Origin: Pseudomonadota bacterium
Lineage (GTDB): Bacteria; Desulfobacterota; Desulfobacteria; Desulfobacterales; RPRI01
Direction: 5' to 3'
Length of the DNA stretch: 60,880 bases
Assembly (NCBI GenBank): GCA_018817425.1
Contig: JAHITX010000067.1
Span: 1-60,880, forward strand
Position 1 is the first letter of the stretch; each line of letters opens with the position of its first letter. A model generated the notes under the pieces. The model saw only the letters and a list, made by a program, of their open reading frames with translations. It was not told where the DNA came from and did not search any database. This document shows positions 1 to 60,880 of this stretch, one piece after another. The position numbers were made by a program, and so were the translations under genes.

Positions 1-193
1 CCATTTCATTATACTCAAAGCTGCCGGTTCTGCTGTTGTGAGTCAGGTAATTATACTCATGGCTTATCAAGACTCCCTGGGATATAAAGCCGTGAATTGA
101 AACACCGCCCAGCACATCAGCTTCCACAGCTAAAGCATTAGAGCCAAATCCAATTGTCATAAATGCTGCTATAAATATTAATATTTTTTTCAT
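1..193 (-). CDS. Porin-like outer-membrane protein, N-terminal part
   Basis: The gene runs off the left edge, so only about 64 codons are visible. The start codon (complement of 191-193) follows a GAGGGGG ribosome-binding site. The protein opens with a signal peptide (MKKILIFIAAFMTIGF, cleavage probably after ALA) and continues into HGFISQGVL, a pattern I associate with the first beta strand of deltaproteobacterial porin-like barrels. It lies just downstream of the PstS-like gene on the same strand (17 bp gap), so the two are probably co-transcribed. Export is clear from the sequence; the barrel assignment is inferred from a short stretch. Confidence 0.5.
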   Translation of the reverse strand, partial: MKKILIFIAAFMTIGFGSNALAVEADVLGGVSIHGFISQGVLISHEYNYLTHNSRTGSFEYNEM

Positions 194-209
194 ATCAATG
201 TTCCCCCTC

Positions 210-644
210 TTATTTTACTGTAATGATTTTAACCGTTCCGGTGTCTGCTGTACCCGAAACGTATCCAATGGCCCCATTAGTGCCTGCAACAAAATCTATC
301 ATAGCTTTGTCCGAACTAAAGGTTTTTGGCATACTGCCCTGGCCGGTGAATACCTGTTTTTTCCAGTAGTTGTTAAACTGTGCATTGGATTTTTGAAGAT
401 AGGTTTTAAGAAAATCATCGTGTGGTTGCCCTGAATCCAGAGTCACAAAATATATGCTTGCCCCATTGTCCCATGTATTTTTCTTGCCAAGAAAAATATC
501 CTTGAGCATATCCGGTGAGATATAACTTATGGATACATTCTTATTTGCAATTATTTGCACATCGCCTGCCGATACTGCTCCTGCAAGCGGAACGAGTAAA
601 ACCAACCCAATAATAAAAATTCCCATTAACCCTTTTACTTTCAT
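210..644 (-). CDS. PstS-like small periplasmic binding protein
   Basis: This 144-residue protein has a signal peptide (about residues 1-26, ending AGAVSA) and then a single PBP-like domain with the 'DMLKDIFLGKK..W.NG' and 'GAIGYV' segments seen in short proteins annotated as phosphate ABC transporter substrate-binding proteins. It is about half the length of a true PstS, so it probably holds only one lobe and may not serve a PstABC transporter; no transporter genes are visible. The start has a strong AGGAGG site 8 bases upstream. Pairing with a porin-like gene suggests an envelope role in ligand capture, but the ligand is unknown. Confidence 0.65.
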   Translation of the reverse strand: MKVKGLMGIFIIGLVLLVPLAGAVSAGDVQIIANKNVSISYISPDMLKDIFLGKKNTWDNGASIYFVTLDSGQPHDDFLKTYLQKSNAQFNNYWKKQVFTGQGSMPKTFSSDKAMIDFVAGTNGAIGYVSGTADTGTVKIITVK

Positions 645-1363
645 AATGTTTTCCTCCTTCTAACCATGTTTCCTCCTTAAATAATAATATTTGACTGATG
701 CTATAGATAATAACCCAAAATTATCAGACCAATCTGTGACACACCTTTCTGCCTCGATTTAACTTGATTTAATAAATCAGCTTTTGTTATCTTCTCCTAT
801 CGGAAGCAAAGTTTGATAACTTTAGCTTGTAGTGAAAGCTTTGCTTTGCATCCATTAAAATTAATTTTTTGTTCCCTTATCCGATATGGCAAACCAGAGT
901 TAATCAGAGCTCTCGTAGTAACCACAGGCAATTTGAATCTACATAAAGCAAGTTGGATGCCGAAACATCAGGTATGTTTATTAAGGCAATTAAGGTTTTA
1001 CTGCTAATGATAGTAACGATATTTGTTTAGTATAATTTAATAGGTATTATTCCTGTTAGTTGGATGGAGGTATATAACTCATATAGGCAAACTTTAAATA
1101 AAAATAAAAATAAATTATTCCTCCTGCAAATTTACATATAAGTTAACCAGGAAGGAATTTTGCGTCATTATTTTGACGGTTGTGCCAAAATAATGATCAT
1201 TTTCTATGGCGGGAAAATTTTCAAGTGATGGAGTTTATTTGGGTAGTAAAACAGATATAATTGTAAGATGGTTGAGTGATAAATTGAAAAGATGGAAATT
1301 TACAAATGCAGGATTTATTAACTCGTAAAAAAAGAACAACACCAGACCAGGAAGGAGTATTCG
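645..1363. other. Intergenic region, no gene recognised
   Basis: About 720 bases are A/T-rich with only short, unconvincing open frames on either strand. The PstS-like gene must have its promoter here, but I see no confident -35/-10 pair. The stretch may be relic sequence. Confidence 0.4.
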
Positions 1364-1873
1364 CTATTTCTTATTCAGGATTTCAACAATCCTGTCTGAA
1401 ACCTGATTTGGAGTTATATGGTCAGTATCTATTTCATGTTTAGCAGCGCTTTTGTATTTAGCTGTTCTTCTGTCAAGAACCTCTGCAACTTCTTCGGTAA
1501 ATGTTTTTCCTTGAGTTAAAGCAGGCCGCTCGGTTCCGGATTCAATGCGTGCAACAATAACATCCACAGAAGCCTTTAGCCAGAATATGATTCCGTTTTT
1601 TTTAAGAGCTTCAATGTTTTCCGGCCGCTCAATAACGCCTCCTCCGGTATCAACGATAACATTATCAAGCTTTGAAACACCAAGGGCAATTTCTGTTTCT
1701 ATGCTGCGGAATTTATCCCAGCCGTATTTTTCAACAATTTGCGGAATTGTAAGACCTGCTTTATTAACAATTTCGGCATCCATGCCTATGCTTTTCATTT
1801 TGAGTTTTTCGGAGAGAACTTTTGCAACTTCACTTTTTCCTGTTCCGCGGTATCCTATCAATACAATATTCAT
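1364..1873 (-). CDS. aroK: Shikimate kinase
   Basis: This 169-residue enzyme phosphorylates shikimate to shikimate-3-phosphate with ATP in the chorismate (aromatic amino acid) pathway. The P-loop GYRGTGKS is at residues 7-14. Asp32 (in GMDAE), Arg56 (in FRSIE) and the GGG at 77-79 match the shikimate-binding positions of AroK. The lid arginine is in the ERPAL segment near 116. Length is normal for the family. The start codon overlaps the aroE stop by 4 bases (ATGA), which indicates translational coupling and an aroE-aroK operon on the minus strand. Assignment is secure. Confidence 0.93.
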   Translation of the reverse strand: MNIVLIGYRGTGKSEVAKVLSEKLKMKSIGMDAEIVNKAGLTIPQIVEKYGWDKFRSIETEIALGVSKLDNVIVDTGGGVIERPENIEALKKNGIIFWLKASVDVIVARIESGTERPALTQGKTFTEEVAEVLDRRTAKYKSAAKHEIDTDHITPNQVSDRIVEILNKK

Positions 1874-2739
1874 GAGTTAAGATGCTCCATAACCACTTTG
1901 CGCATTACTTCTTCCGGAGCATTTACACCGGTAAAGCGTTCAAATTGAAGTACTGCCTGATTGATAAACATTTCTACCCCGGAAATAGTTTTAAGACCGT
2001 GAGCTTCTGCGTCTTTCAGCAGTTTTGTTTTAAGCGGAGTATAAACAACATCAAAAATTACCTGTCCTGGCTTAAACAGATCTGCCGGAACAAGTGAGGC
2101 ATCTTCCTTTGGGTGCATTCCGATTGGTGTGCAGTGTATAACAAGATTTGCGTCTTTCATATTTGCAGATAAAGTTTCATCTGTAAGCATATCCGAATCA
2201 ATAGATGTATCTGTACCTGCTTTAAGATCAGAGGCCAGTTTTTTTAGCATATCAGCGTCGATATCAAGAAGTGTGAGTTTTGCAAGGCCTGTATTATGTG
2301 CTATAGTAAACGCTATAGCGCGTGCTGCACCGCCTGAACCAAGCATCAATACATTTTTCCCTTCAAGATTCACACCTGCATTGCGGATTGCCTTAAGAGC
2401 ACCAGGTCCATCTGTACCCAAACCGAACAGTTTGCCGTTTTCATTTATAACTGTATTTATGGAACCTATATTTTTATCCAGATCAGATATTTCATCCACA
2501 AGATCAATTATTGCAATTTTATGTGGAATAGTAACACTCATCCCCCTGAAATTTTCAAGCTCTCTCATACCGGACAATGCATTTTTTACATCTTCAACCC
2601 TAAATGACACATAAACAAAATCCAGATCAAGTGCATCATAACCTGCGTTATGTATAGCTGGTGAAAGGCTGTGAGAAATTGGGTTTCCAATAACTGCGCA
2701 CAGTTTAGTCCCTGTACCTATTGATGTTAGTTTTTTCAT
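1870..2739 (-). CDS. aroE: Shikimate dehydrogenase (NADP+)
   Basis: This 289-residue enzyme reduces 3-dehydroshikimate to shikimate. The shikimate-binding motif SHSLSP is at residues 22-27. Catalytic Lys74 (IPHK), Asn95 (SINT) and Asp110 (GTDG) are present, and the Rossmann dinucleotide motif GSGGAAR is at 134-140. Length fits a monofunctional AroE. It is the upstream partner of aroK, with a 4-base stop/start overlap. No other aromatic-pathway gene is in the window, so the rest of the pathway must be elsewhere. Confidence 0.93.
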   Translation of the reverse strand: MKKLTSIGTGTKLCAVIGNPISHSLSPAIHNAGYDALDLDFVYVSFRVEDVKNALSGMRELENFRGMSVTIPHKIAIIDLVDEISDLDKNIGSINTVINENGKLFGLGTDGPGALKAIRNAGVNLEGKNVLMLGSGGAARAIAFTIAHNTGLAKLTLLDIDADMLKKLASDLKAGTDTSIDSDMLTDETLSANMKDANLVIHCTPIGMHPKEDASLVPADLFKPGQVIFDVVYTPLKTKLLKDAEAHGLKTISGVEMFINQAVLQFERFTGVNAPEEVMRKVVMEHLNS

Positions 2740-2848
2740 TCTTTTATCCTGTTTTCAGATATTTAATTAAGACAAGCCGGATGTATTAATCCAACAGGTT
2801 AACCGCATTTAGGCTTCATATAATCCTCTCGGAGGTGCAGTCAAGTAA

Positions 2849-3000
2849 ATTCCCCCTTAACAAAGGGGGCTAGGGGGTTGTTTAATGCCCGTTATCGTAT
2901 CATATCCTCCGGAAATTCATAATACTGACAGTGTCTTCAATTCCGTGTTATATAATATCTCTATTACAACCCCCTTAATCCCCCTTTTTTAAGGGGGAAT
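2849..3000. mobile_element. MITE-like element with ~33-bp terminal inverted repeats
   Basis: A 152-bp segment is bounded by imperfect inverted repeats. The left end (2849-2881) reads ATTCCCCCTTAACAAAGGGG and on; the right end (2966-3000) is close to its reverse complement. Each end is itself a small hairpin of C5/G5 runs. The interior has no reading frame. Size, inverted ends and lack of coding content fit a non-autonomous transposable element sitting between aroE and the acyl-CoA ligase gene. I see no transposase in the window with matching ends. Confidence 0.7.
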
Positions 3001-3154
3001 CTTAGGTAATGATTTAACTTCCTCTTTAATGACCCAAAGAGCTTCTTTCTTTGTTTTCCTGTATGCAGTTTTGATAAATCCCTGATTAATCCAAGTCATG
3101 GAGTTTGCTACCTGATGGTAAGCATGTTGTCAAGACGGATTTCCCACGTTTTAC

Positions 3155-4669
3155 CTAAAGTTCTTTAAGCAGCCTTTTCAAGACTTTACCTGACGGATTT
3201 TTAGGAATGGATTCAACAAAACTTACCGCTCTTGGCTTTTTGTAACTTGCAAGGTGCTTTTTACAATAATTTATAACTTCCTGCTCACTCATAGTCATTC
3301 CTGTTTTCAAAACCACAAAAGCCTTGACGGTTTCACCCCAAACGGCATCGGGAATTCCGACAACGGCTGCATCAGCAATAGCCGGATGTCCGAAAAGTAC
3401 TTCTTCAATCTCTCGCGGATAAATATTTTCCCCTCCGCTTGAAATCATGTCTTTCTTCCTGTCCACTATATAGAAATACCCTTCTTTATCTACTGTTGCC
3501 ATATCTCCGGTATAAAGCCAACCGTTTTTAATCGCTTCTTTTGTTGCTTTGCTGTCTTTGTAGTATTCCTGCATTATATTCGGACCTTTGCAGATAAGCT
3601 CTCCGGCTTGATCCGCAGGCATGGAATTTCCATCTTCATCAACCACTCTGGCCTGCAAGAAATTTACGGCACGTCCCACTGATCCGTGCTTTCTAAAAGA
3701 ATCATTTCCTTTTAATATGGTAATAGTTGGAGATGCCTCGGTACACCCATACACATCATAAACTCCGTTTGAATTGGGAAAAACTTTTAAAAGTTTTTTC
3801 TTGACCTCAACAGGCAGTATAGCTGCTCCTGATGTGCATTTGGTAATGGAGGAAGTGTTATAATCATCAAGCTTCGGGTGTTGGAGTAGTATGTTAAACA
3901 TAGAGGGGGCGCCGGATATAACATTCACACTTTTTTCTTCGATATATCTTAATACAGTTTCAGGCTCGAATTTTTTAATCAGAATGCATGTACCGCCTAA
4001 GGCTATCTGTATGGTAAAATGATTATTCAAACCGGCCGTATGATACATAGGGCCGATGATCAGAGATACTTCTTTGCTCCGGTCTTCTCTGCCCAAAATT
4101 GTATTATGGAGATTCCATAAGATATTGCCGTGGGTAATAACCGCACCTTTTGGTTTTCCGGTTGTGCCTGATGTATACATTATTTGGCAGGGATCGTTTT
4201 CTTTTGCATCAACCAAATTTTCATCCGCTTTTCCGTAAGACAAAAACATTTCATAATCATGGGCGAAACCATCTTTTTGTGCATCCACGCATACAAAATG
4301 CTTTACTGCCGGCAGTGTGCGGCAAGCAGAAGAAATTGTTTCTTCGAACTCTTTCCCAAAGAAAAAGAAATCGGTTTCGGAATGATTTATAATGTATTCG
4401 ATCTCATCTGCCACAAAACGAAAATTGACCGGTGTTGCAACCGCTCCGGATTTTATAGCGGCAAAATATACTTCTGCAAACTGATGGCTGTTGAAAAACA
4501 TTATTGCAACCCGGTCTCCTGCTTTAAGATCGTGTTGCCTCATAGCGTCAGCCAGACAGTTTACTCTTGCATTAAATTCTTTATACGAAAATACTTTATC
4601 TTCCGAAATAATTGCTGTCTTATCCGGATATTTTCCTGCACTGTTTACCAGAAGATATGAAATGTTCAT
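3155..4669 (-). CDS. AMP-dependent acyl-CoA synthetase (long-chain fatty acid-CoA ligase type)
   Basis: A 504-residue member of the ANL adenylating superfamily, which activates a carboxylic acid as acyl-AMP and then forms the CoA thioester. The phosphate-binding signature YTSGTTGKPKG is at residues 165-175. YGCTEASP follows near 318, then YTGDMATVDKEGY and DRKKDMISSGGENIYP, and the C-terminal catalytic lysine lies in SGKVLKRLLKEL. It is full length. The acyl substrate cannot be told from sequence; a medium- or long-chain fatty acid is likely. It stands alone between two MITE-like elements. A second ANL domain is encoded at 6523 in opposite orientation and is clearly a different paralogue. Confidence 0.85.
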   Translation of the reverse strand: MNISYLLVNSAGKYPDKTAIISEDKVFSYKEFNARVNCLADAMRQHDLKAGDRVAIMFFNSHQFAEVYFAAIKSGAVATPVNFRFVADEIEYIINHSETDFFFFGKEFEETISSACRTLPAVKHFVCVDAQKDGFAHDYEMFLSYGKADENLVDAKENDPCQIMYTSGTTGKPKGAVITHGNILWNLHNTILGREDRSKEVSLIIGPMYHTAGLNNHFTIQIALGGTCILIKKFEPETVLRYIEEKSVNVISGAPSMFNILLQHPKLDDYNTSSITKCTSGAAILPVEVKKKLLKVFPNSNGVYDVYGCTEASPTITILKGNDSFRKHGSVGRAVNFLQARVVDEDGNSMPADQAGELICKGPNIMQEYYKDSKATKEAIKNGWLYTGDMATVDKEGYFYIVDRKKDMISSGGENIYPREIEEVLFGHPAIADAAVVGIPDAVWGETVKAFVVLKTGMTMSEQEVINYCKKHLASYKKPRAVSFVESIPKNPSGKVLKRLLKEL

Positions 4670-4683
4670 AAATAATACTCAAA

Positions 4684-4826
4684 GGAGCCAGTTTCAAAAC
4701 GCCCCATTTTGGCCGATCTCTGCGTTGGGCTCAAATTTCAATCCTCGAAATACTTAATGTATTCCTGCGGTTGAAATTTTCGCCCGCCTTGAGCTTGACC
4801 AAACTGAAACGTTTTGAAAGTGGCTC
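4684..4826 (-). mobile_element. MITE family 1, copy 1
   Basis: This 143-bp element has imperfect terminal inverted repeats of about 28 bp, beginning GAGCCAGTTTCAAAACG and ending with its near complement. It is the reverse-complement orientation of the copy at 12224-12365 and sits in the gap between gltX and the acyl-CoA ligase gene. The flanking CAAAG on both sides may be a target duplication. Spurious reading frames in it should not be called genes. Confidence 0.8.
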
Positions 4827-4839
4827 AAAGTTTATGTTT

Positions 4840-6333
4840 TTAAGAAATTGCATCTTCAAATAACAAAGGACTTTTTGCCAGACGTTCCGTCACTTTATTC
4901 TGTCCGATTGTAATAAGAGATTTTATAAAATCAGGCCCAACAGCCTGGCCTGTTACGGCAATGCGAATACCGTTTACAAGGATTCCGGGTTTAGTGCCGA
5001 TATCACCTGCCATATCCATAATCACCTTTTCAATCGTTTTGGCATTGAAATTTTCTATTGTATTTATCCTGTCAGCAAGATTAGAAAGCCAATTTATTAG
5101 TTCCGGATGCTTAAGAATGTTCTTCTTCAATGCATCAGCATTTATTGGGTAATCATCTGAAAAATATGCCCTGCCTGTTGTTGTAAAATCAGTTAACAGA
5201 TGAAACCTGCTGCGGACAAGACCAATTATATCGATAAATTCCTTTTTTCGATTTGTTTCAAATTCGTCATTCCACAAACTCCCGCCTTCAAGCTGTTTTT
5301 TTACATAAGGCAAAAGCTCTTCTACAGGAATTGTTCTTAAATAATGGGCATTGACATTTATAGCTTTAGGATCGGTAAAGTACTTTGGATCATCCTTGTT
5401 AATGTTAAAAACGGAATTTGCCCGGCTTATTCCCTCTAAAGAAAACGCTTCGATAAGCTCTTCTTTTGAAAAAATTTCTTTTGACTCAGTTGTTGCCCAG
5501 CCTAAAAGCACCAGGAAATTAACAAGCGCCCAGGGCAAAAAGCCGTTTTGTCTGTAAAAATGTACGGCTACAAGTTCACCGTGGTTTCGTTTGGATATTT
5601 TTGCTTTCTTAGGATCAAGGGTTAAAGACATGTGTGCAAAAACCGGCAAAGTCGCACCAAGAGCATTGTATAAGAGTATCTGCTTGGGCGTATTGGCAAG
5701 TCCGTCCTGACCGCGAATGATATGCGTAACCTTATCCCTTATATCGTCAACCGCATTTGAAAGCACATATAAAGGTTTTCCATTTGAACGCACAATGATA
5801 AAATCTTCCATATCGGCATATTTTTTTTCTATTGTTCCATAAACTGCATCATTAAAAACTACACTGCCTGGACCATCAGGAACTTTCAGCCTGATTGCAT
5901 AAGGCAATCCGTCAGCTTCTTTTTTTGCAGTCTGATCACAGGTAAGATTCCGGCATGTCCTGTCATAGGAGTAAGTTGTTTTAGATTTAAGCGCGTCTTC
6001 ACGTTTTGTTTCGATATCTTCTTTAGTGCAGAAACATTTATACGCATAACCGGTTTCAAGAAGTTTTTGTGCAGCCCTTTGATGTTCTTCAATGTGTTGG
6101 CTCTGAAAATTCGGGCCTTCATCCCATAAAAGTCCGAGCCATTTTAATCCTTCAATTATTCCTTCTATAGAATTTTCCGTGGATCTTTCGGCATCTGTAT
6201 CTTCAATTCTTAATATGAATTTGCCGCCGGTTTTACGTGCATAAAGCCAGTTAAAGATCGCAGTTCTCGCACCTCCAATATGCAAATAACCGGTGGGGCT
6301 TGGTGCAAATCTCACAACAACCTGTTTTTTCAT
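4840..6333 (-). CDS. gltX: Glutamate--tRNA ligase
   Basis: This 497-residue class Ic aminoacyl-tRNA synthetase charges tRNA(Glu). The HIGH-type motif HIGG is at residues 18-21 after RFAPSPTG, and the KMSKS-type motif is AKISKR near residue 250. I chose the start at 6333 because MKKQVVVRFAPSPTG is the usual N-terminus and an AAGGAAA site precedes it; an upstream in-frame ATG at 6360 would add nine residues that lack a good ribosome-binding site. Whether the enzyme also makes Glu-tRNA(Gln) cannot be told here. Confidence 0.93.
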   Translation of the reverse strand: MKKQVVVRFAPSPTGYLHIGGARTAIFNWLYARKTGGKFILRIEDTDAERSTENSIEGIIEGLKWLGLLWDEGPNFQSQHIEEHQRAAQKLLETGYAYKCFCTKEDIETKREDALKSKTTYSYDRTCRNLTCDQTAKKEADGLPYAIRLKVPDGPGSVVFNDAVYGTIEKKYADMEDFIIVRSNGKPLYVLSNAVDDIRDKVTHIIRGQDGLANTPKQILLYNALGATLPVFAHMSLTLDPKKAKISKRNHGELVAVHFYRQNGFLPWALVNFLVLLGWATTESKEIFSKEELIEAFSLEGISRANSVFNINKDDPKYFTDPKAINVNAHYLRTIPVEELLPYVKKQLEGGSLWNDEFETNRKKEFIDIIGLVRSRFHLLTDFTTTGRAYFSDDYPINADALKKNILKHPELINWLSNLADRINTIENFNAKTIEKVIMDMAGDIGTKPGILVNGIRIAVTGQAVGPDFIKSLITIGQNKVTERLAKSPLLFEDAIS

Positions 6334-6522
6334 CCTGATTTCCTTTTTAATTCTTAGCAATCTTTAAAATATTTTATAATTATTACTTTATCGCTGGATT
6401 TACAATAGTTGATATTATAATACGAAAGATAAAGTATGACTTTGATGAAGGAAATTTTCTTGACCATGCCAGGGTTTGGTACATAATATTTATAAAATAA
6501 GTGATCGAATTGAGAATATAAT

Positions 6523-8952
6523 ATGGATCTTGATGATTATATAAAAAACATTGGCACAGAAATGCTTGGGATAGCAAATCACGCAAAAAGAATCCCGGAA
6601 CATCCGGCTATTATTATGGAAGATATTACTGTCTCATATAAAGAGCTTGATAAAACCGGTAATATTTTAGCTAATTCTTTATTGCAGCATAAAATTGCAG
6701 CCAATTCCAGGGTTTCGGTTCTTATGTCAAATTGTCCGGAGATGATATATATATGGCATGCATGTGGTAAAATATTTACTACGCCCGTATTTATTAATTA
6801 TCGTTTTAAAGAAGATGAGGTTGCTCATATTGTAAATGATTCTAAATCAAAGATTTTGATTTACGATCATAAATTTGAAAAGATAATTTCCGGTGCTAAG
6901 GATAAAATCGAAAACTCTGACCTGATATATGTTTGTGCGAACGGGCCTGCAAAATCAGACTCAATTGGATTTAAAGATCTTATCAATGCTGATAATGATA
7001 CTGATCCTGGTTTGCAAAATCCTTCTCTTGGAATGGCATCTTCATTGATATATACTTCCGGCACAACAGGCAGACCAAAAGGGGTTGTCAGAAACAGTAA
7101 AAACAGATTAAACATGATGCTTTTGTATGCATTCATAACAGGTTGGGATTTTAGCGATAAACACATTGTGGCAGGCCCTTTGTGCCATACCGCTCCTTTG
7201 AGTTTTGCAAGCTGTTCTTTTCTTTTTGGAAACCCTGTTGTAATTATGACGAAATTTGATGCCGTAAATTTTCTTGAACTTATACAAAAACATCGTATTA
7301 CAACTACTTTTGTTGTTCCTACGATGTTGAACCGGATCTGCAGTTTGCCCGAAGAAATATTAAAAAAATATGATGTTTCTTCTCTTCGCCTGATAATAGT
7401 AACCGGGGAAGCTTTCCCCTTTGCTCTTAAGAAAAAAGCGGTTGAGATATTCGGAAACGATAAAATTTATGAGATGTATGGAGGAACCGAACTTAGCTGT
7501 GTGACATTTATGATACCTGAAGAACAACTGAAAAAGCCGGGAAGCTGCGGAAAGGCAGCCCCAGGTGTAGATATCAAGTTGCTTGATGAAAATAATAATG
7601 AGGTTCAGATTGGAGAAGTAGGAAAAATATATGTGAAGAGCTCTTTTCTGTTAAGCGGCTATCATGAAAATCACGAAGCAACAAAAGCAAATTATTATGA
7701 CGGCTATTTTACGGTAGGCGATATGGCCAGTATGGATAAGGACGGTTATTACTATATTGCAGACAGGGATGTTGATATGGTTATATCCGGCGGCGTTAAT
7801 ATCTATCCTGCCGAGATAGAGGAAGTGCTGCACAGTCATAAGGATGTTTACGATGCTTCGGTAATCGGTGTGCCCGATCAGAATTGGGGAGAAAGACTCG
7901 TTGCTTATGTGGTTCCCAAAGAAAATTCTACTGTCTGTGAGCAGGATATCACAGATTATGTTAAAGATAAGCTCGCATCGCATAAAAAGCCAAAGGAAGT
8001 AATCTTTATAGATGAGATCCCTTCTTCAACTTCAGGCAAGAAATTAAAACGTGTGCTTCGGGAGCAATATGCATTACAAGAAGTAATTGAGTCTCCCGGC
8101 AAGTATGATCGTTCAATGATGTTCGATGATCGAAAGCGTACATACCGTGTTTATATGCCTGTGGGCTTTACGCCCGGTAATCGCCTGCCTTTAGTATTGA
8201 TGCTTCATGGTGGACAAATGACAGGCCTGCAAATGGAGAGAATTACAGGTTGGTCCGATACCGCCGATGAAAAAAACTTTGTGGTTGTATATCCCGATGC
8301 GATAGGAACATATAAAGACAGGCTGCATTGGAATGACTGCCGGATACCGGAAGTAGACGATGTATCGTTCTTATCGGCATTAATTGATGAATTAATAGAA
8401 AAAGCGAACGTCGATCCAAGTCGTGTTTATGTAACAGGATATTCTAACGGCGGTGGCATGGCCATTTATTTGGCAGCTGCCATTGCAAATAAGATAACGG
8501 CTATAGCTCCTGTTTCCGCAACAATCTTTAAAGATATGGACAAAAAGTGGCACCCGGATCGTTCTGTGCCTGTAATATATTTTCATGGGACAAGCGATGT
8601 ATTCGCTTATTATGAAGGCGGAACTGCCGGTACTTATAAGGGGGCGAGTTTGTCTTCCGAAGAGTTTGTGCAATGGTGGGTAGATAAAAACGGCTGTGAT
8701 CCTGAACCTGTTTATACCGAACTGGAAAAAGGGCCATCGGATCTTTCGATAAAATGCTATGTGTATGGAAAAGGTAGGGAAGAAGTAAAAGTAGTATTTT
8801 ACAAAATAGAAGAAGGCGGCCATACCTGGCCCGGAAGGCCTAAGTTCTTTCCTGAAAAAATATTCGGCAAAACTGCAGTAAATCTTGATGCCAATGAGAT
8901 CATATGGAAATTTTTCAGGGATTATAAACTACCGGAGAATGTATCTTCTTAA
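6523..8952 (+). CDS. Fusion: acyl-CoA ligase (ANL) domain + PHB-depolymerase/feruloyl-esterase-like domain
   Basis: One uninterrupted 809-residue frame joins two enzymes. Residues 1 to ~515 are a complete ANL adenylating domain: YTSGTTGRPKG near 177, EMYGGTE, VGDMASMDKDGYYY, DRDVDMVISGGVNIYP and the catalytic lysine in SGKKLKRVLRE. Residues ~525-809 are an alpha/beta hydrolase of the LpqC/PHB-depolymerase type: oxyanion LMLHGG near 560, nucleophile in GYSNGGG near 640, acid in GTSDVF near 691 and histidine in GGHTWPG near 766. There is no signal peptide, so it should act in the cytoplasm. A plausible job is to hydrolyse an ester and activate the released acid as CoA thioester, but the substrate is unknown. 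Confidence 0.85.
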   Translation: MDLDDYIKNIGTEMLGIANHAKRIPEHPAIIMEDITVSYKELDKTGNILANSLLQHKIAANSRVSVLMSNCPEMIYIWHACGKIFTTPVFINYRFKEDEVAHIVNDSKSKILIYDHKFEKIISGAKDKIENSDLIYVCANGPAKSDSIGFKDLINADNDTDPGLQNPSLGMASSLIYTSGTTGRPKGVVRNSKNRLNMMLLYAFITGWDFSDKHIVAGPLCHTAPLSFASCSFLFGNPVVIMTKFDAVNFLELIQKHRITTTFVVPTMLNRICSLPEEILKKYDVSSLRLIIVTGEAFPFALKKKAVEIFGNDKIYEMYGGTELSCVTFMIPEEQLKKPGSCGKAAPGVDIKLLDENNNEVQIGEVGKIYVKSSFLLSGYHENHEATKANYYDGYFTVGDMASMDKDGYYYIADRDVDMVISGGVNIYPAEIEEVLHSHKDVYDASVIGVPDQNWGERLVAYVVPKENSTVCEQDITDYVKDKLASHKKPKEVIFIDEIPSSTSGKKLKRVLREQYALQEVIESPGKYDRSMMFDDRKRTYRVYMPVGFTPGNRLPLVLMLHGGQMTGLQMERITGWSDTADEKNFVVVYPDAIGTYKDRLHWNDCRIPEVDDVSFLSALIDELIEKANVDPSRVYVTGYSNGGGMAIYLAAAIANKITAIAPVSATIFKDMDKKWHPDRSVPVIYFHGTSDVFAYYEGGTAGTYKGASLSSEEFVQWWVDKNGCDPEPVYTELEKGPSDLSIKCYVYGKGREEVKVVFYKIEEGGHTWPGRPKFFPEKIFGKTAVNLDANEIIWKFFRDYKLPENVSS

Positions 8953-9153
8953 TCTTTTTCTTCCTGAAATTTGTATGCGCACTCATAGCCAAACAATTAC
9001 AAATTGAATCGGAATATTATTTTGACAAAAGTTAAATATCTGGTAATAGATTGAAAGGGCTCCTGTGGCCAAGTTAAATTATACTTGTATTTTAGACTTG
9101 AATCCTCAAAGCATCAGCAAAAGCAGATGGCAATCTCGTTTCATATACCATAA

Positions 9154-10227
<1,074 letters not shown>

Positions 10228-11084
10228 AGATAGATAAGATTCTCTTTTTGCGTATTCGCGTTATATTTGTGCCTATGAAGATATTAAAAATGCATGATAT
10301 AGATAAAGCAAATTATGCTAGAGTAAAAAAGTGTATGGGTTTGCCTCCAAATAATATTTGTATTATTTAAAGCAGTTAAAAAACAATGTATGTCTTTACC
10401 TAATCATTACGTATGAAATACCCTTCAACTGGTTCATTTAATCTGCAACCCGAAATATTTAAATAATGTTTAATATCAGAACATTATGCTAAATGGTTAC
10501 AGTTGGTACATGTTTTGCTACATAAAATAATTTAAATTAAAAGCTCAACAGTATTGAATAATACCAGGCATGAGACGAAAATAAACTTTGGGATAATTTC
10601 CCCACAGAACAATTTTTTCGCAGCCTGGAGCCTTAAAGGTTATCGCATTATCGATTTATAGCAAAACACTCAGCAAATCATGAGGTGTTAAATTATATCT
10701 CATATTGTAATTCCATTCGGCTTCATTCAATCCTGGGTTACAAAATCCCATTTACTTATGGAAAAGTACAGTGCAAAAAGCAAATTAAAATTGGGGATCT
10801 GTTTTTTTACTTGACCTTTATAAAAAATTTATATAAATTGCTAAAAAATCTTTTCCTATGAATTTAAAGTCACAATTAATTATTCAGAGAACGCTATATA
10901 ATACGTTTAAAGCGTATTAAGAATAAAGACAAAGACGAGTAGTTAAATAATATAGCCTAAAGCATCCTTTGTAAATTATACCCCGGTGAATGTGGGGTTG
11001 TAATTACAGTCAAGTATAAATAACGTATTAATCCTGATAAAGCGTAAGTGCTTAAACCAGATAGTCCTGAGGAGGAAGTAAACA
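10228..11084. other. Long intergenic region upstream of the first CTERM gene
   Basis: About 860 A/T-rich bases have no supported gene. A 31-codon frame at 10274-10369 has no ribosome-binding site. The last 30 bases carry the GAGGAGG site of the CTERM gene. I looked for a sigma-54 type (TGGCAC...TTGC) promoter, as is known upstream of many PEP-CTERM genes, and did not find one. The region presumably holds the promoter and a long 5' leader. Confidence 0.4.
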
Positions 11085-11627
11085 ATGAAAAAAGTCTTAT
11101 TTGCTAGCATTGTGGCATTTATTGTTTTTGGCCTTACATCACTGGCTGCGGCAGTTCCGTCCAATGCAATCGATGATTATGCAGTTCAGTTTTATGCAAT
11201 CGATGATGGTCGTGATGAAGGAAACGCAGATATTGCAATCCTTGATTTCAGCGATCCTCTTTTGGGTGATTTATTTTACAAAGTAGGAAGTGGGGTTTGG
11301 TCTATGTTTGCAGCCTCTACAGACTTGATAATTGAAGTGCCAACTACTGAAGCTTCAGATTGGAAAAATCTTGTTGCGTTGGCATTCAGGAAAGTTGATG
11401 GCAGCTATCTTTCACCTTTCAGTATTGCGTTCTTAGGTGAGAGCCTGACAAACCACCACTACGATTCACTTCTTATTTCCTGGACAGCGCTTTCAAAAAC
11501 TTATATTTATAACGCCAATGGAGATGACAACCTTATGCCGGTTCATACACCTCTGCCTGGCGCTTTTTGGCTTTTTGGCTCTGGCATCCTTTGTCTGGCC
11601 GGTTATCGTACCAGGAAACAAAGCTGA
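11085..11627 (+). CDS. Short PEP/VPLPA-CTERM exosortase substrate protein
   Basis: This 180-residue secreted protein has a signal peptide at residues 1-24 (MKKVLFASIVAFIVFGL...) and a C-terminal sorting tail. The tail starts TPLPGAFWLFGSG and is followed by a hydrophobic helix and a basic end (RTRKQS). That tripartite tail is the PEP/VPLPA-CTERM signal cut by exosortases. The middle is unrecognised. The start is supported by a GAGGAGG site. The exosortase that could process it lies at 38069. Its likely role is a surface or matrix-associated protein co-exported with the polysaccharide; this is an inference from the tail. Confidence 0.8.
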   Translation: MKKVLFASIVAFIVFGLTSLAAAVPSNAIDDYAVQFYAIDDGRDEGNADIAILDFSDPLLGDLFYKVGSGVWSMFAASTDLIIEVPTTEASDWKNLVALAFRKVDGSYLSPFSIAFLGESLTNHHYDSLLISWTALSKTYIYNANGDDNLMPVHTPLPGAFWLFGSGILCLAGYRTRKQS

Positions 11628-11818
11628 CTTGCAGCATTTGGGTACAGTTTTAAGATATGAATAACAAACGATGCATCGCCTGTTATTGCTCCGATAGTAT
11701 TTCGCATCTGCCAATACTCACTTCAATAGAATAGTATTAGGATGCATAAATCTTTGAGATCGGCAGCAAAAGAAAACGAATAAACAAAGTGTTCAGGCAC
11801 TTTTTCCTGCAATCAATA

Positions 11819-11962
11819 GAGCTAATTTCAAAACATTTCAGTTTGGTATAGATCAAGGTTGGAGAAAATATCAACCACAGTAATACATTAAGTATTACGA
11901 GGATTAAAATTTAAGCCCAACGCAGAGATCAGCCCAAATGGGTTTTTTTGCAACTGGAGCTA
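11819..11962 (+). mobile_element. MITE family 1, copy 3 (degenerate)
   Basis: This 144-bp segment aligns along its length with the element at 12224-12365, including the inner 'tatcaaccacagtaataca' core, but both terminal repeats have drifted. It lies about 260 bp from the better copy and in the same orientation, so it may be an older insertion or a decayed tandem copy. Confidence 0.7.
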
Positions 11963-12223
11963 TTAATAATATTAATTGGTAATATAAATGTTATTAATAT
12001 TTAAAACCTCACATTTTTCTAAATAAAAAAAATAAATCATTATTAGTTAATCTGTATGCTATCTGTAGGTTGTCCTGTGTTAAATAAGTAATTTGATGGA
12101 GGCAAGTTCATTGGAGCAGTAATTCCACATACCAAAAGAGAATAAGCACGTGTCTATAATCTTTAAATCAATCCAGGAAATTAAGTAAGGTGAGATGTGT
12201 CCCAAAATATATTTACAAGAATT

Positions 12224-12365
12224 GAGCCACTTTCAAAACGTTTCAGTTTGGTCAAGCTCAAGGCGGGTGAAAATATCAACCACAGTAATACATTTAGTAT
12301 TTCGAGGATTGAAATTTGAGCCCAACACAGAGATCGGCCAAAATGGGGCGTTTTGAAACTGGCTC
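12224..12365 (+). mobile_element. MITE family 1, copy 2
   Basis: This 142-bp element runs from GAGCCACTTTCAAAACG to CGTTTTGAAACTGGCTC, a near-perfect inverted pair. It is the reverse complement of the element at 4684-4826, with only a few differences. AATT flanks both sides and may be a target duplication. The apparent minus-strand reading frame over it is an artefact of the element. Confidence 0.82.
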
Positions 12366-12521
12366 GAATTGATGATGATAAATAACTTACAAAGAGGTAC
12401 ATAACAAATAGTATAAGTAACACAGGCAAGACATATTCCTTGGTTCTGCATGTGCTTCCCTTCAAAATTAATATCTATTGCAGAGCTACTAACCAGACAA
12501 GTAAAGGAAAAGGAGAAAAGA

Positions 12522-13034
12522 ATGAAGAAAGTTATTATTTTAATGTTCTTATGTTTTTTGTTTATTGTGGGTTCGGCAAATGCTTCAATCGATTATTATT
12601 GTGAAAAACCGGCAGAGACAAATACGGCAACTCTCGGGCCTTTTACATTCGATATGACTATAGCTGGCGATCTTACGACCCCGGGTATGGTAACGATTAG
12701 CACGACTAGCTTAGGTGTTGATGATAGTTTGAATACATGGGCATGGCCTGCACCAATGACCGGGCCGGGCACGATTGCTGCCGGTGTTCTGAGTGTGGAT
12801 GCTAGCCAAGATTACGATGTTGCGGCTTTCGGTTCAGTCTATACAGCAACTTTGAGAGCATTTACTCTTGATACTGTGGCAAATACCGGTACATTTATTT
12901 TAAGCCCATTTGGTGGCCAGGAAATGTATACCTGGCACTTTGACGCAACACCTGTTCCAATCCCCGGAGCGTTGTTACTGCTTGGTTCCGGCCTGATAGG
13001 CTTAGTTGGTATAAAGAGAAAAATTAAAAAATAA
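12522..13034 (+). CDS. PEP-CTERM exosortase substrate protein
   Basis: This 170-residue protein has a signal peptide (MKKVIILMFLCFLFIVGSANA) and a C-terminal VPIPGALLLLGSG motif, transmembrane stretch and basic tail (KRKIKK). This is a clear PEP-CTERM sorting signal. The start at 12522 is chosen for its AGGAGAAA site and signal peptide; the frame opens 24 codons earlier without either. The central domain is small, acidic and Thr/Ala-rich with no recognised fold. A strong terminator follows, so it is a single-gene unit. Cleavage by the exosortase at 38069 is predicted. Confidence 0.85.
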   Translation: MKKVIILMFLCFLFIVGSANASIDYYCEKPAETNTATLGPFTFDMTIAGDLTTPGMVTISTTSLGVDDSLNTWAWPAPMTGPGTIAAGVLSVDASQDYDVAAFGSVYTATLRAFTLDTVANTGTFILSPFGGQEMYTWHFDATPVPIPGALLLLGSGLIGLVGIKRKIKK

Positions 13035-13055
13035 GAATTGTCTGAAGGGAAGCAC

Positions 13056-13090
13056 GGGCAGGATCAATGGTGGTCCTGCCCTTTTTTTAA
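13056..13090 (+). terminator. Rho-independent terminator of the second CTERM gene
   Basis: GGGCAGGA at 13056-13063 pairs with TCCTGCCC at 13074-13081, with a 10-base loop, followed directly by seven T. It is a textbook intrinsic terminator 22 bases after the stop codon. Confidence 0.9.
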
Positions 13091-13501
13091 CTTATACGAT
13101 AGTAGTATTGCAGTATATATTTAATCCGGCTGAGATATTAAAAATAACCTTACGATAATAGAAACCAAACTTATTGTATTACTTCTTTTATGGATTTAAA
13201 AATTAAAGCAAATATTACAGGAAAACAATTTTCGGGTAGTTATTCAAAACTCTCCTATAATTTTCTCCTATTATTCTCAAAACCCCACAGTTTTCGTACT
13301 ATATAAAAATATATTTTAAGTTGTTGCTTCTTCTGTTGATAAAAAGACAGTAAATTGCAAAAAAAATATAACATTTGAGAACTATTGCATTGTTTTACTA
13401 ACAAATATTTGTTATAAGACCATGCTTAGGAAATTTGAGGGTAAAAAGGTTTTGCATTAATCCGATATCATGTTTTAAGACATTAGAAGAATACCATATT
13501 T

Positions 13502-13571
13502 TGGTTAAGAAAGGCTATAATCTCAACCACAGGAAGTCTTCGATTCTTTCGACAAATGAGATTTTAGCCCA
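13502..13571 (+). mobile_element. MITE family 1, copy 4 (remnant)
   Basis: About 70 bp align with the middle of the family: 'ggttaag...tctcaaccacag...gattttagccca'. Both ends are missing. The rest of 13091-13638 is A/T-rich with no gene that I can support. Confidence 0.45.
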
Positions 13572-13638
13572 TTCGTGTTAATGGTACTAAGTGAAGCGTA
13601 AGTACTAACCGCCGCTCTTTGGCTTAAGGGGGGGTGTT

Positions 13639-13782
13639 ATGCAAAGGATTCACGCTGTAACTGAGAGGGCGGAGCTGTATGCAGGGATGGAGAAAAATGC
13701 CGAGACCTTTGAAGAATGCTCAATTTTCAGAATTCACTATTATGTACTGATGAACATCCCCCTGGCTGCATATGCGCAATAA
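13639..13782 (+). CDS. Possible small protein (47 aa)
   Basis: A 47-codon frame (MQRIHAVTERAELYAG...) starts with ATG behind a G-rich site (seven G at 13628-13634). It ends inside the first codons of the DUF218 gene (11-base overlap), an arrangement that would allow translational coupling. I recognise no family. It could equally be the leftover of a larger gene. Coding potential rests only on the ribosome-binding site and the overlap. Confidence 0.3.
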   Translation: MQRIHAVTERAELYAGMEKNAETFEECSIFRIHYYVLMNIPLAAYAQ

Positions 13783-14374
13783 GATAAAAATAGTAACAGG
13801 TTTACTGGTTGTTACAATTGCCTTGGGGGGGCTCTGGTATGCCCCAAAATATCTCGTTTATGCAGACAAGCCGGTCAAGTCTGATGCTATTGTACTGTTT
13901 ATTGGCTCAGAGTCAGATAACAAGGCACGTAAAAAGGAAGTGGATTTGATCATCAGACAAGGATTTACCACTTTACTTCTTATCCCTGCCTACAGGCAAA
14001 TTCTGGATACGTCTGCAACTTCATTCAGCACAAAGCTTGAAACCTCGAGACAACCCCCTTTTTTACCCGGCCTCAAATTCAAATCCTATTATGAAGATAC
14101 GCATATCGAAACACTGATAGCGAAAAAAATCATGGACAAATACGGGTTGGAGTCTGCTATCTTTGTCAGTTCCCCTTTTCACTTGCGCCGTATAAAATTG
14201 ATTACAGAGAAAGTCTTTGGCAAAAAATCCTCAAAAATCGTCTTTGTACCTACCCGCTTTGAGACATCGCATAATAAAATATGGCAATATTCAGCATCGG
14301 ATTGGAAGAATTTGGGAAGCGAATATATCAAAATAGCCTGGTTTTTAATGTATCATCAGATAGCTGCATACTGA
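13772..14374 (+). CDS. DUF218 (YdcF/SanA/ElyC-like) membrane-anchored protein
   Basis: This 200-residue protein has one N-terminal transmembrane segment (residues 6-25) followed by a DUF218 fold: KSDAIVLFIGSESD, a strand/helix segment with 'QGFTTLLLIPAY', and VSSPFHLRRI, which matches the family's late S-x-x-x-H-x-x-R motif. DUF218 proteins act in envelope or polysaccharide metabolism and often occur in EPS loci; the exact reaction is unknown. A run of seven G at 13825-13831 lies inside the coding region, in frame, and could be a slippage site. Confidence 0.7.
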   Translation: MRNKIKIVTGLLVVTIALGGLWYAPKYLVYADKPVKSDAIVLFIGSESDNKARKKEVDLIIRQGFTTLLLIPAYRQILDTSATSFSTKLETSRQPPFLPGLKFKSYYEDTHIETLIAKKIMDKYGLESAIFVSSPFHLRRIKLITEKVFGKKSSKIVFVPTRFETSHNKIWQYSASDWKNLGSEYIKIAWFLMYHQIAAY

Positions 14375-14527
14375 AAGAAAAAGGCGGCTATTGTGCCATT
14401 TGATAAATGGGAGCGAACAGAGAAAGCGAAAGAGATTCTTGAGCAAGTGTATTTGCGTGGTAACATACAAGCACGCAGAAACAGCAGTTCTTCAGTAAAT
14501 CCGGACTATTTACTTATAACAGAGGGA

Positions 14528-14640
14528 TTGACCCTTTGAATCCTTGAACTGTAAACCGTGAACCATAAACTGCGAACCGTAAACTGTAAACCGTTTTTCA
14601 TTGATGCACAGTAACTATAGATATAAAGGGCGCCCTCCCC
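14528..14640. repeat. TA-island boundary repeat, copy 1 (7-bp array plus conserved tail)
   Basis: Units related to CGTGAAC / CGTAAAC / TTGAACT occur about eight times from 14530 to 14596. A ~45-bp tail follows (TTTTTCATTGATGCACAGTA..., ending in AAAGGGCG and a C run). The same tail recurs near 15294, 16432, 16486, 17190 and 17286, always between toxin-antitoxin modules. The DNA between 14375 and 14527 has no recognised gene. Confidence 0.75.
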
Positions 14641-14744
14641 TGTTTTTGCCGAATGTTGACAAAAAGGGTGGTTTGAAATATTATAAATTTCATTAATGTT
14701 TTTATATAATAAGTATTTATTGAAAGAGGTTTGCAGAGGATAAT

Positions 14745-14969
14745 ATGATTTCCCATCAAGAAACATCTTTTCAAAAGGCTATTGATGCAGTGGAGTCTCT
14801 TCCATTTGATGATCGTGAGGAACTTCTTGAGATTCTTAGAATGCGTGTTGCCGAAGAGAGGCGTGATGAAATTGCAGCCAATGCAAAGGAAGCATTGCAA
14901 GCTGTGCAAGAAAAGCGGGCACAATTCGGAACAGTGGAAGATTTGAAAAAGGATCTCTTAAAAGGTTGA
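14745..14969 (+). CDS. Addiction-module antitoxin (TIGR02574-type)
   Basis: This 74-residue helical protein has the pattern of small 'addiction module component' antitoxins: an N-terminal 'AIDAVESLPFDDREELLEILR' helix pair and a C-terminal 'VEDLKKDLLKG' helix. It overlaps the downstream RelE-type toxin by TGATG, as in functional pairs. The partner carries two stop codons, so this may now be an orphan antitoxin. The promoter probably lies in the boundary repeat upstream. Confidence 0.7.
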   Translation: MISHQETSFQKAIDAVESLPFDDREELLEILRMRVAEERRDEIAANAKEALQAVQEKRAQFGTVEDLKKDLLKG

Positions 14970-15253
14970 TGTACACTCTATCATGGTCAAATGGATTTCG
15001 TAGCGGGTTTAATAAGGCTACACGAAAAGATCCGGTTTTACAGGAGAAGATTTTCTTTGCACTGGAAAAGCTTTCAAGAGAGCCATTTGATCCGTCACTT
15101 TAGGCTCAAAAACTTCATGGAAAATTGTTTGGACTTTGGGTCTGCCAGGTCGAGTACGATTGCCGTATTGTATTTACATTTGCCAAAGATCCGGATAGCG
15201 GGAAAGATTAGATTGTTCTTGTTGATATCGGAAAGCATGATGAGGTGTATTAA
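14969..15253 (+). pseudogene. RelE/ParE-type toxin with two in-frame TAG codons
   Basis: Read in one frame for 95 codons, this is a complete RelE-superfamily toxin: 'NKATRKDPVLQEKIFFALEKL', 'LHGKLFGLWVCQVEYDCRIVF' and 'IVLVDIGKHDEVY'. Codons 45 (15101-15103) and 81 (15209-15211) are TAG. No frameshift is needed, only two amber codons, at positions where I would expect variable, often charged residues. The simplest reading is loss of function. Amber suppression or pyrrolysine readthrough is a remote alternative. Confidence 0.7.
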
Positions 15254-15293
15254 AAAAATTCCGAACTCCCCGAATGGGGTTTGCTCAACACAG

Positions 15294-15345
15294 TTTTTCG
15301 TTAATGTACAGTAACTTTAAATATAAAGAATGTTCCATAGTTAAC
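15294..15345. repeat. TA-island boundary repeat, copy 2 (tail only)
   Basis: The 7-bp array is missing here but the tail is present: TTTTTCGTTAATGTACAGTA, then TTTAAATATAAAG. It separates the RelE-type module from the MntA/HepT module. Confidence 0.65.
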
Positions 15346-15376
15346 CCCCGGTTCCACCTTGAAAAAGATAAGTCCA

Positions 15377-15672
15377 ATGCAAAAAGAACTTACACATAAC
15401 GATGTAATAAACGGTTTAAAAACCGAAAAGGACTTCCTATGTAATAAATACGGTGTTATTGGAATCGGTTTATTCGGTTCATATGCCTTCGGAACTCCAA
15501 ACAAAGATAGTGATATTGATCTTTTTATAGAATTCAAAGAGCCTAGATTCGAATATCTTGCCGGGCTTAAAATTTATCTTGAAACCAAATTTAATAAAAA
15601 GGTTGAAATTGTAAGGAAAAGCAAGAATATCAAAAACCGGTTTATTCAGAGCATAGAGTTATTTATGTCTGA
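15377..15672 (+). pseudogene. MntA-like minimal nucleotidyltransferase antitoxin, probably frameshifted at its end
   Basis: The frame encodes a minimal nucleotidyltransferase: 'GIGLFGSYAFGTPNKDSDIDLFIEF' contains the GSxAxG and DxD metal-binding motif. In MntA-HepT systems this enzyme adds AMP to HepT and so neutralises it. As written, the frame lacks a stop and runs into the HepT frame. In the +1 frame the end reads EHRVIYV and stops at a TGA that overlaps the HepT ATG (ATGTCTGA, 15665-15672), the normal family ending. One missing T in the T3 run near 15642 would explain this. I take the start at the ATG at 15377. Confidence 0.6.
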
Positions 15673-16040
15673 TAATTATACAACATATAATTTTGAAAGT
15701 GTTTTTGAAGCGATATTAATGATCGAAGAAAGGTTTTCTGAAATTCACCAGGCAGAGGATTTTGTTTTGTCCTCTTATGGTGTAGTTATACTAGATGGAA
15801 ATTGCTATGAGATTGCAAGTAATTGGGGAATTAGTCAAAAAAATAGAAAAATCAGATCCGGCTATTCTTAATAACTTTCCAAATATTGAGTGGAATATGA
15901 TTATAAGGTTGAGAGATATTATATCTCATCATTATGCCGTTATTGACCATGAGATAATCTATGATATATGCAAAAATCATATACCTGTTCTTAAAGCAGC
16001 GGTTTCAGAAATTCTTCATAAAACTAAAACATCGGGGTAA
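15665..16040 (+). pseudogene. HepT-like toxin, one-base frameshift
   Basis: The N-terminal part (MSDNYTTYNFESVFEAILMI...) and the C-terminal part (MRLQVIGELVKKIEKSD... 'RLRDIISHHYAVIDHEIIYD') together make a HepT RNase/HEPN toxin. The Rx4-6H HEPN motif is R-DIISH-H in the second part. They are in different frames; removing one A from the AAA at about 15800-15802 restores 'LDGIAMRLQVIGEL'. HepT is a HEPN-domain RNase inhibited by AMPylation from MntA. Both partners of this module appear decayed. Confidence 0.65.
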
Positions 16041-16108
16041 TCATTCTAAATTACCTTCAAGCGTATCATATCAGTGAGGCGGGCCAGGAAAAAGGAGGTA
16101 TCTTTTAT

Positions 16109-16372
16109 ATGGCTCAAAAAAAGATAGCTAAGAGTGCAAAGGAGTTTGACAGCAGGTTTGAGACTGGTGAGGATATATATGATTTGATAGATATGACTAC
16201 AGCCAAAATATTGAGGCCCGGCAAAAAGGTTAGAATTACTCTTGATATGTCGGAAGATCTAGTAAAAGAAATAGATAGAATCAGAATGTCGATTGGCGTT
16301 GATCGTGCGGCATTAATAAAGATCTGGCTCCATGAAAGAGTCAAAGAGGAAAAGCATTCATCAGCACAATGA
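16109..16372 (+). CDS. CopG/BrnA-like ribbon-helix-helix antitoxin
   Basis: This 87-residue protein has a typical C-terminal ribbon-helix-helix: 'KKVRITLDMSEDLVKEIDRI' followed by 'VDRAALIKIWLHERV'. This form is common in BrnA-like antitoxins that pair with BrnT RNases. It has an excellent AAGGAGG site. No brnT-like toxin lies before or after it, so it appears to be an orphan or may act alone as a repressor. It sits between the MntA/HepT module and boundary-repeat copy 3. Confidence 0.75.
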   Translation: MAQKKIAKSAKEFDSRFETGEDIYDLIDMTTAKILRPGKKVRITLDMSEDLVKEIDRIRMSIGVDRAALIKIWLHERVKEEKHSSAQ

Positions 16373-16387
16373 TAAATATTCGTTTAA

Positions 16388-16540
16388 AACTTAAAACCGT
16401 GAACCGTAAACTGCGAACTGCGAACTGTAAACTGTTTTTCGTTAATGCCGCAGCAACTACAAATATAAAGGGCGTTCCCCCGTAGTCCTTTAATACACAG
16501 TAACTATAAATGTAAAGGGCGTCCCCCCGTAGTCCTGTGG
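16388..16540. repeat. TA-island boundary repeats, copies 3 and 4
   Basis: An array of CGTGAAC/CGTAAAC/TGCGAAC-type units (16391-16431) leads into a tail TTTTTCGTTAATGCCGCAGC... with AAAGGGCG and a C run ending near 16482. A second tail without array follows at about 16488-16530. Both tails end in the same 'CCCCCGTAGTCCT', so the tail has been tandemly duplicated. Confidence 0.75.
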
Positions 16541-16549
16541 GAGTAAAAA

Positions 16550-16816
16550 ATGCAAACAATTACATTTGATATGGCATCCAAAAACCTTAAAAATGTTATT
16601 CTTAAGGCAATAAAGGATAAAGATGAAACAATTATTGCGACAGATGAAGGTTCTGTGGTTATCTTGGATGAAATAGAGTGGTTACATATAAAAGAAACTC
16701 TTAAACTGCTTAACGACAAAGAATCTTTGACCGCCTTGATTGAATCGCATGCTATTCGGGATAAAGGTGAGCAACCAAAGGGCATCAGCCCTGAGGAAGC
16801 ATTTGACGATGTATAG
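16550..16816 (+). CDS. Phd/YefM-type antitoxin
   Basis: This 88-residue protein is related to the Phd/YefM antitoxins: an N-terminal beta/alpha DNA-binding fold and 'VVILDEIEWLHIKETLKLLND', which matches the family's helix after 'VVLISxxEWxSLxETLYLL'. The start has a GGGAG site. Its stop overlaps the YoeB start by 8 bases, which indicates co-translation. It should bind and neutralise the toxin and repress the shared promoter. Confidence 0.85.
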   Translation: MQTITFDMASKNLKNVILKAIKDKDETIIATDEGSVVILDEIEWLHIKETLKLLNDKESLTALIESHAIRDKGEQPKGISPEEAFDDV

Positions 16817-17075
16817 AATAACAATCTTGAAGAAAGCTCAAGATGATTTGGATTGGCTCAGGAAAAATGATAGAAGCAGTTATATCAAATGCTTTGATTT
16901 GGTACGAGAATTGATTAGCAATCCAAGAGGCGGTACTGGTAAGCCGGAACGACTTAAATATTTTGAAAAGGAAGTATACAGCCGTCGTCTAAACCATAAA
17001 GACCGTATGATTTATACTATTTATGAATCACTTAAAGAAATAGATATTACTTCATTCCGTGGCCATTATAATTGA
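16809..17075 (+). CDS. YoeB/Txe-type mRNA interferase toxin
   Basis: This 88-residue RelE-superfamily toxin is of the YoeB kind. 'NPRGGTGKPERLKYF' and 'EVYSRRLNHKDRMIYTIY' are the diagnostic segments; conserved catalytic Glu/Arg/His-type residues lie in the second. It cleaves mRNA at the ribosome A site in known homologues. The start at 16809 overlaps the antitoxin end. Both partners look intact, making this the one apparently complete module of the island. Confidence 0.88.
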   Translation: MYRITILKKAQDDLDWLRKNDRSSYIKCFDLVRELISNPRGGTGKPERLKYFEKEVYSRRLNHKDRMIYTIYESLKEIDITSFRGHYN

Positions 17076-17142
17076 GGAGATGATCTTATCTCTCGACCCT
17101 TAAATCCTGAATACCTTACGAACTTATGAGCTATAATTTACC

Positions 17143-17343
17143 TTACCGTAAACTGTGAACTGTGAACCGTGAACTGTGAACTGTAAACTATTTTTCATTA
17201 ATACACAGTAACTACAAATATAAAGGGCGTCCCCCCATCGCCCCCCTTACCGTAAACCGTAAACCGTGAACCGTGAACCGTAAACCGTTTTTTGTTAATG
17301 CCGCAGCAACTACAAATATAAAGGGCGTCCCCCAAGTCGTCCC
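17143..17343. repeat. TA-island boundary repeats, copies 5 and 6
   Basis: Two complete array-plus-tail units stand in tandem. Array 17146-17188 leads to a tail ending near 17240, and array 17248-17285 leads to a tail ending near 17343. Both tails share CAGCAACTAC/CAGTAACTAC, ATATAAAGGGCG and a C run. They close the island directly before the beta-helix gene. Confidence 0.78.
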
Positions 17344-17361
17344 TTGAAAGGAGGTACCCTA

Positions 17362-18720
17362 ATGAAAAACAAGCATATGTATAAACATATAATATTTATC
17401 ATAACGTTCAGTATCGTTCTATTTTTCTATGGGTGGGCACAAAGCTATACTTCTGTAACCCAGCCGCCTCCGGATACTCTGCCGTTACATACCTATTATG
17501 TGGCCACTACTGGCAATGATTCCAATCCTGGTACTATAGGCAGGCCCTTTAAAACATGGTCTAAGGCTTGGGCAGCAGTTGTAGCTGGGGATATAGTATA
17601 TATACGTGGCGGGGTTTATTATCCTGATCCTGTCACATATTGTAGTGTTGTGATGAGATACAAAAGTGGCATGCCGGGAAAATATATACGATTTTTCGCA
17701 TATCCTGGAGAAACGCCGATACTGGACTGTAGTAATATGATATACAAAGGAAGTATCCCGTTTCTTAGAGCGATAGATTTTAAAGGTGATTACTGGTATT
17801 TCAGGGGCCTGGAAATAAGAGGTGTTCCCCAATCCGTTGACCCAGTCACAGGACATGGTTATGTAAGTAAAGGCTTTGTAGCGCAGGACAGCAATTTTTG
17901 CATTTTTGAAAACTTAAATTGTCACCACAATGGTGGAACTGGTTTTCTATTGGGAGGAAATTCCAACAATAATCTAATATTAAATTCGGATTTCCATCAT
18001 AATTACGATCCTTATAGTTATGAGAATGATAAACTTTATTTTGGTGGTAATGCCGACGGTTGCGAAATTGCTGGCATTACAAAAGGGTGCAGTAATATTA
18101 TATCAGGGTGTCGGTTCTGGTGGAATTCGGATGATGGATTAGACCTCTGGCGCAATGAGGGTAATCTTATTGTCCAAAACTGTTGGTCTTTCTGGAATGG
18201 CTATCAGCCCGGAACATTTACCAGTGCAGGTGATGGCGTTGGATTCAAATTAGGTAAAACGTTTGAAGCTGGTGATAGCGTCCCTCAGAGAGTTATCAGA
18301 AATTGTGTTGCCTATGCCAATCGGAGAAGCGGTTTTGATCAAAATTACGCCAATGTATTAATGGTATTTTATAATAATACTTCATATAAAAATAGCTTCC
18401 TTGGTTTTCGGCTTTCATATTATCCCAGTAAACATATCATAAAAAACAATATCTCCTATGCTAATTATATAGTTAAATCGATTGATTATCAGGTATCTTC
18501 TGAATCTGACCAAACAAATAATTCTTGGAATGGGTTTTTAGTAACTCGTGCAGATTTTTTAACTATAGTTCCTTCAGGCATTGATGGTGCAAGGATGCCG
18601 GACGGTAAATTGCCGAATATTAATTTTCTGAAACTTGCGCCTACAAGTGGTTTAGTTGGTAAAGGTGTTGATGTTGGCTTGCCGTTTTCAGGTAGTACTC
18701 CCAATATAGGTGCTTATTAA
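17362..18720 (+). CDS. Secreted right-handed parallel beta-helix protein (DUF1565-like)
   Basis: This protein of about 452 residues has an N-terminal signal/anchor helix, then the DUF1565-type opening 'YYVATTGNDSNPGTIGRPF'. A long series of PbH1-like coils follows, rich in Asn ladders such as 'FENLNCHHNGGTGF', 'NLILNSDFHHN' and 'IISGCRFWWNSDDGLDLW'. This fold is used by pectate-lyase-type enzymes, epimerases and phage-like depolymerases. In an EPS locus it could trim or epimerise the polymer; no catalytic residues can be assigned. I chose the ATG at 17362 behind AAAGGAGG. The frame opens 18 bases earlier with TTG. Confidence 0.75.
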   Translation: MKNKHMYKHIIFIITFSIVLFFYGWAQSYTSVTQPPPDTLPLHTYYVATTGNDSNPGTIGRPFKTWSKAWAAVVAGDIVYIRGGVYYPDPVTYCSVVMRYKSGMPGKYIRFFAYPGETPILDCSNMIYKGSIPFLRAIDFKGDYWYFRGLEIRGVPQSVDPVTGHGYVSKGFVAQDSNFCIFENLNCHHNGGTGFLLGGNSNNNLILNSDFHHNYDPYSYENDKLYFGGNADGCEIAGITKGCSNIISGCRFWWNSDDGLDLWRNEGNLIVQNCWSFWNGYQPGTFTSAGDGVGFKLGKTFEAGDSVPQRVIRNCVAYANRRSGFDQNYANVLMVFYNNTSYKNSFLGFRLSYYPSKHIIKNNISYANYIVKSIDYQVSSESDQTNNSWNGFLVTRADFLTIVPSGIDGARMPDGKLPNINFLKLAPTSGLVGKGVDVGLPFSGSTPNIGAY

Positions 18721-19048
18721 AACAAATTGAAAATTAATCATTGGAGGCACTCAATGAAAGCCGCCCGTTATGCTGCAGCATTTGGTTATCAACAGGGGCA
18801 GTAGTGTGTCATATGCAGATAACTTGGCACTACAGATCTGTCTGAGATGTACGAAAAGTAGCATCAAATAAATAATGCGATAAAAATATTTTCAGTGAAG
18901 TTGTTTCTAAGGGTGTGCATCGGGCATAGCAAAAATCTTTAACATCGGACTTGAGGATAGGATAGATAGTATGGTGTAGTTAGTCGAAGATGGTGAGACT
19001 ATATCATTTTTAAACTAACAGATTTCAATTGATGTTGGAGATGACTTT
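18721..19048. other. Intergenic region with a short gene remnant
   Basis: A TGGAGG site and ATG near 18754 open a frame of only 16 codons (MKAARYAAAFGYQQGQ), which resembles the start of a zinc-dependent alcohol/sugar dehydrogenase. The rest has no supported feature. It is probably the scar of a deleted gene. Confidence 0.3.
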
Positions 19049-20365
19049 ATGCGAAGCGGTCTTCGCAATTTTATAACTAACTTCGGTTCAAAAATCATGA
19101 TGGTTCTCTTTGGGTTGGCGTCTCAATCCATTATAGCCAGATTGCTGGGTCCTTCCGGGCGCGGGTCTTATGCCGTGGCACTGCTTTTTGCGAATATTCT
19201 GACAATGCTATTTGTCGTTGGTACAGATACAGCAGGACGATACTATGTTTTAAACCGGCGTTTTACATTGTCAGAAGGTGTAACACACATATTGGTATGC
19301 GGCCTGTTAGGGTGTGTTCTATCCATAGGTGTCGGATTGCTAATAATGAAATTTCCGCTGTCGTTCCTGACAAAGTCGAGCCCCCTCTGTTTTTACTTAT
19401 CTTTAGCCACGATTCCTTTATCTCTTTTTTCATATGCATTCTTAACGTTACTTGCAGCAAACGATAAATTCGGCTGGTATTTTTTGATAGGGGCCGGAAG
19501 TTCTTTCCTCGGTTTAATTCTTAATATCGTATTTCTATGGTTTCTTCGGTTGGGGGTTGCCGGTGTTATTATGGCTCTTAGTGTTAATCAGGCAGTCACT
19601 ATCGTAGTGGTGCTCATGGTCCTGCGCATTAAATATGGATTAAAACTTGCTCGCCCCACATGGCAAGGGGTTATCGATATGTTTAGTTATGGTGGTCGAT
19701 ACTATGTGGGGAAAATCAGCAACAAAGTAAACTTTCAGATTGGTAATATAATTTTGGCATTTTTTGCAAGCCAGGCGGACATTGGCCTGTTTTCTTTGGC
19801 TGTCGGTATAACGAGCTACATCATGCTTATTCCGGATTCTCTCGGCGATATTATGATGCCGCGCATAGCAGCCGACCTTCGAGGAAAACCCGAATTGACA
19901 GCACAGGCCTGCCGTATGGTTGGTTTGATTACTGGTTCCGCCCTTTTGATACTGGTATTGTTTGCGAAGCCGATTATCATTCTTCTTTTTTCTCGAGCGT
20001 TTGAACCTATGGTGCCGATTTTACAGATTGTCACAGTCGGATTTTTCTTTCGGTCCGCTTGCAAGATGATAGAGTACTATTTCCTAATGACCAATCGCCC
20101 TGGGGTTTCGTCAACCGCAACGGCAATAGGAGTTGCAGTAAACCTGTTTTTGATGTGGTGGCTTTTGCCGATTATGGGGCTTTTTGGTGCAGCTATATCA
20201 ATGAGCATTTCATACATCATCAGCAGTTTAATCCTTGTATTGCTGTATTGCCGAAAAACAGGAACCGGATTTACGGAATTATGTTGCCAAAGGAGGACTG
20301 ATTGGCAGTTGCTTTCAGAAAGTGCTCGCAGGCTATATGTGAAATTAAACGGCCAAGTGCCATGA
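19049..20365 (+). CDS. Wzx-type polysaccharide flippase
   Basis: This 438-residue integral membrane protein of the MATE/MOP superfamily has about 12 hydrophobic segments. The N-terminal 'LASQSIIARLLGPSGRGSYA' pattern is typical of O-antigen/EPS translocases. It would move undecaprenyl-linked repeat units from the cytoplasmic to the periplasmic face. The start follows a GGAG site. It heads a co-directional run of polysaccharide genes that lasts, with interruptions, to 50 kb. Confidence 0.85.
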   Translation: MRSGLRNFITNFGSKIMMVLFGLASQSIIARLLGPSGRGSYAVALLFANILTMLFVVGTDTAGRYYVLNRRFTLSEGVTHILVCGLLGCVLSIGVGLLIMKFPLSFLTKSSPLCFYLSLATIPLSLFSYAFLTLLAANDKFGWYFLIGAGSSFLGLILNIVFLWFLRLGVAGVIMALSVNQAVTIVVVLMVLRIKYGLKLARPTWQGVIDMFSYGGRYYVGKISNKVNFQIGNIILAFFASQADIGLFSLAVGITSYIMLIPDSLGDIMMPRIAADLRGKPELTAQACRMVGLITGSALLILVLFAKPIIILLFSRAFEPMVPILQIVTVGFFFRSACKMIEYYFLMTNRPGVSSTATAIGVAVNLFLMWWLLPIMGLFGAAISMSISYIISSLILVLLYCRKTGTGFTELCCQRRTDWQLLSESARRLYVKLNGQVP

Positions 20366-20411
20366 AAGGACGGATTAAGGTTTGATGACTGCTGAACGGT
20401 ATAATAAATAA

Positions 20412-21158
20412 ATGCGTACTGTAGAATTATATGAAAATACAGTAAAAAAGAAAGATGAGCCGTCGCTATTGCGTATTGAGGTCGAAAAAGCACGGCAAGG
20501 CTACAAGATTGCCAAAAATACAGGCCTTTTTTGCACACCAAAGGTGATTGATTATGATGAGGTTTCGGGAATAGTAATTTTCGAAAGGCTCCGTGGACTT
20601 CAAATGATGAAGGACATATTAGCCTTTTCGCCCACTATGGAGTTGGTATCTCGTATTGGAAAAGTATTAGCAGAGATTCATAGCAATTTGATACTACCCG
20701 ACGAGATGCGAAAACCACTTCCTGACGAGTTTCAGGCTCCCGGTGATTCGCAGGTATTTATTCATGGTGATTTTAATGTGGAAAACGTTCTTTTTATGGG
20801 CCAATATGACACAATCGCTGTAATAGATTGGCAGATGACCTCAGTACATGGTGGTGAGGCAACTTGGGGAACGCGATTCTTTGATATTGCATGGTTCATC
20901 AATACGTTATTTTACCGCCCAATATACCGATATATAGGTGCCTTGCATGAGGCGCCTTGGGCGCAAATTTTTCTCCGAAGTTATTCAGAAGCCTCGAAAG
21001 AAGCCATCAATGAAGACCAGTTTCGATCGTACATGGAAAGGTTCTTTAGACTGAAAATGGCCCAAAGGCGATCATCATTAAATCCATTACAAAGAATGTC
21101 GTTGGTACCAGCAAACTCCCGTTTCTTTCGATTTATAAAGTCATTTAAACTTCAATAG
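20412..21158 (+). CDS. APH-like phosphotransferase (small-molecule or sugar kinase)
   Basis: This 248-residue protein is of the aminoglycoside-phosphotransferase/choline-kinase fold. The catalytic loop HGDFNVENVLF and the metal-binding IDWQ segment are present. The N-lobe is shorter than usual (family proteins are ~300 residues), with no clear glycine loop. In polysaccharide loci such kinases are thought to phosphorylate a sugar or lipid precursor; the substrate is unknown here. It lies 46 bases after wzx, and the methyltransferase start follows within 12 bases. Confidence 0.7.
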   Translation: MRTVELYENTVKKKDEPSLLRIEVEKARQGYKIAKNTGLFCTPKVIDYDEVSGIVIFERLRGLQMMKDILAFSPTMELVSRIGKVLAEIHSNLILPDEMRKPLPDEFQAPGDSQVFIHGDFNVENVLFMGQYDTIAVIDWQMTSVHGGEATWGTRFFDIAWFINTLFYRPIYRYIGALHEAPWAQIFLRSYSEASKEAINEDQFRSYMERFFRLKMAQRRSSLNPLQRMSLVPANSRFFRFIKSFKLQ

Positions 21159-21169
21159 AGGTGTTCCAG

Positions 21170-21892
21170 ATGTATGCAAATTATCGAGATTCACACAAGA
21201 GACATGACAAAGGAGTTTCATATGATAATGAATTCCAAAAGAACCCTCATCGTTCGTTAGTATGGGAATTGGAGCGAAAAGTTCTTGATGATATCTTACG
21301 CCGCTTCATGGTGGCACGACTCTTCCGTCACCTTGACTTTGCATGTGGAACAGGTAGGATTATCGCCTATCTTGAGGATAGGATGGCTTCGTCCTATGGA
21401 GTCGATATATCACCATCTATGTTGGACGTTGCGAAAAAGAAAGTTAAGCGAGCGACTATTATTGAAGCAGATCTTACACGTAATGATGTTCTGGGTGATC
21501 ATCAATTTGACCTTATCACAGCTTTTCGTTTTTTCCCGAATGCGGAATATAAGTTGCGATTTGAAGTTATAAACGTTTTAATGAAACACTTAACTACAGA
21601 TGGATATCTTGTTTTTAATAACCATAAAAACGATGGCAGCCTTTTGAATCGCATTGGTCGGTTTTTCGGCCGTGATGGATACAATGGAATGCCCAATAAT
21701 GAGGTTGATGAACTGTTGAAGTTGGCTGGCCTGAAGGTCGAAAAAGTTTACCCAATCGGTTTTATGCCGGCAACGGAACTCCGTTTGATTCTTCCTCAGT
21801 CATTACTTCGTCCTATTGAAAACGCCGCTCTGGAATTAAAAATATTTCCCAATCTTGCGCAGGATCTTGTTTTTGTTTGCAGGCGGTTATAG
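21170..21892 (+). CDS. Class I SAM-dependent methyltransferase
   Basis: This 240-residue protein has a Rossmann-like methyltransferase core: motif I LDFACGTGRI, then the acidic 'GVDISPSMLDVA' loop and 'FDLITAFRFF'. It probably methylates a sugar residue or a carrier intermediate. I prefer the ATG at 21170, preceded by AGAGGTG; a GTG at 21161 would add three residues. It appears co-transcribed with the kinase upstream. The substrate cannot be inferred. Confidence 0.78.
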   Translation: MYANYRDSHKRHDKGVSYDNEFQKNPHRSLVWELERKVLDDILRRFMVARLFRHLDFACGTGRIIAYLEDRMASSYGVDISPSMLDVAKKKVKRATIIEADLTRNDVLGDHQFDLITAFRFFPNAEYKLRFEVINVLMKHLTTDGYLVFNNHKNDGSLLNRIGRFFGRDGYNGMPNNEVDELLKLAGLKVEKVYPIGFMPATELRLILPQSLLRPIENAALELKIFPNLAQDLVFVCRRL

Positions 21893-22137
21893 CATTAGAG
21901 GAAACCCGTAAGAAGTTATCGATAGCATAAAACGGCTGGTGGGCCCCTCGATAACTAATATTGAACGTTTATTTAATTGGCACATGCCCTCAAAATCGGG
22001 TAGGAAACCCTTGGTGGGAAGTACTGACCTATTATTCAAGGATTGTTAAATGGGAAATTCAATATCATGATTGCCATCATGTGTAGAGTGACGCCAAAGG
22101 CGGGTTCGTATGTTTTTGCGTGTGGAAGCTTTCCTAA

Positions 22138-23298
22138 ATGAACCAGATCGAGTCAGATAAAGTAAAAATTATCATTGGTGGTGATGTATGTCCGGCAGGA
22201 GATTCTCTCAGATTATTTGAGGAGGGGGACGCCACTGGGTTATTCGGATCTTTTCTATTAGAGTTCTCAAAGGCAGATTGTGTTGTGTTGAATTTAGAAT
22301 GTCCATTATTCGATGGTGATTCGCCTATTGTCAAGGACGGACCGGTGCTGAAGGCTTCGACTCGGAGTATTAATGCACTTAAAGCCGCGTCCATTGATGC
22401 AGTCAATCTTGCCAACAATCATGCACTGGATCACTGCGAGGTCGGATTGCGAAGTACCATAGAAGTGTGTAACCACTCTGGAATTCAGACAATTGGTGCT
22501 GGCGTGAATCTCGAAGCTGCACGACGAATCCATGTCATTAATAAAAAAGGGGTCAAAATAGGATTCTTAGCACTTGCAGAACATGAGTTTTCTATTGCTG
22601 GCACTGATTGTTGGGGAGTAAATCCGCTAGACCTGATCGATTATGTGCGGAACATCAAACAGAATATTAATAAATGGGATCATCTTATTGTCTTGCTGCA
22701 TGGGGGGGCTGAAAACTATCCATTGCCGAGCCCGCGCTTGATGGATACCTGTCGCTTTCTTATAGAGATGGGTGCGAATGCAGTAGTTTGCCAGCATTCA
22801 CACTGCGCGGGCTGCTATGAAGAGTATCTTGGAGGCTTTATTGTCTATGGACAAGGCAACTTGCTGTTTGATTACCCGAACCAAGCAGCATCATGGTATG
22901 TGGGCTTTTTAGTTAATTTAGAAATAGAGAAAAACGGGAAAACAAGATTTTCTATTCTGCCCTTTCAGCAGTCTAGAGGGGCGATAGGGATTAGCCGGCT
23001 CCCGGAAGAAGAAGAAAAAGAATTTTTAAATACGATCCGTCTACGGTCAAAGAGTATTATTGAGCAAGGTTTTGTAAAATCTCAGTGGGAAAAATTCTGT
23101 AAAGAACATCACTATTATTACATTAATAAAACTTTGGGTCATAACCGCATCGTCAGATGGCTCAACCGAACAGGTACGATTACCCGACTTCTTTACTCCC
23201 AACGCTCATTACTCGGGATTCATAACATATTATCCTGTGAATCTAACAGAGAAGTAATGGAGTTGATATTTGAGATGATGGAAAGTAAGAAATTGTGA
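22138..23298 (+). CDS. CapA-family (poly-gamma-glutamate synthesis-type) protein
   Basis: This 386-residue protein belongs to the CapA/PgsA metallophosphoesterase-like family. The motifs in order are 'IIIGGDVCPAGD', 'NLECPLF', 'NLANNHALDHCEVGL', 'LLHGGAENYP' and 'CQHSHCAGCYE' with 'YGQGNLLFD'. Unlike classical CapA there is no N-terminal signal or transmembrane helix, so it should be cytoplasmic. The usual partners CapB/CapC are absent; an ATP-grasp enzyme lies two genes downstream instead. A run of seven G at 22702-22708 is inside the coding sequence. The function in this locus is unknown. Confidence 0.82.
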   Translation: MNQIESDKVKIIIGGDVCPAGDSLRLFEEGDATGLFGSFLLEFSKADCVVLNLECPLFDGDSPIVKDGPVLKASTRSINALKAASIDAVNLANNHALDHCEVGLRSTIEVCNHSGIQTIGAGVNLEAARRIHVINKKGVKIGFLALAEHEFSIAGTDCWGVNPLDLIDYVRNIKQNINKWDHLIVLLHGGAENYPLPSPRLMDTCRFLIEMGANAVVCQHSHCAGCYEEYLGGFIVYGQGNLLFDYPNQAASWYVGFLVNLEIEKNGKTRFSILPFQQSRGAIGISRLPEEEEKEFLNTIRLRSKSIIEQGFVKSQWEKFCKEHHYYYINKTLGHNRIVRWLNRTGTITRLLYSQRSLLGIHNILSCESNREVMELIFEMMESKKL

Positions 23299-23305
23299 GG
23301 CACGT

Positions 23306-24445
23306 TTGACTATCCTCTCAACATATCGGTTTTTTTCGGATCTATCAAAGACGGCTGTTAAGGCACACAAAATCAGTGAGAGGATTCTTGTGCTTGAGAG
23401 TGATGACTGGGGGTCTATTAGGTCGAGTTCAAAGGGAAACTATGACCGGCTTTGTGAGTTGGGCTGGCCAATGGGACTATCGCCGCTCAATTTTGACGCT
23501 CTTGAAACATCAGATGATTTAGCAGCCATGTTGGACACTCTGCATTCCTTTCGCGATGGCCACGGAAATCCTGCTTGTCTGACTGCTAACACGATACTTG
23601 CAAATCCTGACTTTGAACGAATTAGAATGTCGGACTTCAAAAGTTATCATTATATACCAGTCGTTGAATCTATAAAGGATGACCCGTTAAGAAAGGATTT
23701 ACCGGCATTATGGGTGCAAGGGATAAATCAGCGCACATATTTGCCGCAGCTGCATGCTCGCGAACATATTTGCTGGTGGAGATGGTTAGAGGCGTTGCGC
23801 AGGGGGTCGGAAGAAGCACGCGTAACCTTTGAAATGCGGATGTGTGGCGTTCCCCTATCATCTTCAAAAGAAAACCAGAGTTTTTTTACACCACTGTATG
23901 TGGAGAATAAAGAACTGCTTCATTTCCAGGTGGACTTGAAAACTCTTATTGAGGATGGTTACAGACTATTCATAGAGACTTTCGGGTTTCCACCATTGAG
24001 CACGGTTCCACCTAACCATTATTGGTCGGACGAAGCAGAGATGATTTGGGCAAAATTGGGAATTCGCTATATTCAGGGTGCTGCCAGGCAAAAAATGGGT
24101 TCAGGGGAGATAGACGTGAAACCCCATACAAGGTTCCATTTTTCAGGTGAAAAGAATATTCATAATATGGTTTACCTGGTCAGAAATGTTGCCTTTGAAC
24201 CTTGCTTATCTCCAGGGATTAATTGGGTTAAGAAGGCTATGAAGAAAATCCAGTTCGCCTTCTGGAACCATCAGCCGGCTATAATAAACACTCATCGTTT
24301 CAACTATATAGGATCTATTAACAGAGCTAACAGAGAATATGGCCTTGAGCAATTGTCATATCTTCTTCAAGGTGTTATAAAAAAATGGCCAGATGTAATA
24401 TTTATGAATTCTCCTGCTCTGGGGCGAGATCTTGAAGCAACTTAA
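23306..24445 (+). CDS. Polysaccharide-deacetylase-like (beta/alpha barrel) protein
   Basis: A 379-residue protein that begins with 'ILVLESDDWGSIRSS'. The DDW segment and the later 'HAREHICWWRWLEAL' resemble the metal-binding Asp-Asp and His-x3-His pattern of the NodB/glycoside-hydrolase-deacetylase superfamily. I therefore infer de-N- or de-O-acetylation of a sugar, with moderate certainty. The start is TTG at 23306 behind GTGAGG, 8 bases after the capA-like stop, which supports tight coupling. There is no signal peptide. Confidence 0.6.
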   Translation: MTILSTYRFFSDLSKTAVKAHKISERILVLESDDWGSIRSSSKGNYDRLCELGWPMGLSPLNFDALETSDDLAAMLDTLHSFRDGHGNPACLTANTILANPDFERIRMSDFKSYHYIPVVESIKDDPLRKDLPALWVQGINQRTYLPQLHAREHICWWRWLEALRRGSEEARVTFEMRMCGVPLSSSKENQSFFTPLYVENKELLHFQVDLKTLIEDGYRLFIETFGFPPLSTVPPNHYWSDEAEMIWAKLGIRYIQGAARQKMGSGEIDVKPHTRFHFSGEKNIHNMVYLVRNVAFEPCLSPGINWVKKAMKKIQFAFWNHQPAIINTHRFNYIGSINRANREYGLEQLSYLLQGVIKKWPDVIFMNSPALGRDLEAT

Positions 24446-24501
24446 TTCGAAAACAATTAAATCGAAATACAACCTACTCTCCAGTCGAAAGGGCTGTTAC
24501 T

Positions 24502-25551
24502 ATGAAGCTACATGAAATTAAGATTGCAATAGGTAAAAACGGCTCTATGTGGCATGATAAGCTTGCACAGGCGTTCGATAAGAGAATAGACCAGGGCCAA
24601 ATAGTAAATTATAGTATTATTGACATAGATCATAATGATTGGATCAAAACCGTAGAACAGTTTGATGTTGTTATATGGAAACCAGCTTATTTGGGCGCTG
24701 TATCAGCCAGTTACTTAAAAGAAAAAATCTACTTTATTGAAAAACATATGGGTAAGCTCGTTATACCAAATTTCGACTCAATCTGGCATTTTGAAAGCAA
24801 AATTGCCCAAAGCTATATTTTTAAATATCATGCGATTCCGTCTCCAAAGACTATAGTCACTTTTGACTACAAAAATGCAAAGGAATTAATTGACCAAATG
24901 GAACTGCCTGCTGTGCTTAAGGAATCCTTTGGCTCTAGCAGCGAAAATGTTTATATTGTAAAAAATAGAAGGAAGTTGAACGGAATTGTCGCCAACATTT
25001 TCTGTCAGCAATTGTGGGATGAAAGCCGAGCGAAATTGAATTCAATTTATAAAACATTTTTTCGAAACATAACAAATCTTTGGGCTTGGAAAAAAATATG
25101 GCAGGTTATCTCTGGCAGTGAACGGTTTGCTGTTTCGTATTGGCAAGAATTCGTATCAGGGAATTCTGCTGATTTAAGGATTACGGTTATTGGTGATCGA
25201 TTTGCCTATGCCTTCTGGCGCAAGAATCGACCCAACGATTTCAGGGCAAGTGGAAGTGGCCTTATTGATTATAAACACGACATTCCTGAAGCCCCTTTAA
25301 GGTATTGTTTGCAAATGAACAAGAGGTTCTCTTTTGATTCAATGGCTTACGATATCCTCTTTACAGAGAGCGGAAATTTTGTTGTCGTAGAAATGTCGTA
25401 TGGGTATATTGATGCTGCCCTATACAAAGCAAATGGCTATTTTGAACTTCTTGAGAAAGGAAACCTATGTTTTCATGAAGGGCATACTTGGCCGCAAGAA
25501 CTCTGGATTGAATGGTCGCTAATAAGAGTAAATAATTTTTACTGCGGGTAA
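24502..25551 (+). CDS. ATP-grasp domain protein
   Basis: This 349-residue protein has ATP-grasp features: 'LPAVLKESFGSSSENVYIV' (the lysine plus serine-rich nucleotide loop), 'DLRITVIGDRFAYAFWRKN', and 'SGNFVVVEMSYGY', which corresponds to the magnesium-binding strand. ATP-grasp ligases of the RimK type join a carboxylate to an amine. In an EPS locus, next to a CapA-like protein, it may attach an amino acid or make a short peptide on the polymer; that is inference. It is full length and well spaced from its neighbours. Confidence 0.7.
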   Translation: MKLHEIKIAIGKNGSMWHDKLAQAFDKRIDQGQIVNYSIIDIDHNDWIKTVEQFDVVIWKPAYLGAVSASYLKEKIYFIEKHMGKLVIPNFDSIWHFESKIAQSYIFKYHAIPSPKTIVTFDYKNAKELIDQMELPAVLKESFGSSSENVYIVKNRRKLNGIVANIFCQQLWDESRAKLNSIYKTFFRNITNLWAWKKIWQVISGSERFAVSYWQEFVSGNSADLRITVIGDRFAYAFWRKNRPNDFRASGSGLIDYKHDIPEAPLRYCLQMNKRFSFDSMAYDILFTESGNFVVVEMSYGYIDAALYKANGYFELLEKGNLCFHEGHTWPQELWIEWSLIRVNNFYCG

Positions 25552-25556
25552 TAGCC

Positions 25557-25934
25557 ATGATACATCCTCTCAGCGCGTTTAAACCTGTAAATTTGATCAT
25601 GCTGTTCCTTATTGTACCATCTATTTTTTGGTTCCGAGAAACATTGGAGGCAATTTCAAAGTTCTATAGTTTCATATCAGTACAGGACATTGAGCATTAT
25701 TATTATGGTGATAAAAAGCTTAATAGCTGCTGTCATATTTGTTTTGATGATGGGGACAGAACAGTCTACGAAAACGCATTCCCTGTGTTGAAATCAATGA
25801 TATTGATGGATATCAAGCAGGTAATAAAGTCCTTGAAATCAGCAAATAAAGAAATAGAGATCCCGAAACTGAATATGAATATATCGCAGTTGATTGAATT
25901 GCATAAATCCAACATTAAACTATCATTTGAGTAG
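25557..25934 (+). pseudogene. Polysaccharide deacetylase with internal deletion
   Basis: The 125-residue frame keeps the N-terminus of a NodB-type deacetylase ('CCHICFDDGDRTVYENAFPVLKSM', where FDDGD is the metal/catalytic motif). It then jumps to a short tail ('QLIELHKSNIKLSFE'). A functional deacetylase needs about 200-250 residues with a second His pair, which is absent. The join near 25795 is in frame, so an internal deletion is likely. It lies between the ATP-grasp and ligase genes with only a few bases on each side. Confidence 0.6.
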
Positions 25935-25940
25935 AGTGTC

Positions 25941-27155
25941 ATGACTTCAATTATATTATATCTGTACATTATTATTGTATGCTATACACCACTTGTGAGT
26001 AAATTATTACCCAAATTTGAAACCCTCGGTATTCATTATGAATGGTTTTTGTTTTTTACGTTAATCATAGCCTTTGTTCCTTACGTTCTTCTAATAAAGC
26101 GGCATTTCAAATTATTTAATGCCTGGATTTTCTTTATTGCCTTTTATGGGATGGTTGCTATCGCATCAGTATATTGGTCAACATATTCTTATGACATGAA
26201 AACTATGAGGGAATTGTTTCGTTCCGTTATAGTTCCCCTGTGTATTTCAATGTTCGCACTGAACATATTTGAAGAAAAGCAAAATGTTTACAGTTACATA
26301 AGGCATTTTATAATTGCTTCTTTCTTACTATCTTTAGTGAGTATTTATCAGATTTTATCGGGTGTTGGCGTAATGACAACTGATCTGGGGGCAGCTCGAG
26401 CTGTCGGCACTTTAAATAATCCGAATGCCCTGGCCATATTTCTGGTTCTTTCAATTCCTTGTATTCTATATGCAATAGAAAAACGAATGTTTCCGAAAAT
26501 GATTGGTCTAATTATCGCTGCCAGCGTTGTGGCCGGAGTCATATCTACCGTATCCAGAAAAGGTATTGTCACGATGGTTCTCGCATTTTTCCTATACTAC
26601 CTATTGCAAAAGAAATTTAAAAAGGTACTGGTGGTTGGAGCAATATTTGTTTTAATTAGTCTGATGGTTTCAGGGTACGCGATGATTACAGATAGATTCG
26701 CAGAAAAAGCGCTTAACAAAGATTTTATCTCGAAAAAGAATATGGCTTATGCCGGTTGGGTTCTATTTAAAAAAAGCCCCTTGATAGGAACAGGCTACAG
26801 AGGATACTATGAAAATTTTTGGAAGTCCTTTCCAAAGCAACATTTGAAAAAATTTGATGCGCACAATATGTATGTAACGGCTCTCTCTGATTATGGGCTC
26901 ATCGGTTTTATGCCATTTATTGCTATATTTATTTATCCTCTGTTAGCATCGTTCAAAGATATACGCGCAAAACCCCATATAGGTGATGTATATACAAGGG
27001 ACATGGGAATTATTTGCATCGTCTCTATATTGCCTTTTATGATAAGCGGTTACTTTGCCGGGGGTTTGATTTATGAATATGTCTATTTTTCTATTATATA
27101 CTCAAATGCCGCGATTGTTTTATCTGGCCATAACATAGATAATTCTTCAGAGTAA
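25941..27155 (+). CDS. O-antigen ligase / Wzy-like polymerase
   Basis: This 404-residue membrane protein has about ten transmembrane segments and one large periplasmic loop. The loop contains 'SPLIGTGYRGYYENF' and 'FDAHNMYVTALSDYGLIGF'; the G-x-G and H-N-x-Y pattern is diagnostic of the Wzy_C/O-antigen ligase family. It either polymerises repeat units or ligates them. With Wzx upstream and a chain-length protein at 47.8 kb, polymerase is the more likely role. Confidence 0.83.
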   Translation: MTSIILYLYIIIVCYTPLVSKLLPKFETLGIHYEWFLFFTLIIAFVPYVLLIKRHFKLFNAWIFFIAFYGMVAIASVYWSTYSYDMKTMRELFRSVIVPLCISMFALNIFEEKQNVYSYIRHFIIASFLLSLVSIYQILSGVGVMTTDLGAARAVGTLNNPNALAIFLVLSIPCILYAIEKRMFPKMIGLIIAASVVAGVISTVSRKGIVTMVLAFFLYYLLQKKFKKVLVVGAIFVLISLMVSGYAMITDRFAEKALNKDFISKKNMAYAGWVLFKKSPLIGTGYRGYYENFWKSFPKQHLKKFDAHNMYVTALSDYGLIGFMPFIAIFIYPLLASFKDIRAKPHIGDVYTRDMGIICIVSILPFMISGYFAGGLIYEYVYFSIIYSNAAIVLSGHNIDNSSE

Positions 27156-27166
27156 CTAAGGCATTC

Positions 27167-28273
27167 ATGAATAGCAATAAAATCAACATCCTTTATTTAA
27201 TAGATAAAATGGAGTTCGGTGGTGCCGAAAGGCAATTGGTAGAGCTTCTGAAAGGAATTAACAAAGAAAAGTATAACCCCTGTATGGCTTACTTTAGAAA
27301 ATCTCCCGGTTTCATAGATGATGTTAATGAACTGAATATCCCGATTTATTTTATAGAACGAAAATGGCGATGGGATCCGTTTGTTATATGGAATCTATTG
27401 CTTTTTATTCGGCAAAATCACATCGACCTTGTTCATTCATACATGCCGGTCGCCGGTGTGTATGGGCCGTTTTCGTCGAAATTATCATGTTTGCCTATTG
27501 TAAATTCATTTGTCAGGGGGACAAAACAGCCGACCTTATATGAAAAATTGCTATTAAAACCCAGCTTTGCGCTTTCAGATGTAATTATTGCCAACTCTGA
27601 GGCCGGCAAACGGGTGTATGGAAAGTACTCGCCCCTCAAGATGAGAGTGATTTATAATGGAATTGATTTGATGAGATTTAATAATCGCATAGATCGGGAG
27701 ATGAAGAAAATCAGCCTGAACCTGCAAAGATTTGACAGTATAGTTTCTATGGTTACTAGATTGGAACCGGTAAAAAACCCAATGATGCTGATAAAAGCTG
27801 CCACTATTGTTCTCAAAGATAAACCCAATACTGCTTTTTTGATCGTAGGAGACGGCACTTTAAGGGAGGAAATGGAACTTGAAGTAATTGATCGGGCATT
27901 GAACCGCAATGTGTTTTTTCTGGGTTTTCGTAAAGATGTTGAGGAGCTACTGCAGATAACGGATATAGGGGTGCTGACGTCTGACAGGGAAGGGCTCCCC
28001 AATGCTGTCATTGAGATGCTCGCCTCTGGCGTTCCTGTAGTTGCAACGGACTGCGAAGGGACAAGAGAAGTTCTGGATGATGGGCTTACCGGTTTTCTGA
28101 CAGATATTGGTGACGAATATGGGGTTGCCCAGAGAATTGTAAGACTGCTAGGTGATGACACTTTAAGGCGCAGAATGGGGGTAAGGGGTAAGGATAAGGT
28201 CTACAAGGAATTTAATTTACGAAAAATGGTTGATGCGTTAGAAAATATTTATTGTGAAGTATTGGGATATTAG
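27167..28273 (+). CDS. Glycosyltransferase, GT4 family
   Basis: This 368-residue GT-B enzyme has the N-terminal 'LYLIDKMEFGGAERQLVELL', the nucleotide-sugar-binding 'VGDGTLREEME' and the EX7E motif in 'DREGLPNAVIEMLASG'. It should transfer a sugar from a nucleotide donor to the growing lipid-linked repeat unit on the cytoplasmic side. It starts 11 bases after the polymerase gene. Donor and acceptor are unknown. Confidence 0.88.
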   Translation: MNSNKINILYLIDKMEFGGAERQLVELLKGINKEKYNPCMAYFRKSPGFIDDVNELNIPIYFIERKWRWDPFVIWNLLLFIRQNHIDLVHSYMPVAGVYGPFSSKLSCLPIVNSFVRGTKQPTLYEKLLLKPSFALSDVIIANSEAGKRVYGKYSPLKMRVIYNGIDLMRFNNRIDREMKKISLNLQRFDSIVSMVTRLEPVKNPMMLIKAATIVLKDKPNTAFLIVGDGTLREEMELEVIDRALNRNVFFLGFRKDVEELLQITDIGVLTSDREGLPNAVIEMLASGVPVVATDCEGTREVLDDGLTGFLTDIGDEYGVAQRIVRLLGDDTLRRRMGVRGKDKVYKEFNLRKMVDALENIYCEVLGY

Positions 28274-28289
28274 ATTGTAGCGACTCGAT

Positions 28290-28765
28290 GTCTTGAAAAA
28301 AGCTAACCATTTATTCACAGTCGCATTATCGGGGGAGATGGTGAGGTAAAAGATCGACTCAATGAATTGGTTGTATCCGTAGGGCTTCAGGCAATAATCA
28401 AACTCCCCGGCTCCATTAGTGAGTTCCATGAAGTTTATGCTGCATGCGATCTTTATGTGAATTCATCAAGATGGGAGGGTTTGCCGATGACCTTGCTTGA
28501 ATTGATGGCCCATGGCAAGCCGATGGTTGCAACAGATGTTGGTGGAAATGCCGAAGTGGTACATGATGGCATAACCGGGATTCTGGTTCTGCCAGAGGAC
28601 CCGGATAAGCTATCCGGTGCGATCATTCAGATGCTTAAAGACGATAGCCTCGGAGAAAGAGCAGGTAATGTCGCACATTATTTAATCAGGAATATACTAT
28701 CGATAAAAGCATTGCAAAGCTCTGGCGGAGCATTACTTGCAGATTGTGTTGGGGAAGATCGCTAA
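28290..28765 (+). pseudogene. GT4 glycosyltransferase remnant, C-terminal half
   Basis: The C-terminal half of a second GT4 enzyme survives: 'FHEVYAACDLYVNSSRWEGLPMTLLELMAHG' with the EX7E motif, then 'VVHDGITGILV'. At the left end 'VLKKANHLFTV' and 'IIGGDGEVKDRL' are in different frames, and the first ~200 residues are absent. The end is ragged. It is related to, but not a copy of, the gene just upstream. Confidence 0.72.
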
Positions 28766-28794
28766 TCAGGACACTAAGACATTTAAAAGCTTTT

Positions 28795-29233
28795 ATGAAC
28801 ATAAATAAAATCAAAATAGCTATTGGCAAGATAGTCCGGAGAATAGTTGTCTGGCGCTATCGAATGCTTGGGGTGCAAATTGGCCAAAATGTTTTTATCA
28901 GCCACAAAGCTAAAATTGATACCACATACAGAAATAGTATTGTCATTGGAAATAACGTCTATATAACTTATGGTGCGACAGTATTATGCCATGACCACTC
29001 TGTATATAGACATACAGCATTTTCTGAGGATGATGGTCGGGGGGGCAGTAACCTTGGAAAATAATGTATTCGTAGGAACTTATGCCATAATATTAAGAAA
29101 TGTGAGAGTTGGCGAAAACTCAATAATATCAGCAGGCGCTGTAGTTACAAAAGATGTTCCTAAAAGTGTGATCGTAGCAGGGAATCCCGCCAGAATTATA
29201 AAGCACTTTACAACGATCGATAAAAACAAATGA
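28795..29233 (+). pseudogene. Hexapeptide-repeat acyltransferase, frameshifted in a G7 run
   Basis: Two overlapping frames together form a left-handed beta-helix acetyltransferase of the WcaF/LacA kind: 'GVQIGQNVFISHKAKIDTTY', 'IVIGNNVYITYGATVLCHDH', then 'GAVTLENNVFVGTYAIIL', 'VGENSIISAGAVVTKDVP' and 'AGNPARIIK'. They are separated by one extra G in the run at 29039-29045; six G would give one continuous product of ~145 residues. It may be a real pseudogene, a sequencing slip or a phase-variable gene. The predicted role is acetylation of the sugar. Confidence 0.72.
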
Positions 29234-29257
29234 ACAACAATATCACCACTTAACGCA

Positions 29258-29410
29258 TTGAAAATATTAACTGTAAACAGAAACTATTTCATCACCGGTG
29301 GCCCTGAAAAATACATGTTTTCCCTCATGGAAAGCATGGCTAATCACGAGTTCGTTCCTTTCTGCGTCAATTTTAGCCAAAACAATAATACACCAGAATA
29401 TAGATACGAA
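29258..29410 (+). pseudogene. Duplicated 5' end of the glycosyltransferase at 30619
   Basis: About 50 codons are closely related to the start of the intact gene at 30619. Both encode 'VNRNYF', 'TGGPEKYMFSLMESMANH' and 'PFC'. Similarity fades near 29410, after 'TPEYRYEAKSL'. A dinD-like gene lies between this fragment and the intact gene. Confidence 0.8.
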
Positions 29411-29587
29411 GCTAAGTCACTGAACCATCAGGGGCGTTTAAGCGAGTTCAACTTCATACTGGATACGATGGAGAATTTTGGGCATTTTTCGGGAAGGCTT
29501 CTTGTTATAATCTTTTGTTATAGAAATACGTGCTTGCTTTGCTATATAAAATTTTTCAATTTTAAATAATAAAGGAGAGCCTGCCTT

Positions 29588-30454
29588 ATGAAAAAGGATG
29601 TGATCGCGAGGCTTCATACCAATTTTGAGGAGATCGTACAAAAAGAAACAGATACCGGCGCCGAGTTTTGGCTCGCTAGAGACCTTCAGCCGTTGCTTGG
29701 CTATGCAAAATGGGAAAACTTTGTCAAAGTTACTGACAAGGCAAAAGTTTCTTGTAAAACGGCAGGTTATAAAGTCCCAGACCATTTTCTTGATGTCAGG
29801 AAAATGGTACCGGTCGGATCTGGGGCTAAACGCTCTATTGAAGACATAGCTCTCGACCGCTATGCCTGTTATCTTATAGCTCAAAATGGAGACCCCTCAA
29901 AAGATGAAATCGCATTTGCACAGACATATTTTGCTGTGCAGACACGCAAGCAAGAAATTATAGAAAAGCGTTTGGCGGAAATTGAACGACTGAGTGCCCG
30001 TAAAAAGTTGACCATCTCTGAAAAAGAGCTATCAGGTGTCATCTTCGAACGTCTGGGTGAATCGCAAAGTTTTGCGCGCATCCGCAGTAAAGGTGACCAT
30101 GCGCTATTTGGTGGTAAAACAACGCAGGACATGAAAAATAGACTCAAGGTCCCTAAAGGGCGACCCTTAGCAGACTTCTTGCCGACCATAACCATAAAGG
30201 CAAAAGATTTTGCCAATGAAATTACGAATTTCAATATCAAAAGGGATGATCTCGATACTGAATCCAACATTACCGATGAACATGTTAAAAACAATACTGA
30301 TGTCCGCGGTGTTCTTGTCAAGCGTGGCATAAGACCTGAATCCCTTCCTCCATCTGAGGACTTAAAAAAGATTGAGCGACTGCATAAAGCCGAAAAGAAG
30401 AAATTGGCCAAACAAACTACACCGCTCGAAAATATAATCGATATCGACGAATAG
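29588..30454 (+). CDS. dinD: DinD-like (DNA-damage-inducible protein D, BRO-N) protein
   Basis: This 288-residue protein resembles Escherichia coli DinD along most of its length. The N-terminal BRO-N-like domain includes 'FWLARDLQPLLGYAKWENF' and 'VDRYACYLIAQNGDP'-type segments (here DRYACYLIAQNGDPSKDEIAFAQ...). A helical middle and 'LGESQSFARIRSKGDHALFGG' follow. DinD homologues are SOS-linked and inhibit RecA filaments in E. coli; whether that holds here is unknown. The start follows AAAGGAG. It is foreign to the EPS context and sits exactly between a glycosyltransferase 5' fragment and the intact copy. I found no clear LexA box. Confidence 0.85.
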   Translation: MKKDVIARLHTNFEEIVQKETDTGAEFWLARDLQPLLGYAKWENFVKVTDKAKVSCKTAGYKVPDHFLDVRKMVPVGSGAKRSIEDIALDRYACYLIAQNGDPSKDEIAFAQTYFAVQTRKQEIIEKRLAEIERLSARKKLTISEKELSGVIFERLGESQSFARIRSKGDHALFGGKTTQDMKNRLKVPKGRPLADFLPTITIKAKDFANEITNFNIKRDDLDTESNITDEHVKNNTDVRGVLVKRGIRPESLPPSEDLKKIERLHKAEKKKLAKQTTPLENIIDIDE

Positions 30455-30618
30455 GGCATAACTTTTATAACCAATCGTTTCACCTGGATGGCTTACAGCC
30501 GCAAGTGAACTCCGTGATGTTGGATGCTCAGAAGGTTAGTAACGACACTCCGCTTGGGAAAAATTAGTGTCTCAATCAATCTGTTTGATTCAAAAATATA
30601 TATAGCCAGTAGAGATAC

Positions 30619-31902
30619 ATGAAGATACTAACCGTAAACAGAAACTATTTCGTTACCGGCGGCCCTGAAAAATACATGTTTTCCCTCATGGAAAGCATGG
30701 CTAATCATCAGTTTATACCTTTTTGCGTGGCCTTCAAACAGAACCGCGAAACTCCTTACAGCCGGTATTTTGTGTCGCCACCCGCAGGAGATAACGATGT
30801 TTATTTTAGCGATTATAAAATGTCATTATTCAATAAGATTGTTTATGCTTGTAATTCAATCTACTATTTTGAGGCTAAGCGCAAACTTGAGCGCCTGATA
30901 ATTAATGAACGACCCGATATCGTTCTTTGTCTTAATGCTGTTTTTTTCAGTGACAGTATTATTGATGCCTGTCGAAAACATAACGTCCCCATTATCTGGC
31001 GTTTGTCAGATTTCAATAAAATATGTGCCAATTATTTGCTCTATCGTGATGGACACGTTTGTGAAGATTGCCTGGAACATGGGCTTGCCAGGGCAATCCG
31101 CAATGGATGTGGCGGATATCAGCGCTCTAAAGCCGCAGCGTGTATCAAAGTAGCCGGTATGTGGTTGTCACGCGTGCGCAGGCTTTATGATCATATTGAT
31201 TTCTTTATTACTCCTTCGGCCTTTACCCGTAAAAAGTTGATTCAGGGCGGGTTCGATCCGAAGAAAGTCGTGCACATCCCGACTATGGTCAAGGTTCCGG
31301 CCTGCACATCGCTGCCAGCCACGCAGGAAATACTCTTTGTCGGTCGCCTCAGCCATGAAAAGGGAGTTGAAACGCTGCTTGCTGCTTTTAGGTTGCTCAA
31401 AAATAATCAAGCCTGGCTCTCTATAGTCGGGGATGATACAACTGCTTATGCCAAGCAATTAAAAGAAAGCATTCCCGATGATTTGCGGGGCAGGATCACA
31501 TTCTATGGATTTCAAAATGCTGAGCAGATAACTATGTTCTATGACCGCGCCTTCTGTTTTGTGGTTCCGTCGGTCTGGTATGAAAACCAGCCTAATACTG
31601 TTCTGGAAGGCATGTCGCATGCGCGTCCGGCAGTGGTTTCAGATTTGGGCAGCTTGTGCGAAATGGTTGATGACGGAGTGACAGGCTATCGTTTCAAGGC
31701 AGGTGATACCGCAGATCTTGCTGCTAAACTGGATATGCTTTTGAATAATCCCCAACAAGCCCAGAAAATGGGGCAGTTAGCAAGAGAAAAAGTTGACGAG
31801 GTTCATGCTTTAGATAAGCATCTTGCTTCAATGGATGAATTATTTCAGCTTTGTATCGACCGGAGAAAAGAAAGTGAGGCTGGAAGGGCAGTTGGCAGAT
31901 AA
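30619..31902 (+). CDS. Glycosyltransferase, GT4 family
   Basis: This 427-residue GT-B enzyme has an N-terminal 'FVTGGPEKYMFSLMESM', a cysteine-rich insert ('CEDCLEHGLARAIRNGC'), the donor-binding 'FVGRLSHEKGVETLLAAF' and an EX7E-like 'YENQPNTVLEGMSHARP'. The cysteine insert is seen in a subset of EPS glycosyltransferases. GC and codon use are somewhat richer than in neighbouring genes. Donor and acceptor are unknown. Its first ~150 bases are duplicated at 29258. Confidence 0.87.
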   Translation: MKILTVNRNYFVTGGPEKYMFSLMESMANHQFIPFCVAFKQNRETPYSRYFVSPPAGDNDVYFSDYKMSLFNKIVYACNSIYYFEAKRKLERLIINERPDIVLCLNAVFFSDSIIDACRKHNVPIIWRLSDFNKICANYLLYRDGHVCEDCLEHGLARAIRNGCGGYQRSKAAACIKVAGMWLSRVRRLYDHIDFFITPSAFTRKKLIQGGFDPKKVVHIPTMVKVPACTSLPATQEILFVGRLSHEKGVETLLAAFRLLKNNQAWLSIVGDDTTAYAKQLKESIPDDLRGRITFYGFQNAEQITMFYDRAFCFVVPSVWYENQPNTVLEGMSHARPAVVSDLGSLCEMVDDGVTGYRFKAGDTADLAAKLDMLLNNPQQAQKMGQLAREKVDEVHALDKHLASMDELFQLCIDRRKESEAGRAVGR

Positions 31903-32256
31903 GAATCATAACCAAATGAGTTTGTTGTTAAACAAGCACCTGCTTTTTAGAGTATTTTCCTTGTAAGAGGCCTGCTGTGCGATATTGAAATAGTGGATTT
32001 GGCTGATAACAACTCAATCCATACCCTGATGCTAAAATCCGTAACATCAAGATTGCTGTGGGAGATGAAGCAAAAGGTACAAAAATAGCATTGGTGGGTT
32101 TGACTTTTCTTCAATAGTAAAAGATTTAAAATTGTTTGATTGTCAGTAATAGTCTTCTGCTGAAACAAATAATAATTTTCTGCCTTTTGTTTGATGAAGG
32201 CCAGATTTTTGCAACTCAATTACCCAGGTAACCGACCGTAAGGGAGAACCCGATTC
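31903..32256. other. Gap with a possible nucleotide-sugar dehydrogenase scrap
   Basis: A short plus-strand frame ending at about 32118 reads 'AVGDEAKGTKIALVGLTF'. This resembles the segment before the C-terminal domain of UDP-sugar dehydrogenases. It has no start and stops at once. Nothing else is recognisable. Confidence 0.25.
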
Positions 32257-32952
32257 ATGCAAACTCCTGCCGAAAGATACTTGATAACACAGTGCATTTA
32301 TTTTCTCAAAGAACAAAAAAATTGTGTCACCACAACACCACTAATGCTCAATGTAGGCGCTGGTCGCAGTGTCGTTATAGAAAATCAAATAGATCAAGAA
32401 AAAATTGAATACTTCTGCGATCGTATCGATATTGAAAATTGCTCAATTAATCATTCAAAAGTGAAGAACTGCTGGCACTCTTCGGTTGAATCTATGCCTT
32501 TTGTTGCAGAAGATCGCTATATTTTAGTAGTAGCTAATTTTGTTTTTGAGCATGTCTCAAATCTTGAAATGGCTGCACGAGAGATATACAGGGTACTTAA
32601 ACCTGGCGGGCGTTTTATAACAACTTTACCAAATCCAAAAGCTCCGGAGATGATGATATCGAAGTATACGCCCCTGTGGTTCCATAGACTGATAAGAGGG
32701 GGCGACGGGTGGGAAACACAGTATAACTATAAGGATATATCCAGCTTTATTGAAACCTATGAAATGTGTGGCTTTAGGTCGGTTGAGACCAACTGTTACT
32801 CCTTTATTCAAGGATATCTCCAGTTTCCGATCATAAGTAAAATGGGTAGGCTATATGATAAGATTATTACCGTGACAAAAATAAAAGGATTAATGAACCA
32901 AGCGTGCATTGTTCTTGAAAAACCAATCAAGAGAGGTGGTCCCTCCCTGTAA
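32257..32952 (+). CDS. SAM-dependent methyltransferase (Methyltransf_11 type)
   Basis: This 231-residue enzyme has motif I 'LMLNVGAGRS', the later 'YILVVANFVFEHVSN' and 'EIYRVLKPGGRFITTLP', a clear class I methyltransferase pattern. Found between glycosyltransferases, it probably O-methylates a sugar. It starts with ATG at 32257 behind a GGGAGAA site. There is 304 bp of non-coding DNA before it, so it may have its own promoter. Confidence 0.8.
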   Translation: MQTPAERYLITQCIYFLKEQKNCVTTTPLMLNVGAGRSVVIENQIDQEKIEYFCDRIDIENCSINHSKVKNCWHSSVESMPFVAEDRYILVVANFVFEHVSNLEMAAREIYRVLKPGGRFITTLPNPKAPEMMISKYTPLWFHRLIRGGDGWETQYNYKDISSFIETYEMCGFRSVETNCYSFIQGYLQFPIISKMGRLYDKIITVTKIKGLMNQACIVLEKPIKRGGPSL

Positions 32953-33024
32953 TAATAGCTATTTGTATGATATTTATAGCTTATGAAGAATGAAATACGA
33001 AAAGATTGCTAGTGATAAATAAAA

Positions 33025-33101
33025 TGCGCATTTCTTACATGCCGTTAAAGGCATCCCCATCGGCGGAGGAATTGAAAGCGTTACCGAACAGCTGGGTTCA
33101 T
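33025..33101 (+). pseudogene. Duplicated 5' end of the glycosyltransferase at 34204
   Basis: This 77-bp fragment matches the start of the intact gene closely ('AAAGGCATCCCCAT', 'GGCGGAGGAATTGAAAGCG'), but a one-base deletion destroys the frame after 'MRISY'. About 1.1 kb of toxin-antitoxin debris separates it from the intact gene. Confidence 0.8.
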
Positions 33102-33355
33102 GGCTCTTTTCTTACAATTCTGAATTTGTCGAAATCTTTGTCGTAACTATAAAGAATATTTTGTTTATCACCCTCTTTGGACAAATCATCCTGTATTTTT
33201 TTATGCATTGAAAAAATGCCGAATAATTTTTCAGATAGGGATGCCTTGGTATGGGGTTTTAAAACCGGCTTCATTAAAATTCCTTTGGCGGAAAGCATAA
33301 GATCAACCGGGTCTCCAATCTGAATATTGTATTTTTTCCGTAGCTCAGCAACAGG
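33098..33355 (-). pseudogene. AbrB-type antitoxin fused by deletion to a PIN-toxin tail
   Basis: Read on the minus strand from 33355, an AbrB/MazE-like segment appears: 'PVAELRKKYNIQIGDPVDLM' and 'GILMKPVLKP'. The frame runs on through a helical linker and ends in 'LYSYDKDFDKFRIVRKEP', which is the C-terminal strand of VapC-like PIN-domain toxins. The best explanation is a vapB-vapC pair reduced by an internal deletion. A stop codon lies just before 33355. Confidence 0.55.
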
Positions 33356-33391
33356 TTATTGACGCAAGGCATTTATTAACCAAGGTTTTTA

Positions 33392-33688
33392 GACAGGATT
33401 AACAGGATGGACAGGATGTTGCCGACCGGCCGGAAGCCGGTCAGGCAATAAACCATCGCTTGTGGCGATGAGGGTAATCCGGTGGAGAAAGAAGACGTAA
33501 CCCACAAAGTAATCGGCTGCGCTTACCAAGTCTATAACAACTTGGGATTTGGATTTTTGGAAAGCGTCTATCGAAAAGCGATGGTCATCGAAATTGAAGC
33601 CTCCGCGAAGCGGCTGCGTGTTTCAGGCCGCTCTTCCGGAGCGGTCTGATTAATCATCCTGTTAATCATGTAAATCCTGTCAGATAAG
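33392..33688 (+). mobile_element. GxxExxY gene remnant between inverted AACAGGAT-type arms
   Basis: The left arm (33392-33420) is made of units GACAGGATTAACAGGATGG..., and the right arm (33650-33688) is its near reverse complement (ATCCTGTTAATCATG...). Between them a GTG start at 33482 opens a 55-codon frame with 'VIGCAYQVYNNLGFGFLESVY', the hallmark of GxxExxY proteins (PDDEXK_3 family, usually ~125 residues). After 'MVIEIEA' the frame diverges into G/C-rich hairpin sequence and stops at 33649. The architecture is an arm, a small gene and an inverted arm. Confidence 0.65.
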
Positions 33689-33739
33689 GATATTGAAAGA
33701 GCCAGGCTTTATTGGAAAGAATATATGGAGGAATCGTGA
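33683..33739 (+). pseudogene. HigB-like (Gp49 family) toxin, C-terminal scrap
   Basis: Eighteen codons reading 'DKDIERARLYWKEYMEES' match the C-terminal helix of phage-derived Gp49-like/HigB toxins. The stop overlaps the antitoxin start (GTGA), the normal arrangement for a toxin-first pair. Everything upstream is replaced by the right arm of the GxxExxY element. Confidence 0.55.
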
Positions 33740-34047
33740 AACGGACCAGCAACTATGATGACGAATTGATGGAGGCGCTCAAGAATCCGGAAGAAGCAGC
33801 GGAGTATCTTAACGCAGCGCTTGTGGATCCTAACCAGGAAGTGTTTCTTCTTGCTTTACGGGATGTAATCGCAGCCCGTGGCGGAATATCAGAACTTGCC
33901 GAAAAAGCTGCATTGAATCGTGTTAGTCTTTATAGGTTGCTCTCAAAACGAGGAAACCCGGAACTCCGTACACTCAATCGGATGCTTGCAGAGTTGGGTT
34001 TCAGCCTCGCTATTAAGCCTCAGCACCAAATGAGATCCGGACATTAA
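33736..34047 (+). CDS. HigA-like addiction-module antidote (TIGR02684-type)
   Basis: This 103-residue protein has the opening 'RTSNYDDELMEALKNPEEAAEYLNAAL', characteristic of putative addiction-module antidote proteins, followed by a helix-turn-helix 'GGISELAEKAALNRVSLYRLLS'. The start is GTG at 33736 behind GGAGG; a TTG 24 bases earlier lacks a site. Its toxin survives only as a C-terminal scrap, so this is an orphan antitoxin. Confidence 0.75.
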   Translation: MKRTSNYDDELMEALKNPEEAAEYLNAALVDPNQEVFLLALRDVIAARGGISELAEKAALNRVSLYRLLSKRGNPELRTLNRMLAELGFSLAIKPQHQMRSGH

Positions 34048-34070
34048 ATAAATGAGGCAACAAATGGAAC

Positions 34071-34202
34071 ATGAAAAAATCGAAACGATCAGATCTTGTT
34101 AATGAACCATTCATTGGGATATGGAAAGACCGTGAAGATATGAAAGACAGCGTTAGGTGGCTTCGCAATATTTGCAAAACAGAATGGGGCGAAACAAGCT
34201 GA
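34071..34202 (+). CDS. Small VapB-like antitoxin (43 aa), orphan or fragment
   Basis: 'NEPFIGIWKDREDMKDSVRWLR..EW' is the pattern of the C-terminal toxin-wrapping tail of short VapB-type antitoxins. It is 43 codons long from ATG 34071 and ends one base before the glycosyltransferase start. No VapC partner lies next to it. It could be the C-terminal part of a longer antitoxin. Confidence 0.5.
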   Translation: MKKSKRSDLVNEPFIGIWKDREDMKDSVRWLRNICKTEWGETS

Positions 34203-34203
34203 T

Positions 34204-35304
34204 ATGCGCATCTCTTATATAGCAGTAAAAGGCATCCCCATTGGCGGAGGAATTGAAAGCGTTACCGAACAGCTTGGTTCCAGGATGGCGGACAGGGGGC
34301 ATGATGTGACCGTTTATTCCAGCCGGGATTATGGAACTGCTGATGGTGTTTATAAAGGTATGAAGATAAAGACTGTTGCATCTTTGAACACCAAATCGCT
34401 TCACAAGATGTCAATATGTTTTAATGCCACTTTTGATGTTATGCGATCCGGGAATGTCGATCTTGTTCATGTGCATGCGGTAGGTCCTTCGCTGTTTTCC
34501 ATTTTTCCGCGTATTAAAGGTATTCCAACTGTTGTGCAAACTCATGGGCTTGAGTGGAAAAGGGACAAATGGGGAATTGTTGGACGTACTTTTTTTAGAT
34601 TTGCCGATTACACGGCAGTATATTTTCCCACAAAAACCACTGTAGTTTCCAAAGTGCAAAAAAAATACTTTGAGGAAAAGTTTGGAAGAGATGTAATTTA
34701 TATACCAAACGGAGTCGCTCCTGTTGAAAAGACTGTCCCGAAATGGCTGCTTGAACAGGGGATTAATCCGAATAAATATATCCTTTTTGCTGCAAGGCTT
34801 GTTGAGGAAAAAGGGGTGCATTATTTAATAGATGCATTTAAAAAAATCAAAACCGATATGCAGCTTGTAATTGCCGGTGATGCGGCTCATTCCGAAAATT
34901 ACATATCAAAAATCAAAGAACTTGCAAGTGAAGATCCCCGTATTATTTTTACAGGTTTTTTAACCGGTTCTCCGCTTGCAGAACTTTTCAGCAATGCCTA
35001 TTTATTTTGTCTGCCTTCAACTATGGAAGGTCTTCCTGTGGCGCTTTTGGAAGCCATGAACTATGGCAACTGTTGCATGTCGAGCGATATCCCGGAGAAC
35101 ATTGAAGCTATCAAAGACCATGGCCACACATTTCGGAATCGCGATAGTGAAGACCTGCGGCATGTACTTTCTGACCTTATAGCACACCCGGAGAAAGTGG
35201 AGGAAAAGAAGGCTGCTGCGATAGAACATGTTCGGCGAAATTATTCCTGGGATAGGGTGACGGATCAAATGGAGGAATTGTATTTATCGGTATTGAGGGG
35301 TTGA
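34204..35304 (+). CDS. Glycosyltransferase, GT4 family
   Basis: This 366-residue GT-B enzyme has 'IPIGGGIESVTEQLGSRMADRGHDV' at the N-terminus, 'VHVHAVGPS', donor-site 'LFAARLVEEKGVHYLIDAF', and the EX7E motif in 'TMEGLPVALLEAM'. It is complete. The stop codon at 35302-35304 lies inside the first 9-bp unit of the downstream repeat array, so the array abuts the gene exactly. Its 5' end is duplicated at 33025. Confidence 0.88.
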   Translation: MRISYIAVKGIPIGGGIESVTEQLGSRMADRGHDVTVYSSRDYGTADGVYKGMKIKTVASLNTKSLHKMSICFNATFDVMRSGNVDLVHVHAVGPSLFSIFPRIKGIPTVVQTHGLEWKRDKWGIVGRTFFRFADYTAVYFPTKTTVVSKVQKKYFEEKFGRDVIYIPNGVAPVEKTVPKWLLEQGINPNKYILFAARLVEEKGVHYLIDAFKKIKTDMQLVIAGDAAHSENYISKIKELASEDPRIIFTGFLTGSPLAELFSNAYLFCLPSTMEGLPVALLEAMNYGNCCMSSDIPENIEAIKDHGHTFRNRDSEDLRHVLSDLIAHPEKVEEKKAAAIEHVRRNYSWDRVTDQMEELYLSVLRG

Positions 35305-35553
35305 GAGCGTTGGGAGTGTTAGGAGCGTTGGGAACGTTGGGAACGTTGGGAGCGTTGGGATGGTTGAGAGCGTTAGGATCGTTGAGATGGTTGGGATGGT
35401 TTGGAGCGTTGGGAACGTTGGGAACGTTGGGAGCGTTGGGATGGTTGAGAGCGTTAGGATCGTTGAGATGGTTGGGATGGTTTGGAGCGTTAGGAGCGTT
35501 GGGAGCGTTGGGACGGTTGGGAGTGTTTGATAGTTAGGAAGGTTTGGGGGGGG
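35300..35553 (+). repeat. Element A, left arm: 9-bp array of GTTnnGAnn
   Basis: About 25 tandem 9-bp units of the type GTTGGGAAC, GTTGGGAGC, GTTGAGATG, GTTTGGAGC run from 35300 to ~35529. A higher-order duplication is perfect: 35327-35407 and 35408-35488 are identical 81-bp blocks of nine units. The array is followed by G8 at 35546-35553. Translations such as (LGx)n from this stretch are not genes. Confidence 0.95.
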
Positions 35554-35557
35554 ATCG

Positions 35558-35950
35558 ATGCCTACGATAAATCGTTTTGAGGATCTGGAATGTTGGCAGG
35601 AGGCCAGGAAGTTAGTCAACATGGTTTATAGAGCCATCAATGAAAATAGGGATTTTCAAAAAGACTATCGTCTCACTGGTCAAATAACAGGGGCAGCTAT
35701 TTCTGTGATGAATAATACAGCCGAAGGCTGGGCTGCCCAGTCTAATAATGAATTCATTCGCTTTTTGACGTATTCTCGAAGGTCCTGTGCAGAAACTCAA
35801 AACTGTTTGTATATTGCAAAGGATCAACAATTTATTACGAAAGATGCTTTTACTGACATTTATGACCAGGCTCTAAAAACAATAAAAATCATCGATGGCT
35901 TACTTCGTTACCTGCGTTCTCAACGAACAAAACGAACCAAACCATCATAA
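35558..35950 (+). CDS. Four-helix-bundle protein (23S rRNA intervening-sequence protein type), element A
   Basis: This 130-residue protein starts 'INRFEDLECWQEARKL', followed by 'GQITGAAISVMNNTAEGW' and 'NNEFIRFLTYSRRSCAETQ'. These are the three signatures of the TIGR02436/S23 family, known from ORFs in 23S rRNA intervening sequences and related to the Avd protein of diversity-generating retroelements. It is complete. Its last codons (QRTKRTKPS) and TAA stop are written in the units of the right arm. The function is unknown; the family fold is a pentameric, probably nucleic-acid-binding bundle. Confidence 0.88.
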   Translation: MPTINRFEDLECWQEARKLVNMVYRAINENRDFQKDYRLTGQITGAAISVMNNTAEGWAAQSNNEFIRFLTYSRRSCAETQNCLYIAKDQQFITKDAFTDIYDQALKTIKIIDGLLRYLRSQRTKRTKPS

Positions 35951-36066
35951 CCATCTAAACCATCACAACCACCTAAACCATCATAACCATCACAACCACC
36001 TAAACCATCACAACCATCTAAACCATCTAAACCATCACAACGATCACAACCATCTAACCCATTTTA
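35921..36066 (-). repeat. Element A, right arm: inverted 9-bp array
   Basis: Thirteen or so 9-bp units (AACCATCAT, AACCATCTA, AACCATCAC, AACCACCTA) run to just before the radical SAM gene. Read on the minus strand the consensus is GTTnnGATG, the same as the left arm. The two arms could pair as an imperfect stem enclosing the four-helix-bundle gene. Confidence 0.93.
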
Positions 36067-36082
36067 AACCTAAAAGGCAATT

Positions 36083-37093
36083 ATGGATGCTTCTATTATA
36101 GTTACTTATCGCTGTCCTATGCGATGTAAGATGTGTAATATCTGGGATAATCCGACTGACAGGGAAAAAGAGATAAAGCCTGAGCAACTGGAGAAAATGC
36201 CACAGGTGAATATTACAAATGTTACCGGCGGAGAGCCTTTAATAAGAGATGATATTGATGAGATCATACATGTTATTATGCAGAAATCCAAACGTGTATG
36301 TATGTCTACCAGTGGTTGGTATACTGATAAATTACTTCAGCTTGCTGAAAAGTATCCTTCGCTTGGTTTTCGCATAAGCATTGAAGGATTATCGCAAAAA
36401 AACGATGAACTTCGTGGTAAGCAGGGAGGTTTTGACAGGGGGCTTCGAGCCTTGCTGGATTTGCGTGCAATGGGAAGAAAAGATGTAGGGTTTGGGATTA
36501 CGGTTTCAAACAACAACTCCAAAGATATGCTTTGGCTTTATGAATTGGCCAAGCAACTGAAGATGGAATTTGCTACTGCTGCATTTCATAATTCATTTTA
36601 TTTCCACAAGGATGACAATATAATTACAAATAAGGATGAAGTTATAGATAATTTTGCAGAACTTATAAATCGCCTTCTTAAAGAAAACAGTCCCAAAAGC
36701 TGGTTCCGGGCTTTTTTTAATCTGGGCCTGATTAATTATATCCGTGGTGAAAAACGATTGCTTCCGTGTGAAGCCGGCACCGAAAATTTTTTTATCGATC
36801 CTTATGGAGAAGTACTGCCATGTAACGGGATGGAAAAAAAATATTGGTTTGAGAGTTTTGGAAATATTGGTAAAGTAAATCATTTTGATGAACTTTGGCA
36901 AAGCAACCATGCTTCTATGATTCGACAGAGGGTTAAAACATGCCCCAAGAATTGCTGGATGATAGGTTCGGTATCGCCCGTGATGCATAAATATATCAAG
37001 CATCCGTTGAAATGGGTTATACGTAACAAACTAAAAAGCCTTATGGGTGCTAAAGTTAATACCGATTGCATAGAAATATATGATGTAGGATGA
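36083..37093 (+). CDS. Radical SAM/SPASM protein
   Basis: This 336-residue protein has the iron-sulfur motif Cys11-x3-Cys15-x2-Cys18 in 'YRCPMRCKMCNIW', 'NVTGGEPLIRDDI' as the SAM-binding GGE motif, and C-terminal cysteines in 'LLPCEAGTENFFIDPYG', 'VLPCNG' and 'CPKNC', which form a SPASM auxiliary cluster site. Such proteins modify peptides or sugars; in EPS loci the target is not known. A start at 36083 with an AAAAGG site is clear. It lies between hairpin elements A and B. Confidence 0.85.
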   Translation: MDASIIVTYRCPMRCKMCNIWDNPTDREKEIKPEQLEKMPQVNITNVTGGEPLIRDDIDEIIHVIMQKSKRVCMSTSGWYTDKLLQLAEKYPSLGFRISIEGLSQKNDELRGKQGGFDRGLRALLDLRAMGRKDVGFGITVSNNNSKDMLWLYELAKQLKMEFATAAFHNSFYFHKDDNIITNKDEVIDNFAELINRLLKENSPKSWFRAFFNLGLINYIRGEKRLLPCEAGTENFFIDPYGEVLPCNGMEKKYWFESFGNIGKVNHFDELWQSNHASMIRQRVKTCPKNCWMIGSVSPVMHKYIKHPLKWVIRNKLKSLMGAKVNTDCIEIYDVG

Positions 37094-37094
37094 G

Positions 37095-37380
37095 GTTTCA
37101 GGTTTCAGGTGTCAGTGATTGGGGGATGTCAGGTTTCGGGTGTCGGGTTTCAGGTGTCAGGTGTCGGGTTTCAGGTGTCAGGATAAGGTTTCAGGGTTCA
37201 GGGGTTTCGGGTTTCGGGTGTTAGGTGTCAGGTGTCAGGATAAGGTGTCGGGTGTTAGGGTTCAGGGTTCAGGGTTCAGAGTTCAGGGTTCAGGGTGTCA
37301 GGGTTCAGGGTGTCAGGGTTCAGGGTTCAGAGTTCAGGTGTCAGGGTTCCACAGTTCACGGTTTTGGGTTTCAGGTGTCA
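37095..37380 (+). repeat. Element B, left arm: 7-bp array GTTTCAG/GTGTCAG
   Basis: Nearly 40 units of about 7 bp (GTTTCAG, GTGTCAG, GTTTCGG, GTGTCGG, GGTTCAG) with occasional 1-2 base slips begin right after the radical SAM stop. They end at the GTG start of the next gene. The open frame through the array is not coding. Confidence 0.93.
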
Positions 37381-37391
37381 GGGGAAGTGAA

Positions 37392-37772
37392 GTGAATGGT
37401 AAAAAATATTTGGATGTTGAGGATCTTGGGGTTTATAGAAAGTTGTGTCAGTTGCATATTGAAGTTTGTGTTTTGACGCACATGTGGCCTGTCGAAGAAA
37501 AATATGAGTTGGGAAGCCAGGCCAGGCGCTCTTCAAACAGTGCTCCAGCACAACTTGCCGAAAAAAACGATGATCGCCATATCCGTAACAAAATAGAAGG
37601 CGTGAATCGTAGTAGAGGAGAAGCTGCTGAAACCATTCACCATCTGTTTATGGCAAAACTCAAAGACTACATCACAGAAATGGTTTATTTAGAATTTAGG
37701 GATCGTTATAAGGAATGCATTCGTATGCTTAATGGCTGGCCCAATACTGCTGAAAATCTTCCTGAACTCTGA
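37392..37772 (+). CDS. Four-helix-bundle protein, divergent type, element B
   Basis: About 126 residues: 'YLDVEDLGVYRKLCQLHIEVCVL', 'YELGSQARRSSNSAPAQLAEKND' and 'GEAAETIHHLFMAKLKDYI'. The pattern matches the four-helix-bundle family but is clearly a different branch from the proteins at 35558 and 42578 (different helix-1 and helix-3 consensus). I place the start at GTG 37392 behind AGGGGAAG, because the frame upstream is pure repeat. The TGA stop is the first triplet of the inverted arm. Confidence 0.75.
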   Translation: MNGKKYLDVEDLGVYRKLCQLHIEVCVLTHMWPVEEKYELGSQARRSSNSAPAQLAEKNDDRHIRNKIEGVNRSRGEAAETIHHLFMAKLKDYITEMVYLEFRDRYKECIRMLNGWPNTAENLPEL

Positions 37773-37795
37773 CACCCGACACCTGACACCTGCTG
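37768..37795 (-). repeat. Element B, short right arm
   Basis: Three inverted units (GACACCC GACACCT GACACCT) directly follow and include the stop codon. They are the reverse complement of GTGTCRG in the left arm. The arm appears cut short by the next, partial copy of the element. Confidence 0.85.
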
Positions 37796-37796
37796 A

Positions 37797-37936
37797 GAGG
37801 TTTCAGGGTTTCGTGTGTCAGGTGTCAGGTTAAGGTGTCGGGTGTCAGGATAGGGTTCAGGGTTTACGGTTTCGGGTTTCGGGATGAGGTGTCGGGGTTC
37901 CACGGTTCACAGTTCACGGTTTCAGGTGTCAGGGGG
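37797..37936 (+). repeat. Element B', left arm of a partial second copy
   Basis: A second array of the same 7-bp units starts immediately after the short right arm. Its last ~45 bases closely match the end of the first array (GGGTTCCACGGTTCAC... then GGAGTGAAGTGAATG). Confidence 0.9.
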
Positions 37937-37942
37937 AGTGAA

Positions 37943-38038
37943 GTGAATGGTAAAAATTATTTGGATGTTGAGGATCTTGGGGTTTATAGAAAGTTTTGTC
38001 AGTTGCATATCTTAGTCACTAAACACTTTTTATTTTAA
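37943..38038 (+). pseudogene. Truncated second copy of the element-B four-helix-bundle gene
   Basis: From GTG 37943 the frame repeats the start of the gene at 37392 with few changes (NGKNYLDVEDLGVYRKFCQLHI) for about 26 codons, then diverges and stops. The element was tandemly duplicated and the second copy was then truncated beside the exosortase gene. Confidence 0.85.
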
Positions 38039-38068
38039 GCTGCATAAAGTAAAACGGGATTTTTAAAT

Positions 38069-39634
38069 ATGAATATAAAATTAAATATTTTTAAAGATAT
38101 CAGATTTTATCTTGCTATCTTGCTTGGCCTTTTTATTCTTGCTTACTGGATTCCTATAAACAGCATGGTAAATATATGGATGACAAACGATGATTATTCA
38201 TATGGCATGTTGATTCCTTTTATTACACTTTATCTGTTATGGGATAACAGGAATGAAATAAAAAAGGTTGATTTTAAAACATCATGGCCTGTTTTGCCTG
38301 CCCTTTTATTCTTCTTCCTTGTTTCCATGTACGGTATTTTAGGTTCCAGCGGAAACGTGGCAATGCCTTCCATACCGGTTATGATAATATTCTTTGCGAT
38401 GTTTTGTCTTGGGATTGATTTTATAAAAAAAGCTTTGGTACCGATGGGCATGCTTGTTTTTATGGTGCCGTTACCGGATATTCTTGACAGAACCTTTGGA
38501 GTTTTTCTGAAAAACGTTTCATCAAAACTGGGAGTTTGGTTGGTGAAGTTGTTCGGCATACCTGTTTATTTGAGCGGGAACGTAATTGACCTTGGAGTTA
38601 CACAATTACAGGTTGTGGATGCGTGCAGCGGTTTGAGATTTGTATTTCCCCTTCTTGCTCTTGGTGTGATTTACTCATATTTTTTCGAAAAAGCTCTTTC
38701 GAAAAAGATCTTTTTTGTTGTTTTAACTGTACCCATTGCAATTATTACAAACGGTTTGAGAATAGGGATAACAGCTATTCTTGCCACTTATTACGGTGCT
38801 GAGGTTGCGGAAGGATTTTTTCATGATTTCTCCGGTTGGGCAATATTTATGGTTGCTTTCGCATTTCTTTTTTTAATTGGTTATATTATGCGAAAAGCAT
38901 TTCCGGAAAAATCCGATGTGCGATCAAAGAAACCTGAAGTAAATGATACTGCAATTCCCAGGAAAACCGGTTACGCCGGTTTTCTTGTATCTGCAATTTT
39001 ATTGGTGATACTGACATTTTTCAGTTGGAATACAAAAGCAATGCCTCCTTTTGTTATCGCGGGTGGTATGCAAAGCTTCCCCCTGAATTTTTCAGAATGG
39101 CAAGGAAGAGCGGATTATATTGATAATGAGATTATAATAAAATCCGGTGCTGAAGAGGCTTTTTCAGGCTTTTATAGAAATGATAAGAATGATAATGTTT
39201 CGCTTTATATTGGTTATATAAAAAGCGCTTTTATGAAAACCGATAATTTTTTTCACAGCCCTACCGTTTGTCTGCCATCATCCGGATGGAAAGTGATAGA
39301 AACAACAACTCATGACATATATAATGTCGAGCACTTTGGTAATATATCGGTAATAAAAATGGTTATGGAAAGTTTAGGGACACATGAGTTGGTATATTTC
39401 TGGTTCCAGACCAAAGATAAGACAAGTCATGATAAAAACATAAACCGCCTGCATTTGGCTCTTAATGCAATAAAAAAAGATAATACCTATGATCTTTTTA
39501 TCAGACCGATAACTATTATTGGGCCGAATGAAGATATTAAGGATGCAGAAAAAAGGCTGGATCAATTTGTTCGGGAAATGATGACAGAGTTATTGAAGTT
39601 CTTAAAAGATAACCAGCATGTGGAAGGGAAGTGA
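38069..39634 (+). CDS. Exosortase fused to EpsI domain (XrtA/XrtD type)
   Basis: This 521-residue polytopic membrane transpeptidase should cut proteins bearing PEP/VPLPA-CTERM tails during export. Catalytic Cys186 lies in VVDACSGLR, Arg231 in TNGLRI and His252 in GFFHDFSGW, all in the expected transmembrane context (about eight helices, residues 10-275). After a linker and another transmembrane segment (~303-320), residues ~330-515 form an EpsI/DUF3485 domain ('FPLNFSEWQGRADYID', 'FFHSPTVCLPSSGWKV'). The fused layout resembles the VPLPA-specific XrtD subgroup. Likely substrates in the window are the proteins at 11085 and 12522. Confidence 0.92.
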   Translation: MNIKLNIFKDIRFYLAILLGLFILAYWIPINSMVNIWMTNDDYSYGMLIPFITLYLLWDNRNEIKKVDFKTSWPVLPALLFFFLVSMYGILGSSGNVAMPSIPVMIIFFAMFCLGIDFIKKALVPMGMLVFMVPLPDILDRTFGVFLKNVSSKLGVWLVKLFGIPVYLSGNVIDLGVTQLQVVDACSGLRFVFPLLALGVIYSYFFEKALSKKIFFVVLTVPIAIITNGLRIGITAILATYYGAEVAEGFFHDFSGWAIFMVAFAFLFLIGYIMRKAFPEKSDVRSKKPEVNDTAIPRKTGYAGFLVSAILLVILTFFSWNTKAMPPFVIAGGMQSFPLNFSEWQGRADYIDNEIIIKSGAEEAFSGFYRNDKNDNVSLYIGYIKSAFMKTDNFFHSPTVCLPSSGWKVIETTTHDIYNVEHFGNISVIKMVMESLGTHELVYFWFQTKDKTSHDKNINRLHLALNAIKKDNTYDLFIRPITIIGPNEDIKDAEKRLDQFVREMMTELLKFLKDNQHVEGK

Positions 39635-39653
39635 TTAAAGGAAATAAGAAAAC

Positions 39654-39690
39654 TTGACAAGCATTCTATGACATCATATTATGACATCAT
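39654..39690 (+). promoter_or_regulatory. Sigma-70 promoter with direct-repeat operator for the VapBC-like pair
   Basis: TTGACA at 39654-39659 and TATTAT at 39677-39682 are separated by exactly 17 bases. Two perfect copies of TATGACATCAT (39667-39677 and 39680-39690), spaced 13 bp apart, overlap the -10 box. This is the layout expected of an antitoxin autorepression site. Confidence 0.8.
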
Positions 39691-39729
39691 TAAGATGTTT
39701 TAATATGATAGCACATAATGGAGATACTT

Positions 39730-39990
39730 ATGAAGGCAATTACAATCAGAGGAATTGATTCTTCCATTTCTGAAAAGCTAAAGTATGCTGCTCAGCGTGA
39801 AGGCAAGAGTGTCAACAAGTTTATCCTTGAACTGATTAGTCAGAATCTTGGAACACAAAAGAAGAAAAAGTTTTCAAAGCAGTATAACGATTTAGACCAT
39901 CTTTTTGGAAAATGGTCGAAGTCTGAGCATGAAAAGATTCAGGGAGATATTGACAAACAAAGAAAAATTGATCCGGAATTATGGCAATGA
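39730..39990 (+). CDS. Ribbon-helix-helix antitoxin (VapB/FitA-like)
   Basis: About 86 residues: 'AITIRGIDSSISEKLKYAAQREGKSVNKFILELI' is a ribbon-helix-helix DNA-binding fold, and the C-terminal 'DLDHLFGKWSKSEHEK' would wrap the toxin. I prefer the ATG at 39730, which has a GGAG site, over the in-frame ATG at 39718. It overlaps the toxin gene by 10 bases. It should repress its own promoter through the direct repeats upstream. Confidence 0.82.
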   Translation: MKAITIRGIDSSISEKLKYAAQREGKSVNKFILELISQNLGTQKKKKFSKQYNDLDHLFGKWSKSEHEKIQGDIDKQRKIDPELWQ

Positions 39991-40379
39991 AAAAATTGCT
40001 GATTGACACTAATATATACTCGCTTGCACTCAAAGGGGATGACAGTGTTGTAGAAGTCCTTAGAGAAATCGACGTAATCGGGTTTTCTGTGATCAGCATT
40101 GGAGAACTGTTGTCAGGGTTCAAAATTGGAGGAATGGAGAAAAAGAACCGCAAAGAACTTGAGCAATTTCTTGACAGCCCCAGAGTGGTTCTTTATCTTG
40201 TCGATGAGGACACTACCGAATTCTATGCTCAAATACTTTATAACTTAAGACAAATCGGAAAACCAATCCCCACAAATGACATATGGATTGCGGCTGTGGC
40301 ATTTCAAAATGGTTTAAAGCTATACACTAAAGATAAACATTTTCAGTCCATTGCAGGTCTGTATCTTTATGGGTTATAG
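39981..40379 (+). CDS. VapC-type PIN-domain RNase toxin
   Basis: This 132-residue PIN domain has acidic metal-site residues in 'LLIDTNIYSLAL', 'SVISIGELLSGF', 'PTNDIWIAAVA' and 'TKDKHF', so all four expected positions are present. Family members cleave RNA (often tRNA or rRNA) when not bound by the antitoxin. The pair is intact and interrupts the EPS operon between the exosortase and wecA-like genes, just before repeat element F. Confidence 0.88.
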   Translation: MAMKKLLIDTNIYSLALKGDDSVVEVLREIDVIGFSVISIGELLSGFKIGGMEKKNRKELEQFLDSPRVVLYLVDEDTTEFYAQILYNLRQIGKPIPTNDIWIAAVAFQNGLKLYTKDKHFQSIAGLYLYGL

Positions 40380-40399
40380 ATTTTTTCTCTCGAAAAGAG

Positions 40400-40562
40400 A
40401 GTTCAAATCAGTGTTCAGGTTTCAGGATAGGAGCTTTGAACCCCGAGCTTTGAACCCTGAACCCCGAACCCCTGAACCGTGAACCCTGAACTCTGAACCC
40501 CGAACCCCGAACCGTGAACCGTGAACTCTGAACCCTGAACCCCTAACCCCTAACCCATATTT
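40400..40562 (-). repeat. Element F: mostly inverted 7-bp array before the wecA-like gene
   Basis: A short forward stretch (GTTCAAATCAGTGTTCAGGTTTCAGG) is followed by about 17 inverted units (TGAACCC, CGAACCC, TGAACTC, CGTGAAC) that reach to within 3 bases of the next start codon. There is no gene between the two orientations, so this looks like a collapsed element or a lone right arm. Confidence 0.88.
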
Positions 40563-40564
40563 GC

Positions 40565-42202
40565 ATGAAAAACTTATCTGCTTTACTTTTATCTGTATTC
40601 ATTACTATCGTCCTGATTCCCATCTTAAGAAAACTGGCAGTGAGAGGAAATGCCCTTGATATGCCGGATTCGCGCAAGATCCATACAATACCAATACCCC
40701 GTATCGGTGGCCTTGCTATTGCTCTTGGTGTATTAATTCCCCTTTTAATGTGGGCTCCGAGAAATGATTTTATTTATGCCTATATTGTGAGCGGAGCGAT
40801 TCTGGTTATTTTCGGCTTGGTGGATGACCTTAAGGGGCTGGATTACAGGCTTAAATTTCTAGGACAAGTTTTAGCTGCCCTGATTATGTTATTTTATGGC
40901 GGCATCAGGATCACTAATCTCGGCACATTGCTGTCCTATGGTACTGTATTGCCGGATTTGCTTGCAGTTGTTTTGACTCTGCTTGTGATTGTCGGAGTAA
41001 CAAATGCCATTAATCTTTCCGACGGTCTTGATGGTTTAGCCGGGGGGATTTCTCTGCTCGGTTTTTTTTGCATCGGTTTTCTTGCCTATCTGATTCAGGA
41101 TAATACAGTTTTACTTCTTTCTCTGGCTTTTGTGGGGGCTATATTCGGATTTTTGCGATATAATACTTATCCGGCCAGCATTTTTATGGGAGATACGGGA
41201 AGCCAGCTTCTGGGTTTTTCGGCTATTGTGCTGGCGATCAAGGTTACTCAGGAAAATGTTTCTGTGAATCCGGTTTTGCCTCTGATTATTATGGGTTTTC
41301 CGATTCTTGATACTCTCACTGTGATGTTAGAAAGGATGAAGCAGGGCCGATCTCCTTTTTTGCCGGACAAGAACCATTTCCACCACAGGCTGATTAGTAT
41401 CGGCTTTTTCCATACCGAGGCGGTTGTAATTATCTACCTGATCCAGTCTTTGATGATTATTTCGGCTATTCTTTTCAGGTATTACTTTGCGTATCAATGC
41501 TTTGCAGGTTATCTGATCTTTTCAGCTTTATTTATCAGTGTATTTGCCATAGCAGACAGAAAAGGATTCCGGGTTAAGCGTTACCACCTGATCGATCACA
41601 TCATTAAAGGAAGGTTGGCAAACATCAGAGACAAGAAGCTTGTGATCCGTATTTCCTTTGAGATATCGAAGGTCTTGATCCCGCTGATTTTTATGTTTTC
41701 CTGTTTTCTGCCCAGGGAGATTCCCGGATATGCGATCTATGTTGCACTTGGTTTCGGATTGCTGATTATTGTCATGCGGATATTTGGGAAAAATGCCTGG
41801 TCACTTGGCCTGCGCGCTGCTCTTTACCTGAGTATTCCTCTTATCCTCTACCTTAGTCAGGAAGGAATCGCAGATTGGATCAAACCGGAAATAATGATGG
41901 GGTACCACATTGGGCTGGCAGTTATGGCTTTTTTTGTTATTCTTACAATCAAGTTTTCCCGAAGGAGCAAAGGTTTTCATGTGACTACCATGGATTTTCT
42001 GGTTCTCTTCATAGCCATTGTTATTCCTAATCTTCCGATTGATTCCATACAAAGCCATATTGTGGGTATGCTTGTGGTAAAACTGATTGTAATTTTGTTT
42101 AGCTATGAAGTATTAATCACAGAACTCAGGGGGGAATTTAATGCTCTTACGGTTAGTACGCTTGGTGGTTTGGCTATCATAGGTGTGCGGGGGTTGATGT
42201 GA
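40565..42202 (+). CDS. WecA-like undecaprenyl-phosphate glycosyl-1-phosphate transferase, long form
   Basis: This 545-residue membrane protein of the MraY/WecA family starts lipid-linked repeat-unit synthesis by moving a (N-acetyl)hexosamine-1-phosphate to undecaprenyl phosphate. Motifs: 'DSRKIHTIPIPRIGGLAI', 'VDDLKGLDYRLKF', 'NAINLSDGLDGLAGG', 'FMGDTGSQLLGF' and 'PDKNHFHHRL'. It is about 200 residues longer than WecA because of an extra membrane-spanning C-terminal region. The start codon lies directly after repeat element F, with no obvious ribosome-binding site, so translation may depend on the leader structure. Confidence 0.88.
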   Translation: MKNLSALLLSVFITIVLIPILRKLAVRGNALDMPDSRKIHTIPIPRIGGLAIALGVLIPLLMWAPRNDFIYAYIVSGAILVIFGLVDDLKGLDYRLKFLGQVLAALIMLFYGGIRITNLGTLLSYGTVLPDLLAVVLTLLVIVGVTNAINLSDGLDGLAGGISLLGFFCIGFLAYLIQDNTVLLLSLAFVGAIFGFLRYNTYPASIFMGDTGSQLLGFSAIVLAIKVTQENVSVNPVLPLIIMGFPILDTLTVMLERMKQGRSPFLPDKNHFHHRLISIGFFHTEAVVIIYLIQSLMIISAILFRYYFAYQCFAGYLIFSALFISVFAIADRKGFRVKRYHLIDHIIKGRLANIRDKKLVIRISFEISKVLIPLIFMFSCFLPREIPGYAIYVALGFGLLIIVMRIFGKNAWSLGLRAALYLSIPLILYLSQEGIADWIKPEIMMGYHIGLAVMAFFVILTIKFSRRSKGFHVTTMDFLVLFIAIVIPNLPIDSIQSHIVGMLVVKLIVILFSYEVLITELRGEFNALTVSTLGGLAIIGVRGLM

Positions 42203-42575
42203 GGGTTTTCAGGTTCACAGTTGAAGGTTCAGGGTTCAGGGTTCACGGTTCACAGTTCAAGGTTGGAAAAGAAGAAATAAAGTTCTAAGTTCACGGTTCA
42301 CAGTTCAGGGTTCAGGGTTGGAAAAGAAGAAATAAAGTTCTAAGTTCTAAGTTCACGGTTCAGGGTTGGAAAAATAAAAAAAGTTTCAGGTTCACAGTTC
42401 AAGGTTGGCAAAGAAGAAATAAAGTTCTAAGTTCCAAGTTCACGGTTCACAGTTCACAGTTTACGGTTCACGGTTCAGGGTTGGAAAAATAAATAAAGTT
42501 CCAGGTTCACAGTTCAAGGTTCAAGGTTGGAAAAGAAGAAATAAAGTTCTAAATTCACGGGTTAAGGTTGAAGAG
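42203..42575 (+). repeat. Element C, left arm: GTTCACR array with A-rich spacers
   Basis: Units GTTCACA, GTTCACG, GTTCAGG and GTTCAAG are grouped in clusters. Four or five copies of the spacer GTTGGAAAAGAAGAAATAAA break them up, giving a higher-order repeat. The array runs from just after the wecA-like stop to the start of the four-helix-bundle gene. Confidence 0.94.
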
Positions 42576-42577
42576 CG

Positions 42578-42970
42578 ATGAAAATTGAACGGTTTGAAGA
42601 CATTGAGGCTTGGCAACTGGCACGTGTGTTGACTCGAAAAGTGTACCGTCTGACAAAGAAACCGGGATTTGCGACGGACTATGGGCTGAAGAGGCAGATA
42701 CAAGATGCCGCCGGATCATCGATGCATAATATTGCTGAAAGGTTTGATTCCGAGACGAATGCGGAGTTTATCCGGTTCTTGAGATATGCTAAACGGTCTT
42801 GTACGGAAGTTCAGAGCGAACTATATATGGCTATGGACGAGGAGTACATATCTTCCGACGAATTTAAAGATGTTTACGAACAGGTTAGACAAACCCGAGC
42901 TGCCATTCGTGGATTTATCAACTATCTCAAGAAATATGAAGAGCTCAAGTTAAATAACCGTAAAGCATGA
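42578..42970 (+). CDS. Four-helix-bundle protein (intervening-sequence protein type), element C
   Basis: This 130-residue protein is closely related in pattern to the one at 35558: 'IERFEDIEAWQLARVL', 'LKRQIQDAAGSSMHNIAERF' and 'NAEFIRFLRYAKRSCTEVQ'. It is complete, with a GAAGAG site before ATG 42578. The stop is the TGA of the first TGAACTC unit of the right arm. The function is unknown; the family is known from rRNA intervening sequences and is related to Avd. Confidence 0.88.
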   Translation: MKIERFEDIEAWQLARVLTRKVYRLTKKPGFATDYGLKRQIQDAAGSSMHNIAERFDSETNAEFIRFLRYAKRSCTEVQSELYMAMDEEYISSDEFKDVYEQVRQTRAAIRGFINYLKKYEELKLNNRKA

Positions 42971-43110
42971 ACTCTTAACCCTGAACTGTGAACTGTGAAC
43001 CTTGAACCTTGAACCCAGAACCTTGAACCTTGAACCCTGAACCCAGAACCCTGAACCCTGAACTGTGAACCCTGAACTCTGAACTCTGAACCCTAAACCG
43101 TGAACCTAAT
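42968..43110 (-). repeat. Element C, right arm: inverted GTTCANR array
   Basis: About 20 units (TGAACTG, TGAACCT, TGAACCC, AGAACCC) lie in reverse orientation to the left arm and end about 35 bases before the prsT start. They match the left-arm units when reverse complemented but lack the A-rich spacers. Confidence 0.94.
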
Positions 43111-43149
43111 AACTTGATTGAGTAGTTTTTTTAGAATAAAGGAGGATGG

Positions 43150-45147
43150 ATGATTATTATTCGACGTAGTGTTTTCTCTGGAATAGCGCTGGTTTTGGCA
43201 GTCATGCTTCTGGTTTCATGCAGCGGGCCGGAAGAGAGGAAGATGGAATTTTTTAATAAAGGCAAAGCTTTGTATGAAAAAGGAGATTATGTTAAGGCCA
43301 GGCTGGAGCTTAAAAACGCTATTCAAATCGATCCTAAATTTGCCGATGCCTATCATCTGCTTGGTCTGATTGCTATGAAGAATCGGGATCTAAGAGCTGC
43401 TTATGGAAACTTTTCGAAGGCCGTCGAGCTTGATCCTGGAAATCTGGACAGCCATGTTCAGTTGGGCGGTTTGTTGCTTAGCACGGGTAAGACGGACGAG
43501 GCTTTAGCAAAAGCAGATTTGGTTTTAAAGAGCGATGCGAACAATGAAGATGCAAATATCCTTAAAGGGGCTGTTTTGCTGGCTAAAAAAAATACGGACG
43601 ATGCACTCAAGTTTCTCTTAGATGTTGTGGGTAGCAAGATTAACAAACCAGACGGTTACCTTCTATTAAGTTTAGCCTATCAAATAAAGGGAGATGAGGA
43701 GAGCGCTGAAAAGACACTTCGGAAAGGTATTGAGGTTAATAAAAAGGCTGTACCTCTTTACCTTCCCCTGATCAACCTTGCCCTGAAAAGGAAACAGACG
43801 GATGAAGCGATAAGAATTGCCCGGATAATTATTGATATTGAGCCAAAAGAAATAAAGTTCCGTCTGACTCTGGCAGATATTTTATGGAACTCGGGCAAAG
43901 AGTCACAGGCGAAAGAAATCCTTAATGCCATGGTTTCAGCCGAACCGGAGGAAGAGAAATCATGGATTCAGGCGGCTAAATTTTATATAATAAAAAACAA
44001 ACCGGCCGAGGCTGAGCAAGAGTTGAAAGAGGGTATCCGTAAGAATGAAAAAAGTTTTATAATACGTTTTGCCCTGGTTGATTTGCTTACGCGCATGAAG
44101 AACTATGATCAGGCTATTGCGGTGCTCCAGGAATGTTTATCCCTGAATAATAATCCGGCTGACCAGCATATTATCCAGACAAAAAATACACTGGCTCGAA
44201 TCTATCTTGGCCGAAATGAGATCGATAAGGCTAAATTATATGTAGATGAAGTAATAAAGGAAAGCCCCAAAAACAGTGATACCAATTATATCAAGGGGGC
44301 CATTCATCTGAGGAAGAAAGAAGGACTCCAGGCTGTTTCAGCCTTTCGGACAGTTGTAAACGAAAGCCCTCAGTTTGCTCCCGGCTATATTAGGCTTGCC
44401 GAGGCCCATATGTTAAATAAGGAAACCAATATGGCCTTTGATACCCTTCAAAATGCCATAAAACTTATGCCCCAATCACGGGATTTAGTTCGGTCTATGG
44501 CGCGTCTTTTTATAACACAAAAACAATTTAAAGATGCAGAAACACAGTATCGAAAAATTCTTGATGCCAATCCCAAAGATTTGGAGATTAGGGCGGAAAT
44601 GGGTGATTTCTTTCAGGCATCCGGTGATTTCGAGCAGGCGGAAAAAGAATATGCAAAAATCAAACAGCAGGCTCCCAAGTTGCCCCTTGGCTATCTAAAG
44701 CTAATAAGCAGCTATCTTACAAGAAAGAATTGGGATAAAGCGAAAGCAGAATATGAGCAATTAATGAAGGTTCAGCCGAATCTTTGGGTTGCAGCAAATG
44801 ACCTGGCCTTTTTACTGGCGGAACATGGGCAGGGTGCAAAAGATCTTGATCGGGCTTTGGTCCTGGCTAAAAAAGCTGAGACTCTTAATCCAAATAATCC
44901 TGCGATTTTTGATACTCTTGGCTGGATTCATTATCGGAGAAATGAGTTGAAACCGGCCATCGAATATCTTGAAAAAGCCCAGGTGGAAATTTCCCGTAAT
45001 CCTACGTTTGCTTATCATTTGGGTATGGCATATTATAAAAACAAAAATTTGGACAAAGCAAAAGAGTATCTACAGTTGGCCTTGACGTCTGAAGCCGGAT
45101 TTGAAGGCAGAGAGCAGGCGGAGAAGATAGTGGCTGGGATGCGTTAA
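43150..45147 (+). CDS. prsT: PrsT-like TPR lipoprotein of the exosortase/EPS system
   Basis: This 665-residue protein has a lipoprotein signal (MIIIRRSVFSGIALVLAVM, lipobox LVSC, Cys24) followed by about 17 tetratricopeptide repeats, e.g. 'GDYVKARLELKNAIQIDPKFADAYHLLG' and 'PDFGDLFQ..'-type units to the end. It matches the PEP-CTERM system TPR protein family (PrsT), though it is shorter than the ~900-residue members. It is likely anchored in the outer or inner membrane, facing the periplasm, as a scaffold for polymer export. GGAGG precedes the start. Confidence 0.85.
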   Translation: MIIIRRSVFSGIALVLAVMLLVSCSGPEERKMEFFNKGKALYEKGDYVKARLELKNAIQIDPKFADAYHLLGLIAMKNRDLRAAYGNFSKAVELDPGNLDSHVQLGGLLLSTGKTDEALAKADLVLKSDANNEDANILKGAVLLAKKNTDDALKFLLDVVGSKINKPDGYLLLSLAYQIKGDEESAEKTLRKGIEVNKKAVPLYLPLINLALKRKQTDEAIRIARIIIDIEPKEIKFRLTLADILWNSGKESQAKEILNAMVSAEPEEEKSWIQAAKFYIIKNKPAEAEQELKEGIRKNEKSFIIRFALVDLLTRMKNYDQAIAVLQECLSLNNNPADQHIIQTKNTLARIYLGRNEIDKAKLYVDEVIKESPKNSDTNYIKGAIHLRKKEGLQAVSAFRTVVNESPQFAPGYIRLAEAHMLNKETNMAFDTLQNAIKLMPQSRDLVRSMARLFITQKQFKDAETQYRKILDANPKDLEIRAEMGDFFQASGDFEQAEKEYAKIKQQAPKLPLGYLKLISSYLTRKNWDKAKAEYEQLMKVQPNLWVAANDLAFLLAEHGQGAKDLDRALVLAKKAETLNPNNPAIFDTLGWIHYRRNELKPAIEYLEKAQVEISRNPTFAYHLGMAYYKNKNLDKAKEYLQLALTSEAGFEGREQAEKIVAGMR

Positions 45148-45149
45148 GA

Positions 45150-45648
45150 AAAGTTCACAGTTGGAAAAGAAAAAAAGTTCACAGTTAGAAAAAGAAAAAA
45201 GTTCACAGTTCACGGTTGGAAAGAAAAAAAAGTTCACGGTTAGAAAAAGAAAAAAGTTCACAGTTCACGGTTGGAAAGAAAAAAAGTTCACAGTTAGAAA
45301 AAGAAAAAAGTTCACAGTTCACGGTTGGAAAGAAAAAAAAGTTCACGGTTAGAAAAAGAAGAAAAAGTTCACGGTTCACGGTTGGAAAAAGAAAAAAAGT
45401 TCACAGTTTACAGTTCACGGTTGGAAAAAGAAAAAAACTGTTTTGAGTGTTGAGTTATGAAAAAAAGTATTCTATGCATTCAAGTCAATCAACTTTGAAC
45501 CTCGAACTGTGAACCTTGAACCCTGAACCGTGAACCCAGAACTTTGAACCCAGAACTTTGAACCGTGAACCCAGAACTTTGAACCCAGAACTTTGAACCC
45601 AGAACCTTGAACCTTGAACCTTGAACCTTGTTGAACCTTGAACTCATG
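45150..45648. repeat. Element D: inverted-arm element with a conserved core but no gene
   Basis: The left arm (45150-45430) alternates GTTCACAGTTCACG units with A-rich spacers (GTTGGAAAGAAAAAAAGTTC-like, at least eight times). The right arm (45497-45648) has inverted units TGAACCT, CGAACTG, AGAACTT and TGAACCC. Between them lies a 39-bp core (45455-45493) that recurs in element E with two differences. Lys/Ser-rich translations of the left arm are not genes. Confidence 0.9.
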
Positions 45649-45675
45649 AGTTACTCAAAGAAGGAGACTGTATAC

Positions 45676-46263
45676 ATGTTGAAAAAAATGTATGTTTTAA
45701 TTATGTTGGCAGGCATATTTACAATCATGCTTCACTCATCATCCTGGGCAGCAGAGGAAGCAGCTATCTTGCCTGAAGCAGGGAGTTATATAATCGGACC
45801 TGGAGATGTTTTGAGCATTTCGGTATGGAAAGATGAGGCATTGACAAGCGTACCAACTGTTTTGCCGGACGGTTTTATTTCCTTTCCATTGATTGGCAAC
45901 ATACAGGCTGCCGGAAATACCGTTGCAGAGCTTAAAGCGGAAATTGAAGGCAAACTCGCCCGCTATGTACCGGATATAGTTTTGTCCCTTGAAGTCAGAC
46001 AGGCCAACAGCATGATTGTTTACGTTATCGGACGGGTGAATGCTCCAGGCAGATTTAATCTAAATGCCAATATCAATGTACTGCAAGCGCTTTCAACCGC
46101 AGGCGGGCTAAATGTTTTTGCAAAAAACAATAAAATAAAGATTTTTCGTGAAGAAAATGGTAAGACACAAATGTTTCCTTTTGAATATGACAAGATTGTG
46201 AAAGGTGAAAATCTGGAACAGAATATTCGCCTGAAAAAGGGTGATATAGTTGTTGTACCCTGA
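45676..46263 (+). CDS. Wza-like polysaccharide export protein
   Basis: This ~195-residue periplasmic/outer-membrane protein has a signal peptide (MLKKMYVLIMLAGIFTIML), the polysaccharide export domain 'YIIGPGDVLSISVWKD' and one SLBB-like domain ('VYVIGRVNAPGRFNLNANINVLQALSTAGG'). It is short for Wza and lacks the C-terminal outer-membrane helix, as is usual for the exosortase-associated form. The neighbouring barrel may provide the pore. The ATG at 45676 has an AAGGAGA site; the frame upstream reads through repeat element D. Confidence 0.88.
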   Translation: MLKKMYVLIMLAGIFTIMLHSSSWAAEEAAILPEAGSYIIGPGDVLSISVWKDEALTSVPTVLPDGFISFPLIGNIQAAGNTVAELKAEIEGKLARYVPDIVLSLEVRQANSMIVYVIGRVNAPGRFNLNANINVLQALSTAGGLNVFAKNNKIKIFREENGKTQMFPFEYDKIVKGENLEQNIRLKKGDIVVVP

Positions 46264-46281
46264 TCAACGGATTGGTATCCC

Positions 46282-47499
46282 ATGACAAGTAAAAAACTCA
46301 TTATTCTTATAGTTACTATTTTTTCTTTTATTATGATTTCTTCTGGTGCTAGAAGTGATGAATTTAAGATTATACCTTCTGTAACTGCGTTAGAAGAATA
46401 TAACAGCAATGTTTTTTTCACGTCATATGAGCCTGAAAGCGACTTTATTACAACTTTTTCTCCGGCTTTTGAGCTTGTGAATCGAACAGAGCGGTCGAAT
46501 GCCAACATCAAGGTCCGGCTCGACCTTATCGGTTATGCCGACAACCGGGATCTTAATGCTACGGATCAATTATACCAGGGAAAGCTTAGGTATAATATTA
46601 CACCACGGTTCGGCATTTCAGCAGATGTCGGGTATCTAAGTGATTCCCGCCCGGACCGGGATTTGGAAACAACCGGCCTTATCACTTCGGATTTGCGCAG
46701 GGATAGAGTTAATACTGCTTTATCCACTGATTATCAGTTTACCGAGCAAGACGCCTTATCGCTTTCCTATGCATATAGTAAGGAGACATTTGACAAGGAG
46801 GGGTATTCCGATACACTGACTCATGAATTTAATGCCGGGCTTACGCACGATTTCAACAAATATGTTCCGGCTCTTAAAGGGTATCTTGGCATAGGCTACA
46901 GTAATTACGATTTTTCCGACAATCAAATGGATATTACTTCGGGAACTGTGGGGCTCTCCCAAGCTTTAAACGAGCTGTGGAGCGTCGGTATTTACGCAGG
47001 CTTGCGGTATGCAGAATCTGAAATTTTAACATACCGATTGGAACCGGTATTGCCGCCGTTTTTATATCAGAGGGTAGCTTATAAAGAAACGGAAGATGCA
47101 TGGGGTTGGCTTGGCAAGGTCTCTCTGATATACAATGGAGAAAGCGGTTACTGTGATATTTCTTACATAAGGGAGATCAGGCCGTCAAGCTTTTATGGTG
47201 TTGCAATGGAACGTAATTCTCTGGAACTTTACAGCCGGTATAAAATGACCTATGAGTTATCAGCGGATCTTCACGTCGGTTATTTTGCCAATAAAACAGA
47301 TAAGCTTGAGTTTTATACACAAAACATAGATAAGGAAAGCTACTATATTAATCCACGCATTAGTTACAATGTGTCAAAAGATATCTCTGTTGAAGCGAAA
47401 TATAAATATAGTCTATATAACGATAATACAGCGGACACAGAAGCTGATAGACACCTTTTCTCTATTCGACTGTATATTCAGCATTCTCTGTTGGAATAG
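46282..47499 (+). CDS. Outer-membrane beta-barrel of the exosortase/EPS system
   Basis: This 405-residue protein has a signal peptide (to about residue 26) and then alternating amphipathic beta strands with many Tyr/Arg/Asp turns ('EEYNSNVFFTSYEPESDFIT', 'GISADVGYLSDSRPDRD', 'LELYSRYKMTYELSADLHV'). This fits the XrtA-associated outer-membrane barrel family, ending in an aromatic/leucine residue near the C-terminus. It is likely the pore partner of the Wza-like protein 18 bases upstream. Confidence 0.78.
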   Translation: MTSKKLIILIVTIFSFIMISSGARSDEFKIIPSVTALEEYNSNVFFTSYEPESDFITTFSPAFELVNRTERSNANIKVRLDLIGYADNRDLNATDQLYQGKLRYNITPRFGISADVGYLSDSRPDRDLETTGLITSDLRRDRVNTALSTDYQFTEQDALSLSYAYSKETFDKEGYSDTLTHEFNAGLTHDFNKYVPALKGYLGIGYSNYDFSDNQMDITSGTVGLSQALNELWSVGIYAGLRYAESEILTYRLEPVLPPFLYQRVAYKETEDAWGWLGKVSLIYNGESGYCDISYIREIRPSSFYGVAMERNSLELYSRYKMTYELSADLHVGYFANKTDKLEFYTQNIDKESYYINPRISYNVSKDISVEAKYKYSLYNDNTADTEADRHLFSIRLYIQHSLLE

Positions 47500-47504
47500 C
47501 AAAA

Positions 47505-47748
47505 GAAGGGTTGGAAAAGAAAAACAGTTCACAGTTCACAGTTTACGGTTGGAAAAAGAAAAAAGGTTCAGGGTTCACAGTTCACGGTTGACGAAGGAAA
47601 AGGATTTAAGGGTTTGCGGATTCAGGGGTTTGAGTGATAGAAAACAACTGTTTTGACTTATGAAAAAAAGGATTCTATGTATTCAAGTCAATCAACCCTG
47701 AACCGTGAACCTTGAACCTTGAACCCTGAACCCTGAACCCTGTAACAT
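47505..47748. repeat. Element E: inverted-arm element with the same core as element D
   Basis: The left arm (47510-47600) has GTTCACA/GTTCACG units and two GTTGGAAAA-type spacers. The right arm (47697-47743) has inverted TGAACCG/TGAACCT/TGAACCC units. The 39-bp core is at 47658-47696. No gene is enclosed. The right arm ends about 20 bases before the next start codon. Confidence 0.9.
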
Positions 47749-47765
47749 AATTGGAAAGGAACTTT

Positions 47766-49340
47766 ATGGAAGCACAGACCACATTAACAGTCAATGAGCT
47801 TATCGGAATTATTAAAAGAAGGCGATGGGGACTTATTATTCCAACAATTGCCGTTTTTTTGATTGCCGTGATAATCTGTTTTAGCATAGATCCTGTCTAT
47901 CGTTCCACATCTACGATTCTTATCGAAGAGCAGGAAATTTCCCGGGACTATGTTATGGCTACTGTGACAAGTCTTGCGGAACAGCGTCTGCAAACCATTA
48001 CCCAGAGGATCATGAGCACGCCGCGACTTCTCAGTGTAATTAATCGCTTCAATCTTTATGCTGATAAAAGAGATAGATTGACGACTGAAGAGATCATAGA
48101 CAACATGCGTGAGGAAGACATCAAGTTTGAGACCGTAACTGCCGATGTCATCGATCAAAGGACCGGAAGACCGACAGAGGCCACAATTGCCTTTACAATT
48201 TCTTATGAGGGGAAAAATCCGGTAGTAGTCCAGCAGGTTGCAAATATGCTTACATCTCTTTATCTGGAAGAAAATATTAAGGTAAAGGCGCAGCAGACAT
48301 CAAGTACGACAAAATTCCTGGAGGATGAAATGAAGTCAGTCCAGAAAAATCTGGCTGAATTGGAAAAGAATATTGCCACCTATAAGGAAAAAAACAATAT
48401 TGCCCTTCCCGAACTTTTTCAGTTCAATCTCATAACACTGGACCGTATTGATAAAGATTTAAACCAGTTTAACGACCAGCTCCGAACCCTTCGGGAGAAG
48501 GAAAGCTCCACACAGGCTCAACTGGCAAATATACCATCGGATGCCCAAATGGGTGACCAGGTCCGGTTGAGAGAACTAAGCGCAATGCTTGTTAATTTAA
48601 AAACCAGGGTATCTGATGAGTATCCTGATGTAATCAAAACAAAAGCGGAAATCGCAGAGCTTGAAAAGCGTCAAAATACTGTAAGTGATTTATCGGCGGT
48701 TCGGCAATTAGACACTCCTGCTTACATTACTCTCAGTTCACAATTGGCCAGCATACAATCAGAAATCGAATCTGCAAAACGGCAGATTGACGATTTGATA
48801 ATAAAAAGACAAAATTTTAATCAAAGAATTGAAGCTTCTCCCCGTGTGGAGGAAGGATATAATAATCTGCTGGCTGAAAGAAATAATACGCAGGCTAAAT
48901 ATAATGATCTGATGAAAAAATTTATGGAAGCAAAAGTGGCATCAGGACTTGAAAAGGATCAACTTGGTGAACGCTTTACGCTGATCAGCCCTGCCGGACT
49001 TCCTGAGAAACCGGTAAGGCCGAATATTCCGGTTATTCTTCTTATCGGCCTTATTTTTGGAATTGGTGCTGGAGTGGGTATGGCATCTATATGGGAGTAT
49101 TCCGACCAATCAGTCCGCCGTTCCGATGACTTAACAAAGGCTTTTCAGATACCCGTTCTCGCAGAGATACCGGAGATTGTTACAGTGGAAGATTTAGCCC
49201 GGGATAGAAAAAAGCGCATAATTATGCTGGTTGCTCTGATCCTCTGCGTTTTGGTGGCTCTGGTGGTCATTCATTTACTGATTATGGATCTGGGTGTTTT
49301 GTGGATTCGTATAATGCGTTACCTGAAGATGAGGTTTTAG
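47766..49340 (+). CDS. Polysaccharide chain-length determinant (Wzz/GNVR, XrtA-associated)
   Basis: This ~524-residue inner-membrane protein has an N-terminal Wzz domain with TM1 near residues 25-45 ('GLIIPTIAVFLIAVIICF'), long coiled-coil stretches in the middle ('LEDEMKSVQKNLAELEKNIATYKEK'), the GNVR-like 'YNDLMKKFMEAKVASGLEKDQLGERF' and TM2 ('IPVILLIGLIFGIGAGVGM'), then a further C-terminal TM helix. It controls polymer length with the tyrosine kinase downstream. The ATG at 47766 follows AAAGGA. Confidence 0.88.
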   Translation: MEAQTTLTVNELIGIIKRRRWGLIIPTIAVFLIAVIICFSIDPVYRSTSTILIEEQEISRDYVMATVTSLAEQRLQTITQRIMSTPRLLSVINRFNLYADKRDRLTTEEIIDNMREEDIKFETVTADVIDQRTGRPTEATIAFTISYEGKNPVVVQQVANMLTSLYLEENIKVKAQQTSSTTKFLEDEMKSVQKNLAELEKNIATYKEKNNIALPELFQFNLITLDRIDKDLNQFNDQLRTLREKESSTQAQLANIPSDAQMGDQVRLRELSAMLVNLKTRVSDEYPDVIKTKAEIAELEKRQNTVSDLSAVRQLDTPAYITLSSQLASIQSEIESAKRQIDDLIIKRQNFNQRIEASPRVEEGYNNLLAERNNTQAKYNDLMKKFMEAKVASGLEKDQLGERFTLISPAGLPEKPVRPNIPVILLIGLIFGIGAGVGMASIWEYSDQSVRRSDDLTKAFQIPVLAEIPEIVTVEDLARDRKKRIIMLVALILCVLVALVVIHLLIMDLGVLWIRIMRYLKMRF

Positions 49341-49425
49341 AAACAAGAAAAAGATGCTTGAAGAGTTGGAATAAGAAGCAAACATGAACATTTCTCAAAG
49401 GTATTAAAATTAAAAGGAGTACCCT

Positions 49426-50247
49426 ATGAAACCCAATATGTTTTCTGACAAAACGAAAAATAAGGAATCAAAAGAAACAGATTCGACTGATAAAATTGAT
49501 CTTACCGATTTGCCCGAAAGCAAGAAGAGAGCCGGCTGGGTGTCTCCAACCTATTCTCGGTCCAAGAGCGTAAGGCTTGATCCTGATATTATTTCAAAAA
49601 ACCGTTGCGTGGCCATGTTTCCGAACAGCCCGGAAGTAGAGTACTATAATTTGCTTCGAACCCGCATACTGCGCCTAACTCAGGAACAGGGAGGACGTGC
49701 CATAATGATTACCAGCGCCCTTCCCGGAGAAGGCAAAACAACCACTGCCATAAATCTTGCTCTCACATTCGCAAAGGAATACGAACACACAGCCATGCTG
49801 GTGGATTGTGATCTGAGGAAGCAGAGCATCCATAAGACAATGGGTTATCGTAGCGACGTAGGGCTTATAAACCATTTACTTGATGGCACACCTGTTTATG
49901 ATCTTGTAGTTTGGCCAGGCGTGGAAAAGCTGACAGTGATCTCAGGCGGTAAAACCATACACGAGAGCAGCGAAGTTATAGCATCGCCGCGGATGCGGGA
50001 GCTTGCTAAAGAGATGAAGGGCCGCTATCCTGAGCGCTATGTGTTCTTTGATGTTCCGCCTCTTCTTGTAGGAGCCGATGCCCTGGCTTTTGTACCGCTG
50101 GTAGACTGGATTATACTGGTTGTGCAGGCCGGTAAAACGCCCATGTTCGAAGTCAACAAAGCTTTGCAAATGCTGCCCAAAGAAAAGGTGCTTGGTTTGA
50201 TTCTTAACCGCCAGACCTCGCAGGTCAACTCCCATGCGTATCAATAG
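49426..50247 (+). CDS. BY-type tyrosine autokinase (XrtA-associated, CpsD-like)
   Basis: This 273-residue cytoplasmic kinase has Walker A 'SALPGEGKTT' (97-106), Walker A' 'LVDCDLRK' (125-132) and Walker B 'YVFFDVPPLL'. The usual C-terminal tyrosine cluster is reduced to a single Tyr in the final HAYQ. It should work with the chain-length protein encoded 85 bases upstream to regulate polymerisation and export by phosphorylation cycles. AAGGAG precedes the start. It is the last gene of the EPS operon. Confidence 0.9.
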   Translation: MKPNMFSDKTKNKESKETDSTDKIDLTDLPESKKRAGWVSPTYSRSKSVRLDPDIISKNRCVAMFPNSPEVEYYNLLRTRILRLTQEQGGRAIMITSALPGEGKTTTAINLALTFAKEYEHTAMLVDCDLRKQSIHKTMGYRSDVGLINHLLDGTPVYDLVVWPGVEKLTVISGGKTIHESSEVIASPRMRELAKEMKGRYPERYVFFDVPPLLVGADALAFVPLVDWIILVVQAGKTPMFEVNKALQMLPKEKVLGLILNRQTSQVNSHAYQ

Positions 50248-50308
50248 CCAAAAGGTATATGGTTGCTATATTGTTGTGTCCCATGAGTTGCCCAAAGACA
50301 GGCATTTT

Positions 50309-52876
50309 TCAAACCTCTTTGTTGTCTTTTAATACATCATTTAGCACTTTCCCCAAGTCATAGACATCAAAAGGCTTTGGCATCATGCCCTTAAAGCCGT
50401 ATTTGCTAAAATTTGCAAGAACTTCATCATCAGAGTAACCGCTGAAAACAATGGCTTTAACTTTGGGGTTTATTTCCTGTAGTATTTTTATGGTTTCCTT
50501 TCCTCCCATACCGCCAGGAATTGTAATATCCAAGATGGCGGCATCAAAAGGTTTTTCTGATTCAATCGCTTCCTTGTACATCTCAATCGCTTCATCGCCA
50601 TCTTTTGCGAACTCCGATTCATAACCAAGTAAATCAAGCATCTCTTTGACCATTTCTTTAAGCAATACATCATCATCCATCACAAGTATCTTACCCCGGC
50701 CTTTTAACAGAAATTCTTCTTCTGTTTCCTGAATCTTTTTGTCGGAAGCCGGCAGATAAATATCAAACGTGGTTCCTATTCCCGGAACAGATTCCACTGA
50801 GATGTGCCCGTTGTGTTTCTTTATTATGGAATATGCCGTGGCAAGTCCAAGGCCGCTTCCGGCTTGCTTTGTAGTAAAATATGGATCAAATATCTTCAAA
50901 AGATGTTTTTCAGCTATGCCCACCCCTTGATCTTTTATCGATATACGGATGTATCTTCCCGGCTTTACCGGTATTGTATGTATCTCTTCCGTTATCAGAT
51001 TTTTTGCCGTAATCAGGATAGTACCTCCATCCGGCATTGCCTGATTTGCATTTATCACAATATTGTTAATGACCTGGGTTATCTGTCCCAGGTCTGCATC
51101 AACATGCCATAGGTTTTCTGCTATCTGAAATTTGCATGCGGATTTTGAACCCCGCAAACAAAAGAGAGAAGATTCTTTGATGAGCTTTTGAATAGAAGCA
51201 GTCTCCTTTACCGGAGTTCCGCCTTTGGCAAATGTCAGTAACTGCCTTGTAAGACCCTGGGCCTTGACTGAGGCGGTTTCTGCTGCGCTTAACAAATCGA
51301 ATATATCTTGTTCAGGCTTTACCTGCATCTTTGCCAGGGAAATGTTTCCTGATATTGAAGTTAAGATGTTATTGAAATCATGGGCTATGCCTCCTGCAAG
51401 AATTCCCACGGATTCAAGTTTTTGGGCCTTCAAAAGCTCCTCTTCCATTCTTTTACGCTCGGTTATGTCGCGTATGATGTGGACTGCACCGGCATAATGG
51501 CCGGCCGCGTCTATGATGGGATCTGCGGTAACCTGAAACCAGTTATCGCTGATCTGTAATTCCATGGTTTCACGGCAAAGGCTTTTTTGTGCCCGGGAGA
51601 GAGGACATTCGGGGATCGGTTTCGATGTATTGTGCACAATTTCCCAACAGTGTTTACCAATGAAATCTTCACAGGAGAGATGAAAAAACCGCTCCGCGGT
51701 TTTGTTCGACCGCAATACCCGCTGATTTTGATCCAGAACCCAGATAGCATCATTTGCGGCATCAAAGGTAGTTTTCCACTCCCGTGCTGTTTGAGCCGCT
51801 TTTTCTTCCGCCAGTTTAATTTCGGTGATATCGCGTCCTACAGATTGAATTTCCAGCATATTTCCGTTAAAGTCGAAAAAACCTTTATTGGCAAACTGTA
51901 TCCAATGTATATCTCCATTGACAGAACGCACTCTATTTTCAATATTAACAACCGGGTTTGTCGGGGACAATTTAAGCAATTTTTCCTGTATTTCTTTTAG
52001 GTCATCATCCAGAGGCAAAGGCAGCCATTTTTTCCCGATCAAGTCATCTTTTGTTTTTCCAAACAATTTGCAATACACATCATTAACAAATATAAAGGTT
52101 CCGTCGGGCTTGAAACGGCAAACAAGATCGGGTTGATTTTCAATTAAAGACCTGTATTCTTCTTCGCTAAGCCGAAGCGCTTCTTCCGCTTGCTTGCGCT
52201 CTGTTATGTCAATATGCTGGATGGCTGCATTCGTGATTTTTCCGCTTGAATCCCATATGGGGGAAATGGTGGTATCCAGAATTACGAATGCTTCTTTTTG
52301 AAGTGCAGGCTGGTTCAGTTGAGGTGTTTCATATGTAATGTCAAATCTTACTGTTTTACCTTCCTCAAATACTGATTTTACTAAGGGGAGTAGCCCTTGT
52401 TCTTCAACAATATTATCATTGAGCATATTATACTTTCCGATCACTTCTTCCGGTATGAGGTTTAATAAATTGCAGCAAGACTGGTTGATTCTGATCAGTG
52501 TGCCTTTCTCATCAGCAATCCACATTGGGTTAGGACTTTCTTCAATAATTTTATTAAGAAAGGCTTCGGAATGCCGGAGTGCCTCTTCCGCCTTCTTGCG
52601 TTCCAAAAAAATTGAAGCGATCCTTATTATGCCGGCTGCCATTAAAATTGATATTAAGAGGGCCAGGAGTTCGGCGTTTAAATCCGGGCGAATCATCGTG
52701 TTTCCGGAAAGCATACGGATAAGAGGGATGCACCGCCTCATAGCCATAAATATCAGGGCTACTGAGATAAAACTCCAGGCTAACCGTTTGCCGGTAATAG
52801 GAATAAGCCTGAAAGCCATGAATGCTGCAAAGAATTGCAGGGAAATAGATAGCGACAAAATAAATATTATAGTCAT
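50309..52876 (-). CDS. Hybrid histidine kinase: membrane segment, PAS domains, HisKA/HATPase, receiver
   Basis: An 855-residue sensor. Order: three or so N-terminal transmembrane helices (1-90); at least three PAS/PAC domains (~100-480; 'FLNKIIEESPNPMWIADEKG', 'LIENQPDLVCRFKPDGTFIFV', 'FDAANDAIWVLDQNQR'); phospho-acceptor His near 499 in 'GGIAHDFNNILT'; an ATPase domain with 'QVINNIVINANQAMPDGG', 'DQGVGI' and 'GSGLGLATAYSI'; and a receiver with the phosphorylated Asp in 'AAILDITIPGG' near 780. It runs against the EPS operon with converging 3' ends. Its signal and partner are unknown. Confidence 0.92.
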   Translation of the reverse strand: MTIIFILSLSISLQFFAAFMAFRLIPITGKRLAWSFISVALIFMAMRRCIPLIRMLSGNTMIRPDLNAELLALLISILMAAGIIRIASIFLERKKAEEALRHSEAFLNKIIEESPNPMWIADEKGTLIRINQSCCNLLNLIPEEVIGKYNMLNDNIVEEQGLLPLVKSVFEEGKTVRFDITYETPQLNQPALQKEAFVILDTTISPIWDSSGKITNAAIQHIDITERKQAEEALRLSEEEYRSLIENQPDLVCRFKPDGTFIFVNDVYCKLFGKTKDDLIGKKWLPLPLDDDLKEIQEKLLKLSPTNPVVNIENRVRSVNGDIHWIQFANKGFFDFNGNMLEIQSVGRDITEIKLAEEKAAQTAREWKTTFDAANDAIWVLDQNQRVLRSNKTAERFFHLSCEDFIGKHCWEIVHNTSKPIPECPLSRAQKSLCRETMELQISDNWFQVTADPIIDAAGHYAGAVHIIRDITERKRMEEELLKAQKLESVGILAGGIAHDFNNILTSISGNISLAKMQVKPEQDIFDLLSAAETASVKAQGLTRQLLTFAKGGTPVKETASIQKLIKESSLFCLRGSKSACKFQIAENLWHVDADLGQITQVINNIVINANQAMPDGGTILITAKNLITEEIHTIPVKPGRYIRISIKDQGVGIAEKHLLKIFDPYFTTKQAGSGLGLATAYSIIKKHNGHISVESVPGIGTTFDIYLPASDKKIQETEEEFLLKGRGKILVMDDDVLLKEMVKEMLDLLGYESEFAKDGDEAIEMYKEAIESEKPFDAAILDITIPGGMGGKETIKILQEINPKVKAIVFSGYSDDEVLANFSKYGFKGMMPKPFDVYDLGKVLNDVLKDNKEV

Positions 52877-53187
52877 GGGGATATCATTTCCTCTATTACA
52901 GGTGTGCTTTGCTTATTTCCTGCGTTAAGATGGATATTTATCCGATTCGTTCCGGGTTTGTTTTTACTTATTTATTCATCAGGATCTCTCCCTTCAAAGA
53001 TGAGATGTGCCGGCTGGAAAAACAGAGGAGAATTATAACGGGAGAATTTATTTGTGCAAAAATAACGGATATTTTTTATAAAGTCAAATTATATAGTGCA
53101 ATCTAATATATTGGCATCATCTACCATGATTTTAAAAAACCATTTAATTCAAAAGTTCATATCCAAAAAAGAGGCAATCCAAATCTC
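52877..53187. other. Intergenic region between the kinase and tRNA-Val
   Basis: About 310 A/T-rich bases must contain the divergent kinase promoter. No gene on either strand is supported. Confidence 0.4.
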
Positions 53188-53216
53188 TTGACACAAAAAT
53201 TAACTGATGCTAAAGC
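53188..53216 (+). promoter_or_regulatory. Probable tRNA-Val promoter
   Basis: TTGACA at 53188-53193 is followed after 17 bases by TAAAGC (53211-53216), with TG at -14/-13 style spacing nearby. The tRNA starts 13 bases further on. A perfect TATAAT at 53221 is too close to the tRNA to be the used -10. Confidence 0.5.
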
Positions 53217-53228
53217 CAATTATAATAA

Positions 53229-53303
53229 AGGCGCGTAGCTCAGGGGGAGAGCGCTACCCTGACACGGTAGAAGTCGTTGGTTCAAATCCAATCGCGCCTA
53301 CCA
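53229..53303 (+). tRNA. tRNA-Val (anticodon GAC)
   Basis: A full cloverleaf is visible: acceptor AGGCGCG pairs with CGCGCCT, the anticodon stem CTACC/GGTAG holds loop CTGACAC (anticodon GAC, reads GUC and GUU), the T-arm GTTGG-TTCAAAT-CCAAT is normal, and the CCA end is encoded (53301-53303). Confidence 0.95.
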
Positions 53304-53313
53304 GATAATTTAA

Positions 53314-53349
53314 GGGTTTACAGCAGATAAGAGCTGTAAGCCCTTTTTT
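53314..53349 (+). terminator. Terminator after tRNA-Val
   Basis: GGGTTTACAGC (53314-53324) pairs with GCTGTAAGCCC (53333-53343) and six T follow: a strong intrinsic terminator. Confidence 0.88.
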
Positions 53350-53480
53350 ATTGACTTATAGCTATCTATGGGATAGATAACTATCGGATTGAAAAGAAAA
53401 TAAACTCTTTTTGGATTGTCATAAAATTCGACCTGCTCTAATTATAAGGATAAATTTCACTTGTTTCTTAAATAAAGGTT

Positions 53481-54392
53481 ATGCATGTGAATTCAAGCGA
53501 TAGTATCCAGTTGTCAAAGCTTATAAGTAATCCCAGTCCTGAATCAATTATCACTGAGGTCAGAAAGACCTTTTGTTTCCATTATTCAAATAGAAATTTT
53601 GATAATATACATGATAATTTTTATATTATAAAAACCCTGTTTGATGGGAAGTTTCCGGGTTATAAGGCATGCAACACTGAATATCATGATTTCACGCACA
53701 CTGTGGATATTTTGCTTGCAACCGCCCGATTAATAGATGGATACAACTTGGAAAACAAACCCCTTCCGATTTTACTTGCGTCAGCCCTTCTGAACTCCGC
53801 CCTTTTTCATGATACGGGGTATATTCAAGAAAATAATGATAGTACAGGCACTGGTGCAAAACATACCGCAACTCATGTAAAAAGAAGTATTCAATTTATT
53901 AAAAGGCATCATGAGGTTTTTGAAATTACTCCGGATCAAATTTTACCTATGAAAAATTTGATTTTGTGTACGGATTTGCAGATTAAACCGGGTACCATAG
54001 CTTTTTCCTCCGATGAAGAAAAACTGTCCGGATATATACTTGGCACATCCGATATTTTATCTCAGATGTCAGACAGTGACTATCTGGAGAAACTATTATT
54101 TTTGTTTTATGAGTTTCAAGAGGCTGAAATAAAAGGGTTTGATATCGAGTTTGATATTATAAAAAAAACCATAAGTTTTCATAAATTAATGAAAAAGCGG
54201 TTTTCCAAAATTTTTTTTAATGTCTATAAGTATGCGCAGCGCCATTTTAAAGAGAGATTTATGATTGACCGCAATCTATATATCGAAGCAATTGACCGTA
54301 ATATCGAATATCTTAACGAGATTGTGAAGGATGGAAGTGTAGATTTCCAGGATAAACACAGGCGAAAAGCATTTGTAACAAAAACATTCTAA
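53481..54392 (+). CDS. HD-domain phosphohydrolase-like protein
   Basis: This 303-residue protein has HD-superfamily metal residues: His69-Asp70 and His73 in 'EYHDFTHTVDILLA', and the His110-Asp111 pair in 'ALFHDTGYI', followed by 'HATHVKRSIQFI'-like helices. The layout resembles eukaryote-like PDEase/HD proteins rather than HD-GYP. The substrate is unknown; a cyclic nucleotide or (p)ppGpp-like molecule is possible. The gene is free-standing. Confidence 0.75.
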   Translation: MHVNSSDSIQLSKLISNPSPESIITEVRKTFCFHYSNRNFDNIHDNFYIIKTLFDGKFPGYKACNTEYHDFTHTVDILLATARLIDGYNLENKPLPILLASALLNSALFHDTGYIQENNDSTGTGAKHTATHVKRSIQFIKRHHEVFEITPDQILPMKNLILCTDLQIKPGTIAFSSDEEKLSGYILGTSDILSQMSDSDYLEKLLFLFYEFQEAEIKGFDIEFDIIKKTISFHKLMKKRFSKIFFNVYKYAQRHFKERFMIDRNLYIEAIDRNIEYLNEIVKDGSVDFQDKHRRKAFVTKTF

Positions 54393-54520
54393 AAATAGGT
54401 TGTTGTCTGACGAATGATTTTTGATAAATTTTTGATAAATCCAGTGGTATTGATTTTCAATTTTAGTGCTGGTATGTTTAAAAAAAATGGAAATCATTTT
54501 AATTTGTGGACATAATCTCA

Positions 54521-54560
54521 ATGCATAGGTTAAAGAAGAGTAGCTGTTTAACCTATGCAT
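54521..54560. promoter_or_regulatory. Perfect 14-bp inverted repeat before the nucleotidyltransferase gene
   Basis: ATGCATAGGTTAAA (54521-54534) and TTTAACCTATGCAT (54547-54560) are exact complements separated by 12 bases, 34 bases before the next start. No T-run follows. It may be an operator or a hairpin that terminates or stabilises RNA of either neighbour. Confidence 0.6.
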
Positions 54561-54594
54561 AAATAAATTATAAAAAAAGGATATCAGGTTAGAA

Positions 54595-55344
54595 ATGGAA
54601 AATAAACTTGTTGCTGTTATTCTTGCTGCCGGATTAGGGAAACGGATGAAATCAGATAAGGCAAAGGTATTACATGAGATTAATGGTAAGCCCATGATTA
54701 TGTATATCCTTGAAACAGCTAAAAAAATTGCCGGCGATAACATAGTTGCGGTAGTTGGAAATCAGGCTGAAAAAGTCGGCGAGGTAGTATCAAAAGATTA
54801 TAATGTCATTTTTGCTTTACAAAAAGAGCAGCTTGGTACAGGGCATGCGGTTAAGTGTGCCTTATCTTTTCTGCCCGAACATTCTAAGCAGGTTTTAATA
54901 TTGTGTGGGGATGTAGCGCTTCTGTCTTTTGAAACGCTGAAAAAGCTTTATGAAGACCATGTTAAATCGGATCGTGACGTATCTGTTCTGGCAGTTAAAA
55001 TCGATAATCCTAAAGGATATGGAAGGATTATTATGGATGAAAAAAACTGTGTATCCGGGATAATAGAGGAAGCTGATGCAAATGATGAACAAAAAAGTAT
55101 AAACATTATTAATTCAGGAATATATTGTATAAAGAGAAGTTTTTTGGAATATTCTCTGAATAAAATAAAAGCAAATAACGCTCAGAGTGAATTTTATCTT
55201 ACAGATGTTGTTAAAATCGGATATTCCGAAAACAAAAAGGTAGGAGCGATGATAGGACAAGACAGTGAAGAGGTATTAGGTGTAAACAGCTTGGAGGAGT
55301 TGATGGTAGTAGAAAAAATAATGAAAAAAAGAATGACTCAATGA
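54595..55344 (+). CDS. GlmU N-terminal-like sugar nucleotidyltransferase (no acetyltransferase domain)
   Basis: This 249-residue protein has the nucleotidyltransferase signature 'VILAAGLGKRMKSDKAKVLHEINGKPM' and 'EQLGTGHAV', then 'ILCGDVALL' and 'GYGRIIMDEKNCVSGIIEE', all like the uridyltransferase half of GlmU. The left-handed beta-helix acetyltransferase half is absent, so it would convert GlcNAc-1-P plus UTP to UDP-GlcNAc or a similar product but not make GlcNAc-1-P. A separate acetyltransferase would be needed. It starts at ATG 54595. Confidence 0.82.
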   Translation: MENKLVAVILAAGLGKRMKSDKAKVLHEINGKPMIMYILETAKKIAGDNIVAVVGNQAEKVGEVVSKDYNVIFALQKEQLGTGHAVKCALSFLPEHSKQVLILCGDVALLSFETLKKLYEDHVKSDRDVSVLAVKIDNPKGYGRIIMDEKNCVSGIIEEADANDEQKSINIINSGIYCIKRSFLEYSLNKIKANNAQSEFYLTDVVKIGYSENKKVGAMIGQDSEEVLGVNSLEELMVVEKIMKKRMTQ

Positions 55345-55429
55345 TTTTCGATATAAGTAAATGATGTATTATATCTTGACTTTGGCATGAATTAAATATT
55401 ATAAAAGATTATGGATATGAGGTGAAAAC

Positions 55430-55675
55430 TTGGATACAGAACTGATCCTGCGGCAATTTGATGAGATAGAAAACAGACTTGAAAAACTGGTTGCAGTTTG
55501 TAAATCATATGAAGCAACAAACTCGGAACTTAAGAGTACTATAGTAAAGTTAGAGGAGGAACTACAGGAAAAGAGCGAAAGGGAAAAGGACTACATACAG
55601 GAGAGAGATATTATTAAATCAAAGATAGATAATCTTCTTAACAGGCTGGGTGATGTTACAGAGGCTGATAGTTAA
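55430..55675 (+). CDS. zapB: ZapB-like coiled-coil cell-division protein
   Basis: An 81-residue, almost entirely helical protein ('FDEIENRLEKLVAVCKSYEATNSELKSTIVKLEEELQEKS') with heptad pattern typical of ZapB-like partners encoded before zapA. The start is TTG 55430 behind GAGGTG. It would help the Z ring through its neighbour ZapA. The name rests on coiled-coil character and gene order. Confidence 0.65.
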   Translation: MDTELILRQFDEIENRLEKLVAVCKSYEATNSELKSTIVKLEEELQEKSEREKDYIQERDIIKSKIDNLLNRLGDVTEADS

Positions 55676-55712
55676 ATGCCGTTTAATTTTATTGAAAGGT
55701 AGATATTTCTTA

Positions 55713-56000
55713 TTGGAACAAATTATAACAATAGAGCTTTTTGGAAAGAAATATACATTCAAAGCTGAAACTCAGGTTGAAAAAGCTAAAGAAGTGGCCG
55801 AGCTTCTTGTTAAAGAAGTAAAAAAAGTTGAGTCTCAACAAAAGGGCTCCCCGGCACGCTTTAATCCGCTTGGAATCATGATATTGACTGCTATGAATAT
55901 TGCTGGAGATAATATTGATAGCAAAGACAACCATGTGGATTTTATTCGCAAAATTTCTGATAAATCGTCAATGCTGTTGAATAAATTAGAAAGCTTTTAA
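55713..56000 (+). CDS. zapA: Cell-division protein ZapA
   Basis: This 95-residue protein has 'ITIELFGKKYTFKAE' at the N-terminus and 'GIMILTAMNIAGDNID' in the middle helix, matching the ZapA fold that cross-links FtsZ filaments. I place the start at TTG 55713 behind AAAGG; an upstream ATG at 55650 would overlap the zapB-like gene and add unrelated residues. The order zapB-zapA-6S RNA is common in proteobacteria and supports the call. Confidence 0.85.
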   Translation: MEQIITIELFGKKYTFKAETQVEKAKEVAELLVKEVKKVESQQKGSPARFNPLGIMILTAMNIAGDNIDSKDNHVDFIRKISDKSSMLLNKLESF

Positions 56001-56196
56001 TATTAGATTTTTGATAGTATTTGTAAGATACGGACTTGAAATAAGTTCCTAAATATTAAAAATCAAAAAAGATATTTTGTTCCGACTTTCAAAAGTGTAA
56101 TAGTAATAAGCTGAAAATAGAAGATTTCTCTTCGATTTCTCAAATATATAACGTATTTCTGACCGGGATTTCCGAAACGAAATTGGTTTTTATAAT

Positions 56197-56372
56197 ACCC
56201 CTGCCGTGTTTGTGATTGGTATTTGATCTTTGATCCAACAAAGAAAATGTAGGGAGCCTTCCTTGGTTTTGGTGTGCATGTTCTGCTTGTACAGAAAAGC
56301 CTAAAGAAACCATAAGGCGCCAACTTTGAACATTAGGTTCAGAGGCTTGCCAACACGGCACAGTGCGGGGGT
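56197..56372 (+). ncRNA. ssrS: 6S RNA
   Basis: The ~176-nt segment directly after zapA folds as 6S RNA. The closing stem pairs ACCCCTGCCGTGTT (56197-56210) with AACACGGCA...CGGGGGT (56352-56372). The 3' half carries 'ACTTTGAACATTAGGTTCAG' and the middle 'GTGCATGTTCTGCTTGTACA', both aligned in order with the E. coli RNA. A TATAAT box at 56191-56196 sits just upstream. 6S RNA binds RNA polymerase-sigma-70 and acts as template for pRNA. Confidence 0.85.
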
Positions 56373-56561
56373 ATTAAATTTACCAGGAAAATAGAATTGA
56401 TATCTTTAAGGAGTAATCTTTGTCCCTTACCGTTTTCCTCCTACCTATCAGCTGTTTTCATGCCATTGCCCATAATTAATTTTTAAATTGCTAAATCTTA
56501 CATGGTAGCTTAAACCTATCTTGTTTTATATAAGCTAATTTTGAACAACTGGAGATAGATA

Positions 56562-58124
56562 ATGAACATATATCTGATAATAATTGGCGTTGCAATGTTT
56601 GCCATAGGATATTTAGTTGCCTATTGGGTAAAAGGAAAAATGACTTCCCAAAAAGTCAAGGCAGCAGAGAATGGGGCGACCAGAATAATAGAAGCCGCAA
56701 AAATAAAGTCGGAAGCTGTTATTAAAGAAGCCCAGATAGAGGCAAAAGATAAATTATTCAAGATGAAAACAGAATTTGATCTTGAAACCAAGGAAACAAG
56801 AGCCGAGCATAAAAAACGTGAAAAGAGGCTGATTCAAAAAGAAGAAAGTTTAGATAATAAGCTTGATCAGATCGAACGCAAAGAGAAGGAAAATTTACGA
56901 AAAGAAGCTATTCTTAAAAAAAGAGAAGATAATATTGAGAACAGCGAAAATAAATACAATGAAATAATTGAGGAACAAAACAGACAACTTGAAAGAATAT
57001 CAGGTTTAACCTCTGAACAGGCTAAAGAGCTTTTGCTTAGAGCCATGGAAAATGAAGCCCGTCATGATGGTGCAAAGCTAATTAAAAAAATAGAAAATGA
57101 AGCCAAAGAAGATGCTGAGAAGAAAGCAAAAAGTATTATGGCAACTGCTATGCAAAGATATGCCTCGGACTATGTAGCTGAACGAACTGTTTCTGTTGTT
57201 CAACTTCCCAGCGATGAAATGAAAGGAAGAATAATAGGAAGAGAAGGGCGCAATATACGGACCCTTGAAGCAGCTACCGGAATTGATCTTATTATAGATG
57301 ACACTCCTGAAGCAGTAATTCTATCAGGGTTTAATCCGGTAAGAAGAGAAGTGGCACGTATTTCACTTATGAGGCTTATATCTGACGGTCGGATTCACCC
57401 GGCAAGAATAGAGGATGTAGTAAAAAAAGTTGGCATTGAGGTTGATCAGATTATAAAGGAAGCTGGTGAGCAAGCAGCTTTTGATCTGGGTGTTCATGGG
57501 ATTCATATTGAACTAATAAAGTTTATAGGAAGATTAAAATACAGAACAAGTTATACGCAAAATGTTTTGCAGCATTCGATTGAGGTCGGTTTTTTAAGCG
57601 GAATAATGGCCTCAGAGCTTGGGCTTAGCGCAAAGCTTGCACGACGTATGGGTCTGCTGCATGATATCGGCAAGGCAATTGATCATGAGGTCGAAGGGCC
57701 ACATGCTGTTATCGGATCGAATCTTGCGAAAAAATTTGGTGAAGCCCCTAAAGTTGTGCATTCAATTGCTGCTCATCATGAAGATATACCGCCTTCATCC
57801 GTATATGCATATCTTGTCCAGGCTGCGGATGCTCTTTCAGGAGCAAGGCCGGGAGCCAGAAAAGAAATGCTTGAAAGCTATATTAAACGGTTAGAAGATC
57901 TGGAAAAAATAGCTAATTCTTTTAAAGGCGTTTCAAATACCTATGCTATTCAGGCTGGAAGAGAGCTTAGAGTGATTGTAGAAAGCGGGATCATATCGGA
58001 TGCAGATTCAGTCATGTTAAGCAGAGATATTGCCAAAAAGATAGAAGAATCTCTTGTTTTCCCCGGGCAGATAAGAGTGATAGTGATTCGTGAAACAAGA
58101 GCTGTTGAGTTCGCAAATAAATGA
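56562..58124 (+). CDS. rny: Ribonuclease Y
   Basis: This 520-residue endoribonuclease starts mRNA decay at the membrane. It has an N-terminal transmembrane helix (residues 2-22), a long charged coiled coil (~25-200), a KH domain with 'MKGRIIGREGRNIRTLEAAT', and an HD domain with 'VLQHSIEVGFL', catalytic His-Asp in 'GLLHDIGKAIDHE' near 367 and 'AAHHEDIPP'. Length is standard. The tyrS start lies 7 bases after its stop, so the two form an operon. Confidence 0.95.
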   Translation: MNIYLIIIGVAMFAIGYLVAYWVKGKMTSQKVKAAENGATRIIEAAKIKSEAVIKEAQIEAKDKLFKMKTEFDLETKETRAEHKKREKRLIQKEESLDNKLDQIERKEKENLRKEAILKKREDNIENSENKYNEIIEEQNRQLERISGLTSEQAKELLLRAMENEARHDGAKLIKKIENEAKEDAEKKAKSIMATAMQRYASDYVAERTVSVVQLPSDEMKGRIIGREGRNIRTLEAATGIDLIIDDTPEAVILSGFNPVRREVARISLMRLISDGRIHPARIEDVVKKVGIEVDQIIKEAGEQAAFDLGVHGIHIELIKFIGRLKYRTSYTQNVLQHSIEVGFLSGIMASELGLSAKLARRMGLLHDIGKAIDHEVEGPHAVIGSNLAKKFGEAPKVVHSIAAHHEDIPPSSVYAYLVQAADALSGARPGARKEMLESYIKRLEDLEKIANSFKGVSNTYAIQAGRELRVIVESGIISDADSVMLSRDIAKKIEESLVFPGQIRVIVIRETRAVEFANK

Positions 58125-58131
58125 GGGAAGC

Positions 58132-59421
58132 ATGGCTGACTTAATAGATATTTTCAAAGAAAGAGGCTTTATTGAAAACACCACTCATGATGAGGAGCTC
58201 AAAGACTATATCGGTAATAATGAGGTCACTTGCTATATAGGCTTTGATCCCACCGCATCGAGTTTGCATGTTGGAAGCCTTGTCCCTATAATGTCACTTG
58301 CCCATATGCAAAAATATGGGCACAGACCTATTGCTCTTATAGGTGGTGGAACAGGCCTGATAGGCGATCCAAGCGGAAAAACCGAGATGAGGCAGTTTTT
58401 GACTCCTGAAAAGATTAAAGACAATATTGTCGGTATAAAAAAACAGCTTTCACGGTTTATTGATTTTAGTGACAACAAGGCCCTTCTTGTTAATAATAAT
58501 GAATGGCTTAGTGAATTAAAATATATCCCTTTTTTAAGAGATATTGGAAGGCATTTTTCAGTTAACCGGATGATAAAAGCCGAAAGCTATAAGCTAAGAC
58601 TTGATTCTGAAGAAGGGCTTAGCTTTATTGAGTTTAATTATATGTTACTACAGGCATATGATTTTTTAGAACTTTTTGATAAATATCAGTGCAGGCTGCA
58701 AATGGGAGGCAGTGACCAATGGGGAAATATTGTTGCAGGCATTGAACTTATAAGAAAAGTTAAAAAAAGCATCTCTTTTGGCATTACTTTTCCATTAATA
58801 AAAACCAGTAATGGAGCTAAAATGGGAAAAACTGCAAAAGGCGCTGTATGGCTGGATCCGGAAAGAACAACTCCTTATGATTACTATCAGTACTGGATAA
58901 ATACTGACGACAGGGATGTAGCGCGTTTTTTGGCTCTTTTTACATTTTTGCCGATAAATGAGATAAGAGATATCGAAAAATTAGAAGGAGCTGATTTAAA
59001 TAGTGCCAAAACAATACTTGCGTTTGAAACAACTTTACTTGCACACGGACGTGATGAAGCGGTTAAAGCATATCAAGCTGCTGCAAGCGTTTTTAACAAA
59101 CGATTTGTCCCGAAAGATATGTTGATGCACAGCTCTGTGCCAAGAGATAGCGCTGAAATCAAAGATGTATCCGTTCCTTGTTCTTATATTGATCATGATG
59201 TTTTTAAATTGGGAATTCCCGCTTTTAAGCTTTTTCATGAGGTAGAACTTGCTTCATCCGGAGCTGCCGCAAGAAGGCTTGTCGAACAGGGAGGAGCTTA
59301 TGTAAATGATAGGCGAATCGAAAAGTTTGACGAATTGATTACCTTAAATGATATCCATGAGATGGAGATCTTGTTAAGATCAGGCAAAAAGCGGATTCAT
59401 AAAATCAGAATAAAACAGTGA
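58132..59421 (+). CDS. tyrS: Tyrosine--tRNA ligase
   Basis: This 429-residue enzyme charges tRNA(Tyr). The HIGH-like motif HVGS is near residues 46-49, the KMSKS-like 'KMGKT' near 231, and a C-terminal S4 domain ('AAARRLVEQGGAYVNDRRI') is present. The ATG at 58132 follows GAGGGA; an earlier in-frame ATG at 58090 lies inside rny. Its last ~165 bases are duplicated at 59977 beyond a transposase fragment. Confidence 0.95.
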   Translation: MADLIDIFKERGFIENTTHDEELKDYIGNNEVTCYIGFDPTASSLHVGSLVPIMSLAHMQKYGHRPIALIGGGTGLIGDPSGKTEMRQFLTPEKIKDNIVGIKKQLSRFIDFSDNKALLVNNNEWLSELKYIPFLRDIGRHFSVNRMIKAESYKLRLDSEEGLSFIEFNYMLLQAYDFLELFDKYQCRLQMGGSDQWGNIVAGIELIRKVKKSISFGITFPLIKTSNGAKMGKTAKGAVWLDPERTTPYDYYQYWINTDDRDVARFLALFTFLPINEIRDIEKLEGADLNSAKTILAFETTLLAHGRDEAVKAYQAAASVFNKRFVPKDMLMHSSVPRDSAEIKDVSVPCSYIDHDVFKLGIPAFKLFHEVELASSGAAARRLVEQGGAYVNDRRIEKFDELITLNDIHEMEILLRSGKKRIHKIRIKQ

Positions 59422-59587
59422 CACTGACGTAATGGCATCGATACCTGTCAGCAGGGATTTGCAAAGTTATTCCCTCAAAGCTGACACAGTTTCAGCAGTC
59501 ACTCCCCGTGCTCGCAGAGAATAGGCGGCAATTATGTCAATCCTCAAGCGCTGTATTGCCTCCTAAACTAGGTAGGCTGCGCCTTAC
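59422..59587. other. Spacer between tyrS and the transposase fragment
   Basis: About 165 bases with no gene or clear terminator. It is probably part of the inserted DNA, since the tyrS 3' end is repeated on the other side. Confidence 0.35.
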
Positions 59588-59970
59588 TTACTTTACCTCC
59601 CTTCTCCGGTGTAAACCAGTAATGGCTCCCCTGACCCTATAAAGAGCACTGAACAAACTCCGCTTAACGATCACATCCAACCCCTTTGATTGTAATGTGT
59701 TCTTAACCCAGCTATAATAGCGCAGGCCACCGTCACGCTGATACCATGAATGAAAATGTTTAACATTCCAACCCATGTGTTTTGTCCGATAACGTTCCGA
59801 TATCGTCATGACCTCATCCACGGTTGCTTTCCGAAATGAAGCCTGTGTAAATTTCTATATAGTATACCTTCTAATCCAATGTTATCATAACGATTAATGT
59901 GACGACGAAACATACTTGAGGAGCACACTCCAAGTAAAACAGTTGCCTCTTTCTGACACAATCATCCCTG
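59588..59970 (-). pseudogene. ISNCY-like transposase remnant, N-terminal part, frameshifted
   Basis: On the minus strand the segment 59970-59822 reads 'CQKEATVLLGVCSSSMFRRHINRYDN' (a helix-turn-helix). After a frame change at ~59822 it continues 'VDEVMTISERYRTKHMGWNVKHFHSWYQRDGG..YYSWVKNTLQSKGL'. Together these match the first ~130 residues of ISNCY-type transposases ('YRERYPGFNVxHF...SYTWVKxxLQ'). The DDE catalytic part is missing, so it cannot move on its own. Confidence 0.7.
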
Positions 59971-59976
59971 ATGTAC

Positions 59977-60141
59977 ACCCGGAGCTGCCGAAAAAGGCTT
60001 GTCGAACAGGGAGGCGTATATATAAATAATAGGCAAATCTAAAACTTTGACAAATTAATTACCTTGAATGATATCGGTGAGATGGAGATTTTGTTAAGAT
60101 CAGGCAAAAAGCGGATTCATAAAATTAGAATAAAACAGTAA
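59977..60141 (+). repeat. Diverged duplicate of the tyrS 3' end
   Basis: About 165 bp align with 59257-59421, through 'GGAGCTGCCG', 'AAGGCTTGTCGAACAGGGAGG' and the final 'AAAAGCGGATTCATAAAAT', with roughly 15-20 substitutions plus a small indel, and TAA replacing TGA. It has no start. The divergence argues against a fresh duplication. Confidence 0.9.
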
Positions 60142-60337
60142 AATATCGCTTGACATAAGATGTCCCTAAGGATAGAAAGCACTACGTTTTGAGTATTTGA
60201 AGTTTTGTTTTTTTACAACTTGAGTCTTCATAAAGGCTGGAAAATTTTGCAGTGAGCAAAATCATAATTTCTTCAGATTTCAGATATTGATATCTCTGGG
60301 AACAGCCATGAAACGTAAATTTAAGATAAAAAACAGC

Positions 60338-60367
60338 TTGACAAACAGAAAGCAAGTTTGCTATAAA
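60338..60367 (+). promoter_or_regulatory. rRNA operon promoter P1
   Basis: TTGACA at 60338-60343, 18 bases, TATAAA at 60362-60367. It is about 220 bases before the 16S gene. Confidence 0.7.
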
Positions 60368-60436
60368 AACTCTTTCTGTTAAAGATAACCAAATGTGCTT
60401 CATAAGTTATTTTTTAAAAAATAAATAAAAAAAGAC

Positions 60437-60466
60437 TTGACACAAAGGGTTATGATAAAGTATAAA
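60437..60466 (+). promoter_or_regulatory. rRNA operon promoter P2
   Basis: TTGACA at 60437-60442, 18 bases, TATAAA at 60461-60466. It is spaced exactly 99 bp from P1 with the same geometry, a tandem arrangement usual for rRNA operons. Confidence 0.75.
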
Positions 60467-60507
60467 ATATCTTTTTTAGTACAGAGGTTGTCGCTTTGGC
60501 AATCGCT

Positions 60508-60520
60508 TGATCTTTGAAAA
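60508..60520 (+). promoter_or_regulatory. boxA-like antitermination site in the rRNA leader
   Basis: TGATCTTTGAAAA resembles boxA (TGCTCTTTAACA) that loads Nus factors. It is followed by CTAAATAG and by a small palindrome (GCATGCATTTGCATGC) before the mature 16S end. Confidence 0.6.
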
Positions 60521-60587
60521 CTAAATAGTGACAGCTTGTGAGTTAGGGCGCATGCATTTGCATGCAAAGAATCAAAAGTCAAAAGTT

Positions 60588-60880
60588 TAATTGGAGAGTT
60601 TGATCCTGGCTCAGAATGAACGCTGGCGGCGTGCTTAACACATGCAAGTCGTACGAGAAATCTTTAGCTTGCTAAAGATAGTAAAGTGGCGCACGGGTGA
60701 GTAACGCGTGGGTAATCTACTTTCAAATTTGGGATAACTCGCCGAAAGGCGGGCTAATACCTGATAATATCTTTTAATCCTTGGTTTAAAAGATCAAAGG
60801 TGGCCTCTATATATAAGCTACTGTTTGAAAATGAGCCCGCGTACCATTAGCTTGTTGGTAGGGTAATGGCCTACCAAGGC
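60588..60880 (+). rRNA. rrs: 16S ribosomal RNA, 5' end (runs off the window)
   Basis: The universal 5' region is present: GAGTTTGATCCTGGCTCAG at about 60595, 'GAACGCTGGCGGCGTGC' and 'GTGGCGCACGGGTGAGTAAC' further on. About 290 bases are visible. The exact mature 5' end is estimated by comparison with E. coli. Confidence 0.97.

What the first reader, a model, noticed from the sequence alone, without database searches (positions are those of the whole stretch)
45150..47748. Elements D and E share a 39-bp core and no gene: candidate non-autonomous versions
The cores at 45455-45493 and 47658-47696 differ at only two positions, although the arms around them differ in length and order. An AACTGTTTTGA motif precedes both. 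A conserved core between decaying simple-repeat arms indicates function or recent common origin, like a MITE derived from the gene-bearing form. The two sites flank the wza-like and barrel genes.
Basis: seen in the sequence. Interest (0 to 1): 0.68.

Follow-up and report, generated by a model that had tools for sequence, protein, structure and literature searches.

The report
Gene-stripped relics of a mobile element
Two small repeat structures between polysaccharide genes look like worn-out copies of a tiny mobile element that normally carries a gene otherwise known from inserts in ribosomal RNA; complete copies with transposon-like ends exist in related genomes.

Summary
D and E are inverted heptad-repeat arms around near-identical cores (2 differences in 39 nt) without a gene. 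No further copy of this core was found in the 5.1-Mb assembly, so the literal prediction failed. The broader idea holds. Window element A has the same arms around a PF05635/TIGR02436 gene, the 23S-rRNA intervening-sequence protein, IVP. Of 20 other repeat regions of this genome examined, 15 match both ends of a complete IVP element with the inside missing. The last 14 nt of the D/E core match the gene's 3' end in those relics; D and E score highest in the window. Complete 467-bp elements elsewhere have GTAACTACTCAGG ends, an intact IVP gene and perfect 8-bp target duplications. IS66-family elements in the same genus and order have GTAACTATTCAGC ends and 8-bp duplications. Best reading: D/E are gene-deleted, arm-expanded relics of an IVP-carrying, IS66-like MITE. 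A, D and E lack recognisable outer repeats, so their mobility is inferred from siblings, and no transposase with exactly these ends was found. Ten literature searches listed no such element.

The parts
45153..45419 (+). D, left arm: GTTCAC heptads with GGTTGGAAAAAGAAAAAA spacers
45436..45493 (+). D, AACTGTTTTGA motif and 39-nt core; last 14 nt (45480-45493) resemble the 3' end of the IVP gene
45494..45643 (-). D, right arm: TGAACCY heptads, inverted relative to the left arm
47509..47590 (+). E, left arm
47646..47696 (+). E, AACTGTTTTGA motif and 39-nt core; last 14 nt (47683-47696) resemble the 3' end of the IVP gene
47697..47742 (-). E, right arm
42213..43105 (+). Element A: gene-bearing relative with the same kind of arms (left 42213-42549, right 42966-43105)
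42578..42970 (+). IVP gene of element A, 130 aa, four-helix-bundle protein (PF05635, TIGR02436)
35300..36062 (+). Another IVP gene (35558-35950) between arms of a different 9-nt unit
37093..38020 (+). Another IVP domain (37419-37736) in arms of GGTGTCA-type units
43150..45147 (+). Neighbour: TPR protein, PrsT-like (TIGR02917)
45646..46263 (+). Neighbour: Wza-like polysaccharide export protein; start codon at 45646 or 45676
46282..47499 (+). Neighbour: outer-membrane beta-barrel protein
47766..49340 (+). Neighbour: Wzz-like chain-length determinant

Best explanation
D and E are gene-deleted, arm-expanded relics of a small mobile element. Its complete form is about 467 bp: GTAACTACTCAGG terminal inverted repeats, short GTTCAC-type repeat arms, and one gene for a four-helix-bundle IVP (PF05635). 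The complete form sits in intergenic DNA flanked by an 8-bp target duplication; it is most likely moved in trans by an IS66-family transposase that recognises GTAACTAYTCAG-type ends. Internal deletions of the IVP gene leave short arm-core-arm copies; slippage later expands the arms, and template switching between the arms may keep them complementary. SHOWN by sequence: gene-bearing sibling A; internally deleted copies; complete copies with intact gene and perfect duplications; IS66 elements with similar ends and 8-bp duplications in relatives; a 14-nt gene-end remnant in D/E. INFERRED: trans-mobilisation, the arm dynamics, and that D and E once had the outer repeats. As D and E share a private core, one probably gave rise to the other or both came from one recent copy.
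For: Same arm type as gene-bearing A. 15 of 20 examined own-genome regions match a 5' and a 3' piece of the complete element with the inside missing. Weight matrix of 3' gene ends from other contigs ranks D (23.95) and E (23.63) first and second in the window, best of 50 shuffled windows 19.04; E aligns to positions 420-449 of the complete element at 90% over 30 nt. Terminal-repeat pattern at 34 own places vs 6 control; 6 of 11 own terminal-repeat pairs have flanking 8-mers alike at 6 or more of 8; automatic boundaries 5 of 14 vs 2 of 182 cross-pairs. Complete 467-bp elements L207, L208 with perfect duplications and open IVP genes. Blind scan: 5 of 114 IVP loci with both terminal repeat and duplication, 0 in five sets of 114 mismatched flanks. 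IS66 elements L314, L316, L332 with GTAACYATTCAGC ends and perfect 8-bp duplications. IVP gene of A vs L145: dN 0.075, dS 0.514.
Against: A, D and E have no outer repeat above chance (best 4-6 mismatches of 13) and no TIR pair of theirs passed. The D/E core aligned alone to the whole gene is matched by 368 and 315 of 2000 shuffles, and the gene-side columns of the weight matrix alone do not exceed shuffled windows. No gene-end piece was listed for D. The left half of the core is not explained by the gene. No IS66 copy with GTAACTACTCAGG at both ends was found in 31 loci, and six of the ten genomes of the genus (G001-G004, G007, G008) have no PF03050 match although some have many such terminal repeats.
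Confidence: 0.7

Rival explanations
1. Local copying only: one arm-core-arm unit arose at D or E and was copied 2.2 kb away by gene conversion or recombination between arrays, with no transposition of D/E at any time.
For: The core is private to D and E; D/E lack outer repeats; A, D and E, within 5.5 kb, share the GGTTGGAAAAG spacer type.
Against: Needs a separate origin for the gene-end remnant and for the other gene-deleted copies in the genome. It is compatible with my reading for the last step (D from E or the reverse).
Confidence: 0.15
2. The inverted arms are kept for a function in the operon: an RNA stem between prsT-wza and barrel-wzz that affects mRNA processing or relative expression; origin of the sequence is secondary.
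For: G006 has inverted arms of unrelated sequence in both orthologous spaces. As RNA, D (z -3.36), E (z -2.97) and G006 D' (z -3.56) fold better than all shuffles.
Against: G006 E' is not clearly more stable than shuffles (z -1.63, 11 of 200 as good). Such arms occur at many unrelated loci, and any inverted repeat folds well.
Confidence: 0.1
3. Pure repeat expansion: simple heptad satellites grown by slippage, with chance gene-like words in the core.
For: Units differ between loci and genomes; some arrays have no element around them (L031, L034, L058, L064).
Against: Conserved core, gene-end remnant flush with the right arm, and terminal repeats with target duplications in siblings.
Confidence: 0.05

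Closest known systems
Bacterial MITEs (non-autonomous elements moved in trans)
   Same: Short, terminal inverted repeats, target duplications, internal-deletion copies, no transposase (siblings of D/E).
   Different: The complete form carries a conserved foreign gene (IVP), and the arms are variable tandem repeats. D and E themselves show no outer repeats or duplication.
IS66 family insertion sequences (PF03050)
   Same: GTAA termini and 8-bp target duplications; L314, L316 and L332 end in GTAACYATTCAGC, close to GTAACTACTCAGG.
   Different: The IVP elements have no transposase gene; similarity is confined to about 13 nt of the ends; no IS66 with the identical end at both sides was found.
23S rRNA intervening sequences (IVS) with an IVP/S23p ORF
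   Same: A single PF05635 gene between complementary ends, about 0.43-0.47 kb (PMC4990558, abstract and passages).
   Different: The elements here lie between protein genes, not in rRNA, and show terminal repeats with 8-bp target duplications; these features are not described in the IVS passages I saw.
Avd of diversity-generating retroelements
   Same: Avd is reported to resemble PF05635 (PMC10053308, passages).
   Different: No reverse transcriptase or template/variable repeat is among the window genes annotated here; no systematic search was made.

Membership tests
MITE (D and E themselves) | Terminal inverted repeats at the outer ends | tested here: not met
   Best 4-6 mismatches of 13 at the ends of A, D and E, as in random stretches
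MITE (D and E themselves) | No transposase gene, small size | tested here: met
   No gene between the arms
MITE (sibling IVP elements) | Terminal inverted repeats | tested here: met
   34 own-genome places vs 6 control, inward-facing pairs; complete L207, L208, L145
MITE (sibling IVP elements) | Target-site duplication of fixed length | tested here: met
   8 bp: perfect in L207 and L208, 7 of 8 in L145/L210 and L242; 6 of 11 own pairs at 6 or more of 8. Not every element shows it.
MITE (sibling IVP elements) | Ends shared with an autonomous partner | tested here: inconclusive
   IS66 copies with GTAACYATTCAGC ends, G031 IS66 right end GTAACTATTCAGG but no left end found; none identical at both ends
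IS66 family | Encodes a PF03050 transposase | tested here: not met
   Only an IVP gene in the complete 467-bp elements
23S rRNA IVS | PF05635 ORF | tested here: met
   Element A, 1.7e-26; D and E have only a remnant
23S rRNA IVS | Located in an rRNA gene | tested here: not met
   Window elements lie between protein genes
23S rRNA IVS | Excision of the RNA by RNase III | not testable with these tools
   Folding only
Diversity-generating retroelement | Reverse transcriptase with template and variable repeats | not tested
   No search for these was made

The most novel reading that the evidence does not exclude
IVP/S23p genes are cargo of a widespread class of transposon-like elements (IS66-type ends, 8-bp duplications, repeat arms that turn over in sequence but stay complementary), and the 23S rRNA intervening sequences are the subset that landed in rRNA. 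IVP itself would then aid mobility or tolerance of the insert, for example by binding the arm hairpin.
Probability: 0.25. Interest if true: 0.85.

Novelty: new variant of a known kind. Interest (0 to 1): 0.58.

Why it matters
Inserts in 23S rRNA that carry an IVP/S23p ORF have long been called selfish, but their mobility is given only as a hypothesis (PMC4990558, passages). Complete 467-bp elements outside rRNA, with clean ends, an intact IVP gene and perfect target duplications, indicate that this gene family does ride on a mobile unit and give a concrete substrate for a transposition assay. They also account for a common kind of intergenic repeat in these genomes, including D and E.

Tried and rejected
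More copies of the 39-nt core: none in the own genome; matches in five relatives reach only positions 1-43 of the 65-nt query, mostly the AACTGTTTTGAG half, a motif repeated in G001 and G006. Third weight-matrix hit at 58449-58469 (18.85): no array there, within the range of shuffled windows, rejected as chance. Own IS66 copy L129 as mobiliser: its ends are GTAAGCG. Empty-site test for the C40 element: 5 relatives align across the joined flanks (G026, G053, G043, G019, G035) but are too diverged to show a single target copy; further spanning matches (G002, G046) were not inspected; G006 holds the element. Local segmental duplication: flanking genes differ.

Limits and rows left out; 20 loci scanned, 16 gave a site, one (L030) spurious, L035/L065 the same copy; shuffles there were mononucleotide shuffles; element A itself scores only 13.16; 61 loci given, L197 dropped (short flank); partial PF05635 matches not given. 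The direct-orientation control also exceeded the 99th-percentile line in 8 of 60, against 13 of 60 for the inverted orientation; 74 of 80 loci given (L240, L251, L267, L272, L283, L286 left out); cross-pair control 2 of 56 at 6 or more of 8; loci with short flanks were dropped by the script; L210 was not given, and L145 was entered with approximate gene coordinates that excluded its right end; of the 5 hits, L175 and L191 do not have GTAAC ends and L191 may be an arm-repeat artefact; 20 regions chosen by eye; 5 did not show both ends (C122b terminal repeats only, C123b and C100 5' end only, C18 and C55 arms only); arrays L031, L034, L058, L064 not included; the remnant consensus was typed after seeing the relics and D/E; loci were chosen by hand; 5 of the 23 relatives (L207, L208, L242, L213, L120) were added after their ends were known, without them it is 5 of 18 (my count from the same table); L087 scored 7 of 8 but 2 with the automatic boundary.

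Full report
OBSERVATION. D and E are real. Each has a left arm of GTTCAC heptads with GGTTGGAAAAAGAAAAAA spacers, a core, and a right arm of inverted TGAACCY heptads. The 39-nt cores differ at two positions and AACTGTTTTGA precedes both. The arrays fill most of the spaces prsT-wza and barrel-wzz in a cluster of exosortase/PEP-CTERM-type polysaccharide genes. The heptad-array pattern has 157 places in the genome against 0 for its backwards control; the core was found only at D and E.

THE GENE-BEARING FORM. Element A (arms 42213-42549 and 42966-43105) has the same kind of arms, including a GGTTGGAAAAG spacer, around a 130-aa protein of PF05635 (1.7e-26) and TIGR02436 (4.4e-27); the one solved relative found is 2GSC. 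Two more IVP genes in the window sit in arms of other units. The own genome has 13 PF05635 matches, 9 over the cut-off; 10 of 10 genomes of the genus have a match, 9 over the cut-off; 87 of 148 genomes sampled from the phylum, 82 over the cut-off. The gene of A against that of L145 gives dN 0.075 and dS 0.514, as expected of a gene kept under selection.

DELETED DERIVATIVES. Of 20 own-genome regions on other contigs, chosen by eye from array and terminal-repeat hits, 15 match a 5' piece and a 3' piece of the complete element L208 with the inside missing. A weight matrix of 16 gene 3' ends from other contigs (one spurious, one duplicated) ranks D (23.95) and E (23.63) first and second on both strands of the window; the best of 50 shuffled windows is 19.04. 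The match is flush with the right arm, as in the relics, and E aligns to positions 420-449 of L208 at 90%. Against this: the gene-side columns alone do not exceed shuffled windows, the core alone against the whole gene is equalled by 368 (D) and 315 (E) of 2000 shuffles, though its best place is exactly the gene's end (420-433); against the typed relic consensus 0 of 2000 reach it. D and E share ancestry and count once. The left half of the core resembles a motif repeated in G001 and G006 and is not explained by the gene.

MOBILITY OF THE FAMILY. GTAACTACTCAGGTT with up to 2 mismatches has 34 places in the own genome against 6 for the control, several as inward-facing pairs. Of 11 pairs, five have flanking 8-mers alike at 7 of 8 and one at 6 of 8. 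With automatic boundaries 5 of 14 own elements reach 6 of 8 against 2 of 182 cross-pairs, and 9 of 23 relatives against 13 of 506 (the relatives were partly chosen after their ends were known). The protein of A found 247 relatives in named genome contigs, 80 loci kept, at 80% identity or more in contigs labelled Desulfobacterota, Chloroflexota, Methylomirabilota, Elusimicrobia and Opitutia (these are metagenome bins, so labels may be wrong). Of 74 of these loci, 8 have both terminal repeats within 3 mismatches (backwards control 0); 4 of the 8 have duplications at 7 or 8 of 8, against 2 of 56 cross-pairs at 6 or more. L207 and L208 are complete, 467 bp, with perfect duplications and open 130-codon genes. 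A blind scan found 5 of 114 IVP loci with terminal repeat and duplication and none in five sets of mismatched flanks; three of the five have GTAACTAYTCAGG ends, among them L120 of G008, whose IVP looks different from that of A.

A, D and E themselves show no outer repeat above chance (4-6 mismatches of 13). By eye the right end of A (ACCTAATAACTTGATTGAGTAGTT) recalls the sibling end ACCTAACAACCTGAGTAGTTAC, with an insertion.

CANDIDATE MOBILISER. In 31 IS66 loci examined, 4 have perfect 8-bp duplications at GTAA ends (L308, L314, L316, L322) and own copy L129 has 7 of 8 with GTAAGCG ends. L314 (1718 bp) and L316 (1758 bp) end in GTAACYATTCAGC, as does L332 of G006 in the same genus (1723 bp, perfect duplication). 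In G031, host of the complete element L145, an IS66 gene has a right end GTAACTATTCAGG, but no left end was found. No copy with GTAACTACTCAGG at both ends was seen. PF03050 matches occur in 26 of 59 genomes, but not in G001-G004, G007 and G008, some of which have many of these terminal repeats. Trans-mobilisation by such a transposase is the best inference, not shown.

D AND E IN A RELATIVE. G006 has the same gene order, by its barrel gene (59% identity) and by the look of its other translations. Its two spaces also hold inverted arms, of unrelated units; its D space has an AAACTGTGTTGAGTGTTG stretch in the opposite orientation to that of D. Folded as RNA, D, E and G006 D' beat all shuffles (z -3.36, -2.97, -3.56); G006 E' does not (z -1.63, 11 of 200 as good). 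Across 60 IVP loci the upstream arm matches its own downstream arm (median 21 against 9 for other loci); 45 exceed the 95th percentile of mismatched pairs, 13 the 99th, and the own arm is the best partner in 22; the direct-orientation control passes the 99th percentile in 8. So arms tend to stay complementary within an element while units differ between elements. Template switching in quasi-palindromes is my suggested cause (recalled, not tested).

KNOWN OR NEW. IVS elements of 23S rRNA with an S23p ORF are called selfish or parasitic, and their mobility is mentioned as a hypothesis (PMC4990558, abstract and passages). PF05635 resembles Avd (PMC10053308, passages). A paper on Coxiella MITEs lists the IVS as a separate selfish element in the passages I saw (PMC5896051). 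Ten searches of open-licence PMC papers (otherwise listings only) listed no report of IVP genes in transposon-like elements outside rRNA; subscription papers are not covered. That IS66 elements typically have GTAA ends and 8-bp duplications is also my recollection, in line.

VERDICT. D and E are most likely immobile relics with one recent common source.

Noticed in passing
window 14595-14640, 16435-16530, 17190-17245, 17287-17335; also L009 and L070 (G006): A repeated block (TTTTTCATTAATRCACAG..AACT..AAATATAAAGGGCGTCCCCC) directly after heptad arrays, also in G006; an attC- or REP-like nature was not tested.
   Followed up: no
window 37396-38020: IVP gene in GGTGTCA-type arms followed by a second, truncated copy of its first ~75 nt (from about 37938) in direct orientation (read).
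   Followed up: no
window 40435-40556: Another heptad array (minus orientation) with only arm-level matches to the complete element; no core or gene recognised.
   Followed up: partly
L136, L137, L150, L152 (G005, G004, G008, G002): Short (71-116 bp) elements with the same GTAACTACTCAGG ends but GGCTGTAGG-type arms; L137 and L150 lie beside what look like the same genes in two genomes.
   Followed up: partly
L209, L213, L219, L231: IVP proteins 83-87% identical to that of A in bins labelled Chloroflexota, Methylomirabilota, Elusimicrobia and Opitutia: transfer between phyla or mis-binned contigs.
   Followed up: no
L011, L067, L068, L069 (G001): Module GATAGAAACGAAAAACTGTTTTGAGTGTTGTGTGTTGAGTTTTGAGTTATGAAA repeated in intergenic DNA, like the left half of the D/E core; nature unexplained.
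   Followed up: partly
L017, L018, L028 (G000 C38, C52, C100): A second own-genome IVP lineage with GGATTCAAGG-type arms, including a gene-deleted copy (L028), so internal deletion is not confined to one lineage.
   Followed up: partly
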